From Bathymodiolus thermophilus thioautotrophic gill symbiont (GTDB taxonomy: Bacteria; Pseudomonadota; Gammaproteobacteria; PS1; Pseudothioglobaceae): a stretch of 64,000 nucleotides of DNA. Where the stretch lies: NCBI RefSeq assembly GCF_003711265.1, contig NZ_CP024634.1:620001-684000 (forward strand), written 5' to 3'. This document shows positions 1-64,000 of this stretch, in pieces. Made by a program: the position numbers and the translations under genes. The first letter of the stretch is position 1. Every line of letters begins with the position of its first letter. Below the pieces are notes generated by a model. The model was not told where the DNA came from and did not search any database. It was given only the letters and a program-made list of their open reading frames with translations.

Positions 1-133
1 CAAGCCCAACGCAATAATTATACCAATCAATTACCTTTTAATTTACCCATATAAACGCCAAATACCTCAGCATCCCATTCAAATAAACACCCCTCTAATT
101 AACAAGAAGTTTTCTACATAAATATAATAACAC

Positions 134-154
134 TATAGAGGCCTTGCCTCTATA
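134..154. repeat. REP-like palindrome, left copy
   Basis: A perfect palindrome with 9-bp arms (TATAGAGGC / GCCTCTATA) around a 3-nt CTT loop, just upstream of the transposase start. An identical copy in the same orientation lies at 809-829 and a shorter inverted copy at 348-364. The placement fits the REP elements that are bound and mobilised by REP-associated tyrosine transposases. Confidence 0.8.
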
Positions 155-162
155 ATTACATT

Positions 163-813
163 ATGTCAATTAGAACAACAGTTTTTGTGAAGGGTGAGTA
201 TTACCATATTTTTAATCATGGTGTGGAGAAGCGTACTATTTTTGAAGAAGAGCAAGATATGCATTATTTTTTAGATAGAATGCAAGATTTTAATGTTGCA
301 GAAGCCATAGGTGGAAAATATGTTCAAAACTTGAAAAAGAACCAATGTAGAGGCAAGGCCTCTATATTGGTTGAGATTGTTGCTTATTGTTTGTTGCCTA
401 ATCATTTTCATTTGATATTAAAGCCAGTGGTTGATAATGGCGTGAGTCAATTTATGCATAAAATTTGCACGGGATATGTTATGTATTTTAATAAGCGTTA
501 TGCGCGTAATGGGGCTTTATTTCAGGGGAAATTCAAGGCAAATAGATTAGATGGAGATGAGGCGTTGGCGTTTTTATCTGTGTATGTTAATTTAAATTTT
601 AAACATCATAAATTGGATCCTGAGCGGTATTTGATTCGCTCTAGTTTCAAGGAATATTTACATCCTGAAAATCCAAGTATTTGCAATGTGAAAATTATTA
701 AAGACATCGTGCACGAATGTGGCGGCGTTGAACAATATCGAAAATATGCCAAGCAACAATCACAATATTTTTTGGAGCAAAAAGAAGCTATTAAGCAATT
801 GGCAGAATTATAG
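163..813 (+). CDS. REP-associated tyrosine transposase (Y1/IS200-like family)
   Basis: The 216-residue protein has the family hallmarks: an N-terminal GEYYHIFNHG segment, the HFH metal-binding motif at about residues 81-83 inside AYCLLPNHFHLIL, and a tyrosine-rich stretch (about 105-113) followed by GALFQGKFKA, where the nucleophilic tyrosine is expected. Y1 enzymes cut and join single-stranded DNA; the RAYT branch acts on REP palindromes. Palindromes flank the gene on both sides, the right one contains its stop codon, and a third sits inside the coding region at codons for CRGKASI. No adjacent tnpB or second terminus was found, so it looks like a domesticated single-gene RAYT. Family assignment is firm; activity is inferred. 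Confidence 0.88.
   Translation: MSIRTTVFVKGEYYHIFNHGVEKRTIFEEEQDMHYFLDRMQDFNVAEAIGGKYVQNLKKNQCRGKASILVEIVAYCLLPNHFHLILKPVVDNGVSQFMHKICTGYVMYFNKRYARNGALFQGKFKANRLDGDEALAFLSVYVNLNFKHHKLDPERYLIRSSFKEYLHPENPSICNVKIIKDIVHECGGVEQYRKYAKQQSQYFLEQKEAIKQLAEL
348..364. repeat. REP-like palindrome inside the transposase gene (inverted copy)
   Basis: TAGAGGC and GCCTCTA arms of 7 bp around an AAG loop, the reverse complement of the loop in the two flanking copies. It is translated in frame as part of CRGKASI, in a loop just before the conserved AYCLLPNHFH segment. Confidence 0.75.
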
Positions 814-829
814 AGGCCTTGCCTCTATA
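809..829. repeat. REP-like palindrome, right copy
   Basis: Identical to the 134-154 palindrome and in the same orientation. The transposase TAG stop codon (811-813) lies within its left arm. It ends 5 bp before the prfB stop codon, so on the RNA it could also act as a 3' stem-loop between the two convergent genes. Confidence 0.8.
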
Positions 830-834
830 ATTGG

Positions 835-1929
835 TTAGAGGCCGGCTTTTAGGCTGGCTTCGATAAATTTGTCTAAATTTCCGTCTAAAACATCGCCAGT
901 ATTTGAACTTTCTACGCCGGTGCGAAGGTCTTTGATGCGGGATTGGTCGAGGACATAGGAGCGGATTTGGTGCCCCCAGCCGATGTCGGATTTGGTGTCT
1001 TCTAGGGCTTGATTTTCGCTGTTGCGTTTCTGTATTTCTAGTTCGTATAATTTGGATTTTAATTGTTTCATGGCTTGGTCTTTGTTGGCGTGTTGGCTGC
1101 GGCCGTCTTGGCATTGTACGACGGTGTTAGTGGGTAGGTGGGTGATGCGTACGGCAGAATCGGTTTTGTTGACATGTTGTCCGCCTGCGCCAGAGGCTCG
1201 GTAAGTGTCTAGGCGAATGTCGGCTTTGTTGATTTCAATGTCGATATTGTCGTCAACTTCGGGGGAGACGAATACGGAGCAAAAGGAGGTGTGGCGTTTG
1301 CCGTTGGCATTGAAGGGGGATTTTCGCACGAGGCGATGAATGCCGATTTCACTACGAAGCCAGCCAAAGGCATATTCTCCTTCAAAATGAATGGTGGCAG
1401 ATTTAATGCCGGCTACTTCGCCAGCAGAGGCCTCCATTAGTTTGACTTTGAAATTGTGTTTTTCACCCCAGCGTAAATACATGCGTAATACCATTTCTGC
1501 CCAGTCTTGTGCTTCGGTGCCACCTGAGCCAGATTGAATGTCTAAATAAGCGGAGTTGGCATCTAAATCACCGCTGAACATGCGTTCAAATTCAAGTTTT
1601 TCAATGGCAGATTGAGCGATATTTAAATCATCAATAACGCCATTTGCTGTATCTTCATCGTTTTCAGATTGTGCCATATCTAGCAGTTCTGTTGCATCTT
1701 CCAAAATGGCATTGGCTTGGTCAAAAATTTGGCAAACCGTTTCTAAGGTTGACTTTTCTTTGCCGAGTGATTGCGCTACTTCTAGGTTAGACCAAATATT
1801 TGGGTTTTCCATTTCTAATAGCACTTCTTCTAAGCGGCCACGCTTTTCTGTTAAATCAAGATGTTGAGATAATGCAGTTGAGCGCTGAATTAGGTCGTCA
1901 ATTTTTTGATAAGTGGGTGAAAGTTCCAT
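835..1929 (-). CDS. prfB: Peptide chain release factor 2
   Basis: Class I release factor that recognises UAA and UGA stop codons on the ribosome. The 364-residue protein carries the RF2 specificity tripeptide SPF (in [15 protein letters not shown]) and the peptidyl-hydrolysis GGQ motif (in [16 protein letters not shown]). Length matches the family. In E. coli, the region near codon 25 contains an in-frame UGA and a programmed +1 frameshift that autoregulates RF2. Here the equivalent codons read CAT CTT GAT TTA with no stop, so the whole protein is in one frame and this feedback loop is absent. It lies downstream of rpsO on the same strand, separated by a terminator. Confidence 0.97.
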
Positions 1930-1956
1930 AATGATATTTTAATGAAGTTCAGAAAC

Positions 1957-1984
1957 AAAAAAAGCCCCAAATGGGGCTTTTTTA
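1957..1984 (-). terminator. Intrinsic terminator of rpsO
   Basis: On the minus strand an AAAGCCCC / GGGGCTTT stem with a short ATTT-type loop is followed by a T-rich run, just after the rpsO stop and before prfB. A-rich sequence on the other side could make it work in both directions. Confidence 0.8.
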
Positions 1985-1998
1985 TCGCATCGTAAAAA

Positions 1999-2259
1999 TT
2001 ACTTTCTAAGTCCTAAGCGAGAAATTAAACTTGAATAAGCAGGCACATCATTGCCCTTAAGGTAAGTCAATAACTTTTTGCGCTGAGAAACCAAACGCAA
2101 CAAACCTCTTCTTGAGTGATGGTCTTTTTTATGTGTTTTAAAATGTTCTGTTAAATGCTTAATGCGAGCAGTTAGCAAAGCAACTTGAACATTGGTTGAG
2201 CCAGTATCGCCTTCAGCAGATTGGTATTCTTTAATAATTGCTTGTGTGTTAATTGACAT
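1999..2259 (-). CDS. rpsO: 30S ribosomal protein S15
   Basis: Small-subunit primary 16S rRNA-binding protein (central domain). The 86-residue product matches S15 throughout, including the [15 protein letters not shown] and [18 protein letters not shown] segments. The family is usually 88-89 residues. In many gammaproteobacteria rpsO is followed by pnp. Here a terminator and then prfB follow, so rpsO appears to be its own transcription unit with a promoter in the upstream hairpin region. Confidence 0.97.
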
Positions 2260-2290
2260 AATAGTGTTTATTTTGGTTAAAAATATAAAA

Positions 2291-2326
2291 AAAGCAATTA
2301 TACGCTAATTGCTTTTGGTTTGCTAA
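2291..2326 (-). promoter_or_regulatory. Candidate rpsO promoter within a stem-loop
   Basis: On the minus strand a perfect TATAAT lies at 2302-2297, with TTAGCA 18 bp upstream (2326-2321). The -10 overlaps a 10-bp perfect inverted repeat at 2291-2315 (AAAGCAATTA / TAATTGCTTT) followed by a T run. The same bases could therefore form either a promoter or a leader/terminator hairpin. S15 is known to autoregulate translation in E. coli; whether this hairpin is involved is not shown. Confidence 0.5.
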
Positions 2327-2396
2327 TATTTAGTGGAGAATTTTGCATAATAATATGAGCAATGCCATTATTCAAAAATAAAATGAGTAATATAGT

Positions 2397-2557
2397 GAGG
2401 CCTTTACATTAATATGAAGAATTATCAAGAATCCACTTTTCACCCAATTGGTAATTTTTTAAACCTAGTTTTAACCCTGCCAGAACAAGGTTTAAGAAAA
2501 TTACCAATTGGGAAAAAATTGAATTTTGCTAATCATCCATATTTATACAAAGATCTC
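2397..2557. repeat. 161-bp palindromic MITE/ERIC-like element, copy 1 (diverged)
   Basis: Starts GAGGCC and ends GATCTC; the two halves are imperfect reverse complements over nearly the whole length, with inner arms ACCCAATTGGTAAT and ATTACCAATTGGG. Copies of the same 161-bp length lie at 5375-5535 and 14199-14359. No target duplication is evident here. Its last base is the first + strand base of the acyltransferase stop codon. Confidence 0.85.
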
Positions 2558-3453
2558 TAATAAAAATATTTTTCATTTTCAGGGCGACTTTTAAAACGCC
2601 GATGAATCCACAAATATTGCTCAGGTGCTTGAAGAATTTGCATTTCTAATATGCGATTGGTAATACTGGCGTTGTCCCGAGCATCTGCCAAAGGGTAATC
2701 TTTTATCGGATGAGAGAAATTTAATTCGTAACCCGATGTTTTGCGTGAAAAAGACAGAGGGATAACCACAGTATTTTCAATATTTGCCAGTTTTGCGGTA
2801 GCGTTAATAGTGGCGGCTTGCACGCCGAAAAATGGGGCAAAGGTTGAATTTTTAGTGCCTAAATCTTGGTCAGGTGCATACCAAATAGGCAATCCAGATT
2901 TAAGTGTTTTGATAATCGTTCTTGGGTTCTTGGCTTTAATCATGGTTGAGCCGTATCGGGTAAGTTGTTTGGTCATTTCTGCATCAAATAGTGCGTTGTT
3001 TTGTGGTCGATAAACATCAGCAACCTTAAAATTTTGTAGCAATATTCTGCCAGCCAGCATCATTGTGGTGAAATGTCCTACCAGTAGAATTACATTCTTT
3101 TTTTGTGCCAAGGCCTCCTCTAAGATGTGTGCATTGTTAATGTTATAACGCCTTCTTAGCGTGTCATCATCTAGGTAAAAACTGTTTGCCGATTCAAAAA
3201 AAGAAATACCAAGGGATTCAAAGTTTTGCTTGGCTAAATGCTGGACTTCAGCTGGGCTTTTATGGGGAAAGCATTTGGCAATATTGACGAGTGCAATTTT
3301 TCTAAATTTACTTAGCAATCGATACAAAACACGCCCCATGATTTTACCTATAGCCACTTGTGTTTTAAAAGAAAGCTTGGCGCCTAACTTCATTAAAGCA
3401 ATTAAAATCCAAGTTGGCATAAATTTAAGGTGATAAAAATTCTGTTTTTTCAT
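2557..3453 (-). CDS. Lipid A biosynthesis acyltransferase family protein (LpxL/HtrB-like)
   Basis: The 298-residue protein matches the lysophospholipid/lipid A late acyltransferase family, which adds secondary acyl chains to Kdo2-lipid IV-A at the inner membrane. Visible features are an N-terminal hydrophobic region, VILLVGHFTTMMLAGR, YAPDQDLGTKNSTFAPFFG (the conserved substrate-binding block), and a C-terminal YLWIHRRFKSRP. The usual HX4(D/E) catalytic motif reads HFTTMM here, so the acidic residue is a methionine; the DNA confirms it (CAT TTC ACC ACA ATG ATG). It may use another acid, have altered activity, or be inactive. It is divergent from dnaG with only 38 bp between start codons. Its stop codon straddles the edge of a palindromic repeat. 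Confidence 0.85.
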   Translation of the reverse strand: MKKQNFYHLKFMPTWILIALMKLGAKLSFKTQVAIGKIMGRVLYRLLSKFRKIALVNIAKCFPHKSPAEVQHLAKQNFESLGISFFESANSFYLDDDTLRRRYNINNAHILEEALAQKKNVILLVGHFTTMMLAGRILLQNFKVADVYRPQNNALFDAEMTKQLTRYGSTMIKAKNPRTIIKTLKSGLPIWYAPDQDLGTKNSTFAPFFGVQAATINATAKLANIENTVVIPLSFSRKTSGYELNFSHPIKDYPLADARDNASITNRILEMQILQAPEQYLWIHRRFKSRPENEKYFY

Positions 3454-3491
3454 TAAAATGTATTTTTTATTGTGTCAGTATTGCCCATAAT

Positions 3492-5297
3492 TTGCCTTAT
3501 ATTAGTCAAAATTTTATTAACGATTTACCCAATCAAATTGACATTGTTGATTTGATTAGTAAGCGCTTAACGCTTAAAAAAACGGGCAATAGTTATCGTG
3601 CGCCTTGTCCATTTCATGGGGGCAAAAATCCCAATTTTGCCGTGAATGGACATGAGCAATTTTATCATTGTTTTAAATGCGGTGAGAGCGGTGGTGCAAT
3701 TAGTTTTGTGCAAAAGTACGATAATTTAGACTTTGTGGAGGCGGTTGAAGCCATTGCCAGTGAATTTGGGCTTAAGGTTGAATACGACAGCAAGACCAAA
3801 CCCGTTGACCCTAAATTAGAGCGCTATCGTGCTTTATCTGAGAAAGTGAGTGAATTTTACCAGCAACAACTTAAAAATTCTCCAGCCAAAGAAAAGGCCG
3901 TGAATTATGCAAAAAATCGAGGCATTAACGGCGAAATTGCCAAGCGTTTTGATTTGGGTTTTGCACTACCGAGTAACAAGGATTTGTTGTTACATTTTGA
4001 GAATACTCAGCAGGATGTTGCTGATTTAAAGGCGCTAGGGCTGATTAAAACTGGCGAATATGGCGACTACGATTTTTTTCGTGATCGCCTAATGTTCCCT
4101 ATTCACAATAGCAAGGGCAGTGTTATTGCCTTTGGTGGGCGTGCATTTGATAACAAGGCTAAGGCGAAGTATCTTAATTCTCAAGAAAGTCCTATTTTTT
4201 CTAAGTCAAGAGAGTTGTATGGCTTACATCATGCACGCAAGTATTCACGCACAACAGACTATATTTTGGTTGTTGAGGGTTATATGGATGTGGTTGCATT
4301 ACATCAGGCTGGCATTACCAAGGTGGTGGCAACATTAGGGACAGCAACCACTCCAGAGCATTTGCAAACACTGGCACGCACCACCAGCGTTATTGTCTTT
4401 TGTTTTGATGGGGACGATGCAGGGCGTGCGGCTGCTTGGAAGGCGTTGAAGATTGCATTGCCGATGATTAAATCAGGTTTGCTGGTTAAATTTTTATTTT
4501 TACCTGATGGCGAAGATCCTGATACTTTGGTCAAAAAAGAGTCAACATCGGCATTTGAAAAGCGCATTAAAACAGCGCAGGCATTGTCAAAATTTTTATT
4601 TGCACACATTCAGGCAGAAGTGGATTTTAATACTATTGAAGGCAAAACCTCATTTTTAGAAAAAGTATTGCCGCTGATTGCATTGGTAACTTATAACACT
4701 TATCAACAACAGTTGTTAGAAGGGGTGGCACAAGTTGTAGGGCAAAGTATTGAGCAAGTTAAAGCCGTTTTTACCAAGCAAGTAAAGGAGGTACAAATAC
4801 AGGCACCAGTCGTAACAGAATACGAGCCACCTATGCCTGACTTTGCAGATGAGGGTTATGGGGATTATGCTGAATTTAACGCTGCACCTAGGGAAAATAA
4901 GTCGGTTAACGCCTCAATGGCAAAAATGATTAGTTTGTTATTGAATTATCCGTCGCTGGCTGATGGTACTGTTGAAGTGCGGGTGCGTAATATTGAAAAA
5001 TCAGAAGTGTTATTGGAATTAGTGCGTTCAGCGGAAATAGAGGAAGATATTTCGCAAGAAGATTTAATTCAGCCTTTTAAGTCTAAGTCAGGCGTTTATC
5101 AGCGTCTACAAGAATTGTGTGTACTTACACCATATTTAAGTGAAAACCAAGCCAAGGATGAATTCTTATCTGCCTTAAATGCAGCAGAACGATATCAGGA
5201 AAGTGCGAGAGTAAAAGACTTAATATCAAATGCTAATACGGAAGAAGCACAGCGAAAAGTAATGGAAGGCATTCAAAAAAGTAAAGGTAAAAAATAG
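3492..5297 (+). CDS. dnaG: DNA primase
   Basis: Synthesises RNA primers at the replication fork with the DnaB helicase. The 601-residue protein has the CHC2 zinc module (C39, H42, C60, C63 in CPFHGG and YHCFKCGESGG), the primase core, and TOPRIM metal-binding residues (EGYMD at 262-266, DGD at 306-308 in CFDGDDAGR). A helicase-interacting C-terminal region follows. The start is a TTG aligning with the conserved FINDL N-terminus; the ATG at 3458-3460 is out of frame. No strong Shine-Dalgarno precedes it. In E. coli dnaG sits between rpsU and rpoD; here it is divergent from the acyltransferase and convergent with ftsI, without those partners. Confidence 0.96.
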   Translation: MPYISQNFINDLPNQIDIVDLISKRLTLKKTGNSYRAPCPFHGGKNPNFAVNGHEQFYHCFKCGESGGAISFVQKYDNLDFVEAVEAIASEFGLKVEYDSKTKPVDPKLERYRALSEKVSEFYQQQLKNSPAKEKAVNYAKNRGINGEIAKRFDLGFALPSNKDLLLHFENTQQDVADLKALGLIKTGEYGDYDFFRDRLMFPIHNSKGSVIAFGGRAFDNKAKAKYLNSQESPIFSKSRELYGLHHARKYSRTTDYILVVEGYMDVVALHQAGITKVVATLGTATTPEHLQTLARTTSVIVFCFDGDDAGRAAAWKALKIALPMIKSGLLVKFLFLPDGEDPDTLVKKESTSAFEKRIKTAQALSKFLFAHIQAEVDFNTIEGKTSFLEKVLPLIALVTYNTYQQQLLEGVAQVVGQSIEQVKAVFTKQVKEVQIQAPVVTEYEPPMPDFADEGYGDYAEFNAAPRENKSVNASMAKMISLLLNYPSLADGTVEVRVRNIEKSEVLLELVRSAEIEEDISQEDLIQPFKSKSGVYQRLQELCVLTPYLSENQAKDEFLSALNAAERYQESARVKDLISNANTEEAQRKVMEGIQKSKGKK

Positions 5298-5374
5298 CCT
5301 TTAGAGGCATAATGTCATTTTCAAAAAAATAAACTCAACAATCTGGTGCCGATATTTGGGTACTTATAGATACT

Positions 5375-5535
5375 GAGACCTTTGTATAAATATAAATAAT
5401 CATCAAGAATCCACTTTTCACCCACTTGGTAATTTTTTAAACCCAGCCTTAGCCTTGCTAGGACAAGGTTTAAGAAAATCACCAAGTGGGCAAAAATTGA
5501 ATTTTGCTAATCATCCACATTTATGCAAAGGTCTC
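5375..5535. repeat. 161-bp palindromic MITE/ERIC-like element, copy 2
   Basis: Inverted ends are GAGACCTTTGTATAAAT and the reverse of ATTTATGCAAAGGTCTC; the interior pairs ACCCACTTGGTAAT with ATCACCAAGTGGG. It sits between the convergent dnaG and ftsI genes, 10 bp from the ftsI stop. ACT flanks both ends (5372-5374, 5536-5538), a possible 3-bp duplication. In RNA it would fold into one long hairpin from either strand. Confidence 0.88.
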
Positions 5536-5545
5536 ACTATGCTGT

Positions 5546-7426
5546 TCATTTTTTAGACAATCGCTCAATAGACTGATCACTATTTAGAATATTTTCCATG
5601 GCATCCTTAAACACCATTGCTGCAGAATTTGAGCCCCCACAGCTAGTTTTCTTTTTAGGTTTGTAGTAGGTGTAACATTTTTTTGGATAATCCAGCCTAA
5701 TAACCATAATATATTTTGGCTTTTTGACAGGCACAAAGCCAGCGAAGAAGGTGCGTTTTGCCCCATCTTTGTTGTAGCGACCATCTATGACCATCTCCGC
5801 AGTACCCGTTTTTCCTGCCACTTCATACCCTTTGATTTGAGCACGATAACCAGAGCCTTTTGAGGATGCAACTGAGTCTAATAAATCGGCAATTTTACGG
5901 GTTGATTTTTTACTAAAAACTTGCGCTCTTTGCTCGTAACTGTTGGTGTTTTTGACAAGTTTAAGCGGCGGCACGACACCTTCGTTGGCGAATACCAAAT
6001 AGGCTCTGGCAAGTTGTGCCAAATTGGTTTGCATGGGTCCATAACCAAAAGACAGTGAGCGCTTGTCTGCCAGTGACCACGAATCAGGCGTTTTTAACAC
6101 ACCGGGCGTTTCAATGCTGGGAATCAGCCCGAGTGAATGACCAAAACCTAATTGATTCCAGGTGTGATAGAACTCTTCTTTTGTCAACCTTTCGGAGACA
6201 TTAACTGTGCCAAGATTGTGTGATTTTTGTAGGATTTTTTTAATTGTTAGTTGATAATATTTATGATCAGGTTTAAGGTGTCCAATCCTTTTGGTCACAT
6301 CAATTTTTTCATCCTCAGTGGCGGTAATCTTATTTTTATCAAGTGCTAAGAGCATGGTAAATGGCTTCATAGTTGAGCCGGGGTCAACTTTATCTGACAG
6401 CACATGGTTGCGATAATTTTCTACATTGTAAATGGTTTTGTCATTTGGGTCGTCAGCAGGATAATTGACGAGTGCTAAAACCTCACCATTTGGACTCAAG
6501 ATAATAGCAGACCCTGAATTGGCATCGTGTTTTTCAACGGATTTTTTAATGGCAGTGTAAGCGTGAAATTGGGTGTTGGCATCAATGGTTAAGGTTATAT
6601 TGTTACCATGCTTGAGTTTTTTGTGAGCCACAGGGTTGAAATAAGCACTTTGAGAGGCTTGGTTGAAACTTAAGAAATCAATACCATTTTGTCCAGAAAG
6701 TGTCGGCTCAAATTCGCCTTCAATGCCAGAAACGCCTTTGCCATTATGATTAACACGACCAATTAGGGATGCTAAAGTGGCAGATTTTGGATAATATCTG
6801 CGTGTATCCCCTTGTAGTGCCACACCTTCGATTCTTTTTTGTTTGCAGGTTTTAACGGTTTTGTAAGTAGGATTGTCCTTTTTGAGTTTGGCAAAAATTA
6901 GTGCTTTATCAAGCCATTCAACTTTTTCTTTCTTTTGTTTTTCCTTGCAAATCCTTAGTCTTAGTTTTTTCAGTTTTTCTATGTTTTTAACAATAGGATT
7001 GGACAGTTTGAGATTTTTTTGAATAATAAAGTTCCTTCTGCCTCTACGCGCCTTGTTTTTTCTCTCAAGTGCCGCTCGTAATTCTGTTTCTTCCATCATT
7101 AGTGCAGTAGCGAGTTTTGGAATGAAAGCTGGCTGAATTTTGGTCACATCTAAGTTGATTTTTTTCAAAATTAAATTACTGGCAAGCACTTCCCCATTTC
7201 TATCTAAAATATCGCCACGGCGTGCTTTGGTGTGAAAAGTATGATAAGTTTGCTGGTTACCTCTTTCTTGAAGGCTAATATCGCCAGCATTCAATTGATG
7301 AATGGTAATAATTCGATAGCCAAAGCCACAGACAAGTAAGATAAAAATCCCCTTAATAATATTTTGACGGCGTGAATAATGTTGTGTTCTGGAAAATTGG
7401 AATAACGCCTTAAATTTGCCCATCAC
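5546..7426 (-). CDS. ftsI: Peptidoglycan D,D-transpeptidase FtsI (penicillin-binding protein 3)
   Basis: Septal peptidoglycan cross-linking enzyme of the divisome, anchored by one N-terminal membrane helix (about residues 24-40). Penicillin-binding active-site motifs are all present: STMK with nucleophile S351, SHN at 402-404, and KTG at 539-541. The pedestal domain motif RRGDILDRNGEVLA is at about 69-83. The protein is 626 residues, longer than the roughly 590 of E. coli. Most of the excess is a lysine-rich insertion at about 158-198, between KKLRL and IEGVALQGDTRRYYP. It overlaps ftsL by 4 bp. It is the last dcw gene here: the expected murE/murF are not downstream, where a palindromic repeat and convergent dnaG lie instead. 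Confidence 0.96.
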   Translation of the reverse strand: MMGKFKALFQFSRTQHYSRRQNIIKGIFILLVCGFGYRIITIHQLNAGDISLQERGNQQTYHTFHTKARRGDILDRNGEVLASNLILKKINLDVTKIQPAFIPKLATALMMEETELRAALERKNKARRGRRNFIIQKNLKLSNPIVKNIEKLKKLRLRICKEKQKKEKVEWLDKALIFAKLKKDNPTYKTVKTCKQKRIEGVALQGDTRRYYPKSATLASLIGRVNHNGKGVSGIEGEFEPTLSGQNGIDFLSFNQASQSAYFNPVAHKKLKHGNNITLTIDANTQFHAYTAIKKSVEKHDANSGSAIILSPNGEVLALVNYPADDPNDKTIYNVENYRNHVLSDKVDPGSTMKPFTMLLALDKNKITATEDEKIDVTKRIGHLKPDHKYYQLTIKKILQKSHNLGTVNVSERLTKEEFYHTWNQLGFGHSLGLIPSIETPGVLKTPDSWSLADKRSLSFGYGPMQTNLAQLARAYLVFANEGVVPPLKLVKNTNSYEQRAQVFSKKSTRKIADLLDSVASSKGSGYRAQIKGYEVAGKTGTAEMVIDGRYNKDGAKRTFFAGFVPVKKPKYIMVIRLDYPKKCYTYYKPKKKTSCGGSNSAAMVFKDAMENILNSDQSIERLSKK

Positions 7427-7695
7427 AAAGGCAACATTCTGATTTTACTGGGTTGTTGCATATGCAATATTTTAACGGCTTTTGCTTTGATTTTATCCCC
7501 CCGCATTTGCTCCGAATGTTCAATGAGCAACTGCTTTTGCCTGGCGATGATTTTTTGATTGTCTCGTTGTGTAGACTTTATTTTTTTGTAAAGTAAGCGG
7601 TTCTGATTGTGCCAAGTAATGGTCAAAAAAGACAGAATAACAAGCGCAATAATAAGCACGATATTAATGCGAGTAGCGGTGAATATTTTTAACAT
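7423..7695 (-). CDS. ftsL: Cell division protein FtsL
   Basis: Bitopic divisome protein of the FtsQLB subcomplex. The 90-residue product has a short cytoplasmic N-terminus, one membrane helix at about residues 10-28, and a periplasmic coiled-coil-type segment (HNQNRLLYKKIKSTQRDNQ). It ends with the typical TL-type tail reading KIRMLPL. Sequence conservation in this family is low, so the call leans on length, topology and position between rsmH and ftsI. It overlaps rsmH by 7 bp and ftsI by 4 bp, consistent with translational coupling. Confidence 0.92.
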   Translation of the reverse strand: MLKIFTATRINIVLIIALVILSFLTITWHNQNRLLYKKIKSTQRDNQKIIARQKQLLIEHSEQMRGDKIKAKAVKILHMQQPSKIRMLPL

Positions 7696-8624
7696 ACCTT
7701 GGTGGTGCGTTGAGCGATTCGTAATATGGCACTTCTGGAGCGCCTACTATTGTCTATTTCTGCCGTGCTGGCAAAAAATTTCCCTAAGTTTTTTAAGGGC
7801 ATTTGCTCATTCTCGCCCTGCATAATCGGCAACCCCTTGGGCAATTGTTTTTGCTGTGAATATTTTTGAATAAATTGCTTAACAATGCGGTCTTCAATAG
7901 AATGAAAACTAATGATTGACAAGCGACCCATTGGTGCCAGTAAGTTGAGCGTTTGTTCTAGGGTGTCTGATAGTTGCTGAAGTTCTTGATTGATAAAAAT
8001 ACGAATGGCTTGAAAAGTGCGCGTAGCAGGGTGCTTGTTCTTTTTTGTTCTAACCACACTTGCAACAATATTTGCCAGTTGTAAAGTCGTTTCTAAAGGG
8101 GCATTTTCTTGAAATCTTTTAATCGCAGTGGCAATGTGTCGACTTTTTCGCTCTTCGCCAAATTTATAAATGACATCGGCAATCTCAGTTTCACTGGCAG
8201 TAGCAAGCCACTCAGCTGCACTAATGCCACTGGTTTGGTTCATACGCATATCTAATGGACCATCTGCATTAAAACTAAAACCACGCTGGGCATTATCAAG
8301 TTGCGGAGATGAAACGCCAAGATCCATCAAAATACCGTCAACTTTCCCCAATAAATTACGCTCATTTAACAAGTGATACATATTAGAGAAAGCACTGTGA
8401 ATAACCTCTAATCGCCCATCCTTAAAATGCGCTTTTGCATAATCAATAGCCGTAATATCTTGGTCAAAGGCCATCACTTTGCCTTCGTTACCTAATTTGT
8501 TTAGAATACCTTGTGTGTGTCCACCTCGCCCAAAAGTTGCATCTATATAAATGCCGTTATCTTTGATTGCCAAACCCGTGATAGACTCATCAAACATCAC
8601 AGATTGGTGATGGTGACTGGTCAT
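7689..8624 (-). CDS. rsmH: 16S rRNA (cytosine1402-N4)-methyltransferase RsmH
   Basis: Methylates N4 of C1402 in the ribosomal decoding centre using SAM. The 311-residue protein shows HHQSVMFDESI at the N-terminus, the SAM-binding IDATFGRGGHTQGIL motif, GILMDLGVSSPQLDNAQRGFSF, and the C-terminal SFHSIEDRIVKQF block, all diagnostic of the MraW/RsmH family. It overlaps mraZ by 4 bp and ftsL by 7 bp, the conserved order at the head of the dcw cluster. Confidence 0.97.
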   Translation of the reverse strand: MTSHHHQSVMFDESITGLAIKDNGIYIDATFGRGGHTQGILNKLGNEGKVMAFDQDITAIDYAKAHFKDGRLEVIHSAFSNMYHLLNERNLLGKVDGILMDLGVSSPQLDNAQRGFSFNADGPLDMRMNQTSGISAAEWLATASETEIADVIYKFGEERKSRHIATAIKRFQENAPLETTLQLANIVASVVRTKKNKHPATRTFQAIRIFINQELQQLSDTLEQTLNLLAPMGRLSIISFHSIEDRIVKQFIQKYSQQKQLPKGLPIMQGENEQMPLKNLGKFFASTAEIDNSRRSRSAILRIAQRTTKVC

Positions 8625-9073
8625 AATGATAGTTGACTAACCGCCTCTGGAACACTTTCTTGCTTGCTAAGTGCATCAAGACTATCAAGCTGCTTATGCC
8701 ACGCATCCTCATCCCAAAGCTCAAAATTATGCCCTTGTCCACTCATAATGATTTTTTTACTAAAATTAGCGTATTCCCTCAGCGTTGCAGGGATAAGCAA
8801 TCGTGATACACCGTCCAATTCACAATCAGTCGCATGGCCAATAAGTTTACGCTTTAAGCGTTTTGTGTGAATATTCAGCGCAGGTAAAGCACTAATTTTC
8901 TTTTCAAGCACCTGCCACTCTTTCAAAGGATAAAGTAGCAAACAAGGGTCGTCTGGATGAATACTCAGCACCATCTTCCCTGCACAAATTTCATCAATTT
9001 GCCCTTGATGGCGTGTTGGAATTTTCAGCCTTCCTTTGACATCAACCGTTAAATTGTGAACCCCACGAAACAT
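8621..9073 (-). CDS. mraZ: Transcriptional regulator MraZ
   Basis: AbrB-fold DNA-binding protein that in characterised bacteria binds direct repeats upstream of its own operon. The 150-residue product starts MFRGVHNLTVDVKGR and contains two SpoVT/AbrB-like halves, the second including DGVSRLLIPATLREYA, as in the family. It heads the conserved mraZ-rsmH-ftsL-ftsI block. Here one more small gene lies 13 bp upstream of it, and 10-bp-spaced repeats resembling MraZ boxes lie upstream of that. Confidence 0.96.
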   Translation of the reverse strand: MFRGVHNLTVDVKGRLKIPTRHQGQIDEICAGKMVLSIHPDDPCLLLYPLKEWQVLEKKISALPALNIHTKRLKRKLIGHATDCELDGVSRLLIPATLREYANFSKKIIMSGQGHNFELWDEDAWHKQLDSLDALSKQESVPEAVSQLSL

Positions 9074-9086
9074 ACTATTCTGCTTT

Positions 9087-9266
9087 TTAGTGGCGCTGTA
9101 AACGCTTCTGATAAATTGCCATTACACCAAGAATAGACACGACAACAGTAATAACAAGAAAAGGCTTAAAATTATTAATTTGCGCCTGTTGAGTACCTAT
9201 TAACGCTAATGCGCTCAATGAAACGGTTGATAATAATCCGCCAATAACAAATCGTTTTAATTGCAT
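9087..9266 (-). CDS. Small membrane protein upstream of mraZ, function unknown
   Basis: A 59-codon ORF, ATG at 9266 and TAA at 9087-9089. A GGAG ribosome-binding site lies 7 nt before the start. The product begins MQLKRFVIGG and ends YQKRLQRH. It has two hydrophobic stretches (about residues 6-24 and 34-52) joined by a short polar loop, and a basic C-terminus: a small two-helix inner-membrane protein or a signal-anchor product. It lies 13 bp upstream of mraZ on the same strand, between mraZ and the candidate MraZ operator, so it is probably the first gene of the dcw operon. I do not recognise the family. The good ribosome-binding site and operon position support it being real. Confidence 0.7.
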   Translation of the reverse strand: MQLKRFVIGGLLSTVSLSALALIGTQQAQINNFKPFLVITVVVSILGVMAIYQKRLQRH

Positions 9267-9295
9267 TGTTCACTCCATTTTTAGATATTAAAAAT

Positions 9296-9331
9296 ACATT
9301 TTATACCACTTTATTCCACTTATATACACTT
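9296..9331 (-). promoter_or_regulatory. Candidate MraZ operator (10-bp-spaced direct repeats)
   Basis: Read on the minus strand there are successive hexamers AAGTGT (9331-9326), AAGTGG (9321-9316), AAGTGG (9311-9306) and a weaker AAATGT (9301-9296), each offset by exactly 10 bp. Known MraZ boxes are three or four TGGG/GTGG-type direct repeats with the same period, and an AAAGTG(T/G) version is described in mollicutes. A TATAAA overlapping the last repeats may be the -10 element, so binding would block transcription of the 59-residue ORF and mraZ. Confidence 0.65.
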
Positions 9332-9776
9332 TTAATTATTTTAAAGACAAGTAAGGCACCTCGTCAAAACGCCATCTAAGCAAACAAAAAACTAAAAACT
9401 AAAGAGCAACCTTGTCCAAATTAAACCGCAAAAGCCCATATAGCGACCATTTTTATGGAATAATACAAGCACTTATGAATATACTACTAAATCACAACAC
9501 ACCTCACAATTTAACAACCCTTGCCTTCCTGTTAACCACTATCGGCTACTCTACTCGTGGTTTTTTTACCGCTCGATTTCATTTCAATGCGATTTTATTT
9601 GGTATCCGTACCTTCGTCTTTAGTGTTGCCAACTCTTCTGTGCATCACCACACCTATATATTTAGTATTAAATATTTTCCCTGCAAAAAAAACCATGCAA
9701 AACTCCAATCCAACAAAGATTTTTCCAAAATTTAACAAAACTTTCATTTTAATTCAACAAAACGGAGGCAGTCTCA
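9332..9776. other. Intergenic region without a supported gene
   Basis: AT-rich spacer between the divergent dcw operon and the surface-protein gene. Two overlapping open frames on the + strand (9412-9735 and 9557-9796) have no recognisable motif, no convincing ribosome-binding site and odd composition, so I do not call them. No tRNA, strong repeat or terminator was seen. Confidence 0.5.
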
Positions 9777-9898
9777 ATGAAAAGCAAAAGATGTAGCGAA
9801 TTAAGCGACCAACTTAAGGCAATGAGTGTGTCTGCCTTTACCAAGCCCTAAAAACATCAGCCGAACTCAGATCCATCCTCGTTGCCGATACTATTTAA
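9777..9898 (+). pseudogene. Possible frameshifted small ORF
   Basis: An ATG at 9777 with a perfect GGAGG 8 nt upstream opens a 24-codon frame ending at 9849-9851. Slipping one base back near 9845 continues the protein for about 18 codons (ALKTSAELRSILVADTI) to a TAA at 9896-9898. The strong ribosome-binding site and helical, amphipathic composition suggest a former or very small peptide gene of about 40 residues. The reading is uncertain, and it could be noise. Confidence 0.25.
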
Positions 9899-9931
9899 TT
9901 TTCATTTTCATTCTTAACCTCGGAGTTTATT

Positions 9932-12772
9932 ATGAACACATTTAATCGTTTTATTATCGCCACTTTATTGGTTTTATTTACCTCACAGGCATTTGCCGTC
10001 AAGCCACAAATTACAGATGTCAAAAGAATAAACCCCAAGACGGTTCTTGTTACTTTTGACCAATCTGTTAAAATGCATTCAACTAACCTTGACCCTAATC
10101 GTGGCGTGGCAGTAAACTTATATTCCAAAGCTGCACCTGGTTCTGGCGATGCCGACACATACTATTTAGGAGATTCTCAGGCTAATACTGTTTTTTTTCC
10201 TATAGCACTACAAAACCCAGTTGATGGTTACAGTCGACAGATAAAAATCTTATTTGGAGAGGATAGTTTTAAATTAGCTGACGAGAGTAATAAGGCTTCA
10301 GTTATGTTGTTTATTGGTGCTATATCTTTCGAAAACAAAAAACAAGAGCAAGGCGATCAATCGTATCGCAGTATTGTTACGCTTTCTGTTAGTTACGACT
10401 TCGCTGTTTTATCCGCTAGTACTTTTAGTGTTGACGAAGGTGTTAGTTTTACTTACATCCTTTATGGCAACGATGGTGGCGCTTCTTTTGACCTTGTTGA
10501 AGGTGACAGCAGTGTATTCCAATTCAGCGGTAACAACAACGAAATCTTAGACTTTAACGGCACCAACACTAACTACGAGAGCGACAAAAAAACCTATATC
10601 GCCAAAATCAAAGTCTCTCTCCCTGCCCACCCAGGTGCTTATTACACCATTGTCGTTACTATTAACAATATCTTTGAAAGTAATATCGCCATCGTTAAGG
10701 ATCAATCTTTTGGTTTATCAACTAATGCGCCTATTGGTACATTAGTTGGCACAGTTGCAGTAACAGGAGACAGTGCAAATGCCTTTAACATTACCAATAA
10801 CAATGGTTTGTTTGCTATCACTAACTCTGGTCGTATTACCAATGTTGCCATATTAACTACACCTGCCTCCTATGCACTCAATATTGAAGTTACTGGTAAC
10901 GATTCTCCTGCCGTCGCAACCGCCTCAGTAACCATTAATATAAATCCCAACTCAGAGCCTGCCAGTATTAACAACATTGACATTAGTGTTGATGAAAATA
11001 TGAACACCACAGTTCTTGTTATCAGTGCCAACGATACTACTGTCCCAGCACAAACTCTAACTTACAGTATCTCAGGCGACGATCAAGACAAGTTTGACCT
11101 TGTTGACAACACCCTTACCTTTAAAAATCCACCTGACTACGAAGAAAAAACCACCTACAGTCTAACTCTAGAAGTCTATGACACCATCTCCATCACATAC
11201 AAGCCTATCGTTATCACCATTCTCAACATTAAAGAAAAGACCCTTGCCATTGACGACTCAATCCTATCCGTCAATAAAAACGCACCCGTAAATACTGTTA
11301 TCGGCAATGTAAATGCCACAGGGGAAATAGCAACCTATGCCATTACTAGCGGTAATAATGACAGTTTTTTTAAAATCAACAACCAGGGAAGTATCCAACT
11401 GGCAAAGAGCTTAGCACAAGAAACCGCCTTAAGTTATCACTTTGTAGTAAAAATTACCGGCAACGATGCGGATGACAAAACCGCCCAAATCACCATTAAT
11501 ACCATCATCCAGCCCACTGTCAACCTAACCAACCGCAATATCACACTCGGCGCAGCAATTGGCGAAGTCATAGGTATTTTATCCACCGCCAATGCAAACA
11601 GTACCGATTTAACCTACAGCATTGAAAACAATGACTATTTTGAAATCATTGACAATAAGTTAAAAATCAAAAAAGTTACCACCACCCCAGGTACGCACCA
11701 AATCACCATTACCGCCAGTAATAACACCCAAGCCATCGCCACACAAAACTTTACCATTACTATAATTCCCACATTAATAATTAGCCAGTTCACCATTACC
11801 CAAGATGAAAACAAAGGTCGTCTAATTAAAAAAAGTGGTGGTAATGTTACTGTAAGAGCCACAGCAAGCGCAGGAACCTACCATTGGGATTCTGAACTTA
11901 CTAATAATAGTAATAACGACAACATATTTGTTTTTAACCCTAATTCTTTGGATATCGGCACCCAAACCATTAAATTAAAAGTTACCATTGGTAATGCCTT
12001 TGTAGAAAGAGTGTTACAACTTAAATTGGTTGAAAATTACCCCGCCAATTGGAGCGATACAAATGGCAACGGCGTCTCCGACAACAAAGAATCAGGCGAC
12101 ACCCTTAACCAACAATTACCTGCTGGTGCAAATAAAAAAATCACCAGCCTAACAACAGGCACTAGACTATTGCTAGGCATCATGGGTGAAAACTCTGGAC
12201 ACTTAACCTTTGCTCAAATGGAACAATATACAAGAGATAATCATTTGACTACTATTGCCAAAGACACTTCAACCACTGGCGATATTTACGACTATGTTGT
12301 CGAAGGTCTGAGTGTTGCTGGCGCCTCCACTGAAGTAATTATTGAACTCAGTACCGCAATCCCTGCAGAAGCAGAATTACGCAAATACTCACTAACAACT
12401 AATAGTTGGTCTAATTTTGTGACTAACGATAACAATCTATTTGTATCCAAAACCAGTGCCACTTGCACCGACGATAGCCCTTGGCAAACTGGATTAATCA
12501 AAGACGCAACCTGCCTTAAACTCACCATCAAAGACGGCGGTGAAAACGACACCGATGGCAATCAAGCTAACGGCGTCATTGAAAGCACCATCTCAATAAC
12601 AACCCCCCTCTCAATAACAACCCCCGTTATCGACAACAACAATAGCAGTAACGGCGGCGGTGGCTGTGTTTACAATCCCAACGCCGCTGCTAGATTTGAT
12701 ATTGGTTTTGTCTTATTGATGATATTAAGTGCTTATTATTTCATTAGAAGAAAGCGTTGTTTTATCCACTAA
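9932..12772 (+). CDS. Secreted cadherin-like repeat surface protein with C-terminal sorting-type anchor
   Basis: The 946-residue product has a Sec signal peptide (MNTFNRFIIATLLVLF, cleavage likely after SQAFA at about residue 23). A long region of tandem beta-sandwich repeats follows, with cadherin-type signatures such as ISVDENMN, TYSISGDDQDKFDL, and LSVNKNAPVNTVIGNV with YAITSGNNDSFFKI. Near the C-terminus are a DTNGNGVSDNKE calcium-binding-like stretch (about 709-720) and a GGGGCVYNPNA motif. A membrane helix and the basic tail RRKR end the protein. That three-part ending resembles rhombosortase/exosortase-type sorting signals. The processing enzyme class is not assignable from this window. 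Ribosome-binding site is CGGAG. Role in adhesion is inference. Confidence 0.75.
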   Translation: MNTFNRFIIATLLVLFTSQAFAVKPQITDVKRINPKTVLVTFDQSVKMHSTNLDPNRGVAVNLYSKAAPGSGDADTYYLGDSQANTVFFPIALQNPVDGYSRQIKILFGEDSFKLADESNKASVMLFIGAISFENKKQEQGDQSYRSIVTLSVSYDFAVLSASTFSVDEGVSFTYILYGNDGGASFDLVEGDSSVFQFSGNNNEILDFNGTNTNYESDKKTYIAKIKVSLPAHPGAYYTIVVTINNIFESNIAIVKDQSFGLSTNAPIGTLVGTVAVTGDSANAFNITNNNGLFAITNSGRITNVAILTTPASYALNIEVTGNDSPAVATASVTININPNSEPASINNIDISVDENMNTTVLVISANDTTVPAQTLTYSISGDDQDKFDLVDNTLTFKNPPDYEEKTTYSLTLEVYDTISITYKPIVITILNIKEKTLAIDDSILSVNKNAPVNTVIGNVNATGEIATYAITSGNNDSFFKINNQGSIQLAKSLAQETALSYHFVVKITGNDADDKTAQITINTIIQPTVNLTNRNITLGAAIGEVIGILSTANANSTDLTYSIENNDYFEIIDNKLKIKKVTTTPGTHQITITASNNTQAIATQNFTITIIPTLIISQFTITQDENKGRLIKKSGGNVTVRATASAGTYHWDSELTNNSNNDNIFVFNPNSLDIGTQTIKLKVTIGNAFVERVLQLKLVENYPANWSDTNGNGVSDNKESGDTLNQQLPAGANKKITSLTTGTRLLLGIMGENSGHLTFAQMEQYTRDNHLTTIAKDTSTTGDIYDYVVEGLSVAGASTEVIIELSTAIPAEAELRKYSLTTNSWSNFVTNDNNLFVSKTSATCTDDSPWQTGLIKDATCLKLTIKDGGENDTDGNQANGVIESTISITTPLSITTPVIDNNNSSNGGGGCVYNPNAAARFDIGFVLLMILSAYYFIRRKRCFIH

Positions 12773-12792
12773 GTTATTAACCAATAAATAAC

Positions 12793-12820
12793 AAGAGTCG
12801 CTGTTTCGGTGGCTCTTTTT
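12793..12820 (+). terminator. Intrinsic terminator after the surface-protein gene
   Basis: AAGAGTCGCT pairs with GGTGGCTCTT (three G-U pairs in RNA) around a GTTTC loop, followed by a short T run, 20 bp after the stop codon. Confidence 0.6.
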
Positions 12821-12946
12821 GTTTGGGCTTTGGGTTGATAATTATGAATGTAAATAGGCTTTCTTTAAATTGAAGAAACACTGGGTTACGCAAACTTTTT
12901 AAATAAGTATAATTACCCGTGTTTTTTATCAATTTAATAAACCCTT

Positions 12947-14173
12947 ATGAGTTCAGAATTACACCAAGCAGCACTTGACTATCACCAAGGCAATCGACCA
13001 GGAAAGTTGACTGTTTCTTCACACAAACCTTTGGAAACTCGTGAAGATTTATCGCTGGCTTATACACCGGGTGTGGCAGCACCTGTTAGAGAGATTGCAA
13101 AAGATGCCAGTAAGGTAGATTTATACACTGCAAAAGCCAATTTAGTGGCAGTGATTAGTGATGGTTCAGCAGTATTGGGATTGGGTAATGTTGGGCCTTT
13201 AGCGTCAAAACCAGTGATGGAGGGCAAAGCAGTTTTGTTTAAAAAATTTGCTGATATTGATGTATTTGACATTGAAGTTGACACCCAAGATGTTGAGGAA
13301 TTTGTGCAAACAGTGAAAAATATTGCCCCTACTTTTGGCGGTATTAATTTAGAGGATATTTCTGCCCCCCGTTGTTTTGAAATTGAACGGCGTTTGATTG
13401 CAGCGTTAGATATTCCCGTTTTCCATGATGATCAACACGGCACCGCTATTATTGTTGCAGCAGGCTTATTGAATGCACTTGAGATTCAAGGTAAAGACAT
13501 TGCTAGCGCAAAGTTGGTGTGTTTAGGAGCAGGGTCAGCGGGTATTGCCACACTAAATTTACTGTGCGAGTTGGGTTTAAACAAAAATAATGTTTTATTG
13601 GTAGACAGCAAAGGTGTGGTTGCCACACATAGGCCTAATTTAAGCGAAGTGAAATTACAATATGCCACGCAAAGCGACAAAAAAACTTTGGCAGATGCCA
13701 TGAAAGATGCGGACATTTTTCTAGGAGTTGCGGCGGCTAACTTGGTTTCTAAAGCCATGGTTAAATCAATGGCAGACAAACCAATTGTGTTTGCTTTGTC
13801 AAATCCAGACCCAGAAATTTCACCCACAGATGCCCACTCAGTGCGTGATGATTTAATTATGGCAACAGGGCGTAGTGACTACCCTAATCAGGTGAATAAT
13901 GTTTTAGGGTTCCCCTTTATTTTCAGAGGCGCTTTAGACGCTAAAGCCAAAGAAATTAATATTGAAATGAAAATTGCTGCCGTGCATGCGCTCAAAGATT
14001 TGGCAAAACTTGAAGTGCCAGCCGAAGTTCTCCAAGCTTATAATGCTGATACCATGAGTTTTGGTAAAGAATATATCATACCCAAACCGTTTGACAAAAG
14101 ATTGATTGATGTGGTGCCAAAAGCAGTATTTGATGCTGCTATCTCAAGTGGTGTTGCAAATATAATGCCCTAA
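12947..14173 (+). CDS. Malic enzyme (malate dehydrogenase, oxaloacetate-decarboxylating)
   Basis: Oxidative decarboxylation of malate to pyruvate with NAD(P)H formation, linking the TCA cycle to pyruvate and reducing power. The 408-residue protein has the N-terminal malic domain (SLAYTPGVAAPVREI, GNVGPLASKPVMEGKA, GGINLEDISAPRCFEIE, HDDQHGTAI) and the NAD-binding domain with glycine motif CLGAGSAGIA. It is the short form, without the phosphotransacetylase-like C-terminal domain of E. coli MaeB. Cofactor preference cannot be read from the sequence. The gene stands alone, with a TATAAT at 12908-12913 upstream and a palindromic repeat 26 bp after the stop. Confidence 0.93.
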   Translation: MSSELHQAALDYHQGNRPGKLTVSSHKPLETREDLSLAYTPGVAAPVREIAKDASKVDLYTAKANLVAVISDGSAVLGLGNVGPLASKPVMEGKAVLFKKFADIDVFDIEVDTQDVEEFVQTVKNIAPTFGGINLEDISAPRCFEIERRLIAALDIPVFHDDQHGTAIIVAAGLLNALEIQGKDIASAKLVCLGAGSAGIATLNLLCELGLNKNNVLLVDSKGVVATHRPNLSEVKLQYATQSDKKTLADAMKDADIFLGVAAANLVSKAMVKSMADKPIVFALSNPDPEISPTDAHSVRDDLIMATGRSDYPNQVNNVLGFPFIFRGALDAKAKEINIEMKIAAVHALKDLAKLEVPAEVLQAYNADTMSFGKEYIIPKPFDKRLIDVVPKAVFDAAISSGVANIMP

Positions 14174-14193
14174 TTAACTTTAGGCAAGCTTAC

Positions 14194-14364
14194 ATAAGGA
14201 GATCTTTGTATAAATATAAATAATCATCAAGAATCTACTTTTTACCCACTTGGCAATTTTTTAAACCCAGCCTTAGTCCTGCTAGGATAAGGTTTAAGAA
14301 AATCACCAAGTGGGCAAAAATTGAATTTTGCTAATCACCCATATTTATGCAAAGGTCTCATAAG
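14194..14364. repeat. 161-bp palindromic MITE/ERIC-like element, copy 3, with target duplication
   Basis: The element proper is 14199-14359, starting GAGATCTTTG and ending CAAAGGTCTC, and is a near-complete imperfect palindrome like the other two copies. It is flanked by a direct 5-bp duplication ATAAG (14194-14198 and 14360-14364). This is the best evidence in the window that the repeat moves by transposition. It lies directly after the malic enzyme gene and before the tRNA operon promoter. Confidence 0.9.
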
Positions 14365-14380
14365 TTTCTTTTTGCTGGTT

Positions 14381-14409
14381 TTGACGATTTTTTTGGTTAA
14401 AAATATACT
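14381..14409 (+). promoter_or_regulatory. Sigma-70-type promoter, tRNA-tuf operon (distal)
   Basis: TTGACG at 14381-14386, a 17-bp spacer and TATACT at 14404-14409. It is about 115 bp upstream of tRNA-Tyr, with no other gene between. Confidence 0.65.
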
Positions 14410-14477
14410 ATTTTCCGTATTTTATCAAAGCACATTAAGGTTTTTAAGAATACCTTTCATTTTATTTAAAAAAAACC

Positions 14478-14506
14478 TTGTGAAACGCAATAAGTTATGG
14501 GATAAT
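14478..14506 (+). promoter_or_regulatory. Sigma-70-type promoter, tRNA-tuf operon (proximal)
   Basis: TTGTGA at 14478-14483, a 17-bp spacer and GATAAT at 14501-14506, placing the start of transcription about 10 bp before the mature 5' end of tRNA-Tyr. Confidence 0.65.
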
Positions 14507-14523
14507 ACCTGATTGCTTTTTGG

Positions 14524-14610
<87 letters not shown>

Positions 14611-14630
14611 AAGCAAAATTTAAAAGATTT

Positions 14631-14704
14631 GCGGGTATCGTATATTGGTATTACCTTGGCCTTCCAAGCCAATGAGGCGAGTTCGACTCTCGCTACCCGC
14701 TCCA
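14631..14704 (+). tRNA. tRNA-Gly (TCC)
   Basis: Acceptor GCGGGTA pairs with TACCCGC; the anticodon stem TTGGC/GCCAA encloses loop CTTCCAA, giving anticodon TCC. The T-arm has GTTCGACTC and CCA is encoded. Confidence 0.97.
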
Positions 14705-14740
14705 GGTAGAGAAGAGTAAGAAAAAGAAAAAAGAGGTTGC

Positions 14741-14816
<76 letters not shown>

Positions 14817-14846
14817 AATTAATTGTAATAATAAGAGGAATATAAA

Positions 14847-16037
14847 ATGTCAAAAGAAAAATTCGAAAGAACCAAACCCCATGTTAATGTAGGCACTATT
14901 GGTCATGTTGACCATGGTAAAACCACCCTAACAGCAGCCATCACTAAAGTTATGGCAGAAATCAATGGCGGTGAATTTAACGACTATGCAGATATTGATA
15001 ATGCCCCTGAAGAAAGAGAGCGTGGTATTACCATTTCAACAGCGCATGTAGAATATGAATCAGAAGCTCGTCATTATGCCCATGTTGACTGCCCCGGACA
15101 CGCCGACTATGTCAAGAATATGATTACCGGTGCCGCCCAAATGGATGGTGCTATTATCGTTATTGCAGCAACAGACGGCCCTATGGCACAAACTCGTGAG
15201 CATATCCTTTTGTCTAAGCAAGTAGGTGTTCCGTATATTCTTGTTTATATGAACAAAGCCGATATGGTTGATGACGAAGAATTGGTAGAATTGGTAGAAA
15301 TGGAAATTCGTGAACTGTTGACCGAATATGATTTCCCAGGTGATGACACCCCCGTTATTTTTGGCTCTGCACTAAAAGCATTAGAAGGCGACACTTCAGA
15401 CATTGGCGTTCCTTCTATCGTTAAATTGGTTGAAGCATTAGATTCATACATTCCAACACCTAAGCGTGATACAGACAAACCATTTATTATGCCAATTGAG
15501 GATGTATTCTCAATCTCTGGTCGTGGTACCGTGGTTACAGGTCGTATTGAAGCAGGTATTGTTAATGTTAATGATGAAATTGAAATCGTTGGTATTAGAG
15601 ACACACAAACAACAACTTGTACAGGTGTTGAGATGTTCCGTAAATTACTAGATTCTGGTGAAGCAGGTGATAATGTTGGCGTTCTACTTCGTGGTACTAA
15701 ACGCGAAGATGTAGAGCGTGGTCAAGTATTGGCCAAGCCAGGTTCAATCAAGCCGCATTCAAAGTTTGAAGCAGAAGTTTATATTTTAAGCAAAGATGAA
15801 GGCGGACGACACACACCATTCTTCAATAACTACCGTCCACAATTTTATTTCAGAACAACTGATGTTACTGGCGCTTGCCAATTACCAAAAGATGTAGAAA
15901 TGGTTATGCCGGGTGACAATGTGAAGATGGAAGTAGAGTTATTATCACCAATCGCTATGGAAGAAGGCTTAAGATTTGCCATCAGAGAAGGCGGGCGTAC
16001 CGTTGGTGCAGGTGTTGTTGCTAAGGTGACAGATTAG
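14847..16037 (+). CDS. tuf: Translation elongation factor Tu
   Basis: GTPase delivering aminoacyl-tRNA to the ribosomal A site. The 396-residue protein contains the P-loop GHVDHGKTT, the switch [14 protein letters not shown], the guanine-specificity segment ([12 protein letters not shown]) and the conserved C-terminal barrel with [24 protein letters not shown] ribosome-binding site precedes the ATG. It is cotranscribed with three upstream tRNAs and followed by tRNA-Trp and secE, the tufB arrangement of gammaproteobacteria. Only one tuf lies in the window. Confidence 0.99.
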
Positions 16038-16047
16038 AGAGAAAATT

Positions 16048-16118
16048 GACTCAAATATTTTTTTTGAGTCTTATAAAAGAATGCCTTTAGCGGTCGTTTG
16101 ACTGGTATAGGCATTCTT
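16048..16118 (+). other. Two stem-loops between tuf and tRNA-Trp
   Basis: GACTCAAA (16048-16055) pairs with TTTGAGTC (16063-16070) across a T-rich loop. AAGAATGCC near 16077 pairs with GGCATTCTT (16110-16118). Neither is followed by a strong T run, so these look more like processing or partial-attenuation structures than a full terminator. Confidence 0.5.
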
Positions 16119-16123
16119 AATTT

Positions 16124-16199
16124 AGGCAAGTGGCTCAATTGGTAGAGTTACGGTCTCCAAAACCGTTGGTTGGGGGTTCGAGTCCCTCCTTGCCTGCCA
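16124..16199 (+). tRNA. tRNA-Trp (CCA)
   Basis: Acceptor AGGCAAG pairs with CTTGCCT; anticodon stem ACGGT/ACCGT encloses CTCCAAA, giving anticodon CCA. T-loop GTTCGAGTC and the 3' CCA are encoded. It lies 16 bp upstream of secE, as in the E. coli tufB-trpT-secE order. Confidence 0.97.
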
Positions 16200-16215
16200 T
16201 ATTAAAGGATGTAAT

Positions 16216-16590
16216 GTGAGTAAGAATACAGAGAATCAAGTGAAAACAGAGTCATCAATAGGATCGATAATATCAATTCTTATTGTTATAGGCTCGCTTG
16301 TGTTTTTCTATTTAGATCCACTGGCATTAAATACAACGCTTTACAAGGTGTTGGTTTTGTTAGCGGGTTTAGTAGTAGCAGGGTTTGTTTTTTTAAAATC
16401 ACCGCAGGGCATTCGTCTAACAGTATTTTCGAAAGAAACGAAGATCGAATTGCGAAAAGTTGTTTGGCCGACAAAAGATGAAACGCTTAAAACGACTGGT
16501 ATGATTATGGTGGCAGTGGTTATTGTCGCTATTTTCTTATGGATTGTTGATGCGTTTTTTACTTGGGCTGTTCAGTTATTAACAAATTAA
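16216..16590 (+). CDS. secE: Preprotein translocase subunit SecE
   Basis: Inner-membrane component of the SecYEG channel. The 124-residue, three-helix form (as in E. coli) has hydrophobic helices at about 18-33, 42-60 and 94-119, and the conserved amphipathic block SKETKIELRKVVWPTKDETL. The start is a GTG at 16216 with an AAAGGA ribosome-binding site. It is followed at 13 bp by nusG. Confidence 0.96.
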   Translation: MSKNTENQVKTESSIGSIISILIVIGSLVFFYLDPLALNTTLYKVLVLLAGLVVAGFVFLKSPQGIRLTVFSKETKIELRKVVWPTKDETLKTTGMIMVAVVIVAIFLWIVDAFFTWAVQLLTN

Positions 16591-16603
16591 AAGGGATTAT
16601 AAA

Positions 16604-17137
16604 ATGTCTAAGAGATGGTATGTACTCCATGCAAGAAGTGGCTATGAAGCAAAAGTAAAAGTTGCAATTGAAGAGTCAATTGAGAGAGAGAATTTAACAG
16701 ACTTACTGAGTGATGTTATGATTCCGACTGAGCAAGTGGTAGAGCTTAAAGATGGCCAGAAGAAAACCGCAGAGCGTAAGTTTTTTCCAGGTTATATGTT
16801 GATTCACATGGAACTGACTGAGCAAAGTTGGTTAGCAGTAAAAAACACCACGAATGTGATTGGTTTTATTGGAGGATCTTCAGGTAAGCCATCGCCAATT
16901 ACTCAGCGTGAAGTTGATAAGATTATGGCACGCGTTCAGGAAGGTGCAGACAAGCCTAAACCTAAGGTTGCTTATCAACCGGGTGAAGAAATTTTGGTTA
17001 TTGACGGTCCTTTTAATGAATTCAATGGCACGATTGATTCAGTTGATTACGAAAAGAATTTACTAAAAGTAGAGGTGTTGATTTTTGGACGCACTACCCC
17101 GGTAGAGTTAGAGTTTTCGCAGGTAGCGAAGACTTAA
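16604..17137 (+). CDS. nusG: Transcription termination/antitermination protein NusG
   Basis: Binds RNA polymerase, couples it to the ribosome or Rho and lowers pausing. The 177-residue protein has the NGN domain (RWYVLHARSGYEAKV, KFFPGYMLIHM, VIGFIGGS) and a C-terminal KOW motif (PGEEILVIDGPFNEFNGTI). Length is close to E. coli NusG (181). It lies in the standard position between secE and rplK. Confidence 0.98.
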   Translation: MSKRWYVLHARSGYEAKVKVAIEESIERENLTDLLSDVMIPTEQVVELKDGQKKTAERKFFPGYMLIHMELTEQSWLAVKNTTNVIGFIGGSSGKPSPITQREVDKIMARVQEGADKPKPKVAYQPGEEILVIDGPFNEFNGTIDSVDYEKNLLKVEVLIFGRTTPVELEFSQVAKT

Positions 17138-17218
17138 AAAAAGTGAAACCTTCGGGTTGATTTAACAGGGGAGCTTAATCTTAGATAGAGCGTTTGCACC
17201 CATAAGGAGATAAAAAAA

Positions 17219-17647
17219 ATGGCTAAAAAAATTGAATCATATATTAAGCTGCAGATTCCAGCACAAGAAGCAAATCCTTCACCACCAGTAGGTCCAGCAT
17301 TGGGTCAACATGGTGTGAATATTATGGATTTTTGTAAGGCGTTTAACGCTTCAACACAAGATATTGACAAAGGTATGAAAGTGCCAGTGGTTATTACGGT
17401 TTATAGTGACCGTAGTTTCACATTTATTACCAAAACACCGCCAGCAGCATTGTTAATTTTAAAAGTTACAGGCATCAAAAAAGGCAGTGGCGTACCACAC
17501 CTTGATAAAGTGGGCAAAATTACTCGTGCGCAATTAGAAGAAGTTGCCACGATTAAAATGAAAGATTTGAATGCCAATGATATAGATGCAGCAGTAAGTA
17601 TTATCGCTGGTACCGCCCGTTCGATGGGTATTGAAGTGGAGGGTTAA
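17219..17647 (+). CDS. rplK: 50S ribosomal protein L11
   Basis: Forms the GTPase-associated centre with 23S rRNA and the L7/L12 stalk. The 142-residue product has the typical [24 protein letters not shown]-terminal region and the rRNA-binding C-terminal domain ending [12 protein letters not shown]. The 81-bp leader after nusG contains an ACCTTCGGGT hairpin with a UUCG loop (about 17148-17158). That is in the region where L1 binds to autoregulate the L11 operon in E. coli; the regulatory role here is inferred. Confidence 0.98.
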
Positions 17648-17648
17648 G

Positions 17649-18344
17649 ATGGCCAAGTTAACAAAAAAACAAAAACAATTTGCAACAAAAATTGAAGCAG
17701 AAAAGCGTTATGCAATCATTGAAGCGCTTACCTTATTAAAGGAATGTTCAACTGCAAAGTTTGACGAATCTATTGATGTTAGTGTCAACCTTGGTGTTGA
17801 TGCTAATAAATCTGACCAAAATGTGCGTGGTGCAGTGGTCTTACCAAACGGTACTGGAAAATCAGTGCGCGTTGCCGTGTTTACCCAAGGTGACAATGTG
17901 GAGAAAGCAAAAGCCGCAGGTGCGGATGTGGTTGGTATGGAAGATTTAATGAAAACCATGCAAGACGGCGATCTAAATTACGATGTGGTTATTGCCTCGC
18001 CAGATGCAATGGGTGTTGTTGGTCGCTTAGGACAAGTATTGGGCCCTAGAGGTTTGATGCCCAATCCTAAAGTTGGCACAGTAACCCCCGATGTTGCAAC
18101 TGCGGTGAACAATGCCAAAGCAGGTCAAGTGCGTTACCGTACTGACAAAGCAGGTATTATTCATGCAGGCATTGGTAAAGCATCATTTACACCAGAAGCA
18201 TTGGCTGAAAATATTGTTGCTTTGATGGAAGCATTGAAAAAAGCCAAGCCTAGTTCAGCCAAAGGTATTTATTTTAAAAGATTAAATGTGTCATCAACAA
18301 TGGGTCCAGGTATTGGAGTTGATATCACATCGGTTGAGGTTTAA
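17649..18344 (+). CDS. rplA: 50S ribosomal protein L1
   Basis: Ribosomal L1-stalk protein and, in E. coli, translational repressor of its own operon. The chosen ATG at 17649 gives 231 residues starting [11 protein letters not shown], matching the family. An in-frame ATG at 17631 would add MKWRVK but overlaps rplK and is not conserved. Motifs include [13 protein letters not shown] and [19 protein letters not shown]. Only 1 bp separates it from the rplK stop, so translation is probably coupled. Confidence 0.97.
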
Positions 18345-18625
18345 GTTTAACCAAAAAAAAGAATTCTTTTAGGTCTTAGATTATTCTACGACCTCAAAGA
18401 CCATAGGTTCAAGCACTCCTCCTGGTGTGTTTGTTTAATTGACTGGTAATACAGTTGGCCTATGTAGAGGGTGGTGTTAGGATGTTCTAACAAATACTCT
18501 AGGGTGGAAGTTATATTAAATATAACTTTCTTTTTTTAAAACTGAGTTTAGGTAGAGAGAGGATATGAGTGTAAATTTATATTTTTTGTCTTTAAACTTA
18601 GTAGACTGTTTAGGAGAGAGACAAA
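18345..18625 (+). promoter_or_regulatory. L10-type ribosomal leader of rplJL-rpoBC
   Basis: A 281-bp untranslated region between rplA and rplJ, the position of the L10(L12)4 autoregulatory leader in other bacteria. Visible elements are stems around 18380-18480, a possible internal promoter TTGACT (18439-18444) / TATGTA (18461-18466), and an intrinsic terminator hairpin at 18508-18538. The rplJ ribosome-binding site is AGGAGAG. The full fold was not computed. Confidence 0.6.
18508..18538 (+). terminator. Attenuator-like intrinsic terminator upstream of rplJ
   Basis: AAGTTATAT (18508-18516) pairs with ATATAACTT (18520-18528) around a TAA loop, followed by TCTTTTTTT. Being inside the ribosomal/RNA polymerase operon, it would give partial termination before rplJL-rpoBC rather than a full stop. 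Confidence 0.65.
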
Positions 18626-19147
18626 ATGGCTCTAAATCTTGAAGCAAAAAAAGTTGTTGTCAAACAAGTAAATGCACTCGCTAAGAGTAGTATTGCTGTT
18701 GGCGTAGCTGAATATCGCGGATTAACAGTTGCGCAAATGACCAACCTTCGCGCTAGTGCAATGGATGCCAGTGTTTCTTTACGCGTTGTAAAGAATTCAT
18801 TGGCAAAAAGAGCGTTAGAGGATACCACATGTGAATGTGTGATGCCTGTGCTTAGTGGGCCGGTAATTCTTGGTTTTTCACAAGAAGACCCCGGTGCAGT
18901 AGCACGCGTATTTAATGATTTCGTTAAAGAAAATGAAGATTTGGTGGTTAAAGGTCTGGGCGTTTCAGGTGATTTTGTGGAAGCAAATGAACTTAAGCGA
19001 ATTGCAGATTTGCCAACTAAAGATCAAGCGATTAGTATAGTTATGGCGTTAATGTTGGCACCAGTTGAGAAGTTAGCAAGGGGTTTAAATGATGTCCCTA
19101 GTCAAATAACTCGAGTGGTTTCAGCAATAGCACAACAAAAACAATAA
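18626..19147 (+). CDS. rplJ: 50S ribosomal protein L10
   Basis: Base of the ribosomal stalk; its C-terminal helix binds L7/L12 dimers. The 173-residue protein has the conserved [19 protein letters not shown] and [14 protein letters not shown] segments. It is preceded by the leader described above and a strong AGGAGAG site, and followed 23 bp later by rplL. Confidence 0.98.
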
Positions 19148-19170
19148 TAATAAAAAAGGAGAAAAATATC

Positions 19171-19548
19171 ATGGCTAAATTAACCAATGAAGATATTTTA
19201 AATGCAGTTGCTGACATGTCAGTAATGGATGTTGTTGAATTGGTTTCAGCAATGGAAGAAAAATTTGGTGTATCAGCAGCGGCAGCAGCAGCACCAGTAG
19301 CAGTAGCAGCAGACGCTGGTGCAGCAGTAGAAGAAAAAGACGAGTTTGATGTAATGTTGACAAGTTTTGGTGAAAAGAAAGTTGCTGTTATTAAAGCGGT
19401 TCGCTCTATTACTGGTCTTGGTCTTAAAGAGGCTAAAGATATGGTTGAATCAGCACCTGCTGCAGTTAAAGAAGGCGCATCTAAAGCTGAATCTGAAGAC
19501 ATTAAGAAGCAACTTGAAGAAGCTGGCGCTAGCGTAGAGCTTAAGTAA
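19171..19548 (+). CDS. rplL: 50S ribosomal protein L7/L12
   Basis: Multimeric stalk protein that recruits translational GTPases. The 125-residue product has the N-terminal dimerisation helices, an alanine-rich hinge (about 33-52) and the C-terminal domain with [26 protein letters not shown] strong AAGGAG ribosome-binding site is present. Confidence 0.98.
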
Positions 19549-19570
19549 TTAGTTCTACAAAAAAAATACT

Positions 19571-19626
19571 AAAACACCCGCAAGGGGATTTTGGTGTTTT
19601 ATCAGCCTATGATTTTTTATAGGCTG
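19571..19626 (+). other. Paired stem-loops between rplL and rpoB
   Basis: AAAACACC pairs with GGTGTTTT (19571-19600), and CAGCCTAT pairs with ATAGGCTG (19603-19626). E. coli has an RNase III processing hairpin and partial terminator in the same interval. A similar role is plausible, as neither stem is followed by a strong T tract. Confidence 0.6.
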
Positions 19627-19709
19627 ACCCTATTATTTAAAAGACTTTAGTTATATATTGTCTTTTAAGAAAGAAATGTTAATTGTAAGATCAAATAATG
19701 CGAGGTACT

Positions 19710-22700
19710 ATGGCTTATTCATTTACTGAAAAAAAGCGAATTAGAAATAATTTTGGTTCAAGGGAATCGATTTTAAAGGAACCAGATTTACTGGCTATCC
19801 AGATTGAATCATTCAATGGTTTTATTCAAGCTGGAAAAGAAGCTAAAACAGATGTTGGTTTACATGCGGTTTTTCAATCCGTATTTCCAATTACTGCGAA
19901 CAATGGTTACGCAGAAATTGAATATGTTGATTATGCATTGCAAGAGCCAAAATTTAATGTTGAAGAATGTAAGTTGCGTGGTGTAACTTTTGCCTCAATA
20001 TTGCGAGTTAAATTAAACTTAGTTTTATTTGACAAAAATGGTTCAATTCTAAAAAAGAAGCGTCGCATTAAGCAAGTTATTGAGGAAGATGTTTATCTTG
20101 GTCAACTGCCATTAATGACAGACACAGGTACCTTTGTTATTAATGGTACTGAGCGTGTTGTGGTGTCTCAATTACACCGCTCTCCAGGTGTGATTTTTGA
20201 ACATGATAAAGGTAAAACACACTCTTCAGGTGAAATTTTATTCTCATCTCGTATTATTCCTTATCGTGGCTCATGGTTAGACTTTGAATTTGATCATCAC
20301 GAACATTTGTATGTGCGAATTGACCGTAGGCGTAAATTACCTGCAACCACTTTGTTGCGGGCAATGGGTCTTGATTCAATTGGTATTCTTGATACTTTCT
20401 TCGGAAAAATCAATGTCAAGCTTAAGGCAAAATCTTGCGATGTGGACTTATCTCCAGCTAAATTACGCGGATCAATTGCTGAATTTGATATTATGTCTGG
20501 CAAAGATGTGGTGGTTGAAAAGGGTCGTCGCGTTACCACTAAGCATACAAATATTTTAGAAAAAGCAGGTATCGAATCAATGACAACCCCGCTTGAATAT
20601 TTGCTAGATAAAGTTATCTCTCAAGATTTAGTTGATAAAGAAACGGGTGAAATTTTATGCGCTGCCAATACTGTTATTTCTGAAGAAGTTTTGGAATTGT
20701 TGGTAACCAATAAAGTTAAGAAATTTGAAATTCTTTATATTAACGAGTCGCAAACAGGTGCTTATATTTCTAACACATTGCGTTTAGATGAAGTGCAAAC
20801 TGAAATCGAAGCACGCATGTCTATTTACCATGTGATGCGTCCAGGTGAGCCAGCAACAGAAGATGCGGTTAACTTATTGTTTAACAATTTGTTTTTCAAA
20901 AATGACCGCTACGATCTTTCTAGAGTTGGTCGCATGAAACTCAATCGTCGTCTTGGCATTGAGTCTGAAACGGGCGAACATGTATTGACAAATGATGACA
21001 TTTTGAATGTTATTAAAATGTTAATTGACATTAAAGACGGTAAGGATTCAGTTGATGATGTTGATACACTTGCTAACAGACGCGTTAGAGCTATCGGTGA
21101 AATGATTGAAAATCAATTTAGAATTGGTTTGGTGCGTGTTGAAAAAGCAGTTAAAGAAGGTTTGAACTTGGCTGAAACAGATGAATTAACCCCACAAGAC
21201 TTAATTAACTCTAATCCAGTATCAGCTGCGGTTAAAGAATTCTTCGGCTCTTCACAGTTGTCTCAGTTTATGGATCAAGTGAATCCATTGTCAGGTGTAA
21301 CTCATAAGCGTCGCATCTCAGCATTAGGTCCAGGTGGCTTGACGCGTGAGCGTGCTGGCTTTGAAGTGCGTGATGTACATCCATCGCATTATGGTCGTTT
21401 ATGCCCAATTGAAACACCAGAGGGCCCTAATATTGGTTTGATTAACACTTTAGCAGTTTATGCCAAAACTAATAATTATGGTTTTTTAGAGACGCCATAT
21501 CAAGTGGTGAAAAAAGGCAAAGTAACCAGTGAAGTTATTTATGTGTCTGCGATTGATGAAATCACACACACCATTGCACAGGCCAATGCTAATGTTGATA
21601 CAAAAGGCAAGTTAATGGATGACTTGATTTCTTGTCGTCATAAAAATGAATTTGTCTTGGTAAACTCTGAAGATGTAACCTTAATTGACATTGATTCCAA
21701 GCAAATTTCATCAGTGGCAGCATCGCTTATTCCGTTTTTAGAACATGATGATGCGAACCGTGCATTAATGGGTTCAAATATGCAACGCCAAGCAGTGCCA
21801 ACATTGCGTGCTGAAAAGCCATTGGTAGGTACAGGTATTGAGCGTGTAGTAGCAACCGATTCTCGTGTTTGTGTAACAGCAAAGCACAGTGGTGTGGTTG
21901 AGGCAGTTGATGCTTCTCGTATCGTTATTCGTGTTGATTCCAAGCAGGCTAAAGCGGGTGAGTTAGGTGTTGATATTTACAATTTAACTAAGTATTCTCG
22001 CTCTAATCAAAATACTTGTATCAACCAAAAGCCTTTGGTTAAAACTGGCGATAAAATCATTGCAGGTGATGTATTGGCAGATGGACCTTCAACAGACCTT
22101 GGTGAATTAGCACTGGGTCAAAATATGAAGATTGCTTTTATGCCATGGAATGGTTATAACTTTGAGGATTCAATTTTAATCTCTGAGCGGGTGATACAAG
22201 AAGATCGCTACACGACGATTCACATTGAAGAATTGACTGCTTATGCGCGTGATACCACTTTAGGTTCAGAAGAAATTACTGCTGATATTCCTAATGTGAG
22301 TGAATCTGCTCTAGCAAAACTTGATGAAGTTGGCATTGTTTATGTTGGTGCTCGTGTTAAAGGGGGTGATATTTTAGTCGGTAAAGTAACCCCTAAGAGC
22401 GAAACCGTCCTGTCTCCAGAAGAAAAATTATTGCGGGCTATTTTTGGTGAAAAAGCCAATAGTGTTAAGGACTCTTCATTGCGTATTGGTGCATCAAAAT
22501 CTGGTGTGGTTATAGATGTGCAAGTTTTTACTCGTGACCGTGTTGAAAAAGATGCAAGAGCGTTAAGTATTGATGAAGGTCGCTTGGCAAAAATCAGAAA
22601 AGATATTGACGATGAATTTGGCATTATTGATGGTGATATTTTCCGTCGTATCCGCCTGAAACTTTCAGGTAACGAGTTAACAAAAGCCGTTGCTGGTCTT

Positions 22701-23792
22701 AAAGCAGGCGAGAAGTTAAATTCTAAGAATATGAAGTCTTTAGAAAATGAAGTCTTTGGCAAACTCAAGGTAAAAGATGCGGCCGTCAACAAAGAAGTAG
22801 CATCTTTGGTTAAACAGGCGAAAATCAAGCAGGTTGAATTTGATAAATTCTTTGAAAATGAGCGTGCTAAGATTGTTGAAGGTGCAGAATTACCACCGGG
22901 TGTTATGAAGATGGTTAAAGTGTATGTGGCAACGCGTAAAACTTTACAAGTTGGTGACAAGATGGCAGGCCGCCATGGTAACAAAGGTGTTATTTCACGC
23001 ATATCTCCAATAGAAGATATGCCTTACTTGGCAGATGGCTCTACCGTTGATGTGGTGCTTAATCCACTGGGTGTGCCTTCTCGAATGAATGTCGGACAGG
23101 TACTGGAAGTTCATTTGGGTTATGCAGCAAAAGGTTTGGGTTATAAAATTGCCGCTATGCTTGATGAAAAGCGTACTGAAATGGTGAAAGAAATCAGAGC
23201 ATTCTTAGATAAAGTTTACAATTCTCATGGTAAGCAAGAAAATTTAGAGTCGTTTAGCGATGAAGAAATCATTGAATTGGCAAACAACCTTCGTGAGGGT
23301 GTGCCAATGGCAACGCCAGTATTTGATGGTATTAAAGAAGAAGACATTAAGTCATTATTAAGGTTAGCCGACTTACCAGAATCTGGTCAAGAGCAGTTAT
23401 ATGATGGTCGAACGGGTGAGCCGTTTGACCGTCCAGTTACGGTTGGTTATATGCATATGTTGAAACTCAATCACTTGGTTGATGATAAGATGCATGCTCG
23501 TTCAACAGGTCCTTATTCACTCGTTACGCAACAACCGCTTAGTGGTAAAGCACAGTTTGGTGGCCAGCGTTTCGGTGAAATGGAAGTTTGGGCATTAGAA
23601 GCTTACGGTGCAGCACACACATTGCGTGAGATGTTAACGGTTAAATCGGATGATGTTGCCGGGCGCGCGAAGATGTATAAGAGTATTGTTGACGGGGTCA
23701 ATTTGACAGAATCAGTAATGCCAGAATCCTTTAATGTACTGGTTAAAGAGATTCGTTCATTAGGTATTGATGTTGAACTTGAGCAACACTAA
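19710..23792 (+). CDS. rpoB: DNA-directed RNA polymerase subunit beta
   Basis: Forms the catalytic core with beta'. The ATG at 19710 ([13 protein letters not shown]) matches the family start and has a GAGG site; the in-frame ATG at 19698 would add four residues. The product is 1360 residues, with the full gammaproteobacterial architecture. The rifampicin pocket reads [20 protein letters not shown]: residues equivalent to E. coli D516, H526 and S531 are unchanged, but N518 is valine, E523 glycine and I524 valine. The C-terminal [19 protein letters not shown] motif is intact. It is 13 bp upstream of rpoC. Confidence 0.98.
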
Positions 23793-23805
23793 TTAGGAGA
23801 GTAAT

Positions 23806-26800
23806 ATGCAAGATTTATTAAATATTTTAAAAAGTCAGAATAAAGAACAAGATTTTGACGCAATTAGAGTTGGTTTAGCCTCCCCTGAAAAAATTCGTTC
23901 TTGGTCGTATGGTGAGGTAAAAAAACCTGAAACCATTAACTACAGAACTTTTAAGCCTGAGCGTGAAGGTTTATTCTGTTCTAAGATTTTCGGACCAATG
24001 AAGGATTTTGAGTGTTTGTGTGGTAAATACAAGCGTATGAAATTTCGCAATGTTGTGTGTGAAAAATGTGGCGTTGAAGTTACTTTGTCTAAAGTGCGTA
24101 GAGAGCGTATGGGTCATATTGATTTAGCGGCACCTGTTGCACATATTTGGTATTTAAAATCATTGCCATCGCGTCTTGGATTGTTGATGGATATGACGCT
24201 AAAAGATATTGAGCGTGTTTTGTATTTTGAAGCCTTTTTGGTTACTGATCCAGGTTCAACACCGATGATACACAAGCAGTTGTTGACAGAAGAGATGTAT
24301 TATGATGCCTTAGATGAATTTGGCGATGATGAATTTGAAGCAAAAATGGGTGCAGAAGCAATCCAAGATGTTTTGAAGGAAATGCAACTTGAAAAAGAAG
24401 CGGCAAATTTGCGTGAAGACAGTTTAAACACCAAAAGTCAAACCAAGCTTAAAAAGTATAACAAGCGTTTAAAATTGATTGATTCTTTGATTCAATCAGG
24501 CAATAAGCCTGAATGGATGGTGCTTAATGTGTTGCCAATTCTCCCACCTGATTTGCGTCCATTGGTGTCGTTAGATGGTGGTCGTTTTGCAACTTCTGAT
24601 TTGAATGATTTGTATCGTCGTGTAATTAATCGTAACAATCGTTTAGCGCGTTTATTAGAATTAGACGCACCTGAAATTATTGTTCGTAACGAAAAAAGAA
24701 TGTTGCAAGAAGCAGTTGATTCATTGATTGACAATGGTCGTCGTGGCCGTGCAGTAATGGGCAATAACCGTCGTCCACTTAAATCAATTGCCGATATGAT
24801 TAAGGGTAAACAAGGTCGTTTCCGTCAAAACTTATTGGGTAAACGAGTTGACTATTCAGGTCGTTCAGTCATTGTTTGTGGTCCTTATCTTAAATTACAC
24901 CAGTGCGGATTGCCAAAGAAAATGGCATTGGAATTATTCAAGCCATTCGTTTACAACCGTTTGATTTCACAAAGTTTGGCTTCAACGATTAAAGCAGCGA
25001 AAAAAATGGTTGAATCAGAAGTGCCTGAAGTTTGGGACATTTTAGAAAAAGTGGTACACCAGCATCCCGTGATGTTAAACCGTGCACCAACTTTACACCG
25101 TTTAGGTATTCAAGCATTTGAGCCGTTATTAATTGAAGGCAAGGCGATTCAATTACATCCACTTGTTTGTGGTGCATTTAATGCTGACTTTGATGGTGAC
25201 CAAATGGCAGTACATGTGCCGTTATCTGAAGAAGCGCAACTTGAAGCAAGAACCTTGATGCTAGCATCTAACAATGTATTACACCTTGCAAGTGGTGAGC
25301 CGATTATTGTGCCTTCACAGGATGTTATTTTGGGCCTTTACTATATGACGCGTGATATGATCAATCAAAAAGGTGAAAATATGATTTTTGCCAGTGCAAC
25401 TGAAGCACTTAATGCGTATGAGTCAGGTGCAGCTACTTTGCATGCGAAGGTTAAATTGCGTATTCAAGATTACAAGAAAGTTGACAATAAATATCAGCCT
25501 AGCGCTACGCGTATTGTTGAGACAACAGTAGGTCGTGCAATTTTCTCAAGAATTTTGCCAAAAGGATTGTCATTTGATTTAATTAACAAGGCCATTAGTA
25601 AGAAAGTGGTTTCTAACTTAATTCATGTTTGTTACCAAACGCAAGAATTAAAAGACACCGTTATTTTTGCGGACCAAATGATGTATATGGGTTTCCAATA
25701 TTCAACCAAGTCAGGCATTTCATTTTGTTCAAATGATATGACAATTCCAGATAGCAAGGCCTCTATGGTTGACGAAGCGCAAGCGCAAGTCAAAGAAGTG
25801 CAAAAACAATATTCACAAGGTGTGGTAACAGATGGTGAGCGTTATAATAAGGTGATTGATATTTGGTCAAGAACTTCTGAAACCGTTGCTAAGGCAATGA
25901 TGGACGAAATTGGCTTTGATGACTTTGTTAATGCCAAAGGCGAAACTGAAAAACTTCCTTCTTTTAACTCCGTTTATATGATGGCTGATTCTGGTGCTCG
26001 TGGTTCACCTGCACAGATGCGTCAGTTAGCAGGTATGCGTGGTTTGATGGCAAAACCAGATGGTTCAATTATTGAAACCCCAATTACCTCAAACTTTCGT
26101 GAAGGTTTGAATAATATGCAATACTTTATTTCAACACACGGTGCTCGTAAAGGTCTAGCAGACACAGCATTAAAAACAGCAAACTCAGGTTATTTGACGC
26201 GTCGTTTGGTTGATGTTGCACAAGACTTGGTTGTTAATAAAGAAGATTGTGGCACAGAAAATGGTTTGATAATGAAGGCAACTATTGAAGGTGGCAACAT
26301 TGTACAAACATTAGGCGCCGCAGTTTTGGGTCGTGTTATGGTTGAAGATGTCATGGTGCCAGATTCGACAGAAATATTGTTACCTAAAGGTCATTTGGTC
26401 ACATTAGAAGACTCAGATAGGATTAATGAGGTGGGTGTGGAATCTATCACAGCACGCTCTACTATTACTTGTGAGGCGCGTTATGGCGTATGTGCTTCTT
26501 GTTATGGTAATGATATGGCGCGTGGTCATAAGATTGGCGTTGGTGAAGCAGTTGGTGTTATTGCAGCACAATCAATTGGCGAACCTGGCACACAGTTAAC
26601 AATGCGTACTTTCCACATTGGTGGCGCTGCTTCTGCATCGGCGACGGTAAGTAGTATCAATATTAATAATGATGGTGTGGTGCATTTTGAAAACCTTAAA
26701 TCCATTACTAATGCAAGTGGAGATTTGGTGGTTGTTTCTCGCTCTTCTGAAGTGACTATTCGTAATATAAAAGGTCAAGAAGTTGAGCGTTACAAGATTC

Positions 26801-27996
26801 CTTATGGTGCGATTGCTCATGTCCAAGATGGAGGTAAAGTTAAAGCAAAAGATAAGATTGCAGATTGGGATCCTCACACGCATCCGATTATTTCTGAGCA
26901 AGCAGGTCGTGTTGTTTTTGTTGATTTTGTTGAAGGTGTAACGGTTAACAAAAACACAGACCCATTAACAGGATTAACTTTCTTCGAAATGATTAAAGAG
27001 GGTGAAAGGGTATCGGCAGCAAAAGGCTTGAAGCCAATGATTAAAATGGTTGACACAAAAGACTCTGAAGTTATGTTGTCAACACACTACTTACCATCAG
27101 AAGTTAAGATTAATTTAGAAGACGGCCAAGTGATTACCGCAGGTGAAGTTCTGGCAAAAATCTCTAAAGATCAGTCTAAAACCAGTGATATTACGGGTGG
27201 TTTGCCACGCGTTGCTGATTTGTTCGAAGCGCGTAAAGCGAAAGACCACTCTATTCTTGCAGAAGCAACAGGTGTTGTGAGTTTTGGCAATCCAACAAAA
27301 TCTAAAGAGCGTTTGATTATCACTTCTGAAGAAGGTGAAGCGATAGAAATGATGATTCACAAATGGCGTCAAATTAATGTTTTTGACGGTGAAACCGTTG
27401 AAAAAGGTGATGTGATTTCTGATGGACCATCAAATCCGCACGATATTTTGCGTTTATTGGGCGTGGAAGCATTGGCAAGCTATGTGGTTAAAGAGGTACA
27501 AAATGTTTACCGCTTACAAGGTGTGAACATCTCTGATAAGCACATTGAAGTCATTGTTAAGCAAATGTTGCGCAAAGTAGAAGTGCTTGATATTGGTGAT
27601 TCTAAATTTGTGAATGGCGAAACTGCTGAATATGCTCGTGTGATTGATACTAATAAGCAATTGATTGCACAGGGTAAAGACCCAGTGATTTATCAAAGAT
27701 TGTTAATGGGTATTACCAAGGCATCATTGGCAACAGAATCGTTTATTTCTGCAGCATCGTTCCAAGAAACTACGCGAGTATTGACTGAGGCCTCAACCAC
27801 AGGCCGTGTTGATGATTTACTAGGATTGAAAGAAAATGTTATTGTTGGTCGTTTAATTCCAGCAGGCACAGGTTTTGTCCATCATCAAGAGCGTCGTTCT
27901 AAGCGTGCAAAAAGTATTATGCAAGCATCAGAAGTAGAAGCGGCACTTTCAGCTGAGTTAAATGAAGTGGCAACGGAAACATCTACTAAAGAATAG
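23806..27996 (+). CDS. rpoC: DNA-directed RNA polymerase subunit beta'
   Basis: Catalytic subunit of RNA polymerase. The 1396-residue protein has the N-terminal zinc site ([11 protein letters not shown] and VCEKCGVEV) and the Mg-binding active-site loop NADFDGDQM at 459-467. It also has the trigger-loop region ([17 protein letters not shown]) and the second zinc site ([13 protein letters not shown]). In many gammaproteobacteria rpsL-rpsG-fusA-tuf follow; here a terminator and trpE follow instead. Confidence 0.98.
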
Positions 27997-28020
27997 TTGC
28001 GTTTATATGCTTAAAAGAAA

Positions 28021-28051
28021 AAACCGCACCAATAATTAGTGCGGTTTTTTT
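28021..28051 (+). terminator. Intrinsic terminator of the rpoBC operon
   Basis: AAACCGCAC (28021-28029) pairs with GTGCGGTTT (28039-28047) across a 9-nt loop, followed by a T run; a textbook rho-independent terminator 24 bp after the rpoC stop. Confidence 0.92.
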
Positions 28052-28088
28052 ATGCCTAAATTGCAAGGCTGTGGTATAAAATACAATC

Positions 28089-29549
28089 ATGAATAAAGAC
28101 TCTTTTAACAAATATATAGCGGATGGATATAATCACATTCCTGTTTATCGAACCCTTGACATTGATGCAGATACAGACACTGCCTTAAATTTATATTTAA
28201 AATTAGCCAACACGCCTTACTCTTATCTTTTTGAGTCAGTTGAAGGGGGTAAAAAATGGGGTCGTTACTCTATGATTGGTTTGCATGCACAGACTGTTGT
28301 TAAAGTCTCGGATTACGATGTTCGCATTGAATGGAATGGTGAGTTGCGTGAATCAAGTCAAGTTAAGGACCCTCTGGTATGGATAGAGCAATATTTAGCA
28401 GGCTATAAAGTCCCTCAATTAGACGAATTGCCAGATTTTAACGGTGGATTGGTTGGTTACTTTGGTTATGAAATTATTCGCTATATTGAGCCAAAATTAG
28501 CCAAAATCAACAAACCAGATGAAATGAAAGTGCCTGATATTTTGTTGATGTTATCAAACGATTTGGTGGTGTTTGACAATGTGTTGAACCAAGCTTTTGT
28601 TATTACTCATATTGACCCAAACACGCAAAAATACGAAGATGCACAGGACAGATTGGATGAAATAATAACCAAAATCCAAGCGCCATTTAATCAGTCAGCG
28701 TACCAATCAAATCACCTCAATGGGCAAGATTTTGTTTCTAGTTTTGGTGAAGAAAAATACAAAGTAGCTGTTGAAAAAATACAAGAATATATTGTTGCTG
28801 GCGATGTGATGCAAGTTGTGCCATCACAACGCTTAAGCACCAAATTCAGCGCACCACCAATTGAACTTTATCGCCAGTTGCGCCGCCTTAATCCATCGCC
28901 ATATATGTATTACCTTAATTTAGATGACATTTCTATTGTTGGCTCATCACCTGAAATTCTAACTCGTGTTGATAGCAATAGATGTGCCACCGTACGACCA
29001 CTTGCAGGCACTCGCCCTCGTGGCAAAGATGAGGCGCAAGATTTGGCTTTAGAAAAAGATTTATTAGCAGATGCAAAAGAAATTGCCGAACACTTGATGT
29101 TAATTGACCTTGGGCGTAATGATTTAGGGCGTATTGCCAAAATAGGCAGTGTTAAAGTAACCGATAAAATGTATATTGAGCGTTATTCACATGTGATGCA
29201 TATTGCATCCAATGTAGAGTGCAAACTGCAAGAGAATATGAGTGCGATTGATGTATTAAAAGCAACTTTTCCAGCAGGCACACTAAGTGGCGCACCAAAA
29301 GTCCGAGCGATGGAAATTATTAATGAAGTTGAACCAGTGAAGCGCAATATTTATTCAGGCGCCATTGGCCATCTTTCTTGGCATGGTTGCATGGATATGG
29401 CAATTGCCATTCGCACTGCAGTTATTAAAAATGAAACTCTTTATGTGCAAGCAGGGGCAGGTATTGTCCATGATTCCGACCCTCAATCTGAGTGGAATGA
29501 AACTTTACACAAGGCAAATGCAATAATAAAAGCAGCGGAAAAGGTTTAG
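28089..29549 (+). CDS. trpE: Anthranilate synthase component I
   Basis: Converts chorismate and ammonia/glutamine to anthranilate, the first step of tryptophan synthesis; needs the TrpG amidotransferase, which is not in this window. The 486-residue protein has the N-terminal domain and the chorismate-binding block with PSPYMYYLNL, RPLAGTRPRG, DLGRNDLGR and PAGTLSGAPK. No Shine-Dalgarno is seen, and a TATAAA (28075-28080) lies only 8 bp before the ATG, so the message may be leaderless or nearly so. No trp leader peptide was found. Chorismate-family paralogues such as PabB are less likely given full-length TrpE-type similarity. Confidence 0.93.
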   Translation: MNKDSFNKYIADGYNHIPVYRTLDIDADTDTALNLYLKLANTPYSYLFESVEGGKKWGRYSMIGLHAQTVVKVSDYDVRIEWNGELRESSQVKDPLVWIEQYLAGYKVPQLDELPDFNGGLVGYFGYEIIRYIEPKLAKINKPDEMKVPDILLMLSNDLVVFDNVLNQAFVITHIDPNTQKYEDAQDRLDEIITKIQAPFNQSAYQSNHLNGQDFVSSFGEEKYKVAVEKIQEYIVAGDVMQVVPSQRLSTKFSAPPIELYRQLRRLNPSPYMYYLNLDDISIVGSSPEILTRVDSNRCATVRPLAGTRPRGKDEAQDLALEKDLLADAKEIAEHLMLIDLGRNDLGRIAKIGSVKVTDKMYIERYSHVMHIASNVECKLQENMSAIDVLKATFPAGTLSGAPKVRAMEIINEVEPVKRNIYSGAIGHLSWHGCMDMAIAIRTAVIKNETLYVQAGAGIVHDSDPQSEWNETLHKANAIIKAAEKV

Positions 29550-29580
29550 AGTGCGCTAATATTATGCTTTAGTGATAGTG

Positions 29581-29608
29581 TTGCAATTGTTTTTTTTCTA
29601 TGTATTAT
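29581..29608 (+). promoter_or_regulatory. Candidate sox operon promoter
   Basis: TTGCAA at 29581-29586, a 16-bp spacer and TATTAT at 29603-29608, about 65 bp before the soxX start. No operator repeat for a SoxR-type repressor was recognised. Confidence 0.45.
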
Positions 29609-29673
29609 TATCGCCTAGTTGATTTATTTGAATCTACTAAATGTTCTATTTTTATATTAAAGAGGAGAAGACT

Positions 29674-30018
29674 ATGAAGAAAAGCATTTCTATTGCGGCG
29701 GTTATAACTTTAGCGTCATTATTTATAATGCCACTAGAGGCGAACGCCAAAGAGATGACAGGTAAAGAGCTTGCTTTTGACCGTAAATTGGGTAATTGTT
29801 TGGCATGCCATTCAGTTTCAGATGGTGGACAACCGGGTAATATTGGCCCGCCACTGTTGGCAATGAAAGCCAGATTCCCAGATAAGGCTGTGTTAAGAGC
29901 ACAGATTTGGGATGCAACAGCTAGAAACCCAAAATCTTTAATGCCTCCGTTTGGCAAACATAAAATGTTAACTGAAAATCAAATTGATAAAGTTACAGAT
30001 TTCATTCATTCATTATAA
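29674..30018 (+). CDS. soxX: Sulfur oxidation c-type cytochrome SoxX
   Basis: Small monoheme subunit of the periplasmic SoxXA complex, which conjugates thiosulfate to the SoxY carrier. The ATG at 29674 follows a strong AGAGGAG site and gives 114 residues. The earlier in-frame ATG at 29641 would add 11 residues and spoil the signal peptide. A Sec signal (MKKSISIAAVITLASLF, cleavage near ANA-K) precedes a single heme site NCLACH (C42, C45, H46). A likely axial methionine lies in SLMPPFGKHKM. It is first of five closely spaced sox genes. Confidence 0.95.
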   Translation: MKKSISIAAVITLASLFIMPLEANAKEMTGKELAFDRKLGNCLACHSVSDGGQPGNIGPPLLAMKARFPDKAVLRAQIWDATARNPKSLMPPFGKHKMLTENQIDKVTDFIHSL

Positions 30019-30035
30019 TTAAAGGAGAAAAGAAA

Positions 30036-30479
30036 ATGAAAAGAAGATTATTTTTAAAAAGTGCAATGGCAGGATCAGCGGTTGTAACGGCAGTAGGCGC
30101 AGGCTTACTAACACCGTCAGCAGTTTTTGCTGCTTCAGCAAAATTTAAGGGCTTGTCGAATACGGCAGTATCAGGTGCAGCAAGTGCGGGCGCAGGTTCA
30201 TTTAAGTTCAAAGCCCCTAAAATCGCTGAAAATGGTGCAGTTGTACCAGTAACAGTGGATGCTTCCAAGATGAATGGTGTTTCTAATATTGCTTTTTTAG
30301 TAAAAAAGAACAGCACACCATTAGCGGCTTCATTCAATTTGTCTGGCGCTGTTGGCTTTGTTTCTACTCGTATTAAAATGGGTAAAACTTCGGATGTAGA
30401 TGCGATTGTTACTGCAAACGGTTCAATGACCAAAGTAACGAAAAACATCAAAGTAACCATTGGCGGCTGCGGCGGTTAA
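30036..30479 (+). CDS. soxY: Thiosulfate oxidation carrier protein SoxY
   Basis: Carries sulfur intermediates covalently on the cysteine of its C-terminal GGCGG swinging arm, seen here at the very end (TIGGCGG). The 147-residue product has a twin-arginine signal (MKRRLFLKSAMAGSAV, cleavage near VFAAS), as expected for export of a folded SoxYZ dimer. It lies 17 bp after soxX and 26 bp before its partner soxZ. Confidence 0.96.
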   Translation: MKRRLFLKSAMAGSAVVTAVGAGLLTPSAVFAASAKFKGLSNTAVSGAASAGAGSFKFKAPKIAENGAVVPVTVDASKMNGVSNIAFLVKKNSTPLAASFNLSGAVGFVSTRIKMGKTSDVDAIVTANGSMTKVTKNIKVTIGGCGG

Positions 30480-30505
30480 CTAAATATAAAAAAGGAGAAA
30501 ACATT

Positions 30506-30808
30506 ATGTCAAAAATTAAATTAAAGCCAAAAGCTAGAAAAGGTGTTATTACTGTCAAAGCGCTTATTAAACATCCAATGGAAACTGGATTTCGTAAGAA
30601 AAAAGGTAAATTAATTCCTGCAAACCATATTGATCACATAACCATATCGCATAATGGTAAAAAGTTTGTAGATGCAGATATTGGTAGTTCTGTTTCTAAA
30701 GACCCATACTTTAAGTTTAAAGTTGCTGGTGCCAAAGGCGATACCATTGAACTTAAATATAAGGACAACTTGGGAAGCACAGGCACTATGATGAAAAAAT
30801 CCAAGTAA
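30506..30808 (+). CDS. soxZ: Thiosulfate oxidation carrier complex protein SoxZ
   Basis: Partner of SoxY in the heterodimeric carrier. The 100-residue protein has no signal peptide, as expected because it is exported with SoxY by the Tat pathway. It is an Ig-like beta-sandwich with KARKGVITVKALIKHPMETGFRK-type conserved N-terminal half and DNLGSTGTMMKK at the end. Confidence 0.96.
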   Translation: MSKIKLKPKARKGVITVKALIKHPMETGFRKKKGKLIPANHIDHITISHNGKKFVDADIGSSVSKDPYFKFKVAGAKGDTIELKYKDNLGSTGTMMKKSK

Positions 30809-30835
30809 GTTTATTTTTTATTTGAGGAGAGAATA

Positions 30836-31699
30836 ATGAAGAAAATTATAACAACAGTAGCGGTGACAGCTTTATTGAGCTCAACCGCTGTATTTTCGGT
30901 GCAGCAATCATCAGTCGTTCAGTCTGACATTGACGCCTTCCAAGGTCACTTTAAAAAAAGGTTTCCTGAATTATCGTTAAATGACTTTTCCAAAGGTCCT
31001 TATGCGATGAGTGAAGACAAAATGTCACAGTTTGAAGCATTGATGGAGATGCCCCCATTTGAGGATCATGTAGAAAAAGGTGGGAAATTATGGAAAACAG
31101 CGTTTAAGAATGGAAAAACTTATTCCAGTTGTTTTTCTGGTGATGATGAAACCATTCGCACTCAGTATCCACGATGGGATGCAGCTAAGGGCAAGGTTGT
31201 TAGTTTGGAAAAAGCACTTTTAGATTGCCGTGTAAAAAATGGCGAGAAGAAAATTGGTTCTGGTAAAGGTAAGTTAGCTTGGATTTCGGCTTACTTAACG
31301 ACCATTGCTGAAGGTCAAACCATTAATGTAATCGTACCTGAAGGTGATGAAAAGGCGTTGGCTGCTTATAACGCAGGCAAAAAGTTTTTCTATGCTAAGC
31401 GAGGACAACTCAACTTATCTTGTGCGAATTGTCATGTAGATAACCCTGGTCGGCGTATTCGTGGCAACACATTGTCGCCAGCATTAGGGCAAGTTACACA
31501 CTTTCCTGTATGGCGTGGAAAATGGGCGAAGAAGAAAGGTGATGGTTTTGGCACCATTCAGCGTCGTTATGGCGGTTGCAACAAGCAAGTTCGTGCGCAA
31601 CCATTTAAGCGACAAAAAGATGCGTATAGCAATCTAGAATACTTCCACACTATTATGAGTAATGGCATGGAGATTTCTGGTACCGAGTACAGAGAATAA
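30836..31699 (+). CDS. soxA: L-cysteine S-thiosulfotransferase subunit SoxA
   Basis: Catalytic cytochrome of SoxXA that links thiosulfate to SoxY. The 287-residue product has a Sec signal (residues 1-21). It has a single C-terminal CXXCH heme site (C196, C199, H200 in LSCANCH) and the active-site cysteine C248 in RRYGGCNKQVRAQP. The N-terminal cytochrome domain lacks a heme motif; the remaining cysteines near 99 and 131 could form a disulfide. It is therefore the monoheme SoxA type. It lies 27 bp after soxZ. Confidence 0.95.
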   Translation: MKKIITTVAVTALLSSTAVFSVQQSSVVQSDIDAFQGHFKKRFPELSLNDFSKGPYAMSEDKMSQFEALMEMPPFEDHVEKGGKLWKTAFKNGKTYSSCFSGDDETIRTQYPRWDAAKGKVVSLEKALLDCRVKNGEKKIGSGKGKLAWISAYLTTIAEGQTINVIVPEGDEKALAAYNAGKKFFYAKRGQLNLSCANCHVDNPGRRIRGNTLSPALGQVTHFPVWRGKWAKKKGDGFGTIQRRYGGCNKQVRAQPFKRQKDAYSNLEYFHTIMSNGMEISGTEYRE

Positions 31700-31710
31700 A
31701 GGAGAATAAC

Positions 31711-32058
31711 ATGAAAAAGGTATTATTAATATTATCGTTAGCTTTTGGTTTGTCAGCTTGTGGAGGTAGTGGCTCTGGATATAAGTCTATGGCGCCTGCC
31801 ACTATGGCTAAAGTCAAAGTTGAAGCACCAGTTCTTTCTTATGCAACTGCGCTGAAGGTGGCTAAATCTGAGCAGAAGAAGGCTAAAAAAGTAGGTATGG
31901 AATGGAACACGATCCGTAAACTTATGAAGTCTGCTAAGAAAAAGGCTAAAGCTGGCAATGAAAAAGCCGCCATTAAGTTGCTTGTAACAGCTGCTGAACA
32001 TGGTAGGCTTGGTCAACAACAAGCTAAAGACCAAGTTAATGCAGGTCCTAATTTCTAG
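31711..32058 (+). CDS. soxK: SoxXA-binding protein, lipoprotein form (SoxK/SaxB-like)
   Basis: A 115-residue protein 11 bp after soxA. It has a lipoprotein signal with lipobox LSAC at about residues 14-17, then a short lysine- and alanine-rich helical domain (ALKVAKSEQKKAKKVGMEWNTIRKLM). That composition and the position after soxA match the SoxAX-binding proteins (SoxK/SaxB) that stimulate SoxXA activity. Lipid anchoring would tether SoxXA to a membrane. The assignment rests on position plus the helical motif, and is less certain than the other sox genes. Confidence 0.8.
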   Translation: MKKVLLILSLAFGLSACGGSGSGYKSMAPATMAKVKVEAPVLSYATALKVAKSEQKKAKKVGMEWNTIRKLMKSAKKKAKAGNEKAAIKLLVTAAEHGRLGQQQAKDQVNAGPNF

Positions 32059-32076
32059 ATTTATCTAGTTATTTAG

Positions 32077-32106
32077 AAAAAATACCCCTTTATTGGGGTA
32101 TTTTTT
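32077..32106 (+). terminator. Intrinsic terminator of the sox operon
   Basis: AAAAAATACCCC (32077-32088) pairs with GGGGTATTTTTT (32095-32106) across a 6-nt loop. A strong bidirectional-looking terminator 18 bp after soxK. Confidence 0.92.
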
Positions 32107-32142
32107 CGTCTGTATTTTTTATTCGAGACTTTTGCATAGGTA

Positions 32143-32213
32143 CTTGAATCCTTATCATAAGCATAACACTCTTTTGACCAACTTAATGAGTGTTGTGCTT
32201 ATGTGAATTCAAG
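32143..32213. repeat. Long imperfect inverted repeat after the sox operon
   Basis: Inner 16-bp arms CATAAGCATAACACTC (32156-32171) and GAGTGTTGTGCTTATG (32188-32203) differ at one position; outer CTTGAAT / ATTCAAG (32143-32149, 32207-32213) extend the stem. Just before it, GAGACTTTTGCATA at about 32125 resembles the end of the 161-bp elements, so this may be a related or hybrid palindromic repeat. Confidence 0.6.
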
Positions 32214-32247
32214 GGTGACTTAATAACTATTCTATTTTTTACCCCTA

Positions 32248-32515
32248 ACCAAAGGGCAAAACTTAGTATAATGGATTGACTTTGAAAAGTTGGGGTTCAA
32301 AATAATCAGAAAACTAAGTGTGTATAACTTGTGCGTTTGGGGTGGCTTAGGTAAAAGGTATTTTGAAAAAATGGTGTCATTAGTGATTCTTCTAACCTCT
32401 TTTTTTAGTAGAGAAAGAACGGTTATAAACTGTTCCCTACGGACTATTGCGTCTTTTTTTTTTGCTTATGCAACGCTCTCTTTTTAGCGTGCACCCAAAA
32501 TAGAGTCTAAAATAA
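32248..32515. repeat. Intergenic module of the giant-gene array, copy A
   Basis: Starts at AACCAAAGGGCAAAACTTAG and resembles the spacers after each giant gene, including a GGTTATAAAC segment, GCGTCTTTTTTT and ACGCTCTCTTTTTAGCGT. It lacks the roughly 145-bp segment present in copies B, C and D. A small open frame here (32290-32487) has no counterpart preserved in the other copies and is not called. Its function, if any, is unknown. Confidence 0.75.
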
Positions 32516-32547
32516 AAAAAAATTTACTTTCTATGTAAAAACTATTA

Positions 32548-32611
32548 TATAATATGCACGGGATTTATCTGCATAATCATAATTATAATCATAATTAATT
32601 ATGCAGATAAA
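32548..32611 (+). promoter_or_regulatory. Promoter -10 and conserved 5' UTR hairpin, giant gene 1
   Basis: TATAAT at 32548-32553 is followed by a perfect 14-bp inverted repeat, TTTATCTGCATAAT (32564-32577) and ATTATGCAGATAAA (32598-32611), with a 20-nt AT-rich loop. The hairpin falls at the start of the predicted transcript, about 80 bp before the start codon. The element recurs before all four giant genes. Confidence 0.7.
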
Positions 32612-32690
32612 CCTTAATTAAGTTTTTTACTAATTTTTTAAAGAAAGTTTTATCTGAATTAAACCCTAATAAAAGCAAAGGAAAGAAAGT

Positions 32691-35600
32691 ATGCAAGCAA
32701 AAACACAGAAACAAGTTATGGCGTTACAAAATAAAGCTCAAAAAGTCGTTAATAAACTTAACGAAGAGGTTGTTGCCATTGCTGAGGGTGTCCAGCACAT
32801 CCAAACTCAAGCAGGTGTAGCGTATCAATTAAACATTAAAGATTTTAACACTAAAAAGTTAAACTTAATTGCCAAAAAAATCGGCGATGATTTGGAAGTG
32901 ACACTAAAAGAAGGTGTTATTATCTTTGATAACTATTTTAATATTTGCGCCACTGATTTATCTTGCTTGGTTTCTTTGCCCACCAAAGACGGTGGACTTT
33001 ACCATATTGTTGCCGATGCTTTCTTTACTTTAGAAGACGACACCCAAGTGGTGTATTTTTATGGCGAACAATCTATTGTTTCCACAGAATCTAGTGCCGT
33101 AAGCACAGATAACAACCAAAGCTTTTTTGATGTTGTTACTTCCAACATAGGAATCGTAGCTGCAGTTGTGGTTGGGGCTGTTGTAGTTGCCACTAGTGGC
33201 AGCGACAAGAATGGTAATGACGATGATGCACCACTAACATTTACCCTTGCAGATGCAGGCGACTTTACCGACAGTGCTATGGTTATTGTCGATAACTTGA
33301 AAGAAGGAGTAACTTGGCAGTATTCTGTTGATGGTGGCGCTAGTTTCACTGATGGTGCAGGTAGTAGTTTTGTGCTGAACGAAGGCGCTTATGCCGAGAA
33401 TGCCATTCAGATTAAACAAACCGATGCAGCCGGCAATACCTTAGCCGTCATTAAGAATACTTCCCCTGTTGTTGTAGACACCACAAATCCTTTATTTACC
33501 AGCGCAACTATAGTTGATGTTAAAACAAACACCGAGGCATCGGAAACGATATATGAGGCAACAGCAATAGACAATAATGCAGTTACTTACACCTTAGAAG
33601 ATGGCAATCAAAAAGACAAATTTACGATTAGTAAGGAGGGGGAACTAAGATACAAGCAAAAACAAACGACAGTACATAATGACGACAAAGTTACCATTAT
33701 TGCCACTGATGCTGCAGGCAATGAAACAAAGCAACTTGTTACTGTGTCGGTGAAAGATTTTGTTTTATCTACCTCAGTTGTTTGGAATAATATTGGTGAT
33801 GATAATAATATCAATATTGCGGAATTGGCAATGGCTACTTTGAGTGGTACAGTTACTTCCACTGATAGCACATTTACTGACTTAAATATTGCCAGCATTG
33901 TTTTCAAACAAAATAATGCTGTTGTTCACACGATTAACACCGCTCTTCCTGTTATTAATAACAACACTTGGGCTTTAAACCACGACAACGCTTGGGCTTC
34001 AAAACTTGTCGATGGCAATTGCACTGTTGTTGTGAATCTTTCTGCTAATAGTGGCGGTATCACAGGTCAGGGGGAGGCGGTAGTAGTAATTGATATAGTC
34101 GCTCCAGTAACACCCGTATTGAACTTAAATGATGGCATTACCAAAAATAGCACAATGACTGTTGGTGGTTTAGAGGCAGGTGCAACTTGGCAGTATTCTA
34201 TTGATGGTGGCACTAACTTTACCAGTGGCACAGGCAGTAGTTTTATACTAAATGAAGGTACTTATGCTGAAAATACCATTCAGATCAAACAAACTGATGT
34301 AGCTGGCAACACTTCAAGCGTTTTTAAAAATATGTCATCTGTTGTTGTGGACACCACAAATCCTTTATTTACCAGCGCAACTATAGTTAATGTTGAAATA
34401 AACACCGAAGCATCGGAAATGATATATGAAGCAACAGCAACAGACAATAATGCAGTTACTTACACCTTAGAAGATGGCAATCAAAAAGACAAATTTACGA
34501 TTAGCAAGGAGGGTGAACTAAGATACAAGCAAAAACAAACGATAGCACATAATGACGACAAAGTTACCATTATTGCCACTGATGCTGCAGGCAATGAAAC
34601 AAAGCAACTCGTTATTGTGTCGGTGAAAGAGATTGCTTTACTCACCACAGTTATTTGGAATGGCATTAGTGATGATAGTATTATTAATATTGCGGAATTG
34701 GCAGTAACCACTTTAAGTGGTACAGTTACTGGCTTAAGTAATGCCAGTAATGTCAGTATTACCAGTATTATCTTTAAACAAGAAGGTGTTGATGCTACTT
34801 ATACGCTTGACTCCAGCCTTCTTCCGAGTATTAATAGCGATAACACTTGGACTTTAGTCAACGACAATACCTGGACTTCACAACTTAGTGACGGTAATAA
34901 TTACATAGTTACCGTCAACCTTTCTGACAATAATGGCAGTGATAGCAATATTTTATTAGGTCAGGGAAAAGCAACAGCAGTAACGATTAACAAAATTGTT
35001 CCAGCAACGCCAACACTTAATTTTACAGATACTGGTTCAGTGAATGACGATGGTATTACCAACAATGGCATAATTACTGTTGGTGATTTAGAGTCAGGTG
35101 CAACTTGGCAGTATTCTATTAATGGTGGCGTTAACTTTACTAATGGTACAGGTAATAGTTTTACGCTAATTGAAGGCACTTATGCTGTCAATGCCATTCG
35201 GATTAAGCAAATTAATGCAATTGGTAATGTTTCAATCGTAATGACAAACGATTTAACTATTGTTGTGGACGCCACCCCTCCAGCAATGCCAACATTTAAC
35301 TTTATAGATACAGGTTTATCGCACGAAGATCGCATTACCAACAATGGTACAATGACTGTTGGCGGTTTAGTGGTAGATGCAACTTGGCAGTATTCTATTG
35401 ATGGTGGCACTAATTTTACTAGTGGCACAGGCAGTAGTTTTACGCTGACTGAGGGTACTTATGCTGAGAATAGCATTCAGATTAAACAATTTGATGTGGC
35501 TGGTAATGCCTCAAGCGTCTTTAAGAATACTTCGCCTATTGTCGTGGACACTACCCCTCCAGTAGCGCCAGGGTTAACTTTTGTAGATACAGGTTCATCA

Positions 35601-38516
35601 AGTATTGATGGCATTACCAGTAATGGCACGATTACTGTTAGTGGCTTGGTAACAGATGCAACTTGGCAGTATTCTATCAATGGTGGCACTAGCTTTACTA
35701 GTGGCACAGGCAGTAGTTTTACGCTGCCTGAGGGCACTTATGCTAGGACTATTATTCAGATTAAACAATCTGATGTGGCTGGCAATACCTCAAGCGTCTT
35801 TAAGAGTGATTCACCTATTGTTGTAGACACTACCTCTCTGGCAGCACCGGTGTTGACTTTTATAGATGCAGGTTTAACAAATACAGATCATATTACCAAC
35901 AATGGCATGGTGCTTGTTGGCGGTTTGGTAACAGGTGCAACTTGGCAGTATTCTATTAATGGTGGCACTAACTTTACTGATGGCAAAGATGACAGTTTTG
36001 TTCTGGCTGGAGGCACTTATAGTACTGATGCCATTCAGGTTAAGCAAACTGATGTAGCGGGCAATTCTTCAAGCGTCGTTAAAAATACTTTCTCTATTGT
36101 TGTGGACACTACAGACCCAATATTTGTTCCACAACCTACTACAGCCAGTATCCTTGTTAACAGCCCTGTTGCAACTACTGTTTATAGCGCTCAAGCAAGC
36201 AACCTTAGTGGTGGTGATGTAAATTATGGTATAACTTATAGTATAAAAAATGCGGACACCAGTAAATTTACAATTACTACTAATACTGGCATAGTCACTT
36301 ACAAAACAATGCAAACGACAGTGCATGACAATGACACAGTTACCATTATTGCCACTGATGTTGCAGGCAACACAGCAGAGCGAGTCGTTGCTGTATCGGT
36401 GAGACCTCCTGCTGCACAAGGATTTACTATTAATGGTGAAAAAGCTGGTGATTTGAGTGGATACTCAGTCTCATCAGCAGGTGATGTCAACGGCGATGGT
36501 TTGGACGATTTGATTATTGGTGCTAAGGATGCAAGCGCTGCTGCTAATAAAGTCAAATCAGGTAAATTTTATGTTGTATTTGGAAATGTTAGTCATGAAG
36601 CTATTAATTTATCAGACATAGCCTTAGGCACAGGTGGCTTTGCTATTGGTGGAGAGCATGTTGATGATTACATTGGTCATTCAGTATCCTCAGCAGGTGA
36701 TGTAAACGGCGATGGATTTGACGATTTGATTGTTGGTTCGTTCGGAGTAGATGCGTATGGGCGCAGATCTAATGTCGGTAAATCTTATGTTATATTTGGA
36801 GCAACTAAGGTAGTATATGATGAAACAACATCTTACATTAATGTATTAGGCTTTGCAATCTATGGTTACGATCTTGAAGAGGGTGATCAAAGTGGATACT
36901 CAGTATCCTCAGCAGGTGATGTCAACGGCGATGGCTTTGACGATTTGATTATTGGGGCACCTTATGCAAACCCTGATGGTAAGAACAATGCGGGAGCATC
37001 TTATGTTGTGTTTGGAAAGAATAATGCAACTACAATTTATTTAAAACCCAGCTCCTCAATTTTAGGTGGATTTGTTATTAAGGGTGAGAATGCAGGTGAC
37101 TACAGTGGATACTCAGTATCCTCAGCAGGTGATGTCAACGGCGATGGCTTGGATGATATGATTATTGGTGCCTATCATAACGGCGCTGGTAAATCTTATG
37201 TTGTATTTGGTAAAGCAAATAGTAATTTGGTTAATTTATCAGACATAGTCTCAGGCACAGGTGGGTTTGTTATTAATGGTGAGTTTTCAAGTAGCTGGAG
37301 TGGATTCTCAGTATCCTCAGCAGGTGATGTGAATGGCGATGGGTTGGACGATTTGATTATTGGTGCCTATAGGACATATGGTGGATATTATGATGTTGGT
37401 AAATCTTATGTTGTATTTGGTAAAACAGACAAAACTGCCATTAATTTATCAGACATATCCTCAGGTACAGGTGGTTTTGCTATTAAGGGTGATAATGGGG
37501 TTGCTTGGGATAAAAGTGGATACTCAGTATCCTCAGCAGGTGATGTGAATGGCGATGGTTTGGATGATTTAATTATTGGTGCCCCAGGGGCAAGTCTTAC
37601 TGAGAGTCATAATATTCTTCCGGAAGGAGGGCTTGATGCTCATAGAGATGAAGGCAAATCTTATATTGTATTTGGCAAAACAGACGGAACTGTCGTTAAT
37701 TTAACAGAAATATCTTTAGGCAGAGGTGGTTTTGTTATTAATGGAGCGAATCACGGCGATCAAAGTGGATCCTCAGTAGCCGCAGCAGGTGATGTGAATG
37801 GTGATGGCTTGGATGATTTGATTGTTGGCGCTTATACGGCAAGCTCCAATGGTAAATACAAATCAGGTAAATCTTTCGTCGTGTTTGGTAAAGCCGACAC
37901 AGGAGCTATTGGTTTAGCAGATATTAATGCTACCAAAGGCGCTATTGCCCATACAGTTGATTTTCTAGGTGACGATAATAATGACACACTAACAGGTGCC
38001 GCTGCTGATGAGTTGTTTGTTGCTGGTTTAGGTAATGATGTTTTAACGGGTAACGGCGGTACCGATGTTTTTAATGCAGGCAAGGGCGACGACATTATTA
38101 TTATTAATGCGGACAACCTTGCTAAACTCTCCAGTAAGGTGCTTAGTAGTCATTTACTCGCTCGTGTTGATGGTGGCGGCAATATTGATACGCTAAAATT
38201 AGCAGGCACTGACCTAACCTTAGATCTTACGCAAATAGACAATGGCCGCATTCAAGACATTGAAATCATTGATTTAACAGGTTCAGGTAACAATACTTTG
38301 AAACTTAATCTTAATGACTTATTGGATATTTCCAGCTCAACCAATGTTCTTAAAGTTATGGGTGATGCGGGTGATAAAGTTGATATAGAACTTAGTAGCA
38401 ATGCTTTTATTCAAGGTTCTGCAGAAACAAAGGATGGCATTACTTATGATATTTATAGCAATGCTAACGCCTCCACTGCAAAATTGTGGATAGATCAAGA
38501 TTTAGCGGTGGTTTAA
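32691..38516 (+). CDS. Giant RTX/FG-GAP adhesin-like protein, array copy 1
   Basis: The 1941-residue protein has five regions. Residues 1-150 resemble a Bap/BapA-prefix domain (KKIGDDLEVTLKEGVIIFDNYF). A hydrophobic segment spans about 152-168. A stalk of about 185-1235 has six Ig-like repeats (core ATWQYSIDGG, ending VDTT) and three cadherin-like repeats (TIIATDAAGNET). Residues about 1241-1745 hold seven FG-GAP repeats, each with calcium-loop core AGDVNGDGLDDLI, implying one closed integrin-alpha-type propeller. An RTX-type motif (GLGNDVLTGNGGTDVF) near 1770 and a conserved C-terminal domain follow. No Sec signal is seen; RTX plus C-terminal domain suggest type I secretion. Ribosome-binding site is AAAGGAAAG. 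Adhesion is inferred. Confidence 0.85.
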   Translation: MQAKTQKQVMALQNKAQKVVNKLNEEVVAIAEGVQHIQTQAGVAYQLNIKDFNTKKLNLIAKKIGDDLEVTLKEGVIIFDNYFNICATDLSCLVSLPTKDGGLYHIVADAFFTLEDDTQVVYFYGEQSIVSTESSAVSTDNNQSFFDVVTSNIGIVAAVVVGAVVVATSGSDKNGNDDDAPLTFTLADAGDFTDSAMVIVDNLKEGVTWQYSVDGGASFTDGAGSSFVLNEGAYAENAIQIKQTDAAGNTLAVIKNTSPVVVDTTNPLFTSATIVDVKTNTEASETIYEATAIDNNAVTYTLEDGNQKDKFTISKEGELRYKQKQTTVHNDDKVTIIATDAAGNETKQLVTVSVKDFVLSTSVVWNNIGDDNNINIAELAMATLSGTVTSTDSTFTDLNIASIVFKQNNAVVHTINTALPVINNNTWALNHDNAWASKLVDGNCTVVVNLSANSGGITGQGEAVVVIDIVAPVTPVLNLNDGITKNSTMTVGGLEAGATWQYSIDGGTNFTSGTGSSFILNEGTYAENTIQIKQTDVAGNTSSVFKNMSSVVVDTTNPLFTSATIVNVEINTEASEMIYEATATDNNAVTYTLEDGNQKDKFTISKEGELRYKQKQTIAHNDDKVTIIATDAAGNETKQLVIVSVKEIALLTTVIWNGISDDSIINIAELAVTTLSGTVTGLSNASNVSITSIIFKQEGVDATYTLDSSLLPSINSDNTWTLVNDNTWTSQLSDGNNYIVTVNLSDNNGSDSNILLGQGKATAVTINKIVPATPTLNFTDTGSVNDDGITNNGIITVGDLESGATWQYSINGGVNFTNGTGNSFTLIEGTYAVNAIRIKQINAIGNVSIVMTNDLTIVVDATPPAMPTFNFIDTGLSHEDRITNNGTMTVGGLVVDATWQYSIDGGTNFTSGTGSSFTLTEGTYAENSIQIKQFDVAGNASSVFKNTSPIVVDTTPPVAPGLTFVDTGSSSIDGITSNGTITVSGLVTDATWQYSINGGTSFTSGTGSSFTLPEGTYARTIIQIKQSDVAGNTSSVFKSDSPIVVDTTSLAAPVLTFIDAGLTNTDHITNNGMVLVGGLVTGATWQYSINGGTNFTDGKDDSFVLAGGTYSTDAIQVKQTDVAGNSSSVVKNTFSIVVDTTDPIFVPQPTTASILVNSPVATTVYSAQASNLSGGDVNYGITYSIKNADTSKFTITTNTGIVTYKTMQTTVHDNDTVTIIATDVAGNTAERVVAVSVRPPAAQGFTINGEKAGDLSGYSVSSAGDVNGDGLDDLIIGAKDASAAANKVKSGKFYVVFGNVSHEAINLSDIALGTGGFAIGGEHVDDYIGHSVSSAGDVNGDGFDDLIVGSFGVDAYGRRSNVGKSYVIFGATKVVYDETTSYINVLGFAIYGYDLEEGDQSGYSVSSAGDVNGDGFDDLIIGAPYANPDGKNNAGASYVVFGKNNATTIYLKPSSSILGGFVIKGENAGDYSGYSVSSAGDVNGDGLDDMIIGAYHNGAGKSYVVFGKANSNLVNLSDIVSGTGGFVINGEFSSSWSGFSVSSAGDVNGDGLDDLIIGAYRTYGGYYDVGKSYVVFGKTDKTAINLSDISSGTGGFAIKGDNGVAWDKSGYSVSSAGDVNGDGLDDLIIGAPGASLTESHNILPEGGLDAHRDEGKSYIVFGKTDGTVVNLTEISLGRGGFVINGANHGDQSGSSVAAAGDVNGDGLDDLIVGAYTASSNGKYKSGKSFVVFGKADTGAIGLADINATKGAIAHTVDFLGDDNNDTLTGAAADELFVAGLGNDVLTGNGGTDVFNAGKGDDIIIINADNLAKLSSKVLSSHLLARVDGGGNIDTLKLAGTDLTLDLTQIDNGRIQDIEIIDLTGSGNNTLKLNLNDLLDISSSTNVLKVMGDAGDKVDIELSSNAFIQGSAETKDGITYDIYSNANASTAKLWIDQDLAVV

Positions 38517-38530
38517 CTGTTCTTTGTTTG

Positions 38531-38940
38531 TCTCAGCCAAAGGGCAAAACTTAGCGTAATTGCCTTTGAAAAGTTGCTGTTCAAAGTAATCAGAAAATTA
38601 AGTATGTTTAATTTTTGCGTTTGCTGGCTTAGGTAAAGGGCATTTTGAAAACTGGTGTCACTGGTGATTCCTCTAACATCTTTTCTTGGTAGAGAAGGAA
38701 TGGTTATAAACCGCTCCCTGCGGATTGTTGCGTCTTTTTTTAACAAAAAACGCAAAAATTAGAGATGAAAAGTAATAATATGGGTGTTTTTTCGGATAAA
38801 AAAATTGGATTTTTTTTGCAGATTTTTTGATTTTCTTAGAAAAATAGAGGTTCTGAAATCCTGAGGTTTTGGTGGTTTTTTTTGGCTTATACAACGCTCT
38901 CTTTTTAGCGTGCACCCAAAATAGAGTCTAAAATAAAAAA
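38531..38940. repeat. Intergenic module of the giant-gene array, copy B
   Basis: Full-length spacer between giant genes 1 and 2. It includes a U-rich stem GCGTCTTTTTTT / AAAAAACGC (about 38729-38753) that may terminate transcription. A 145-bp segment (about 38738-38882), missing from copy A, follows, then ACGCTCTCTTTTTAGCGT near 38893. No gene is supported here. Confidence 0.8.
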
Positions 38941-38967
38941 AATTTACTTTCTATGTAAAAACTATTA

Positions 38968-39031
38968 TATAATATGCACGGGATTTATCTGCATAATCAT
39001 AATTATAATCATAATTAATTATGCAGATAAA
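38968..39031 (+). promoter_or_regulatory. Promoter -10 and conserved 5' UTR hairpin, giant gene 2
   Basis: Base-for-base the same as the element before giant gene 1: TATAAT at 38968-38973 and the 14-bp inverted repeat at 38984-39031. Confidence 0.7.
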
Positions 39032-39110
39032 CCTTAATTAAGTTTTTTACTAATTTTTTAAAGAAAGTTTTATCTGAATTAAACCCTAATAAAAGCAAAG
39101 GAAAGAAAGT

Positions 39111-42100
39111 ATGCAAGCAAAAACACAGAAACAAGTTATGGCGTTACAAAATAAAGCTCAAAAAGTCGTTAATAAACTTAACGAAGAGGTTGTTGCCATT
39201 GCTGAGGGTGTCCAGCACATCCAAACTCAAGCAGGTGTAGCGTATCAATTAAACATTAAAGATTTTAACACTAAAAAGTTAAACTTAATTGCCAAAAAAA
39301 TCGGCGATGATTTGGAAGTGACACTAAAAGAAGGTGTTATTATCTTTGATAACTATTTTAATATTTGCGCCACTGATTTATCTTGCTTGGTTTCTTTGCC
39401 CACCAAAGACGGTGGACTTTACCATATTGTTGCCGATGCTTTCTTTACTTTAGAAGACGACACCCAAGTGGTGTATTTTTATGGCGAACAATCTATTGTT
39501 TCCACAGAATCTAGTGCCGTAAGCACAGATAACAACCAAAGCTTTTTTGATGTTGTTACTTCCAACATAGGAATCGTAGCTGCAGTTGTGGTTGGGGCTG
39601 TTGTAGTTGCCACTAGTGGCAGCGACAAGAATGGTAATGACGATGATGCACCACTAACATTTACCCTTGCAGATGCAGGCGACTTTACCGACAGTGCTAT
39701 GGTTATTGTCGATAACTTGAAAGAAGGAGTAACTTGGCAGTATTCTGTTGATGGTGGCGCTAGTTTCACTGATGGTGCAGGTAGTAGTTTTGTGCTGAAC
39801 GAAGGCGCTTATGCCGAGAATGCCATTCAGATTAAACAAACCGATGCAGCCGGCAATACCTTAGCCGTCATTAAGAATACTTCCCCTGTTGTTGTAGACA
39901 CCACAAATCCTTTATTTACCAGCGCAACTATAGTTGATGTTAAAACAAACACCGAGGCATCGGAAACGATATATGAGGCAACAGCAATAGACAATAATGC
40001 AGTTACTTACACCTTAGAAGATGGCAATCAAAAAGACAAATTTACGATTAGTAAGGAGGGGGAACTAAGATACAAGCAAAAACAAACGACAGTACATAAT
40101 GACGACAAAGTTACCATTATTGCCACTGATGCTGCAGGCAATGAAACAAAGCAACTTGTTACTGTGTCGGTGAAAGATTTTGTTTTATCTACCTCAGTTG
40201 TTTGGAATAATATTGGTGATGATAATAATATCAATATTGCGGAATTGGCAATGGCTACTTTGAGTGGTACAGTTACTTCCACTGATAGCACATTTACTGA
40301 CTTAAATATTGCCAGCATTGTTTTCAAACAAAATAATGCTGTTGTTCACACGATTGACACCGCTCTTCCTGTTATTAATAACAACACTTGGACTTTAAAC
40401 CACGACAACGCTTGGGCTTCAAAACTTGTCGATGGCAATTGCACTGTTGTTGTTAATCTTTCTGCTAATAGTGGCGGTATCACAGGTCAGGGGGAGGCGG
40501 TAGTAGTAATTGATATAGTCGCAGTAACACCCGTATTGAACTTTACAGATACAGGTTCATCAAATGATGGTGTTACCAAAAATGGCACAATGACTGTTGG
40601 TGATTTAGAGGCAGGTGCAACTTGGCAGTATTCTATTGATGGCGGTGTTAACTTTACCAGTGGTACAGGCAGTAGTTTTATACTAAATGAAGGTACTTAT
40701 GCTGAAAATACTATTCAGATCAAACAAACTGATGTAGCTGGCAACACTTCAAGCGTTTTTAAAAATATGTCATCTGTTGTTGTGGACGCCACAAATCCTT
40801 TATTTACCAGCGCAACTATAGTTAATGTTGAAATAAACACCGAAGCATCGGAAATGATATATGGAGCAACAGCAACAGACAATAATGCAGTTACTTACAC
40901 CTTAGAAGATGGCAATCAAAAAGACAAATTTACGATTAGCAAGGAGGGTGAATTAAGATACAAGCAAAAACAAACGATAGCACATAATGACGACAAAGTT
41001 ACCATTATTGCCACTGATGCTGCAGGCAATAAAACAAAGCAACTCGTTACTGTGTCGGTGAAAGAGATTGCTTTACTCACCACAGTTATTTGGAATGGCA
41101 TTAGTGATGATGGTATTATTAATATTGCGGAATTGGCAGTAACCACTTTAAGTGGTGCAGTTACTGGCTTAAGTAATGCCGGTAATGTCAGTATTACCAG
41201 TATTATCTTTAAACAAGAAGGTGCTGATGTCGCTTATACGCTTGACTCCAGCCTTCTTCCGAGTATTAATAGCGATAACACTTGGACTTTAGTCAACAAC
41301 AACACCTGGACTTCACAACTTAATGACGGTAATAATTACATAGTTACCGTCAACCTTTCTGACAATAATGGCAGTGATAGCAATATTTTATTAGGTCAGG
41401 GAAAAGCAACAGCAGTAACGATTAACAAAATTGTTCCAGCAACGCCAACACTTAATTTTACAGATACTGGTTCAGTGAATGACGATGGTATTACCAACAA
41501 TGGCATAATTACTGTTGGTGATTTAGAGTCAGATACAACTTGGCAGTATTCTATTAATGGTGGCGTTAACTTTACTAATGGTACAGGTAATAGTTTTACG
41601 CTAATTGAAGGCACTTATGCTGTCAATGCCATTCGGATTAAGCAAATTAATGCAATTGGTAATGTTTCAATCGTAATGACAAACGATTTAACTATTGTTG
41701 TGGACGCCACCCCTCCAGCAATGCCAACATTTAACTTTATAGATACAGGTTTATCGCACGAAGATCGTATTACCAACAATGGTACAATGACTGTTGGTGG
41801 TTTAGTGGTAGATGCAACTTGGCAGTATTCTATTGATGGTGGCACTAATTTTACTAGTGGCACAGGCAGTAGTTTTACGCTGACTGAGGGTACTTATGCT
41901 GAGAATAGCATTCAGATTAAACAATTTGATGTGGCTGGTAATGCCTCAAGCGTCTTTAAGAATACTTCGCCTATTGTCGTGGACACTACCCCTCCAGTAG
42001 CGCCAGGGTTAACTTTTGTAGATACAGGTTCATCAAGTATTGATGGCATTACCAGTAATGGCACGATTACTGTTAGTGGCTTGGTAACAGATGCAACTTG

Positions 42101-44939
42101 GCAGTATTCTATTGATGGTGGCACTAATTTTACTAGTGGCACAGGCAGTAGTTTTACGCTGACTGAGGGTATTTATGCTGAGAATAGCATTCAGATTAAA
42201 CAATTTGATGTGGCTGGCAATACCTCAAGCGTCTTTAAGAATGATTCACCTATTGTTATAGACACTACCTCTCTGGCAGCACCGGTGTTGACTTTTATAG
42301 ATGCAGGTTTAACAAATACAGATCATATTACCAACAATGGCATAGTGATTGTTGGCGGTTTAGTAACAGGTGCAACTTGGCAGTATTCTATTAATGGTGG
42401 CACTAGCTTTACTGATGGCAAAGATGACAGTTTTGTTCTGGCTGGAGGCACTTATAGTACTGATGCCATTCAGGTTAAGCAAACTGATGTAGCGGGCAAT
42501 TCTTCAAGCGTCGTTAAAAATACTTTCTCTATTGTTGTGGACACTACAGACCCAATATTTGCTCCACAACCTACTACAGTCAGTATCCTTGTTAACAGCC
42601 CTGTTGCAACTACTGTTTATAGCGCTCAAGCAAGCAACCTTAGTGATGGTGATGTAAATTATGGTATAACTTATAGTATAAAAAATGCGGACACCAGTAA
42701 ATTTACAATTACTACTAATACTGGCATAGTCACTTACAAAACAATGCAAACGACAGTGCATGGCAATGACACAGTTACCATTATTGCCACTGATGTTGCA
42801 GGCAACACAGCAGAGCGAGTCGTTGCTGTATCGGTGAGACCTCTTGCTATACAAGGATTTACTATTCATGGTGAAAATACTGATGATTTGAGTGGATACT
42901 CAGTCTCATCAGCAGGTGATGTCAACGGCGATGGTTTGGACGATTTGATTATTGGTGCTAAGGATGCAAGCGCTGCTGCTAATAAAGTCAAATCAGGTAA
43001 ATTTTATGTTGTATTTGGAAGTGTTGGTCAAGCAGCTGTTAATTTATCAGACATAGCCTTAGGCACAGGTGGCTTTGCTATTAATGGAGAGCATGCTGAT
43101 GATTCCATTGGTTATTCAGTATCCTCAGCAGGTGATGTAAACGGCGATGGCTTTGACGATTTGATTGTTGGTGCGGTCGGAGTAGATGGGCGCAGATCTG
43201 ATGTCGGTAAATCTTATGTTATATTTGGAGGAAATAAGGTAACGGATAATGGCACAACTTCCGTTGATTTATTAGGCGGCTTTGAAATCTATGGTTACGA
43301 TCTTGATGAGGGTGATGGAAGTGGACACTCAGTATCCTCAGCAGGTGATGTAAACGGCGATGGTTTGGATGATTTGATTGTTGGGGCAGCTTTTGCAAAC
43401 CCTGATGGTAAGAACAATGCGGGAATGTCTTATGTTGTGTTTGGAAAGAGTGATGAATCTTCAATTTATTTAAAATCCAGTTCCCCAATTTTAGGTGGAT
43501 TTGCTATTAAAGGTGAGATTCAAGGTAGCTACAGTGGAGCCTCAGTATCCTCAGCAGGTGATGTAAACGGCGATGGCTTGGATGATGTGATTATTGGTGC
43601 CCATAACGACACTGGTAAATCTTATGTTGTATTTGGTAAAGCAGATAGTAATTCGGTTGATTTATCAGACATAGCCTCAGGCACAGGTGGGTTTGTTATT
43701 AATGGTGAGCTTTCAGGTAGCCAGAGTGGATTCTCAGTATCCTCAGCAGGTGATGTGAATGGCGATGGGTTGGACGATTTGATTATTGGTGCCTATAAGG
43801 CATATGGTGGATATTATCATGTTGGTAAATCTTATGTTGTATTTGGTAAAACAGACAAAACTGCCATTAATTTATCAGACATATCCTCAGGTACAGGTGG
43901 TTTTGCTATTAAGGGTGATAATGGGGTTGCTTGGGATAAAAGTGGATACTCAGTATCCTCAGCAGGTGATGTGAATGGCGACGGTTTGGATGATTTAATT
44001 ATTGGTGCCCCAGGGGCAAGTCTTACTGAGAGTAAGAGGATTGTTAACGGAAGAAGTGATATGCATAGAGATGAAGGCAAATCTTATATTGTATTTGGCA
44101 AAACAGACGGAACTGTCGTTAATTTAATAAACATATCTTTAGGCAGAGGTGGTTTTGTTATTAATGGAAAGAATCACGGCGATCAAAGCGGATTCTCAGT
44201 AGCCGCAGCAGGTGATGTGAATGGTGATGGCTTGGATGATTTGATTATTGGCGCTTATACGGCAAGCTCCAATGGTAAATCCAATGCAGGTGAATCTTTC
44301 GTCGTGTTTGGTAAAACCGACACAAAAGCTATTGGTTTAGTAGATATTAGTAATACCTCAGGTGTTACTGCCCATACAGTTGATTTTCTAGGTGACGATA
44401 ATAATGACACACTAACAGGTACCGTTGCCGATGAGTTGTTTGTTACTGGTTTAGGTAATGATGTTTTAACGGGTAACGGCGGTACCGATGTTTTTAATGC
44501 AGGCAAGGGCGACGACATTATTATTATTAATGCGGACAACCTTGCTAAACTCTCCAGTAAGGTGCTTAGTAGTCATTTACTCGCTCGTGTTGATGGTGGC
44601 GGCAATATCGATACGCTAAAATTAGCAGGCACTGACCTAACCTTAGATCTTACGCAAATAGACAATGGCCGCATTCAAGACATTGAAATCATTGATTTAA
44701 CAGGTTCAGGTAACAATACTTTGAAACTTAATCTTAATGACTTATTGGATATTTCCAGCTCAACCAATGTTCTTAAAGTTATGGGTGATGCGGGTGATAA
44801 AGTTGATATAGAACTTAGTAGCAATGCTTTTATTCAAGGTTCTGCAGAAACAAAGGATGGCATTACTTATGATATTTATAGCAATGCTAACGCCTCCACT
44901 GCAAAATTGTGGATAGATCAAGATTTAGCGGTGGTTTAA
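39111..44939 (+). CDS. Giant RTX/FG-GAP adhesin-like protein, array copy 2
   Basis: A 1942-residue near-twin of copy 1. DNA is the same from upstream of the promoter through about the first 1.24 kb of coding sequence, first differing near 40354, where an Asn codon becomes Asp. The order is the same: Bap-prefix-like N-terminus, hydrophobic segment (about 152-168), six ATWQYSIDGG-type Ig repeats (one reads TTWQYSINGG), three cadherin-like repeats, seven FG-GAP blades starting near residue 1247, RTX motif and shared C-terminus. Differences from copy 1 concentrate in the stalk junctions and in blades 1-4. The blades stay in frame despite small insertions and deletions, so the gene looks functional. 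Confidence 0.85.
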   Translation: MQAKTQKQVMALQNKAQKVVNKLNEEVVAIAEGVQHIQTQAGVAYQLNIKDFNTKKLNLIAKKIGDDLEVTLKEGVIIFDNYFNICATDLSCLVSLPTKDGGLYHIVADAFFTLEDDTQVVYFYGEQSIVSTESSAVSTDNNQSFFDVVTSNIGIVAAVVVGAVVVATSGSDKNGNDDDAPLTFTLADAGDFTDSAMVIVDNLKEGVTWQYSVDGGASFTDGAGSSFVLNEGAYAENAIQIKQTDAAGNTLAVIKNTSPVVVDTTNPLFTSATIVDVKTNTEASETIYEATAIDNNAVTYTLEDGNQKDKFTISKEGELRYKQKQTTVHNDDKVTIIATDAAGNETKQLVTVSVKDFVLSTSVVWNNIGDDNNINIAELAMATLSGTVTSTDSTFTDLNIASIVFKQNNAVVHTIDTALPVINNNTWTLNHDNAWASKLVDGNCTVVVNLSANSGGITGQGEAVVVIDIVAVTPVLNFTDTGSSNDGVTKNGTMTVGDLEAGATWQYSIDGGVNFTSGTGSSFILNEGTYAENTIQIKQTDVAGNTSSVFKNMSSVVVDATNPLFTSATIVNVEINTEASEMIYGATATDNNAVTYTLEDGNQKDKFTISKEGELRYKQKQTIAHNDDKVTIIATDAAGNKTKQLVTVSVKEIALLTTVIWNGISDDGIINIAELAVTTLSGAVTGLSNAGNVSITSIIFKQEGADVAYTLDSSLLPSINSDNTWTLVNNNTWTSQLNDGNNYIVTVNLSDNNGSDSNILLGQGKATAVTINKIVPATPTLNFTDTGSVNDDGITNNGIITVGDLESDTTWQYSINGGVNFTNGTGNSFTLIEGTYAVNAIRIKQINAIGNVSIVMTNDLTIVVDATPPAMPTFNFIDTGLSHEDRITNNGTMTVGGLVVDATWQYSIDGGTNFTSGTGSSFTLTEGTYAENSIQIKQFDVAGNASSVFKNTSPIVVDTTPPVAPGLTFVDTGSSSIDGITSNGTITVSGLVTDATWQYSIDGGTNFTSGTGSSFTLTEGIYAENSIQIKQFDVAGNTSSVFKNDSPIVIDTTSLAAPVLTFIDAGLTNTDHITNNGIVIVGGLVTGATWQYSINGGTSFTDGKDDSFVLAGGTYSTDAIQVKQTDVAGNSSSVVKNTFSIVVDTTDPIFAPQPTTVSILVNSPVATTVYSAQASNLSDGDVNYGITYSIKNADTSKFTITTNTGIVTYKTMQTTVHGNDTVTIIATDVAGNTAERVVAVSVRPLAIQGFTIHGENTDDLSGYSVSSAGDVNGDGLDDLIIGAKDASAAANKVKSGKFYVVFGSVGQAAVNLSDIALGTGGFAINGEHADDSIGYSVSSAGDVNGDGFDDLIVGAVGVDGRRSDVGKSYVIFGGNKVTDNGTTSVDLLGGFEIYGYDLDEGDGSGHSVSSAGDVNGDGLDDLIVGAAFANPDGKNNAGMSYVVFGKSDESSIYLKSSSPILGGFAIKGEIQGSYSGASVSSAGDVNGDGLDDVIIGAHNDTGKSYVVFGKADSNSVDLSDIASGTGGFVINGELSGSQSGFSVSSAGDVNGDGLDDLIIGAYKAYGGYYHVGKSYVVFGKTDKTAINLSDISSGTGGFAIKGDNGVAWDKSGYSVSSAGDVNGDGLDDLIIGAPGASLTESKRIVNGRSDMHRDEGKSYIVFGKTDGTVVNLINISLGRGGFVINGKNHGDQSGFSVAAAGDVNGDGLDDLIIGAYTASSNGKSNAGESFVVFGKTDTKAIGLVDISNTSGVTAHTVDFLGDDNNDTLTGTVADELFVTGLGNDVLTGNGGTDVFNAGKGDDIIIINADNLAKLSSKVLSSHLLARVDGGGNIDTLKLAGTDLTLDLTQIDNGRIQDIEIIDLTGSGNNTLKLNLNDLLDISSSTNVLKVMGDAGDKVDIELSSNAFIQGSAETKDGITYDIYSNANASTAKLWIDQDLAVV

Positions 44940-44952
44940 CTGTTCTTTGTTT

Positions 44953-45363
44953 GTCTCAGCCAAAGGGCAAAACTTAGCGTAATTGCCTTTGAAAAGTTGC
45001 TGTTCAAAGTAATCAGAAAATTAAGTATGTATAATTTTTGCGTTTGCTGGCTTAGGTAAAGGGCATTTTGAAAACTGGTCACTGGTGATTCCTCTAACAT
45101 CTTTTCTTGGTAGAGAAGGAATGGTTATAAACCGCTCCCTGCGGATTGTTGCGTCTTTTTTTAACAAAAAACGCAAAAATTAGAGATGAAAAGCAATAAT
45201 ATGGGTGTTTTTTCGGATAAAAAAATTGGATTTTTTTTTGCAGATTTTTTGATTTTCTTAGAAAAATAGAGGTTCTGAAATCCTGAGGTTTTGTGTGGTT
45301 TTTTTTTGGCTTATACAACGCTCTCTTTTTAGCGTGCGCCCAAAATAGAGTCTAAAATAAGAA
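44953..45363. repeat. Intergenic module of the giant-gene array, copy C
   Basis: Spacer between giant genes 2 and 3, closely matching copy B apart from a few substitutions and a 3-bp deletion (AACTGGTCACTGG instead of AACTGGTGTCACTGG). It carries the 145-bp segment. No gene is supported here. Confidence 0.8.
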
Positions 45364-45391
45364 CAATTTGTTTGCTATGTAAAAATTATTC

Positions 45392-45443
45392 TATAATATA
45401 CACGGGATTTATTTACATAATCATAATTAATTATGCAGATAAA
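45392..45443 (+). promoter_or_regulatory. Promoter -10 and conserved 5' UTR hairpin, giant gene 3
   Basis: TATAAT at 45392-45397. Arms TTTATTTACATAAT (45408-45421) and ATTATGCAGATAAA (45430-45443) pair with one G-U and one A-C mismatch around an 8-nt loop, shorter than in genes 1 and 2. Confidence 0.65.
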
Positions 45444-45522
45444 CCTTAATTAAGTTTTTTACTAATTTCTAAAGAAAGTTTTGCCTAAATTAAACCCTAA
45501 CTAAAAGCAAAGGAAGGAAAGT

Positions 45523-48500
45523 ATGCAAGTAAAAACACAAAAACAAGTTATAGCGTTGCAAAATAAAGTGCAAAAAGTCGCTGACCAACTCAACGAAGAA
45601 ATTATTGCAATTACCAAAGGCATTCAACACATCCAAACCCAAACAGGTGTGGCATATCAATTAAACACTAAAGATTTTGACACTAAAAAGTTAAACTTAA
45701 TTGCCAAAAAAGTCGGTGATGATTTAGAGGTAACACTAGAAGAAAATGTTGTTATTTTTGACAACTATTTTAATGTTTGCACCACTGATTTATCTTGCTT
45801 GGTTTCTTTACCCACCAAAGACGGTGGACTTTACCATATTGTTGTTGATGCTTTCTTCACTTTAGAAGACGGCACCCAAGTAGTGTATTTTTATGGCGAA
45901 CAATCTATTGTTTCCACAGAATCTAGTGCCGTAAGCACAGATAACAAACAAGGCTTTTTTGATGTTGTTACCTCTAATATAGGAATTGTGGCTGCAGTTG
46001 CAGTTGTGGCTGTTGTAGTTGCCACTAGTGGCAGTGACAAGAATAATAATGACGATGAAGTGTTGCCAACATTTACCTTGGCAGATACAGGTGGCACTAC
46101 CAACAATGCTACAATTACTGTTAGTGGCTTGAAGGAAGGAGCAACTTGGCAGTATTCTATTGATGGTGGCGCTAGTTTTACCGATGGTACAGGTAGTAGT
46201 TTTGTGTTGAACGAAGGCACTTATGCTGAGAATGTCATTCAGATTAAACAAACCGATACAGCTGGCAATATCTTAATCATCATCAAGAACACTTTCCCTG
46301 TTGTTGTGGACACCACAGATCCTTTATTTACCAGCACAACTACAGTTGATGTTAAAACAAACACCGAAGCTTCGGAAACGATATATGAGGCAACAGCAAT
46401 AGACAATAATGCAGTTACTTACACCTTAGAAGATGGCAATCAAAAAGACAAATTTACGATTAGTAAGGAGGGGGAACTAAGATACAAGCAAAAACAAACG
46501 ACAGCACATAATGACGACAAAGTTACCATTATTGCTACTGATGCTGCAGGCAATGAGACAAGGCAACTCGTTACTGTGTCGGTGAAAGATTTTATTTTAT
46601 CTACCTCGGTTGTTTGGAGTAATATTGGTGATGATAATAATATCAATATTGCGGAATTGGCAATGGCTACTTTAAGTGGTACAGTTACTTCTGCTGATAG
46701 CGCATTTACTGACTTAAATATTACCAGCATTGTTTTTAAACAAAATAATGCTGTTGTCCATACGATTAACACCGCTCTTCCTGTTATTAATAACAACACT
46801 TGGACTTTAGACCACGACAACGCTTGGGCTTCAAAACTTGTCGATGGCAATTGCACTGTTGTTGTTAATCTTTCTGCCAATAGTAACAGTATCACAGGTC
46901 AAGGGAAAACGGTAGTAGCAATTGATATAGTCGCTCCAGACACACCCGTATTGAACTTTACAGATACAGGTTTATCAAATGATGGTGTTACCAAAAATGG
47001 CACAATGACTGTTGGTGATTTAGAGGCAGGTGCAACTTGGCAGTATTCTATTGATGGTGGTGCTAACTTTACCAGTGGCACAGGCAGTAGTTTTATACTG
47101 AATGAAGGTACTTATGCTGAAAATACTATTCAGATCAAACAAACTGATGTAGCTGGCAACACTTCAAGCGTTTTTAAAAATATGTCACCTGTTGTTGTGG
47201 ACACCACAAATCCTTTATTTACCAGCACAACTACAGTTGATGTTAAAACAAACACCGAGGCATCGGAAACGATATATGAGGCAACAGCAATAGACAATAA
47301 TGCAGTTACTTACACCTTAGAAGGTGGCAATCAAAAAGACAAATTTACGATTAGCAAGAAGGGGGAACTAAGATACAAGCAAAAACAAGCGACAGCACAC
47401 AATGACGACAAAGTTACCATTATTGCCACTGATGCTGCAGGCAATGAGACAAGGCAACTCGTTACTGTGTCGGTGAAAGATTTTATTTTATCTACCTCGG
47501 TTGTTTGGAGTAATATTGGTGATGATAATAATATCAATATTGCGGAATTGGCAATGGCTACTTTAAGTGGTACAGTTACTTCTGCTGATAGCGCATTTAC
47601 TGACTTAAATATTACCAGCATTGTTTTTAAACAAAATAATGCTGTTGTCCATACGATTAACACCGCTCTTCCTGTTATTAATAACAACACTTGGACTTTA
47701 GACCACGACAACGCTTGGGCTTCAAAACTTGTCGATGGCAATTGCACTGTTGTTGTTAATCTTTCTGCCAATAGTAACAGTATCACAGGTCAAGGGAAAA
47801 CGGTAGTAGCAATTGATATAGTCGCTCCAGACACACCCGTATTGAACTTTACAGATACAGGTTTATCAAATGATGGTGTTACCAAAAATGGCACGATGAC
47901 TGTTGGTGATTTAGAGGCAGGTGCAACTTGGCAGTATTCTATTGATGGTGGTGCTAACTTTACCAGTGGCACAGGCAGTAGTTTTATACTGAATGAAGGT
48001 ACTTATGCTGAAAATACTATTCAGATCAAACAAACTGATGTAGCTGGCAACACTTCAAGCGTTTTTAAAAATATGTCACCTGTTGTTGTGGACACCACAA
48101 ATCCTTTATTTACCAGCACAACTACAGTTGATGTTAAAACAAACACCGAGGCATCGGAAACGATATATGAGGCAACAGCAATAGACAATAATGCAGTTAC
48201 TTACACCTTAGAAGATGGCAATCAAAAAGACAAATTTACGATTAGCAAGAAGGGGGAACTAAGATACAAGCAAAAACAAGCGACAGCACACAATGACGAC
48301 AAAGTTACCATTATTGCCACTGATGCTGCAGGCAATGAGACAAGGCAACTCGTTACTGTGTCGGTGAAAGATTTTATTTTATCTACCTCAGTTGTTTGGA
48401 ATAATATTGGTGATGATAATAATATCAATATTGCGGAATTGGCAATGGCTACTTTGAGTGGTACAGTTACTTCCACTGATAGTACATTTACTGACTTAAA

Positions 48501-51500
48501 TATTGCCAGCATTGTTTTTAAACAAAATAATACCATTGTTCATACGATTAACACCACTCTTCCTGTTATTAATAACAACACTTGGACTTTAGACCACGAC
48601 AACGCTTGGGCTTCAAAACTTGTCGATGGCAATTGCATCGTTATTGTTAATCTTTCTGCTAATAGTGGCGGTATCACAGGTCAGGGGGAGGCGGTAGTAG
48701 TAATTGATATAGTCGCTCCAGTAACACCCGTATTGAACTTTACAGATACAGGTTTATCAAATGATGGTATTACCAAAAATGGCACGATGACTGTTGGTGA
48801 TTTAGAGACAGGTGCAACTTGGCAGTATTCTATTGATGGCGGTGTTAACTTTACTAGTGGTACAGGCAGTAGTTTTATACTGAATGAAGGTACTTATGTT
48901 GAAAATACTATTCAGATCAAACAAACTGATGTAGCTGGTAACACTTCAAGCGTTTTTAAAAATATATCAACTATTGTTGTGGACACCACCCCACTAGCAA
49001 CACCGACATTTACCTTTGTAGACACAGGTTCATTAGATAACGATCGTATTACTAACAATGGTACGATTACTGTTAATGGTTTAGCGTCAGATGCAACTTG
49101 GCAGTATTCTATTGATGGCGGCACTAACTTTACCAGTGGCACAGGCAGTAGTTTTATGCTGTCTGATGGCAATTACACTGAGAATGCCATTCAGATTAGA
49201 CAAACTGATGTAGCTGGTAATATTTCAGGTGCATCTGTAAACACTTCAACTATTGTTGTAGATACCACAGATCCTTTATTTTTCAGCACAGGTAATACTG
49301 TTAATGTTAGAATAAATTCAGCTGTTACAACTACTATTTACGACGCTCGAGTAGTTAACCATACTGGTGGCAATGCAGATGAAGGCATTACTTATAGCAT
49401 AAAAGGAGCGAATGCCAGTAAATTTTCGATTACTACTGACACTGGAATAGTAACCTACAAAACAATGCAAACGGTAGCGCATAATGATGCAATCACCATT
49501 GTTGCTACTGATGTTGCGGGCAATGAGAGCGAGCAATCTATTGTGGTATCAGTGAAAACTTTATTACAAGGCTTTGCTGTCAATGGTGAGAGTGCTGGTG
49601 ATTATAGTGGCTTGCCAGTCTCCTCAGCAGGCGATGTCAACGGTGATGGCTTAGATGATTTGATTGTTAGTGCTCAATATGCAGAAAACAAAGCAGGTAA
49701 ATCTTATGTCGTGTTTGGTAAAGTTGATGGAGTCGCTGTTGATTTGTCAACCATAGCCTCTGGCACAGGTGGCTTTGTTATTAATGGTGAGAATGCTAAT
49801 GATTGGAGTGGCACCTCAGTCTCCTCAGCAGGCGATGTCAACGGCGATGGCTTGGATGATTTGATTGTTGGTGCTTATAAAGCAACTCCCAGTGAGACAA
49901 AAAGTAAAGCAGGTAAATCTTATGTCGTGTTTGGCAAAGTTGATGGAGTCGCTGTTGATTTGTCAACCATAGCCTCTGGCACAGGTGGCTTTGTTATTAA
50001 TGGTGAGAATACTGATGATTGGAGTGGCAGTTCAGTCTCCTCAGCAGGCGATGTCAACGGCGATGGCTTAGATGATTTGATTGTTGGTGCCCATAATACA
50101 GGCCCCATGGGTGAATCTCTAGCAGGTAAATCTTATGTCGTGTTTGGTAAGAAGGATAACACAACTGCCATTAATTTATCAACCATAGCCTCTGGCACAG
50201 GTGGCTTTGTTATTAATGGTGAGAGTGCTAATGACTATAGTGGCTATCCAGTCTCCTCGGTAGGCGATGTCAACGGCGATGGTTTAGATGATTTGATTAT
50301 TGGTGCTTTTAGGGCAGATCCTGATGGCAGAGACCAAGCAGGTAAATCTTATGTCGTGTTTGGTAAAGCTGATGGAGCCGCTGTTGATTTATCAACCATA
50401 GCTTCTGGCACAGGTGGCTTTGTTATTAATGGTGAGAGTGTTCTGGATGAAAGTGGCTTCTCAGTCTCCTCAGCAGGCGATGTCAACGGCGATGGTTTGG
50501 ATGATTTGATTGTTGGTGCTTGTAAAGCAACCCCCAGTGAGACAAAAAGTAAAGCAGGTAAATCTTATGTCGTGTTTGGCAAAGCTGATGGAGCCGCTGT
50601 TGATTTGTCAACCATAGCCTCTGGCACAGGTGGCTTTGTTATTAATGGTGAGAGTGCTTGGGATGAAAGTGGCTTCTCAGTCTCCACAGCAGGCGATGTC
50701 AACGGCGATGGACTGGATGATTTGATTGTTGGTGTTTATATGGCAAAATTCGATGGTAAAGTTCAAGCAGGTAAATCTTATGTCGTGTTTGGTAAAGCTG
50801 ATGGAGCCGCTGTTGATTTATCAACCATAGCCTCTGGCACAGGTGGCTTTGTTATTAATGGTGAGAATGCTGGGGATTATAGTGGCTACTCAGTTTCCTC
50901 AGCAGGCGATGTCAACGGCGATGGCTTGGATGACTTGATTATTGGCGCTTATGGAGCAAGTCCTGATGGCAGTGGGGATAAAGTAGGTAGGTCTTTCGTA
51001 ATATTTGGCAAAACCGACACAACAGCCGTTAATCTAGCAGATATTAGCGCTGCTGGAGGCGACATTGCCCATACAATTGATTTTCAAGGTGATGCCAATA
51101 CTGATAAAAACGACACACTAACAGGCACCTCTGCTGATGAGTTGTTTATTGCTGGTTTAGGTAACGATGTCTTAACGGGTAATGGCGGTACCGATGTTTT
51201 CAATGCAGGTGCAGGTGACGATACTATTATCATCAATGCGGACAACCTTGCCAAACTCTCCAGCAAGGTACTGAGTAACCATTTACTCGCTCGTGTTGAT
51301 GGGGGCGGTAATACCGATACGCTAAAATTAGCAGGCACTGACTTAACTTTAGATCTTACGCAAATAGACAATGGTCGCATTCAAGACATTGAAATCATTG
51401 ATTTAACAGGTTCAGGTAACAATACTTTGAAACTTAATCTTAATGACTTATTGGATATTTCCAGCTCAACCAATGTTCTTAAAGTTATGGGTGATGCGGG

Positions 51501-51645
51501 TGATAAAGTTGATATAGAACTTAGTAGCAATGCTTTTATTCAAGGTTCTGCAGAAACAAAGGATGGCATTACTTATGATATTTATAGCAATGCTAACGCC
51601 TCCACTGCAAAATTGTGGATAGATCAAGATTTAGCGGTGGTTTAA
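45523..51645 (+). CDS. Giant RTX/FG-GAP adhesin-like protein, array copy 3
   Basis: The longest member, 2040 residues. The N-terminus belongs with copy 4 (MQVKTQKQVIALQNK). The stalk contains three tandem 297-residue units with an exact 891-bp period (anchors at 46321, 47212, 48103); the first two are almost the same. Each unit joins a cadherin-like repeat, an SVVWxNIGDDNNINIAEL module and an Ig-like ATWQYSIDGG repeat. In total there are five Ig-like and four cadherin-like repeats. Seven FG-GAP blades start near residue 1348 with a uniform linker (DLSTIASGTGGFVINGE), unlike copies 1 and 2. The RTX motif and the last roughly 80 residues match copies 1 and 2 at DNA level. No frameshift was seen. 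Confidence 0.85.
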   Translation: MQVKTQKQVIALQNKVQKVADQLNEEIIAITKGIQHIQTQTGVAYQLNTKDFDTKKLNLIAKKVGDDLEVTLEENVVIFDNYFNVCTTDLSCLVSLPTKDGGLYHIVVDAFFTLEDGTQVVYFYGEQSIVSTESSAVSTDNKQGFFDVVTSNIGIVAAVAVVAVVVATSGSDKNNNDDEVLPTFTLADTGGTTNNATITVSGLKEGATWQYSIDGGASFTDGTGSSFVLNEGTYAENVIQIKQTDTAGNILIIIKNTFPVVVDTTDPLFTSTTTVDVKTNTEASETIYEATAIDNNAVTYTLEDGNQKDKFTISKEGELRYKQKQTTAHNDDKVTIIATDAAGNETRQLVTVSVKDFILSTSVVWSNIGDDNNINIAELAMATLSGTVTSADSAFTDLNITSIVFKQNNAVVHTINTALPVINNNTWTLDHDNAWASKLVDGNCTVVVNLSANSNSITGQGKTVVAIDIVAPDTPVLNFTDTGLSNDGVTKNGTMTVGDLEAGATWQYSIDGGANFTSGTGSSFILNEGTYAENTIQIKQTDVAGNTSSVFKNMSPVVVDTTNPLFTSTTTVDVKTNTEASETIYEATAIDNNAVTYTLEGGNQKDKFTISKKGELRYKQKQATAHNDDKVTIIATDAAGNETRQLVTVSVKDFILSTSVVWSNIGDDNNINIAELAMATLSGTVTSADSAFTDLNITSIVFKQNNAVVHTINTALPVINNNTWTLDHDNAWASKLVDGNCTVVVNLSANSNSITGQGKTVVAIDIVAPDTPVLNFTDTGLSNDGVTKNGTMTVGDLEAGATWQYSIDGGANFTSGTGSSFILNEGTYAENTIQIKQTDVAGNTSSVFKNMSPVVVDTTNPLFTSTTTVDVKTNTEASETIYEATAIDNNAVTYTLEDGNQKDKFTISKKGELRYKQKQATAHNDDKVTIIATDAAGNETRQLVTVSVKDFILSTSVVWNNIGDDNNINIAELAMATLSGTVTSTDSTFTDLNIASIVFKQNNTIVHTINTTLPVINNNTWTLDHDNAWASKLVDGNCIVIVNLSANSGGITGQGEAVVVIDIVAPVTPVLNFTDTGLSNDGITKNGTMTVGDLETGATWQYSIDGGVNFTSGTGSSFILNEGTYVENTIQIKQTDVAGNTSSVFKNISTIVVDTTPLATPTFTFVDTGSLDNDRITNNGTITVNGLASDATWQYSIDGGTNFTSGTGSSFMLSDGNYTENAIQIRQTDVAGNISGASVNTSTIVVDTTDPLFFSTGNTVNVRINSAVTTTIYDARVVNHTGGNADEGITYSIKGANASKFSITTDTGIVTYKTMQTVAHNDAITIVATDVAGNESEQSIVVSVKTLLQGFAVNGESAGDYSGLPVSSAGDVNGDGLDDLIVSAQYAENKAGKSYVVFGKVDGVAVDLSTIASGTGGFVINGENANDWSGTSVSSAGDVNGDGLDDLIVGAYKATPSETKSKAGKSYVVFGKVDGVAVDLSTIASGTGGFVINGENTDDWSGSSVSSAGDVNGDGLDDLIVGAHNTGPMGESLAGKSYVVFGKKDNTTAINLSTIASGTGGFVINGESANDYSGYPVSSVGDVNGDGLDDLIIGAFRADPDGRDQAGKSYVVFGKADGAAVDLSTIASGTGGFVINGESVLDESGFSVSSAGDVNGDGLDDLIVGACKATPSETKSKAGKSYVVFGKADGAAVDLSTIASGTGGFVINGESAWDESGFSVSTAGDVNGDGLDDLIVGVYMAKFDGKVQAGKSYVVFGKADGAAVDLSTIASGTGGFVINGENAGDYSGYSVSSAGDVNGDGLDDLIIGAYGASPDGSGDKVGRSFVIFGKTDTTAVNLADISAAGGDIAHTIDFQGDANTDKNDTLTGTSADELFIAGLGNDVLTGNGGTDVFNAGAGDDTIIINADNLAKLSSKVLSNHLLARVDGGGNTDTLKLAGTDLTLDLTQIDNGRIQDIEIIDLTGSGNNTLKLNLNDLLDISSSTNVLKVMGDAGDKVDIELSSNAFIQGSAETKDGITYDIYSNANASTAKLWIDQDLAVV

Positions 51646-51659
51646 CTGTTCTTTGTTTG

Positions 51660-52070
51660 TCTCAGCCAAAGGGCAAAACTTAGCGTAATTGGCTTTGAAA
51701 AGTTGCTGTTCAAAGTAATCAGAAAATTAAGTATGTTTAATTTTTGCGTTTGCTGGCTTAGGTAAAGGGCATTTTGAAAACTGGTCACTGGTGATTCCTC
51801 TAACATCTTTTCTTGGTAGAGAAGGAATGGTTATAAACCGTTCCCTGCGGATTGTTGCGTCTTTTTTTTAACAAAAAACGCAAAAATTAGAGATGAAAAG
51901 TAATAATATGGGTGTTTTTTCGGATAAAAAAATTGGATTTTTTTTTGCAGATTTTTTGATTTTCTTAGAAAAATAGAGGTTCTGAAATCCTGAGGTTTTG
52001 GTGGTTTTTTTTGGCTTATGCAACGCTCTCTTTTTAGCGTGCGTTCAAAATAGAGTCTAGAAATAAGGGC
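51660..52070. repeat. Intergenic module of the giant-gene array, copy D
   Basis: Spacer between giant genes 3 and 4, closely matching copies B and C, including the 145-bp segment and ACGCTCTCTTTTTAGCGT. The similarity continues without a break from the 3' end of gene 3. No gene is supported here. Confidence 0.8.
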
Positions 52071-52096
52071 AATTCATTGTTTATGAAAAATTATTG

Positions 52097-52145
52097 TATA
52101 ATTTACAGAATTTATTTGCATAATCATAATTGATTATGCGGGTAA
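52097..52145 (+). promoter_or_regulatory. Promoter -10 and conserved 5' UTR hairpin, giant gene 4
   Basis: TATAAT at 52097-52102. Arms TTATTTGCATAATC (52112-52125) and GATTATGCGGGTAA (52132-52145) have changed bases compared with genes 1 and 2, yet all 14 positions still pair in RNA by using three G-U pairs, around a 6-nt loop. Confidence 0.7.
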
Positions 52146-52221
52146 GCCGCAATTAAATTTTCTCTAACCTTTAAAGAAAATTTATTCTAAATTAGACCAC
52201 ATAGAGGCAAAGGAAAGAAGT

Positions 52222-55200
52222 ATGCAAGTAAAAACACAAAAACAAGTTATAGCGTTGCAGAATAAAGTGCAAAAAGTCGCTGACCAACTCAACGAAGAAG
52301 TTATTGCCATTACCAAAGACATTCAACACATCCAAACCCAAACAGGTGTGGCATATCAATTAAACACTAAAGATTTTGACACTAAAAAGTTAAACTTAAT
52401 TGCCAAAAAAGTCGGCGATGATTTAGAAGTAGCACTAGAAGAAAGTGTTGTTATTTTTGATAACTATTTTACTATTTGCACCACTGATTTATCTTGCTTG
52501 GTTTCTTTACCCACCAAAGACGGTGGACTTTACCATATTGTTGCTGATGCTTTCTTCACTTTAGAAGACGGCACCCAAGTGGTGTATTTTTATGGCGAAC
52601 AATCTATTGTTTCCACAGAATCTAGGGGAGTAAGCGCAGATGACAAACAAAGTTTTTTCGATGTTATTACTTCAAACATAGGAATTGCAGTCGCAGTCGC
52701 AGCCATTGTGGTTATCGCTAGTATTGGCAGTGATAATGATGAAGAGTCACTAACATTTACCTTTGCAGATGCAGGTGGCACTACCAACAATACTACGATT
52801 ACTGTTAGTGGCTTGAAGGAAGGGGAAACTTGGCAGTATTCTGTTGATGGCGGTGCTAGTTTTACTGATGGTACAAATAGTAGTTTTGTGTTGAGAGAAG
52901 GCACTTATGCTAAGAATGCCATTCAGGTTAAGCAAATTGATGCAGCCGGCAATATCTTAATCGTCGTTAAAAATGCTTCCCCTATTGTTGTGGACACCAC
53001 AAATCCTTTATTTACCAGTGAAGCCGTAGTTGATATTGAAATAAATGCCGAAGCATCGGAAACGGTATATATAGCAACAACAACAGACAACAATACAATT
53101 GCTTACACCCTAGAAAATGGCAATCAAAAAGAAAAATTTACGATTAACAGAGATACGGGTGAACTAAAATATAAGCACAAACAAACGACAGCACATGATA
53201 ACGACAAAGTTACTATTATTGCTACTGATGCTGCAGGCAATGAAACAAAGCAACTTGTTACTGTGTCGGTGAAAGATTCTGTTTTATCCACCTCAGTTAT
53301 TTGGAATAATATTGATAATAATATCAATATTGCGGAATTAGCAGTGGTTACTTTGAGTGGTTCAGTTGCCCCCACTAATACTACATTTACTGACTTAAGT
53401 ATTACCAGTATTGTTTTCAAACAAAATAATACCATTGTCTATGTAGTTAACATCGCTCTTCCCGTTATCAATAACAACATTTGGGCTTTAGGTCATGATG
53501 ATGCTTGGGCTTCAAAACTTGTCGATGGCAATTGCACTGTTGTTGTTAATCTTTCTGCTAATAGTGGTAGTGTCACAGGTCAAGGGGAAACGGTAGTAGT
53601 CATTGATATAACCGCCCCAGTAACACCAGGATTGAACTTTATAGATACAGGTTTATCAGATGATGGTATTACTAAAAATAATACGATAACTGTTGGTGAT
53701 TTAGAAGCAGGTGTAACTTGGCAGTATTCTGTTAATAGTGGCGCTAATTTTATTGAGGGCGAAGGCAATAGTTTTACGCTAGATGAAGGCGCCCATGCTC
53801 AAAATACCATTCAGATCAAGCAAACTGATGCAGCTGGCAATGTCTCAAGCGTGACTGTAAACGCTTCAACTATTATTGTAGATACCACAGATCCTTTATT
53901 CTTCAGCACAGGTAATGTCGTTAATGTTAGAACAAATTCAGCGGTTACAACTACTATTTACGACGCTCGAGTAGTTAACCATACTGGTGGCAATGTAGAT
54001 GAAGGCATTACTTATAGCATAAAAGGAGCGAATGCCAGTAAATTTTCGATTACTACTGACACTGGAATAGTAACCTACAAAACAATGCAAACGGTAGCGC
54101 ATAATGATGCAATTACCATTGTTGCTACTGATGTTGCGGGCAATGAGAGCGAGCAATCTATTGTGGTATCAGTGAAAACTTTACTACAAGGCTTTACTAT
54201 TAATGGCAAAAGTGCTGGAGATGAAAGTGGCTACTCAGTCTCCTCAGCAGGCGATGTGAATGGCGATGGCTTGGATGATTTGATTATTGGTGCCTATAAA
54301 GCAGGCTCCGAAAACCAAGCAGGTCAATCTTTCGTCGTGTTTGGCAAAGTTGATGGAGTCGCTGTTAATTTATCAACCATAGTCTCTGGCACAGGTGGCT
54401 TTGTTATTAATGGTGAGAGTGCGGGAGATTATAGTGGCTTCTCAGTCTCCTCAGCAGGCGATGTGAATGGCGATGGCTTGGATGATTTGATTATTGGTGC
54501 CTACAAGGCTAAAAACAAAGCAGGTCAATCTTTCGTCGTGTTTGGCAAAGCTGATGGAGCCGCTGTTAATTTATCAACCATAACTCCTGGCACGGGCACA
54601 GGTGGCTTTGTTATTAATGGTGATAAAGATGAGACTGCCGATAGGATTGGGGATTATAGTGGCTTCTCAGTCTCTTCAGCAGGCGATGTGAATGGCGATG
54701 GCTTAGATGATTTAATTGTTGGCGCCTATGGTGTAGACCTTGTAGATAAACCACAAGCAGGTCAATCTTTCGTCGTGTTTGGCAAGGCTAATGGAGCCGT
54801 TGTTAACTTATCAACCTTAAACACGGGTGGTTTTGTTATTAATGGTGAGAAGGATTATGATTGGAGTGGCTATTCAGTCTCTTCAGCAGGCGATGTGAAT
54901 GGCGATGGTTTGGATGATTTGATTATTGGTGCCTATAAGGCAGGATCCGATAGTAAAAACAAAGCAGGCAAATCTTTCGTCGTGTTTAGTAAAATTGATG
55001 GCGCTATTATTGATTTATCAACCGTAGCCTCTGACACAGGTACAGCTGGCTTTGTTATTAATGGTGAGAAAAGTTATGATGGGAGTGGTTTCTCAGTCTC
55101 CTCAGCAGGCGATGTGAATGGTGATGGTTTGGATGATTTGATTGTTGGTGCCTATAAGGCAGAAAACCAAGCAGGTAAATCTTATGTCGTGTTTGGCAAA

Positions 55201-56256
55201 GTTGATGGGGCTGCTGTTGATTTATCAGCCATAGCCTCTGGCACAGGTGGTTTTGTTATTCATGGTGAAAGTGCTTGGGATAAAAGTGGTTTCTCAGCCT
55301 CTTCAGCAGGCGATGTGAATGGCGATGGCTTGGATGATTTAATTGTTGGTGCTTCTCAAGCAAACTCCGATGGTAAAAGCAACACAGGTAAATCTTATGT
55401 CGTGTTTGGTAAAGATGATGGATTTGCTGTTAATTTATCAGCCATAGCCTCTGGCACAGGTGGCTTTGTTATTAATGGCGAGAATGCTGAGGATTATAGT
55501 GGCTTCTCAGTTTCCTCAGCAGGTGATGTTAACGGCGATGGTTTGGATGATTTAATTGTTGGTGCTTTTGGGGCAGATCTCGATGGTATAGGCATAGGTA
55601 AATCTTTCGTAATATTTGGCAAAACTGACACAAAAGCCGTTGATTTAGCAGATATTAGCGCTGCTGGAGGCGACATTGCCCATGCAATCGATTTCCAAGG
55701 TGACACTAATGCCGATAAAAACGACACACTAACAGGCACCTCTGTGGATGAGTTGTTTGTTGCCGGTTTAGGTAACGATGTCTTAACAGGTAATGGCGGT
55801 ACCGATGTCTTTAATGCAGGCAAGGGCGATGACACTATTATCATCAATGCGGACAACCTTGCCAAACTCTCCAGCAAGGTACTGAGTAACCATTTACTCG
55901 CTCGTGTTGATGGGGGCGGTAATACCGATACGCTAAAATTAGCAGGCACTGACTTAATTTTAGATCTTACGCAAATAGACAATGGTCGCATTCAAGACAT
56001 TGAAATCATTGATTTAACAGGTTCAGGTGACAATATTTTGAAACTTAATCTTAATGACTTATTGGATATTTCCAGTTCAACCAATGTTCTTAAAGTTATG
56101 GGTGATGCGGGTGATAAAGTTGATATAGAACTTAGTGGCAATGCTTTTATTCAAGGTTCTGCAGAAACAAAGGATGGTGTTACTTATGATATTTATAGCA
56201 ATGCTAACGCCTCCACTGCAAAATTATGGATAGATCAAGATTTAGCGGTGATTTAA
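52222..56256 (+). CDS. Giant RTX/FG-GAP adhesin-like protein, array copy 4 (short stalk)
   Basis: The shortest member, 1344 residues. The N-terminal domain is close to copy 3, with a hydrophobic segment at about 152-168. The stalk is reduced to two Ig-like repeats (ETWQYSVDGG and VTWQYSVNSG) and two cadherin-like repeats, about 470 residues in all. The seven FG-GAP blades start near residue 655 and have the full AGDVNGDGLDDLI core each time. The RTX-type motif (GLGNDVLTGNGGTDVF) and the C-terminal domain are retained, with a few substitutions (for example ending DLAVI rather than DLAVV). Shorter reach but an unchanged head suggests stalk length is the adjustable part. Confidence 0.85.
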   Translation: MQVKTQKQVIALQNKVQKVADQLNEEVIAITKDIQHIQTQTGVAYQLNTKDFDTKKLNLIAKKVGDDLEVALEESVVIFDNYFTICTTDLSCLVSLPTKDGGLYHIVADAFFTLEDGTQVVYFYGEQSIVSTESRGVSADDKQSFFDVITSNIGIAVAVAAIVVIASIGSDNDEESLTFTFADAGGTTNNTTITVSGLKEGETWQYSVDGGASFTDGTNSSFVLREGTYAKNAIQVKQIDAAGNILIVVKNASPIVVDTTNPLFTSEAVVDIEINAEASETVYIATTTDNNTIAYTLENGNQKEKFTINRDTGELKYKHKQTTAHDNDKVTIIATDAAGNETKQLVTVSVKDSVLSTSVIWNNIDNNINIAELAVVTLSGSVAPTNTTFTDLSITSIVFKQNNTIVYVVNIALPVINNNIWALGHDDAWASKLVDGNCTVVVNLSANSGSVTGQGETVVVIDITAPVTPGLNFIDTGLSDDGITKNNTITVGDLEAGVTWQYSVNSGANFIEGEGNSFTLDEGAHAQNTIQIKQTDAAGNVSSVTVNASTIIVDTTDPLFFSTGNVVNVRTNSAVTTTIYDARVVNHTGGNVDEGITYSIKGANASKFSITTDTGIVTYKTMQTVAHNDAITIVATDVAGNESEQSIVVSVKTLLQGFTINGKSAGDESGYSVSSAGDVNGDGLDDLIIGAYKAGSENQAGQSFVVFGKVDGVAVNLSTIVSGTGGFVINGESAGDYSGFSVSSAGDVNGDGLDDLIIGAYKAKNKAGQSFVVFGKADGAAVNLSTITPGTGTGGFVINGDKDETADRIGDYSGFSVSSAGDVNGDGLDDLIVGAYGVDLVDKPQAGQSFVVFGKANGAVVNLSTLNTGGFVINGEKDYDWSGYSVSSAGDVNGDGLDDLIIGAYKAGSDSKNKAGKSFVVFSKIDGAIIDLSTVASDTGTAGFVINGEKSYDGSGFSVSSAGDVNGDGLDDLIVGAYKAENQAGKSYVVFGKVDGAAVDLSAIASGTGGFVIHGESAWDKSGFSASSAGDVNGDGLDDLIVGASQANSDGKSNTGKSYVVFGKDDGFAVNLSAIASGTGGFVINGENAEDYSGFSVSSAGDVNGDGLDDLIVGAFGADLDGIGIGKSFVIFGKTDTKAVDLADISAAGGDIAHAIDFQGDTNADKNDTLTGTSVDELFVAGLGNDVLTGNGGTDVFNAGKGDDTIIINADNLAKLSSKVLSNHLLARVDGGGNTDTLKLAGTDLILDLTQIDNGRIQDIEIIDLTGSGDNILKLNLNDLLDISSSTNVLKVMGDAGDKVDIELSGNAFIQGSAETKDGVTYDIYSNANASTAKLWIDQDLAVI

Positions 56257-56270
56257 CCGCTCTATTGCTT

Positions 56271-56440
56271 GTCTCAGCCAGAGGGCAAAACTTAGCGTTC
56301 AAAGTAATCAGAAAAACTCAGTGTATAATTTGTGTGTTTGATGGCTTAGGTAAAGGGTATTTTGAAAAATGGTGTCATTGGTGATTCCTCTAACATCTTT
56401 TCTGAGTAGGGGCGGTTACAAACCATTCTCTGCAGTTGGG
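56271..56440. repeat. Intergenic module of the giant-gene array, copy E (truncated)
   Basis: Begins TCTCAGCCAGAGGGCAAAACTT after giant gene 4 and matches the first half of the other modules, with a deletion after CTTAGCG. It breaks off after GGTTACAAACC. This marks the right edge of the array. Confidence 0.75.
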
Positions 56441-56475
56441 TTTATCCTCTTGGGACTGGGACTGCTGAGTGTTGT

Positions 56476-56540
56476 TGGAAAAATTGTCAAGTGGGTGAAA
56501 ATGGATTCTTGATGATTATTCATATTTATACAAAGGTCTC
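56476..56540. repeat. Half copy of the 161-bp palindromic element
   Basis: On the minus strand this reads GAGACCTTTGTATAAATATG, then the AATCATCAAGAATCC and ACCCACTTG segments of the full elements, and stops at the centre of the palindrome. A second CTTATACAAAGG follows at 56545-56556. The remainder up to 56692 has no recognised feature. Confidence 0.75.
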
Positions 56541-56692
56541 ATACTTATACAAAGGTTTTATGGGTTACTGTTAGGCCTACAACAGAAGGGTATGATTTGC
56601 ATGCTTGTTCTTTGTTATAGATTGGGTTCAATTTAATGACGATGGCTCAGTTGTTGTTAATATTTATAAAAAAGTAATTTTTGGAGATTGTG

Positions 56693-57451
56693 ATGGATAA
56701 TTTACCTTGTCCCGTCTGTAATGGTACTTGTGAATCATTAGATGTTGTAGATTTTAATAAATCTTGCGAAGAGAGTAGAGGGATATTTCTGCCAATGTCT
56801 GGGCATTCTGTTTATTATTATCTTTGCAATCAATGTAGTTTTTGTTTTGCTCCAGCAATGTATCAATGGTCATTAGATGATTTTTCTAAAAAAATTTATA
56901 ATGATGAATACATAAATATTGACCCTGACTCTCTAAAAACCAGACCAGAGGAAAATGCAAACAATATTAACCAATTTTTTTTAGAAAAGAAAAAAGAAAT
57001 TAGACACTTGGATTATGGTGGTGGCAATGGCTTGTTGAGTGATTTGTTGACAAAACAAGGTTGGGATTCATCAAGTTACGACCCTTTTGTTAATCGCGAT
57101 GTCAATATAAAAAATTTAAAAAAATTTGATTTAATCACTGCTTTTGAGGTGTTTGAACATGTGCCCGATGTTGATAATTTAATGTTAGAACTCAGTACAT
57201 TAATTAAAGAAGATGGCATTGTTTTATTTAGTACATTACTATCTGATGGAAATCTTGAAAAGAATAAGCGCATTAATTGGTGGTATGTCTCGCCTAGAAA
57301 TGGACATATTAGTGTGTTTTCCAAGAACAGTTTGGCTATTCTGGCTAAAAATCACCAATTTAATACGAATAGTTTCTCTGCTGGGTTTCATATTTTGTTT
57401 AAACAAATTCCAAATTGGGCGTCACATATTATTACTGTTGATAAAACTTAA
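56693..57451 (+). CDS. Class I SAM-dependent methyltransferase with N-terminal zinc-binding motif
   Basis: The ATG at 56693 has a GGAG site 6 nt upstream (56683-56686) and gives 252 residues; an in-frame TTG at 56681 is less likely. The N-terminus has CPVCNG and CNQCSF cysteine pairs, typical of small-molecule or sugar methyltransferases of the Methyltransf_23 type. The SAM motif I is HLDYGGGNGLLSDLL (about 104-118), followed by LITAFEVFEHVPDVDNLM and NGHISVFSKNSL. The substrate is unknown; relatives act on glycans and lipids. It stands alone between the adhesin array and dnaE, so a role in surface glycan modification would be speculation. Confidence 0.82.
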   Translation: MDNLPCPVCNGTCESLDVVDFNKSCEESRGIFLPMSGHSVYYYLCNQCSFCFAPAMYQWSLDDFSKKIYNDEYINIDPDSLKTRPEENANNINQFFLEKKKEIRHLDYGGGNGLLSDLLTKQGWDSSSYDPFVNRDVNIKNLKKFDLITAFEVFEHVPDVDNLMLELSTLIKEDGIVLFSTLLSDGNLEKNKRINWWYVSPRNGHISVFSKNSLAILAKNHQFNTNSFSAGFHILFKQIPNWASHIITVDKT

Positions 57452-57713
57452 ATGTTTTGTTTTTCAATCTTATGGTCGGAATTTTTTCTAAAACTAAGCA
57501 TCATATTGATAACTAATCATCTCAGTGTGAGAGGCCATTCTAGCGGAGCCAAGATGGGCTTTATAAAAATTTACAGATGAGTGAAAATGTCATTATGTAA
57601 AAACCTCTTTATTTTAAAATTTTGCCAACTATTCATATTTATGCAAAAGCCTCTATTCATATTTTTTAGTTGTAAAATAGAACTTAAATTACTTTATGCT
57701 TTAGTATTATTAG
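57452..57713. other. Spacer before dnaE with a degenerate repeat end
   Basis: CATATTTATGCAAAAGCCTC (57635-57654) resembles the right end of the 161-bp element, but the matching left half is not clearly present. No terminator or small gene stands out. Confidence 0.4.
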
Positions 57714-60700
57714 ATGTCTACCACCGAATTTGTTCACCTTCATTGTCATAGCGAGTATTCTGTTGAAAACAGTTTGATTCGCATACCTAAATTGGTTGCT
57801 CAAGCGAAAAATTTAGGTTTAAATGCGATTGCATTAACCGATAAGAACAATTTATTTGCTGCTATTAAATTTTATAAGGCAGCAAAGGGTTCTGGCATTA
57901 AACCCATCTTTGGTGCTGAAATTACCCTTCAAGAAGATCAGCAAAATTCCTCTTTATTACTCTTATGCCAAGATCGGCAAGGCTATTTGAATTTATCCGA
58001 ACTGATTTCTTTGTCTTATCAAGGGGGGCAGGGCATGGAGGGTGCAAGTGTCAGCCTTGAGCAGTTACAGCAATACAATCAAGGTTTGATAATGATAGCA
58101 TTACCTGTGCATAGTAATGTGGCACAAGCATTGATTGGGAATCAAATACCTGAAGCGCAAGAAAAAGCGATTGCTTGGCAACAAATGTTTGGCGATCGGT
58201 TTTATTTAGGCCTGCAACGCACTAATCGTGTCCACGATGAGCAACACTTACACCTTTGCATTGAGTTAGGCTTGGCGCTTGATATTCCTATGGTGGCAAC
58301 CAATAATGTGGAATTTTTGGAGAAGGATGAATTTGAGGCGCATGAGGCACGCATTTGTATCTCCCAAGGTGGCTTGTTGGATGATGCGCGGCGTGAAAAG
58401 AATTATTGTGATGACCAGTATTTAAAATCTGGTGAGGAAATGAACACATTGTTTTCCGACTTGCCTGAAGTTATTGCCAATAGTGTTGAAATTGCCAAGC
58501 GTTGCAATGTGCATTTTGAATTAAACAAAAAGAATTATTTGCCAAATTTCCCTGTGCCCGAGGGCTTGACTATGGCAGAATTCTTTTCTCAAGAATCTGA
58601 AACTGGTTTAGAGAAGCGTTTAACGGGGCTTGTTGTTGATAGAAAAGTTTATGATGAGCGCTTAACATTTGAACTTTCAGTGATCAATGAGATGGATTTT
58701 CCTGGTTATTTCTTAATCGTTGCCGATTTCATTCGCTGGTCTAAAGACAATGGCATACCGGTAGGCCCCGGTCGTGGTTCGGGCGCAGGTTCACTGGTGG
58801 CATATGTCTTGGGGATTACTAATGTTGACCCGATTAAACACGAGTTGCTGTTTGAGCGTTTTTTAAATCCTGAGCGGGTTTCTATGCCAGATTTCGATGT
58901 AGATTTTTGCACCGATAGGCGTGATGAGGTTATTGAATATGTGTCGAAAAAATATGGCGCTGAAAAAGTTTCTCAAATCATTACTTACGGCACGATGGCT
59001 GCCAAAGGTGTGGTGCGTGATGTGGGGCGTGTTTTAGGGCATCCGTATGGTTTTAGTGACCGTATTTCAAAATCGATACCCAATGATTTAAAAATTAATT
59101 TGTCACGCGCATTAGGGCGTTTTGCAGACAATGATTCTCAAGAAAATAAAGACAAATGGTTTTCAGAGGAATTAAAACAAAGATACGATTCCGAGGAAAG
59201 CGTTACAGCCTTGCTTGACTTGTCCTTAAAACTAGAAGGTTTGGTGCGAAATGTAGGCACACATGCGGGTGGCGTACTCATTGCACCAAGCAAGATTAGT
59301 GATTTCTGCCCAACTTACAAAGCCAGCGATGAAGACGGTGTGGTTTCACAATTTGATATGAAAGATGTTGAGGCAGTTGGACTGGTTAAGTTTGATTTCT
59401 TGGGCTTGTCAAATTTAACGGTTATTGATAAAACCGTCAAACTTATTCACGCCAAAGGATTGAGCGAAGAATTGATAGATATTGATGCCTTATCGCTAGA
59501 CGATGAAGCCGTGTATAAATTATTGCAAGCTTGTGATACCACCGGTATTTTTCAATTAGAGTCAGATGGAATGCGCGGTTATTTAAAGAAATTACAAGCA
59601 GACTCTTTCGAAGATATCGTTGCAATGCTAGCCCTATATCGCCCAGGTCCACTGGATGCAGGCATGGTAGATGATTATATTAATGTTAAGCATGGCACGC
59701 AAAAAGTGAAATACCCACACCCAATGCTGGAAGGGATTTTGGCACCAACCAACGGCGTATTTTTATACCAAGAACAGGTGATGCAATCTGCCCAAGTAAT
59801 GGCAGGATATTCGTTAGGTGGTGCAGATTTACTTCGCCGTGCAATGGGCAAAAAAATTGCCTCCGAAATGGATGCACAGCGCAGTGTATTTGTCAAAGGT
59901 GCGGCAGAAAATGACATTGACGAGAAAAAAGCCAATGAAATTTTTGATTTGATTGACAAGTTTTCAGGCTATGGTTTTAACAAATCTCACTCCGTAGCAT
60001 ACGCTTATGTCTCCTATCAAACCGCATGGCTAAAATCACATTATCCCGCCGCCTTTATGGCATCTGTACTTTCAAGAATGATGGATGACACAGACAGGGT
60101 CAGCTTTACTGTGAACGAAATTAGAGCCATGACACTCACCATTAAAGGCCCAAGTGTTAATGAATCTTTATATGAATTTAGCATTAAAGATGATGCAACC
60201 ATCATTTATGGTTTGGGCGCAATTAAAGGCGTGGGTGAAGCCTTAGTTGAAGTGCTGGTTGCCGAGCGTGATGCTCATGGCGAATATCAAAATTTATTCG
60301 ATTTCTGTATGCGTATAGAAAAAAGAACACTCAACAAACGCGCACTTGAAGCATTAATTTATAGCGGTGCTTTAGATAAATTTGGCATTGATAGAGCCGT
60401 TCTAATTCAAACTTATCCCAGCGCAATGAAACAAGCAGAGCAACGACAAAACGACCGCTCAAGCGGGCAAAGTGGCTTGTTTGCCGAGGCACAGGGCTGT
60501 CAGGAATATGACATAAATTACGAATCAGCACCGTCATTTTCATTCAGAAGAACCTTGCAGCTTGAAAAGATCGTCATGGGCTATTATTTTTATCAACATC
60601 CCACAGATGAGCATAAAAATGACATGAAATCCCTCAGTGCCACGCTACCCAAAAATCTCACTTTTAGAAACAATAAAGAAGCCCGCGTGCTGGCACTTAT

Positions 60701-61178
60701 CTCCGAAGTGCATTACCGAACCACAAGAAAAGGCAACCAAATGGCATCCATTGTCCTTGAAGATGGTCAAGTGATACTAAACGCCGTCATTTTCTCCAAA
60801 ACACTAGAAACAGAAGGCACCAGCGAGCAGTTAAATATCGATACTGTTGTCATTGCCTCTGGAACCATTGAAAAAGACGATTACCGAGACGGATGGCAAC
60901 TGGTCGTTAATAAAGTTGAAAATATCGACGCAATCAAAGAAAAATACGCCAAAAGTTTCGATATCTTACTCAACCACCAACATTCAAAATTATTTGAACA
61001 ACTTGCCACCACACTTAAGCAAAATCAAGGTCAATGCCCAGTCAGATTGTATTATCAAGTCAAGCAATCCCGAGGCTCCATGTTATTAAACAACGAATAC
61101 TCTGTCAGCCCAAATCAACAATTAGTAGAAACAATCAACGCCCTATTAGGCAACAACACCAGCCGTATTAACTACTAG
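57714..61178 (+). CDS. dnaE: DNA polymerase III subunit alpha
   Basis: Replicative polymerase catalytic subunit. The 1154-residue protein has the N-terminal PHP domain (FVHLHCHSEYSVENS, residues 6-20) and the C-family palm with catalytic aspartates in MPDFDVDFCTDRRDEV (near 393-400). Further conserved blocks are GPGRGSGAGSLVAY, NVGTHAGGVLIAP and YQEQVMQSAQVMAGYSLGGADLLRRAMGKK. A helix-hairpin-helix region, an OB-fold domain (about 1000-1080) and the tau-binding C-terminus follow. The length is typical (about 1160). No clear Shine-Dalgarno precedes the ATG. Its last 4 bases overlap the stop of the convergent downstream gene. Confidence 0.97.
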   Translation: MSTTEFVHLHCHSEYSVENSLIRIPKLVAQAKNLGLNAIALTDKNNLFAAIKFYKAAKGSGIKPIFGAEITLQEDQQNSSLLLLCQDRQGYLNLSELISLSYQGGQGMEGASVSLEQLQQYNQGLIMIALPVHSNVAQALIGNQIPEAQEKAIAWQQMFGDRFYLGLQRTNRVHDEQHLHLCIELGLALDIPMVATNNVEFLEKDEFEAHEARICISQGGLLDDARREKNYCDDQYLKSGEEMNTLFSDLPEVIANSVEIAKRCNVHFELNKKNYLPNFPVPEGLTMAEFFSQESETGLEKRLTGLVVDRKVYDERLTFELSVINEMDFPGYFLIVADFIRWSKDNGIPVGPGRGSGAGSLVAYVLGITNVDPIKHELLFERFLNPERVSMPDFDVDFCTDRRDEVIEYVSKKYGAEKVSQIITYGTMAAKGVVRDVGRVLGHPYGFSDRISKSIPNDLKINLSRALGRFADNDSQENKDKWFSEELKQRYDSEESVTALLDLSLKLEGLVRNVGTHAGGVLIAPSKISDFCPTYKASDEDGVVSQFDMKDVEAVGLVKFDFLGLSNLTVIDKTVKLIHAKGLSEELIDIDALSLDDEAVYKLLQACDTTGIFQLESDGMRGYLKKLQADSFEDIVAMLALYRPGPLDAGMVDDYINVKHGTQKVKYPHPMLEGILAPTNGVFLYQEQVMQSAQVMAGYSLGGADLLRRAMGKKIASEMDAQRSVFVKGAAENDIDEKKANEIFDLIDKFSGYGFNKSHSVAYAYVSYQTAWLKSHYPAAFMASVLSRMMDDTDRVSFTVNEIRAMTLTIKGPSVNESLYEFSIKDDATIIYGLGAIKGVGEALVEVLVAERDAHGEYQNLFDFCMRIEKRTLNKRALEALIYSGALDKFGIDRAVLIQTYPSAMKQAEQRQNDRSSGQSGLFAEAQGCQEYDINYESAPSFSFRRTLQLEKIVMGYYFYQHPTDEHKNDMKSLSATLPKNLTFRNNKEARVLALISEVHYRTTRKGNQMASIVLEDGQVILNAVIFSKTLETEGTSEQLNIDTVVIASGTIEKDDYRDGWQLVVNKVENIDAIKEKYAKSFDILLNHQHSKLFEQLATTLKQNQGQCPVRLYYQVKQSRGSMLLNNEYSVSPNQQLVETINALLGNNTSRINY

Positions 61179-61411
61179 CCGTTAGGCAATGCCTCAAATT
61201 CTTTGCGTTTTAACTCAAACCACTCTTCCATTTTCCCCGGCACCTTCATCAGGGTTTGCATTTTATTCATAGCATTCAAATGCGCTTCATCCTGCTCTTT
61301 AAACATCTCCATCCCATGCTGCTTGCTCATCTCAGCCATTTCCTCAAATGTCTCAGCACAAAATTCTTTTTCACATGCACCACCAAGTTGATTACAGGTC
61401 ATTGTTTTCAT
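61175..61411 (-). CDS. DUF1059-type small protein
   Basis: A 78-residue acidic helical protein starting MKTMTCNQLGGACEKEF and continuing TFEEMAEMSKQHGMEMF, the signature of the DUF1059 family, whose function is not established. Two N-terminal cysteines (C6, C13) and a third (C18) are conserved-looking and could bind metal. It is convergent with dnaE and overlaps its stop by 4 bp. An AAGGAAAA site precedes the ATG. Confidence 0.8.
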   Translation of the reverse strand: MKTMTCNQLGGACEKEFCAETFEEMAEMSKQHGMEMFKEQDEAHLNAMNKMQTLMKVPGKMEEWFELKRKEFEALPNG

Positions 61412-61519
61412 AAAATTTTCCTTTTATTTTTATACTATATATTCTTGCTTTCAAACTCTGCCTATATGCAACTTCTATTTGATCTAATGCATCCATAGTA
61501 GAGGCCACACTTAAACGAT

Positions 61520-62008
61520 TTATCGGCAATTAACAACCATTGTGCCTGCAAAATAATCATGGGCGCAGCGCCTTTTCTTTCCAAAAATTATCAAAACATT
61601 AATGATTGAGAGAGGTGGCCCAATAATGGGAATTTGACCTGTTAAAAAGTAAGTGCCATATCTTTTTAACAGATGTTCTTTGACGCTAAGGCGTTCACCT
61701 GTTAGCGTTACTATTTTTATACCTAAAGCCTTTTTTCCAATTGTTTGCCCTTTGTTTATAAGTAATTTCCCATTTAAGACTATAAAAATTACAATCGAAA
61801 AGATACTCAAAAGCAAGGTATAAGCAATTGATAATGAGGTGGCGTTAGAAATATTATTAAAGCCATCTGTGAAATATATTGCAGGCATTGCAACAATTGC
61901 GATGATTATTGCATCTAGTGTCGACGCCCATAATCGACGCCACCGACTTGCCAAAATTAACTTATTCTCAACATTTTCTTGTAAAGCATTGTGATCTTTT
62001 TCTTCCAT
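61520..62008 (-). CDS. RDD family membrane protein
   Basis: The 162-residue product has the RDD-domain pattern: SRWRRLWASTLDAIII near residues 21-36 (Arg and Asp), a second helix at about 59-79, GQTIGKKALGIKIV, then a C-terminal CAHDYFAGTMVV. The domain occurs in membrane proteins of mostly unknown function; some act as ion or small-solute transporters. Three hydrophobic segments are visible. It stands alone with a GGGGAAA ribosome-binding stretch before the ATG. Confidence 0.85.
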   Translation of the reverse strand: MEEKDHNALQENVENKLILASRWRRLWASTLDAIIIAIVAMPAIYFTDGFNNISNATSLSIAYTLLLSIFSIVIFIVLNGKLLINKGQTIGKKALGIKIVTLTGERLSVKEHLLKRYGTYFLTGQIPIIGPPLSIINVLIIFGKKRRCAHDYFAGTMVVNCR

Positions 62009-62469
62009 GGTTTCCCCTTTTTATAACAAACGATTATTATAGGGACATATTCCCCTATTGAGAGATTAAAAACAACCCCTTGTCTTTATTGTAAGATAAA
62101 AGTTAAAGACTAGGTTGAATACAATTTAGATTGGATTTTAGCAAAATACGACAACAGAAAGTAGGTTAATTATTTAGTAAATGCGTGAAATAATTGGCAT
62201 TATGGGTAATGGGAACGAGGCACAACGCTATAACGAGGATACGATGTGTGCTAACTAGTCTAAGTTTTACAAAAAAATACTTTAATTGCCATTTTTAAAA
62301 ACCATCAGATTTGTCGAAAAAGTTTACATAGAGTTCAACAAACACGCAAAAAAATAAACCACTAGTTGAGGCAGTTAATGACAGAACAAAGGCATTTATT
62401 ATCGCCCAAAAACATCTACGACATCAATCACACCTTTTACCTCTAAATAAAACTTGAAATGAAATGCGA
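62009..62469. other. Intergenic region without a supported gene
   Basis: About 460 bp of AT-rich sequence. Short open stretches (for example at 62378-62446, 22 codons) have no ribosome-binding site or recognisable motif. It may contain remnants of degraded genes, but nothing is assignable. Confidence 0.4.
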
Positions 62470-62485
62470 GCACCCTGTTGGGTGC
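62470..62485 (-). terminator. Possible 3' stem-loop of the 62487-62996 gene
   Basis: GCACCC (62470-62475) pairs with GGGTGC (62480-62485) around TGTT immediately after the stop codon. No T run follows on the minus strand, so it may stabilise the 3' end rather than terminate. Confidence 0.4.
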
Positions 62486-62486
62486 A

Positions 62487-62996
62487 TTAGTACTTTCTAT
62501 AATTATCAAGTGGCAAACCATGTCCACCAGATATTTTAAGTATGTTACAAATTATCTCAAAATATTGAGGCTGAATACCCTCTATTTCCTTATACTCTCT
62601 GTGGTCATTTAACGAGCGAATTGTTCTAAATTGATTCCAAATGCTCCTTTGGGTTATTATTTTATTGACCTCATGATGCTTTTCACAGTCACAAGCTCTA
62701 TATATTTCGATATAATCACTAATTTCTCGGGATTCATCACTGGTAAGTGCTTTGCCATTTATAGTAGATTCAGAGATTACCTTTTTGCTAGAATATTCTC
62801 GGTATAGTAAAACCCTTTTTGAAAATCCATCAGTGCCGATTGAAATCAATAACTGTAATTCATGCCACCGTAATTTTATGATATTCGTTATATGAATATC
62901 ACTCATTATTCCTTTTCTATTTGTGACTCTCACAATTTCGTTAATTTTAAAGTTTGCTATTTCTTTGTATAGGTTATTATCATATTCAATTTTCAA
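62487..62996 (-). CDS. Protein of unknown function
   Basis: A 169-residue protein read from a TTG start at 62996 with a perfect AGGAGG site 6 nt before it, which decides the start. It begins MKIEYDNNLYKEIANF and contains a basic/aromatic second half with SIWNQFRTIRSLND and a glycine-rich end GGHGLPLDNYRKY. No signal peptide or membrane segment. CDCEKHHEVNK (about 101-111) has Cys and His residues that could bind metal. I do not recognise the family. It shares strand with the PIN-like gene upstream, about 140 bp away. Confidence 0.65.
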   Translation of the reverse strand: MKIEYDNNLYKEIANFKINEIVRVTNRKGIMSDIHITNIIKLRWHELQLLISIGTDGFSKRVLLYREYSSKKVISESTINGKALTSDESREISDYIEIYRACDCEKHHEVNKIITQRSIWNQFRTIRSLNDHREYKEIEGIQPQYFEIICNILKISGGHGLPLDNYRKY

Positions 62997-63139
62997 AAAA
63001 TCCTCCTATTATCTAAGAACCCAACGCCGTATAAATGCCAAAAGTTGCAAAGTGAAGCAGTGTAACTTTACTCGTTTCCAAGCAGAGCTTTAGAGATGAG
63101 GAACAAGTGATGTTTTAAATTATCTATTAGATCTATTTG

Positions 63140-64000
63140 TTAATACTTTTCTATATCTGTAATTTCATCAATATTATATTTAGTTATGTATTCTGATATA
63201 TTCTCTAAGTTGATGTTGTTAATGTTGAGAGAGATTGATGCCAAACCAACGACATTTAATTTGAATTCATCCTCAGCTTCAAAATAATGGTCATTATGGT
63301 CTGTAACTGACGGAGGAGCGTGCTCTTCATCAGAAATCATATAATAATCTGATTTGAATATATAATAATAAGCCGACACTGTTATTGTTAAGTTGAATGG
63401 AATTCCAAATTGACCGTTTCCATAATATCTTATTTCTGAAAAGTCTAGATCAATATGTTCCACCTCTTCATAGCCACTTATAGTGGCTTCATTATTATCA
63501 TCGGGTATTGATTGATCGGTAAATGTTTTCCACATAATAGTTTCGCCAATATTATTTGAAATAAAGTTTGTAATTTCTCTACATTTCTTTTCATGTTGCC
63601 TTATCGCTTCTATCAGTTGACTAATAATAAAATCTGTATCTTTCAGTTCTGCTTGTATGAGATCAGATTTTATAAAGTCCGAAAGACTGTTATAAGTAGT
63701 AATCTCCCCTTCGTTTGAGAATGTATCTTTTATCTTGTTATCTCCTGAAACAACATGAATGTCATTATTTTCTTTATTGAGTTTAAATATTGATTGCACA
63801 ATAAAGCTGTCAGGAATATCTTCTCGTTTTTTGATTGATTTTAAAGGTGGGGTACCTTGAAAATAAGCTTCCAATGCAGCGTTAGCTTGTTCTAAGCAAA
63901 GTGGATATAAATTTGCACCTATATTATTAGCCCAGTTAGTTATTTGATTCTCAGTATTAGACAGTGTGTTTTCTAATTCATCCTCAAGAAGATCCTTCAA
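63140..64000 (-). CDS. PIN-domain-like protein (DUF4935-type), partial at its 5' end
   Basis: The C-terminal 286 residues are visible; the frame stays open to the window edge, and the TTG at 64000 is probably internal. KREDIPDSFIVQSIFKL and HVVSGDNKIKDTF match the second half of PIN-nuclease domains, where acidic residues coordinate metal for RNA cleavage. The expected first acidic residues would lie beyond the window. A long C-terminal region of about 180 residues (beta-rich, acidic, ending ITDIEKY) follows the nuclease-like part, unlike the short VapC toxins. A role as ribonuclease or defence effector is inference. Confidence 0.6.
   Translation of the reverse strand: MKDLLEDELENTLSNTENQITNWANNIGANLYPLCLEQANAALEAYFQGTPPLKSIKKREDIPDSFIVQSIFKLNKENNDIHVVSGDNKIKDTFSNEGEITTYNSLSDFIKSDLIQAELKDTDFIISQLIEAIRQHEKKCREITNFISNNIGETIMWKTFTDQSIPDDNNEATISGYEEVEHIDLDFSEIRYYGNGQFGIPFNLTITVSAYYYIFKSDYYMISDEEHAPPSVTDHNDHYFEAEDEFKLNVVGLASISLNINNINLENISEYITKYNIDEITDIEKY

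Follow-up and report, generated by a model that had tools for sequence, protein, structure and literature searches.

MraZ is a widely conserved bacterial regulator of cell division, the purpose of which is unclear. The sequence analysed here (the window, 64,000 nucleotides) raises the question of whether a short array of direct repeats at positions 9296-9331 is the site through which MraZ controls its own operon and, if so, how that site is placed with respect to the promoter. On the minus strand, i.e. as the reverse complement of 9296-9331 read from 9331 to 9296, the array is AAGTGT-ATAT-AAGTGG-AATA-AAGTGG-TATA-AAATGT, which confirms the initial annotation in that the hexamers AAGTGT, AAGTGG, AAGTGG and AAATGT follow one another at exact 10-bp steps. 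Three of them have a GTG core, i.e. box 1 (AAGTGT, 9326-9331), box 2 (AAGTGG, 9316-9321) and box 3 (AAGTGG, 9306-9311), their assignment being based on the sequence and on relatives. The fourth (AAATGT, 9296-9301), with ATG where the others have GTG, overlaps a TAAAAT that resembles a -10 element; the four repeats are thus three good boxes and one degenerate box.

Three exact AAGTG[TG] hexamers at a 10-bp step occur once in the window (both strands) and did not appear in any of 150 simulated 64-kb sequences (first-order Markov); with up to two mismatches there are two window matches, both of them registers of the same array, versus 0.06 expected. In the entire genome (2,832,685 bp) the three-box pattern also occurs exactly once, and the sole one-mismatch match is the same array shifted by one unit. 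At up to three mismatches, 27 matches were found genome-wide compared with 13 for a reversed-pattern control, implying that the weak matches are mostly noise. No other credible MraZ target was found in the genome, the next best being one two-mismatch site (C1:1976152), with three-mismatch sites at about the control level. Given that there is no second credible site in the genome, MraZ here looks like a local autoregulator.

The array is on the same strand as mraZ, and upstream of it, at the head of a run of minus strand genes. The first open reading frame (ORF) after the array encodes 59 residues (9087-9266, with GGAG at 9273-9276) and has no Pfam or NCBIfam match; it separates the array from mraZ, which is thus not the first ORF of the operon. 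The product of mraZ (8621-9073) matches PF02381 twice and TIGR00242 (130.7 bits, with a cut-off of 98.35), and has two copies of the DxxxR motif that is a hallmark of MraZ proteins. It is followed by rsmH (mraW; 7689-8624; PF01795 and TIGR00006), by ftsL (7423-7695; PF04999 above its cut-off, TIGR02209 below its cut-off) and, as the last gene of the run, by a gene for an ftsI-type class B PBP (5546-7426; PF00905 and PF03717, with all NCBIfam matches below their cut-offs). A convergent 601-aa ORF, dnaG by eye, lies beyond ftsI (3492-5297). The Mur-ligase genes are elsewhere, none of the six PF08245 matches being less than 150 kb from the array. MraZ shares 89% identity with its counterpart in a Bathymodiolus brooksi thiotrophic gill symbiont, and the titles of other close matches name SUP05, Ca. 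Thioglobus and Ca. Ruthia, the last being symbionts of vesicomyid clams. PDB MraZ structures matched by sequence are 1n0e and its relatives, and 9qlr, 9qlg, 9r4j, 9sx6 and 9sz7.

The initial annotation proposed that, if the repeats are a likely MraZ operator, they should be found upstream of mraZ in relatives. We searched family f1 of our genome searches (the SUP05/Thioglobus group, which we take to be the Thioglobaceae; 61 genomes including the source genome, G000) with the pattern TGK-N7-TGK-N7-TGGTATAWAAT, and manually classed mraZ as intact in 41 genomes, broken in 6, diverged but open in 2 and not found in 12. The exact array with TATAWAAT is present in 39/61 genomes, and all 39 placed exact matches (one site per genome) are on the mraZ strand, with mraZ or its remnant following 10-249 bp downstream; a further exact copy in G024, at the end of a contig, is unplaced. 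Allowing one mismatch, the array precedes mraZ in 41/41 genomes with intact mraZ versus 3/20 others. The intact class comprises 37 exact arrays and four with one mismatch (G007, G008, G015 and G017), whereas the three others are all from the broken class (exact in G073 and G080, one mismatch in G022), with none in the diverged open class or where mraZ was not found. One-mismatch matches away from mraZ also occur (G002, G003, G005, G022 and G029), and a control search with the pattern reversed matched 7/61 genomes at the same threshold. Among the 12 mraZ-less genomes only G019, G021 and G033 are clearly informative, and no array was found in G019 (614 bp upstream of rsmH), G021 or G033. The absence of mraZ is uninformative in G010, G025, G028, G060 and G076, as rsmH was likewise not found there, and G001 (rsmH near a contig end) and G059, G078 and G081 (mraZ-less genomes outside the rsmH search) are uninformative as well. 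Fisher tests gave 9e-10 (exact) and 2e-12 (up to one mismatch), values that are descriptive only because the relatives are not independent. The array is thus conserved with mraZ and decays without it, the exceptions being G073 and G080 and kinship being uncorrected.

Because the array is unique, lies just upstream of a genuine mraZ operon and is conserved where mraZ is intact, we consider it highly probable from the sequence comparisons that the repeats are the predicted operator of MraZ, an ordinary kind of element; the proposal of the initial annotation is thus supported both by the real mraZ downstream and by the way in which the array tracks intact mraZ genes. How far the operator extends is a separate matter. 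It may well be that box 4 makes no contact with MraZ and is merely the end of the -10 element, leaving an operator of three boxes, although we lean slightly the other way. The GTG of box 4 is not conserved, and G012 and G077, in which mraZ is intact, have ATT at this position; on the other hand, 39 of 45 distinct family sequences retain the TG of box 4, and genus g3 reads ATGG there, as do most of its boxes 2 and 3. The six sequences without the TG are those of G012, G065, G073 and G077, all of genus g2, together with L025 and L030.

With respect to promoter position, we compared family sequences with those of other gammaproteobacteria, using -10 and -35 weight matrices that are approximate. 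Column conservation was obtained from an alignment anchored on NTGGT[AT]TA[AT]AAT, so that it is circular for the columns of the anchor; the promoter test was therefore repeated on arrays located without promoter letters. Four sequences, all from G080 (L083, L127, L129 and L132), gave no anchor in this alignment, and G080 is instead covered in the decay series below. The family set of 44 sequences leaves out duplicates and matches that do not start at MraZ residue 1 (e.g. L058); array scores are at least 12.9 in 43/44, a level reached by 0/880 shuffles; the exception is L118 (G065), where mraZ is broken and an array is not clearly recognisable (score 9.6). The comparison set of 33 comprises E. 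coli and 32 other gammaproteobacterial sequences, i.e. 29 loci from the genome search (44 genomes besides the source matched, 15 weaker ones without a locus being left out) and three from an MraZ protein search. Clear GTGG-type arrays with a 10-bp step are present in 29 of these 32 (score at least 13.5; 0/640 shuffles), and L151, L153 and L164, which score no higher than the best shuffle (12.5), have doubtful arrays.

The two sets differ in where the best sigma-70 -10 element falls. In 34/44 family sequences it lies 23 bp or more beyond the G of box 1, where the array ends, and in 30 of these exactly at +26; it is before or at box 1 in 8/44 and just after box 1 in 2/44. In the comparison set, including E. 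coli, it is at or before box 1 in 32/33 sequences (18 of them exactly at -4), and in none of the 33 does it coincide with the array's end. The -10 outside the family is typically TATAGT running into box 1 (TATAGTG), whereas the TAAAAT of the family merges into the last box (TAAAATG); relative to the 10-bp grid, the register of the -10 is identical in both. In family arrays found without promoter letters, TATA directly follows the third counted box in 40/44, compared with 24 and 14 different forms of the spacers after boxes 1 and 2. The -10 predicted by analogy with the family arrays in the source genome is TAAAAT at 9298-9303 on the minus strand (TATAAT in some relatives), overlapping box 4. 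An extended -10 reading of GTGGTATAAAAT was tentatively set aside in favour of TAAAAT, since relatives carrying TATATAAT have a perfect TATAAT when read in that register. In 6/44 family sequences the gap separating boxes 1 and 2 contains TTGAAA, 16 bp upstream of TAAAAT; by eye, the source genome has a poor -35 (TATATA) where one would be expected. Genus g3, represented by eight sequences, has NTGG in most of its later boxes, and 6-7 bp separate the end of TATAAAAT from the ATG of mraZ, from which we infer a putatively leaderless mraZ message. On the basis of these promoter predictions, the array in family f1 probably lies inside the core promoter, with the predicted -10 overlapping the weak box 4, and its position relative to the predicted -10 likely differs between family f1 and other gammaproteobacteria, which is a new feature.

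Genus g2, of clam symbionts, is losing mraZ, and in it the boxes are lost stepwise, with TATAAAAT tending to outlast them. In G012 and G077 mraZ is open and three boxes are present; G073 and G080 retain the array despite a broken mraZ, the upstream sequence of G073 being common to L058 (Ca. Ruthia); in G065 and G022 mraZ is broken and one 10-bp unit is lost, with TATAAAAT retained; in G029 mraZ is fragmented and the boxes are lost, with TATAAAAT again retained; and in G033, G058, G061 and G069 no recognisable array was found. These lineages thus provide a natural decay series that separates bases lost with MraZ from bases kept. The stepwise loss, in few genomes, is as would be expected for boxes serving MraZ and TATAAAAT serving RNA polymerase. 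The best stretch in G058 (20/28) may be a remnant of the array. The open mraZ frames of G058 and G061 (L124 and L125) are strongly diverged (47% and 40% identity) and have no recognisable array; they are either dying genes or encode an MraZ with a changed job.

The location of the array inside the promoter has to be weighed against the usual gammaproteobacterial layout, in which a working promoter would lie upstream (TTGACG-18-TAAAAT, 9338-9367, minus strand), MraZ would block the start region and TATAAAAT would be only the A+T-rich part of box 4. This candidate scores best in the source genome (10.8), unlike the situation in 34/44 of the family, and matches the consensus at 10/12 positions (3 promoter-like sites found versus 2.3 expected); moreover, the distance from the start of its -10 to the G of box 1 is 14 bp, close to the 13 bp of E. 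coli. We nevertheless regard it as unlikely. Neither of its hexamers is present at that position in nine other sequences of the same genus, whereas TATA[AT]AAT (TTTAAAAT in L030) follows the array throughout the family, even where the boxes are NTGG and MraZ identity is 56-63%. The retention of TATAAAAT in G029 despite the loss of its boxes also argues against an upstream promoter, as does its distance from the mraZ ATG in genus g3, which is that of a leaderless -10. A chance repeat, or the site of another regulator, might be entertained given short boxes in A+T-rich DNA, but is highly improbable in the light of the link to mraZ across 61 genomes and the loss of the array with mraZ decay, a chance repeat being excluded by the single window match and the simulations described above.

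Comparison with known MraZ sites supports assignment of the array as an ordinary kind of MraZ operator, probably with a position that differs from that in the other gammaproteobacteria examined. Such sites consist of 7-nt repeats with a GTG core and 3-nt spacers (PMC7761207; PMC5282649), and MraZ represses its own gene cluster (PMC8475190; PMC7761207). E. coli Pmra (NC_000913.3) resembles the array studied here in having direct GTGG boxes with a 10-bp step, just upstream of mraZ and on the same strand; the main difference is in the seventh base, the boxes being GTGGG in E. coli and GTG[GT] here. The E. coli boxes follow a predicted TTGACA-18-TAAACT, whereas in family f1 the predicted -10 is at the end of the array, and the source genome, unlike E. 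coli, has the 59-aa ORF before mraZ. PmraBc of Burkholderia cenocepacia likewise has, upstream of mraZ, a set of four GTG repeats of 7 nt separated by 3 nt; MraZ shifts a 250-bp fragment that holds the repeats, which were found by inspection (PMC7761207). Its repeats follow the putative -10, as those of E. coli do, and cover the transcription start (PMC7761207), unlike the arrangement predicted for family f1. The mollicute site, (AAAGTGKN3)3 (PMC5282649), has nearly the same box and 10-bp period as the array here. Mycoplasma genitalium has a single MraZ site, in the mraZ promoter region, and mollicute mraZ clusters typically include ftsZ (PMC8475190), which was not found in family f1. The mollicute layout relative to the mraZ -10 could be the same as that in family f1. 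The suggestion of the initial annotation that the boxes are closer to the mollicute AAAGTG[T/G] form than to the E. coli TGGG form holds letter by letter, but E. coli and 29/32 other gammaproteobacterial sequences have GTGG-type arrays with the same 10-bp step.

By analogy with these systems, an MraZ ring would bind to one face of the DNA, on which the boxes recur once per turn; it would contact the three with GTG[GT] and make a weak contact with the fourth. As the array probably spans the core promoter, from about -35 to the -10 TAAAAT that box 4 overlaps, bound MraZ would block RNA polymerase binding itself, and so repress its own operon, i.e. the 59-aa ORF, mraZ, rsmH, ftsL and ftsI, all of which would be expressed when the MraZ level falls.

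No FtsZ gene was found in the source genome, and no tubulin/FtsZ-family gene was found in any of the 61 family genomes, some of which are incomplete (down to 77%); the same search found such a gene in 4/4 other gammaproteobacteria and in 13/14 control genomes. Division without FtsZ has been reported for a free-living SUP05 isolate (PMC6509183), and clam symbionts are likewise described as lacking ftsZ (PMC6952346). MraZ thus persists in the family without FtsZ as a target and, since MraZ, its operator and, in the source genome, rsmH-ftsL-ftsI remain, MraZ appears separable from control of the Z-ring. We somewhat favour a scheme in which, in the FtsZ-less SUP05/Thioglobus family, the mraZ promoter moved through the operator by about three helical turns (30 bp) while keeping its register, so that the -10, once fused to the first box (TATAGTG), is now fused to the last (TAAAATG). 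Repression would thereby have changed from a block over the start site to occupation of the core promoter, and in one genus the mraZ message would have become leaderless; the switch would have outlived FtsZ, its conserved job being the mraZ-rsmH-ftsL-ftsI unit. In the open-licence literature we found no account of an MraZ operator in the SUP05/vesicomyid group; what is added here is that the array probably lies inside the promoter, that it decays together with mraZ and that it has persisted in the absence of FtsZ.

The 59-aa ORF, with which the division operon would begin, encodes a hydrophobic product with relatives in genera g1 and g2 (including L004-L008, L010, L011, L017, L018 and L024) at about 54-86% identity by tblastn, some of those in g2 being broken. 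Other family members (L012, L013, L015, L016, L020, L023, L038 and others) have an ORF of about 25 aa at the same place upstream of mraZ, after a purine-rich stretch (e.g. MEALLQTFIYASAAVILSLGFATIV in L055). Across 19 distinct 25-codon sequences of this ORF, pN is 0.20 compared with a pS of 0.48, which suggests that it may encode a conserved one-helix microprotein. On the other side of the array, a 946-aa protein with a JDVT-CTERM domain (28.7 bits, with a cut-off of 27) is encoded on the plus strand (9932-12772) and transcribed away from the division operon. The GC skew of the surrounding bin (8001-12000) is -0.20, compared with positive values in 14 of the 15 other 4-kb bins.
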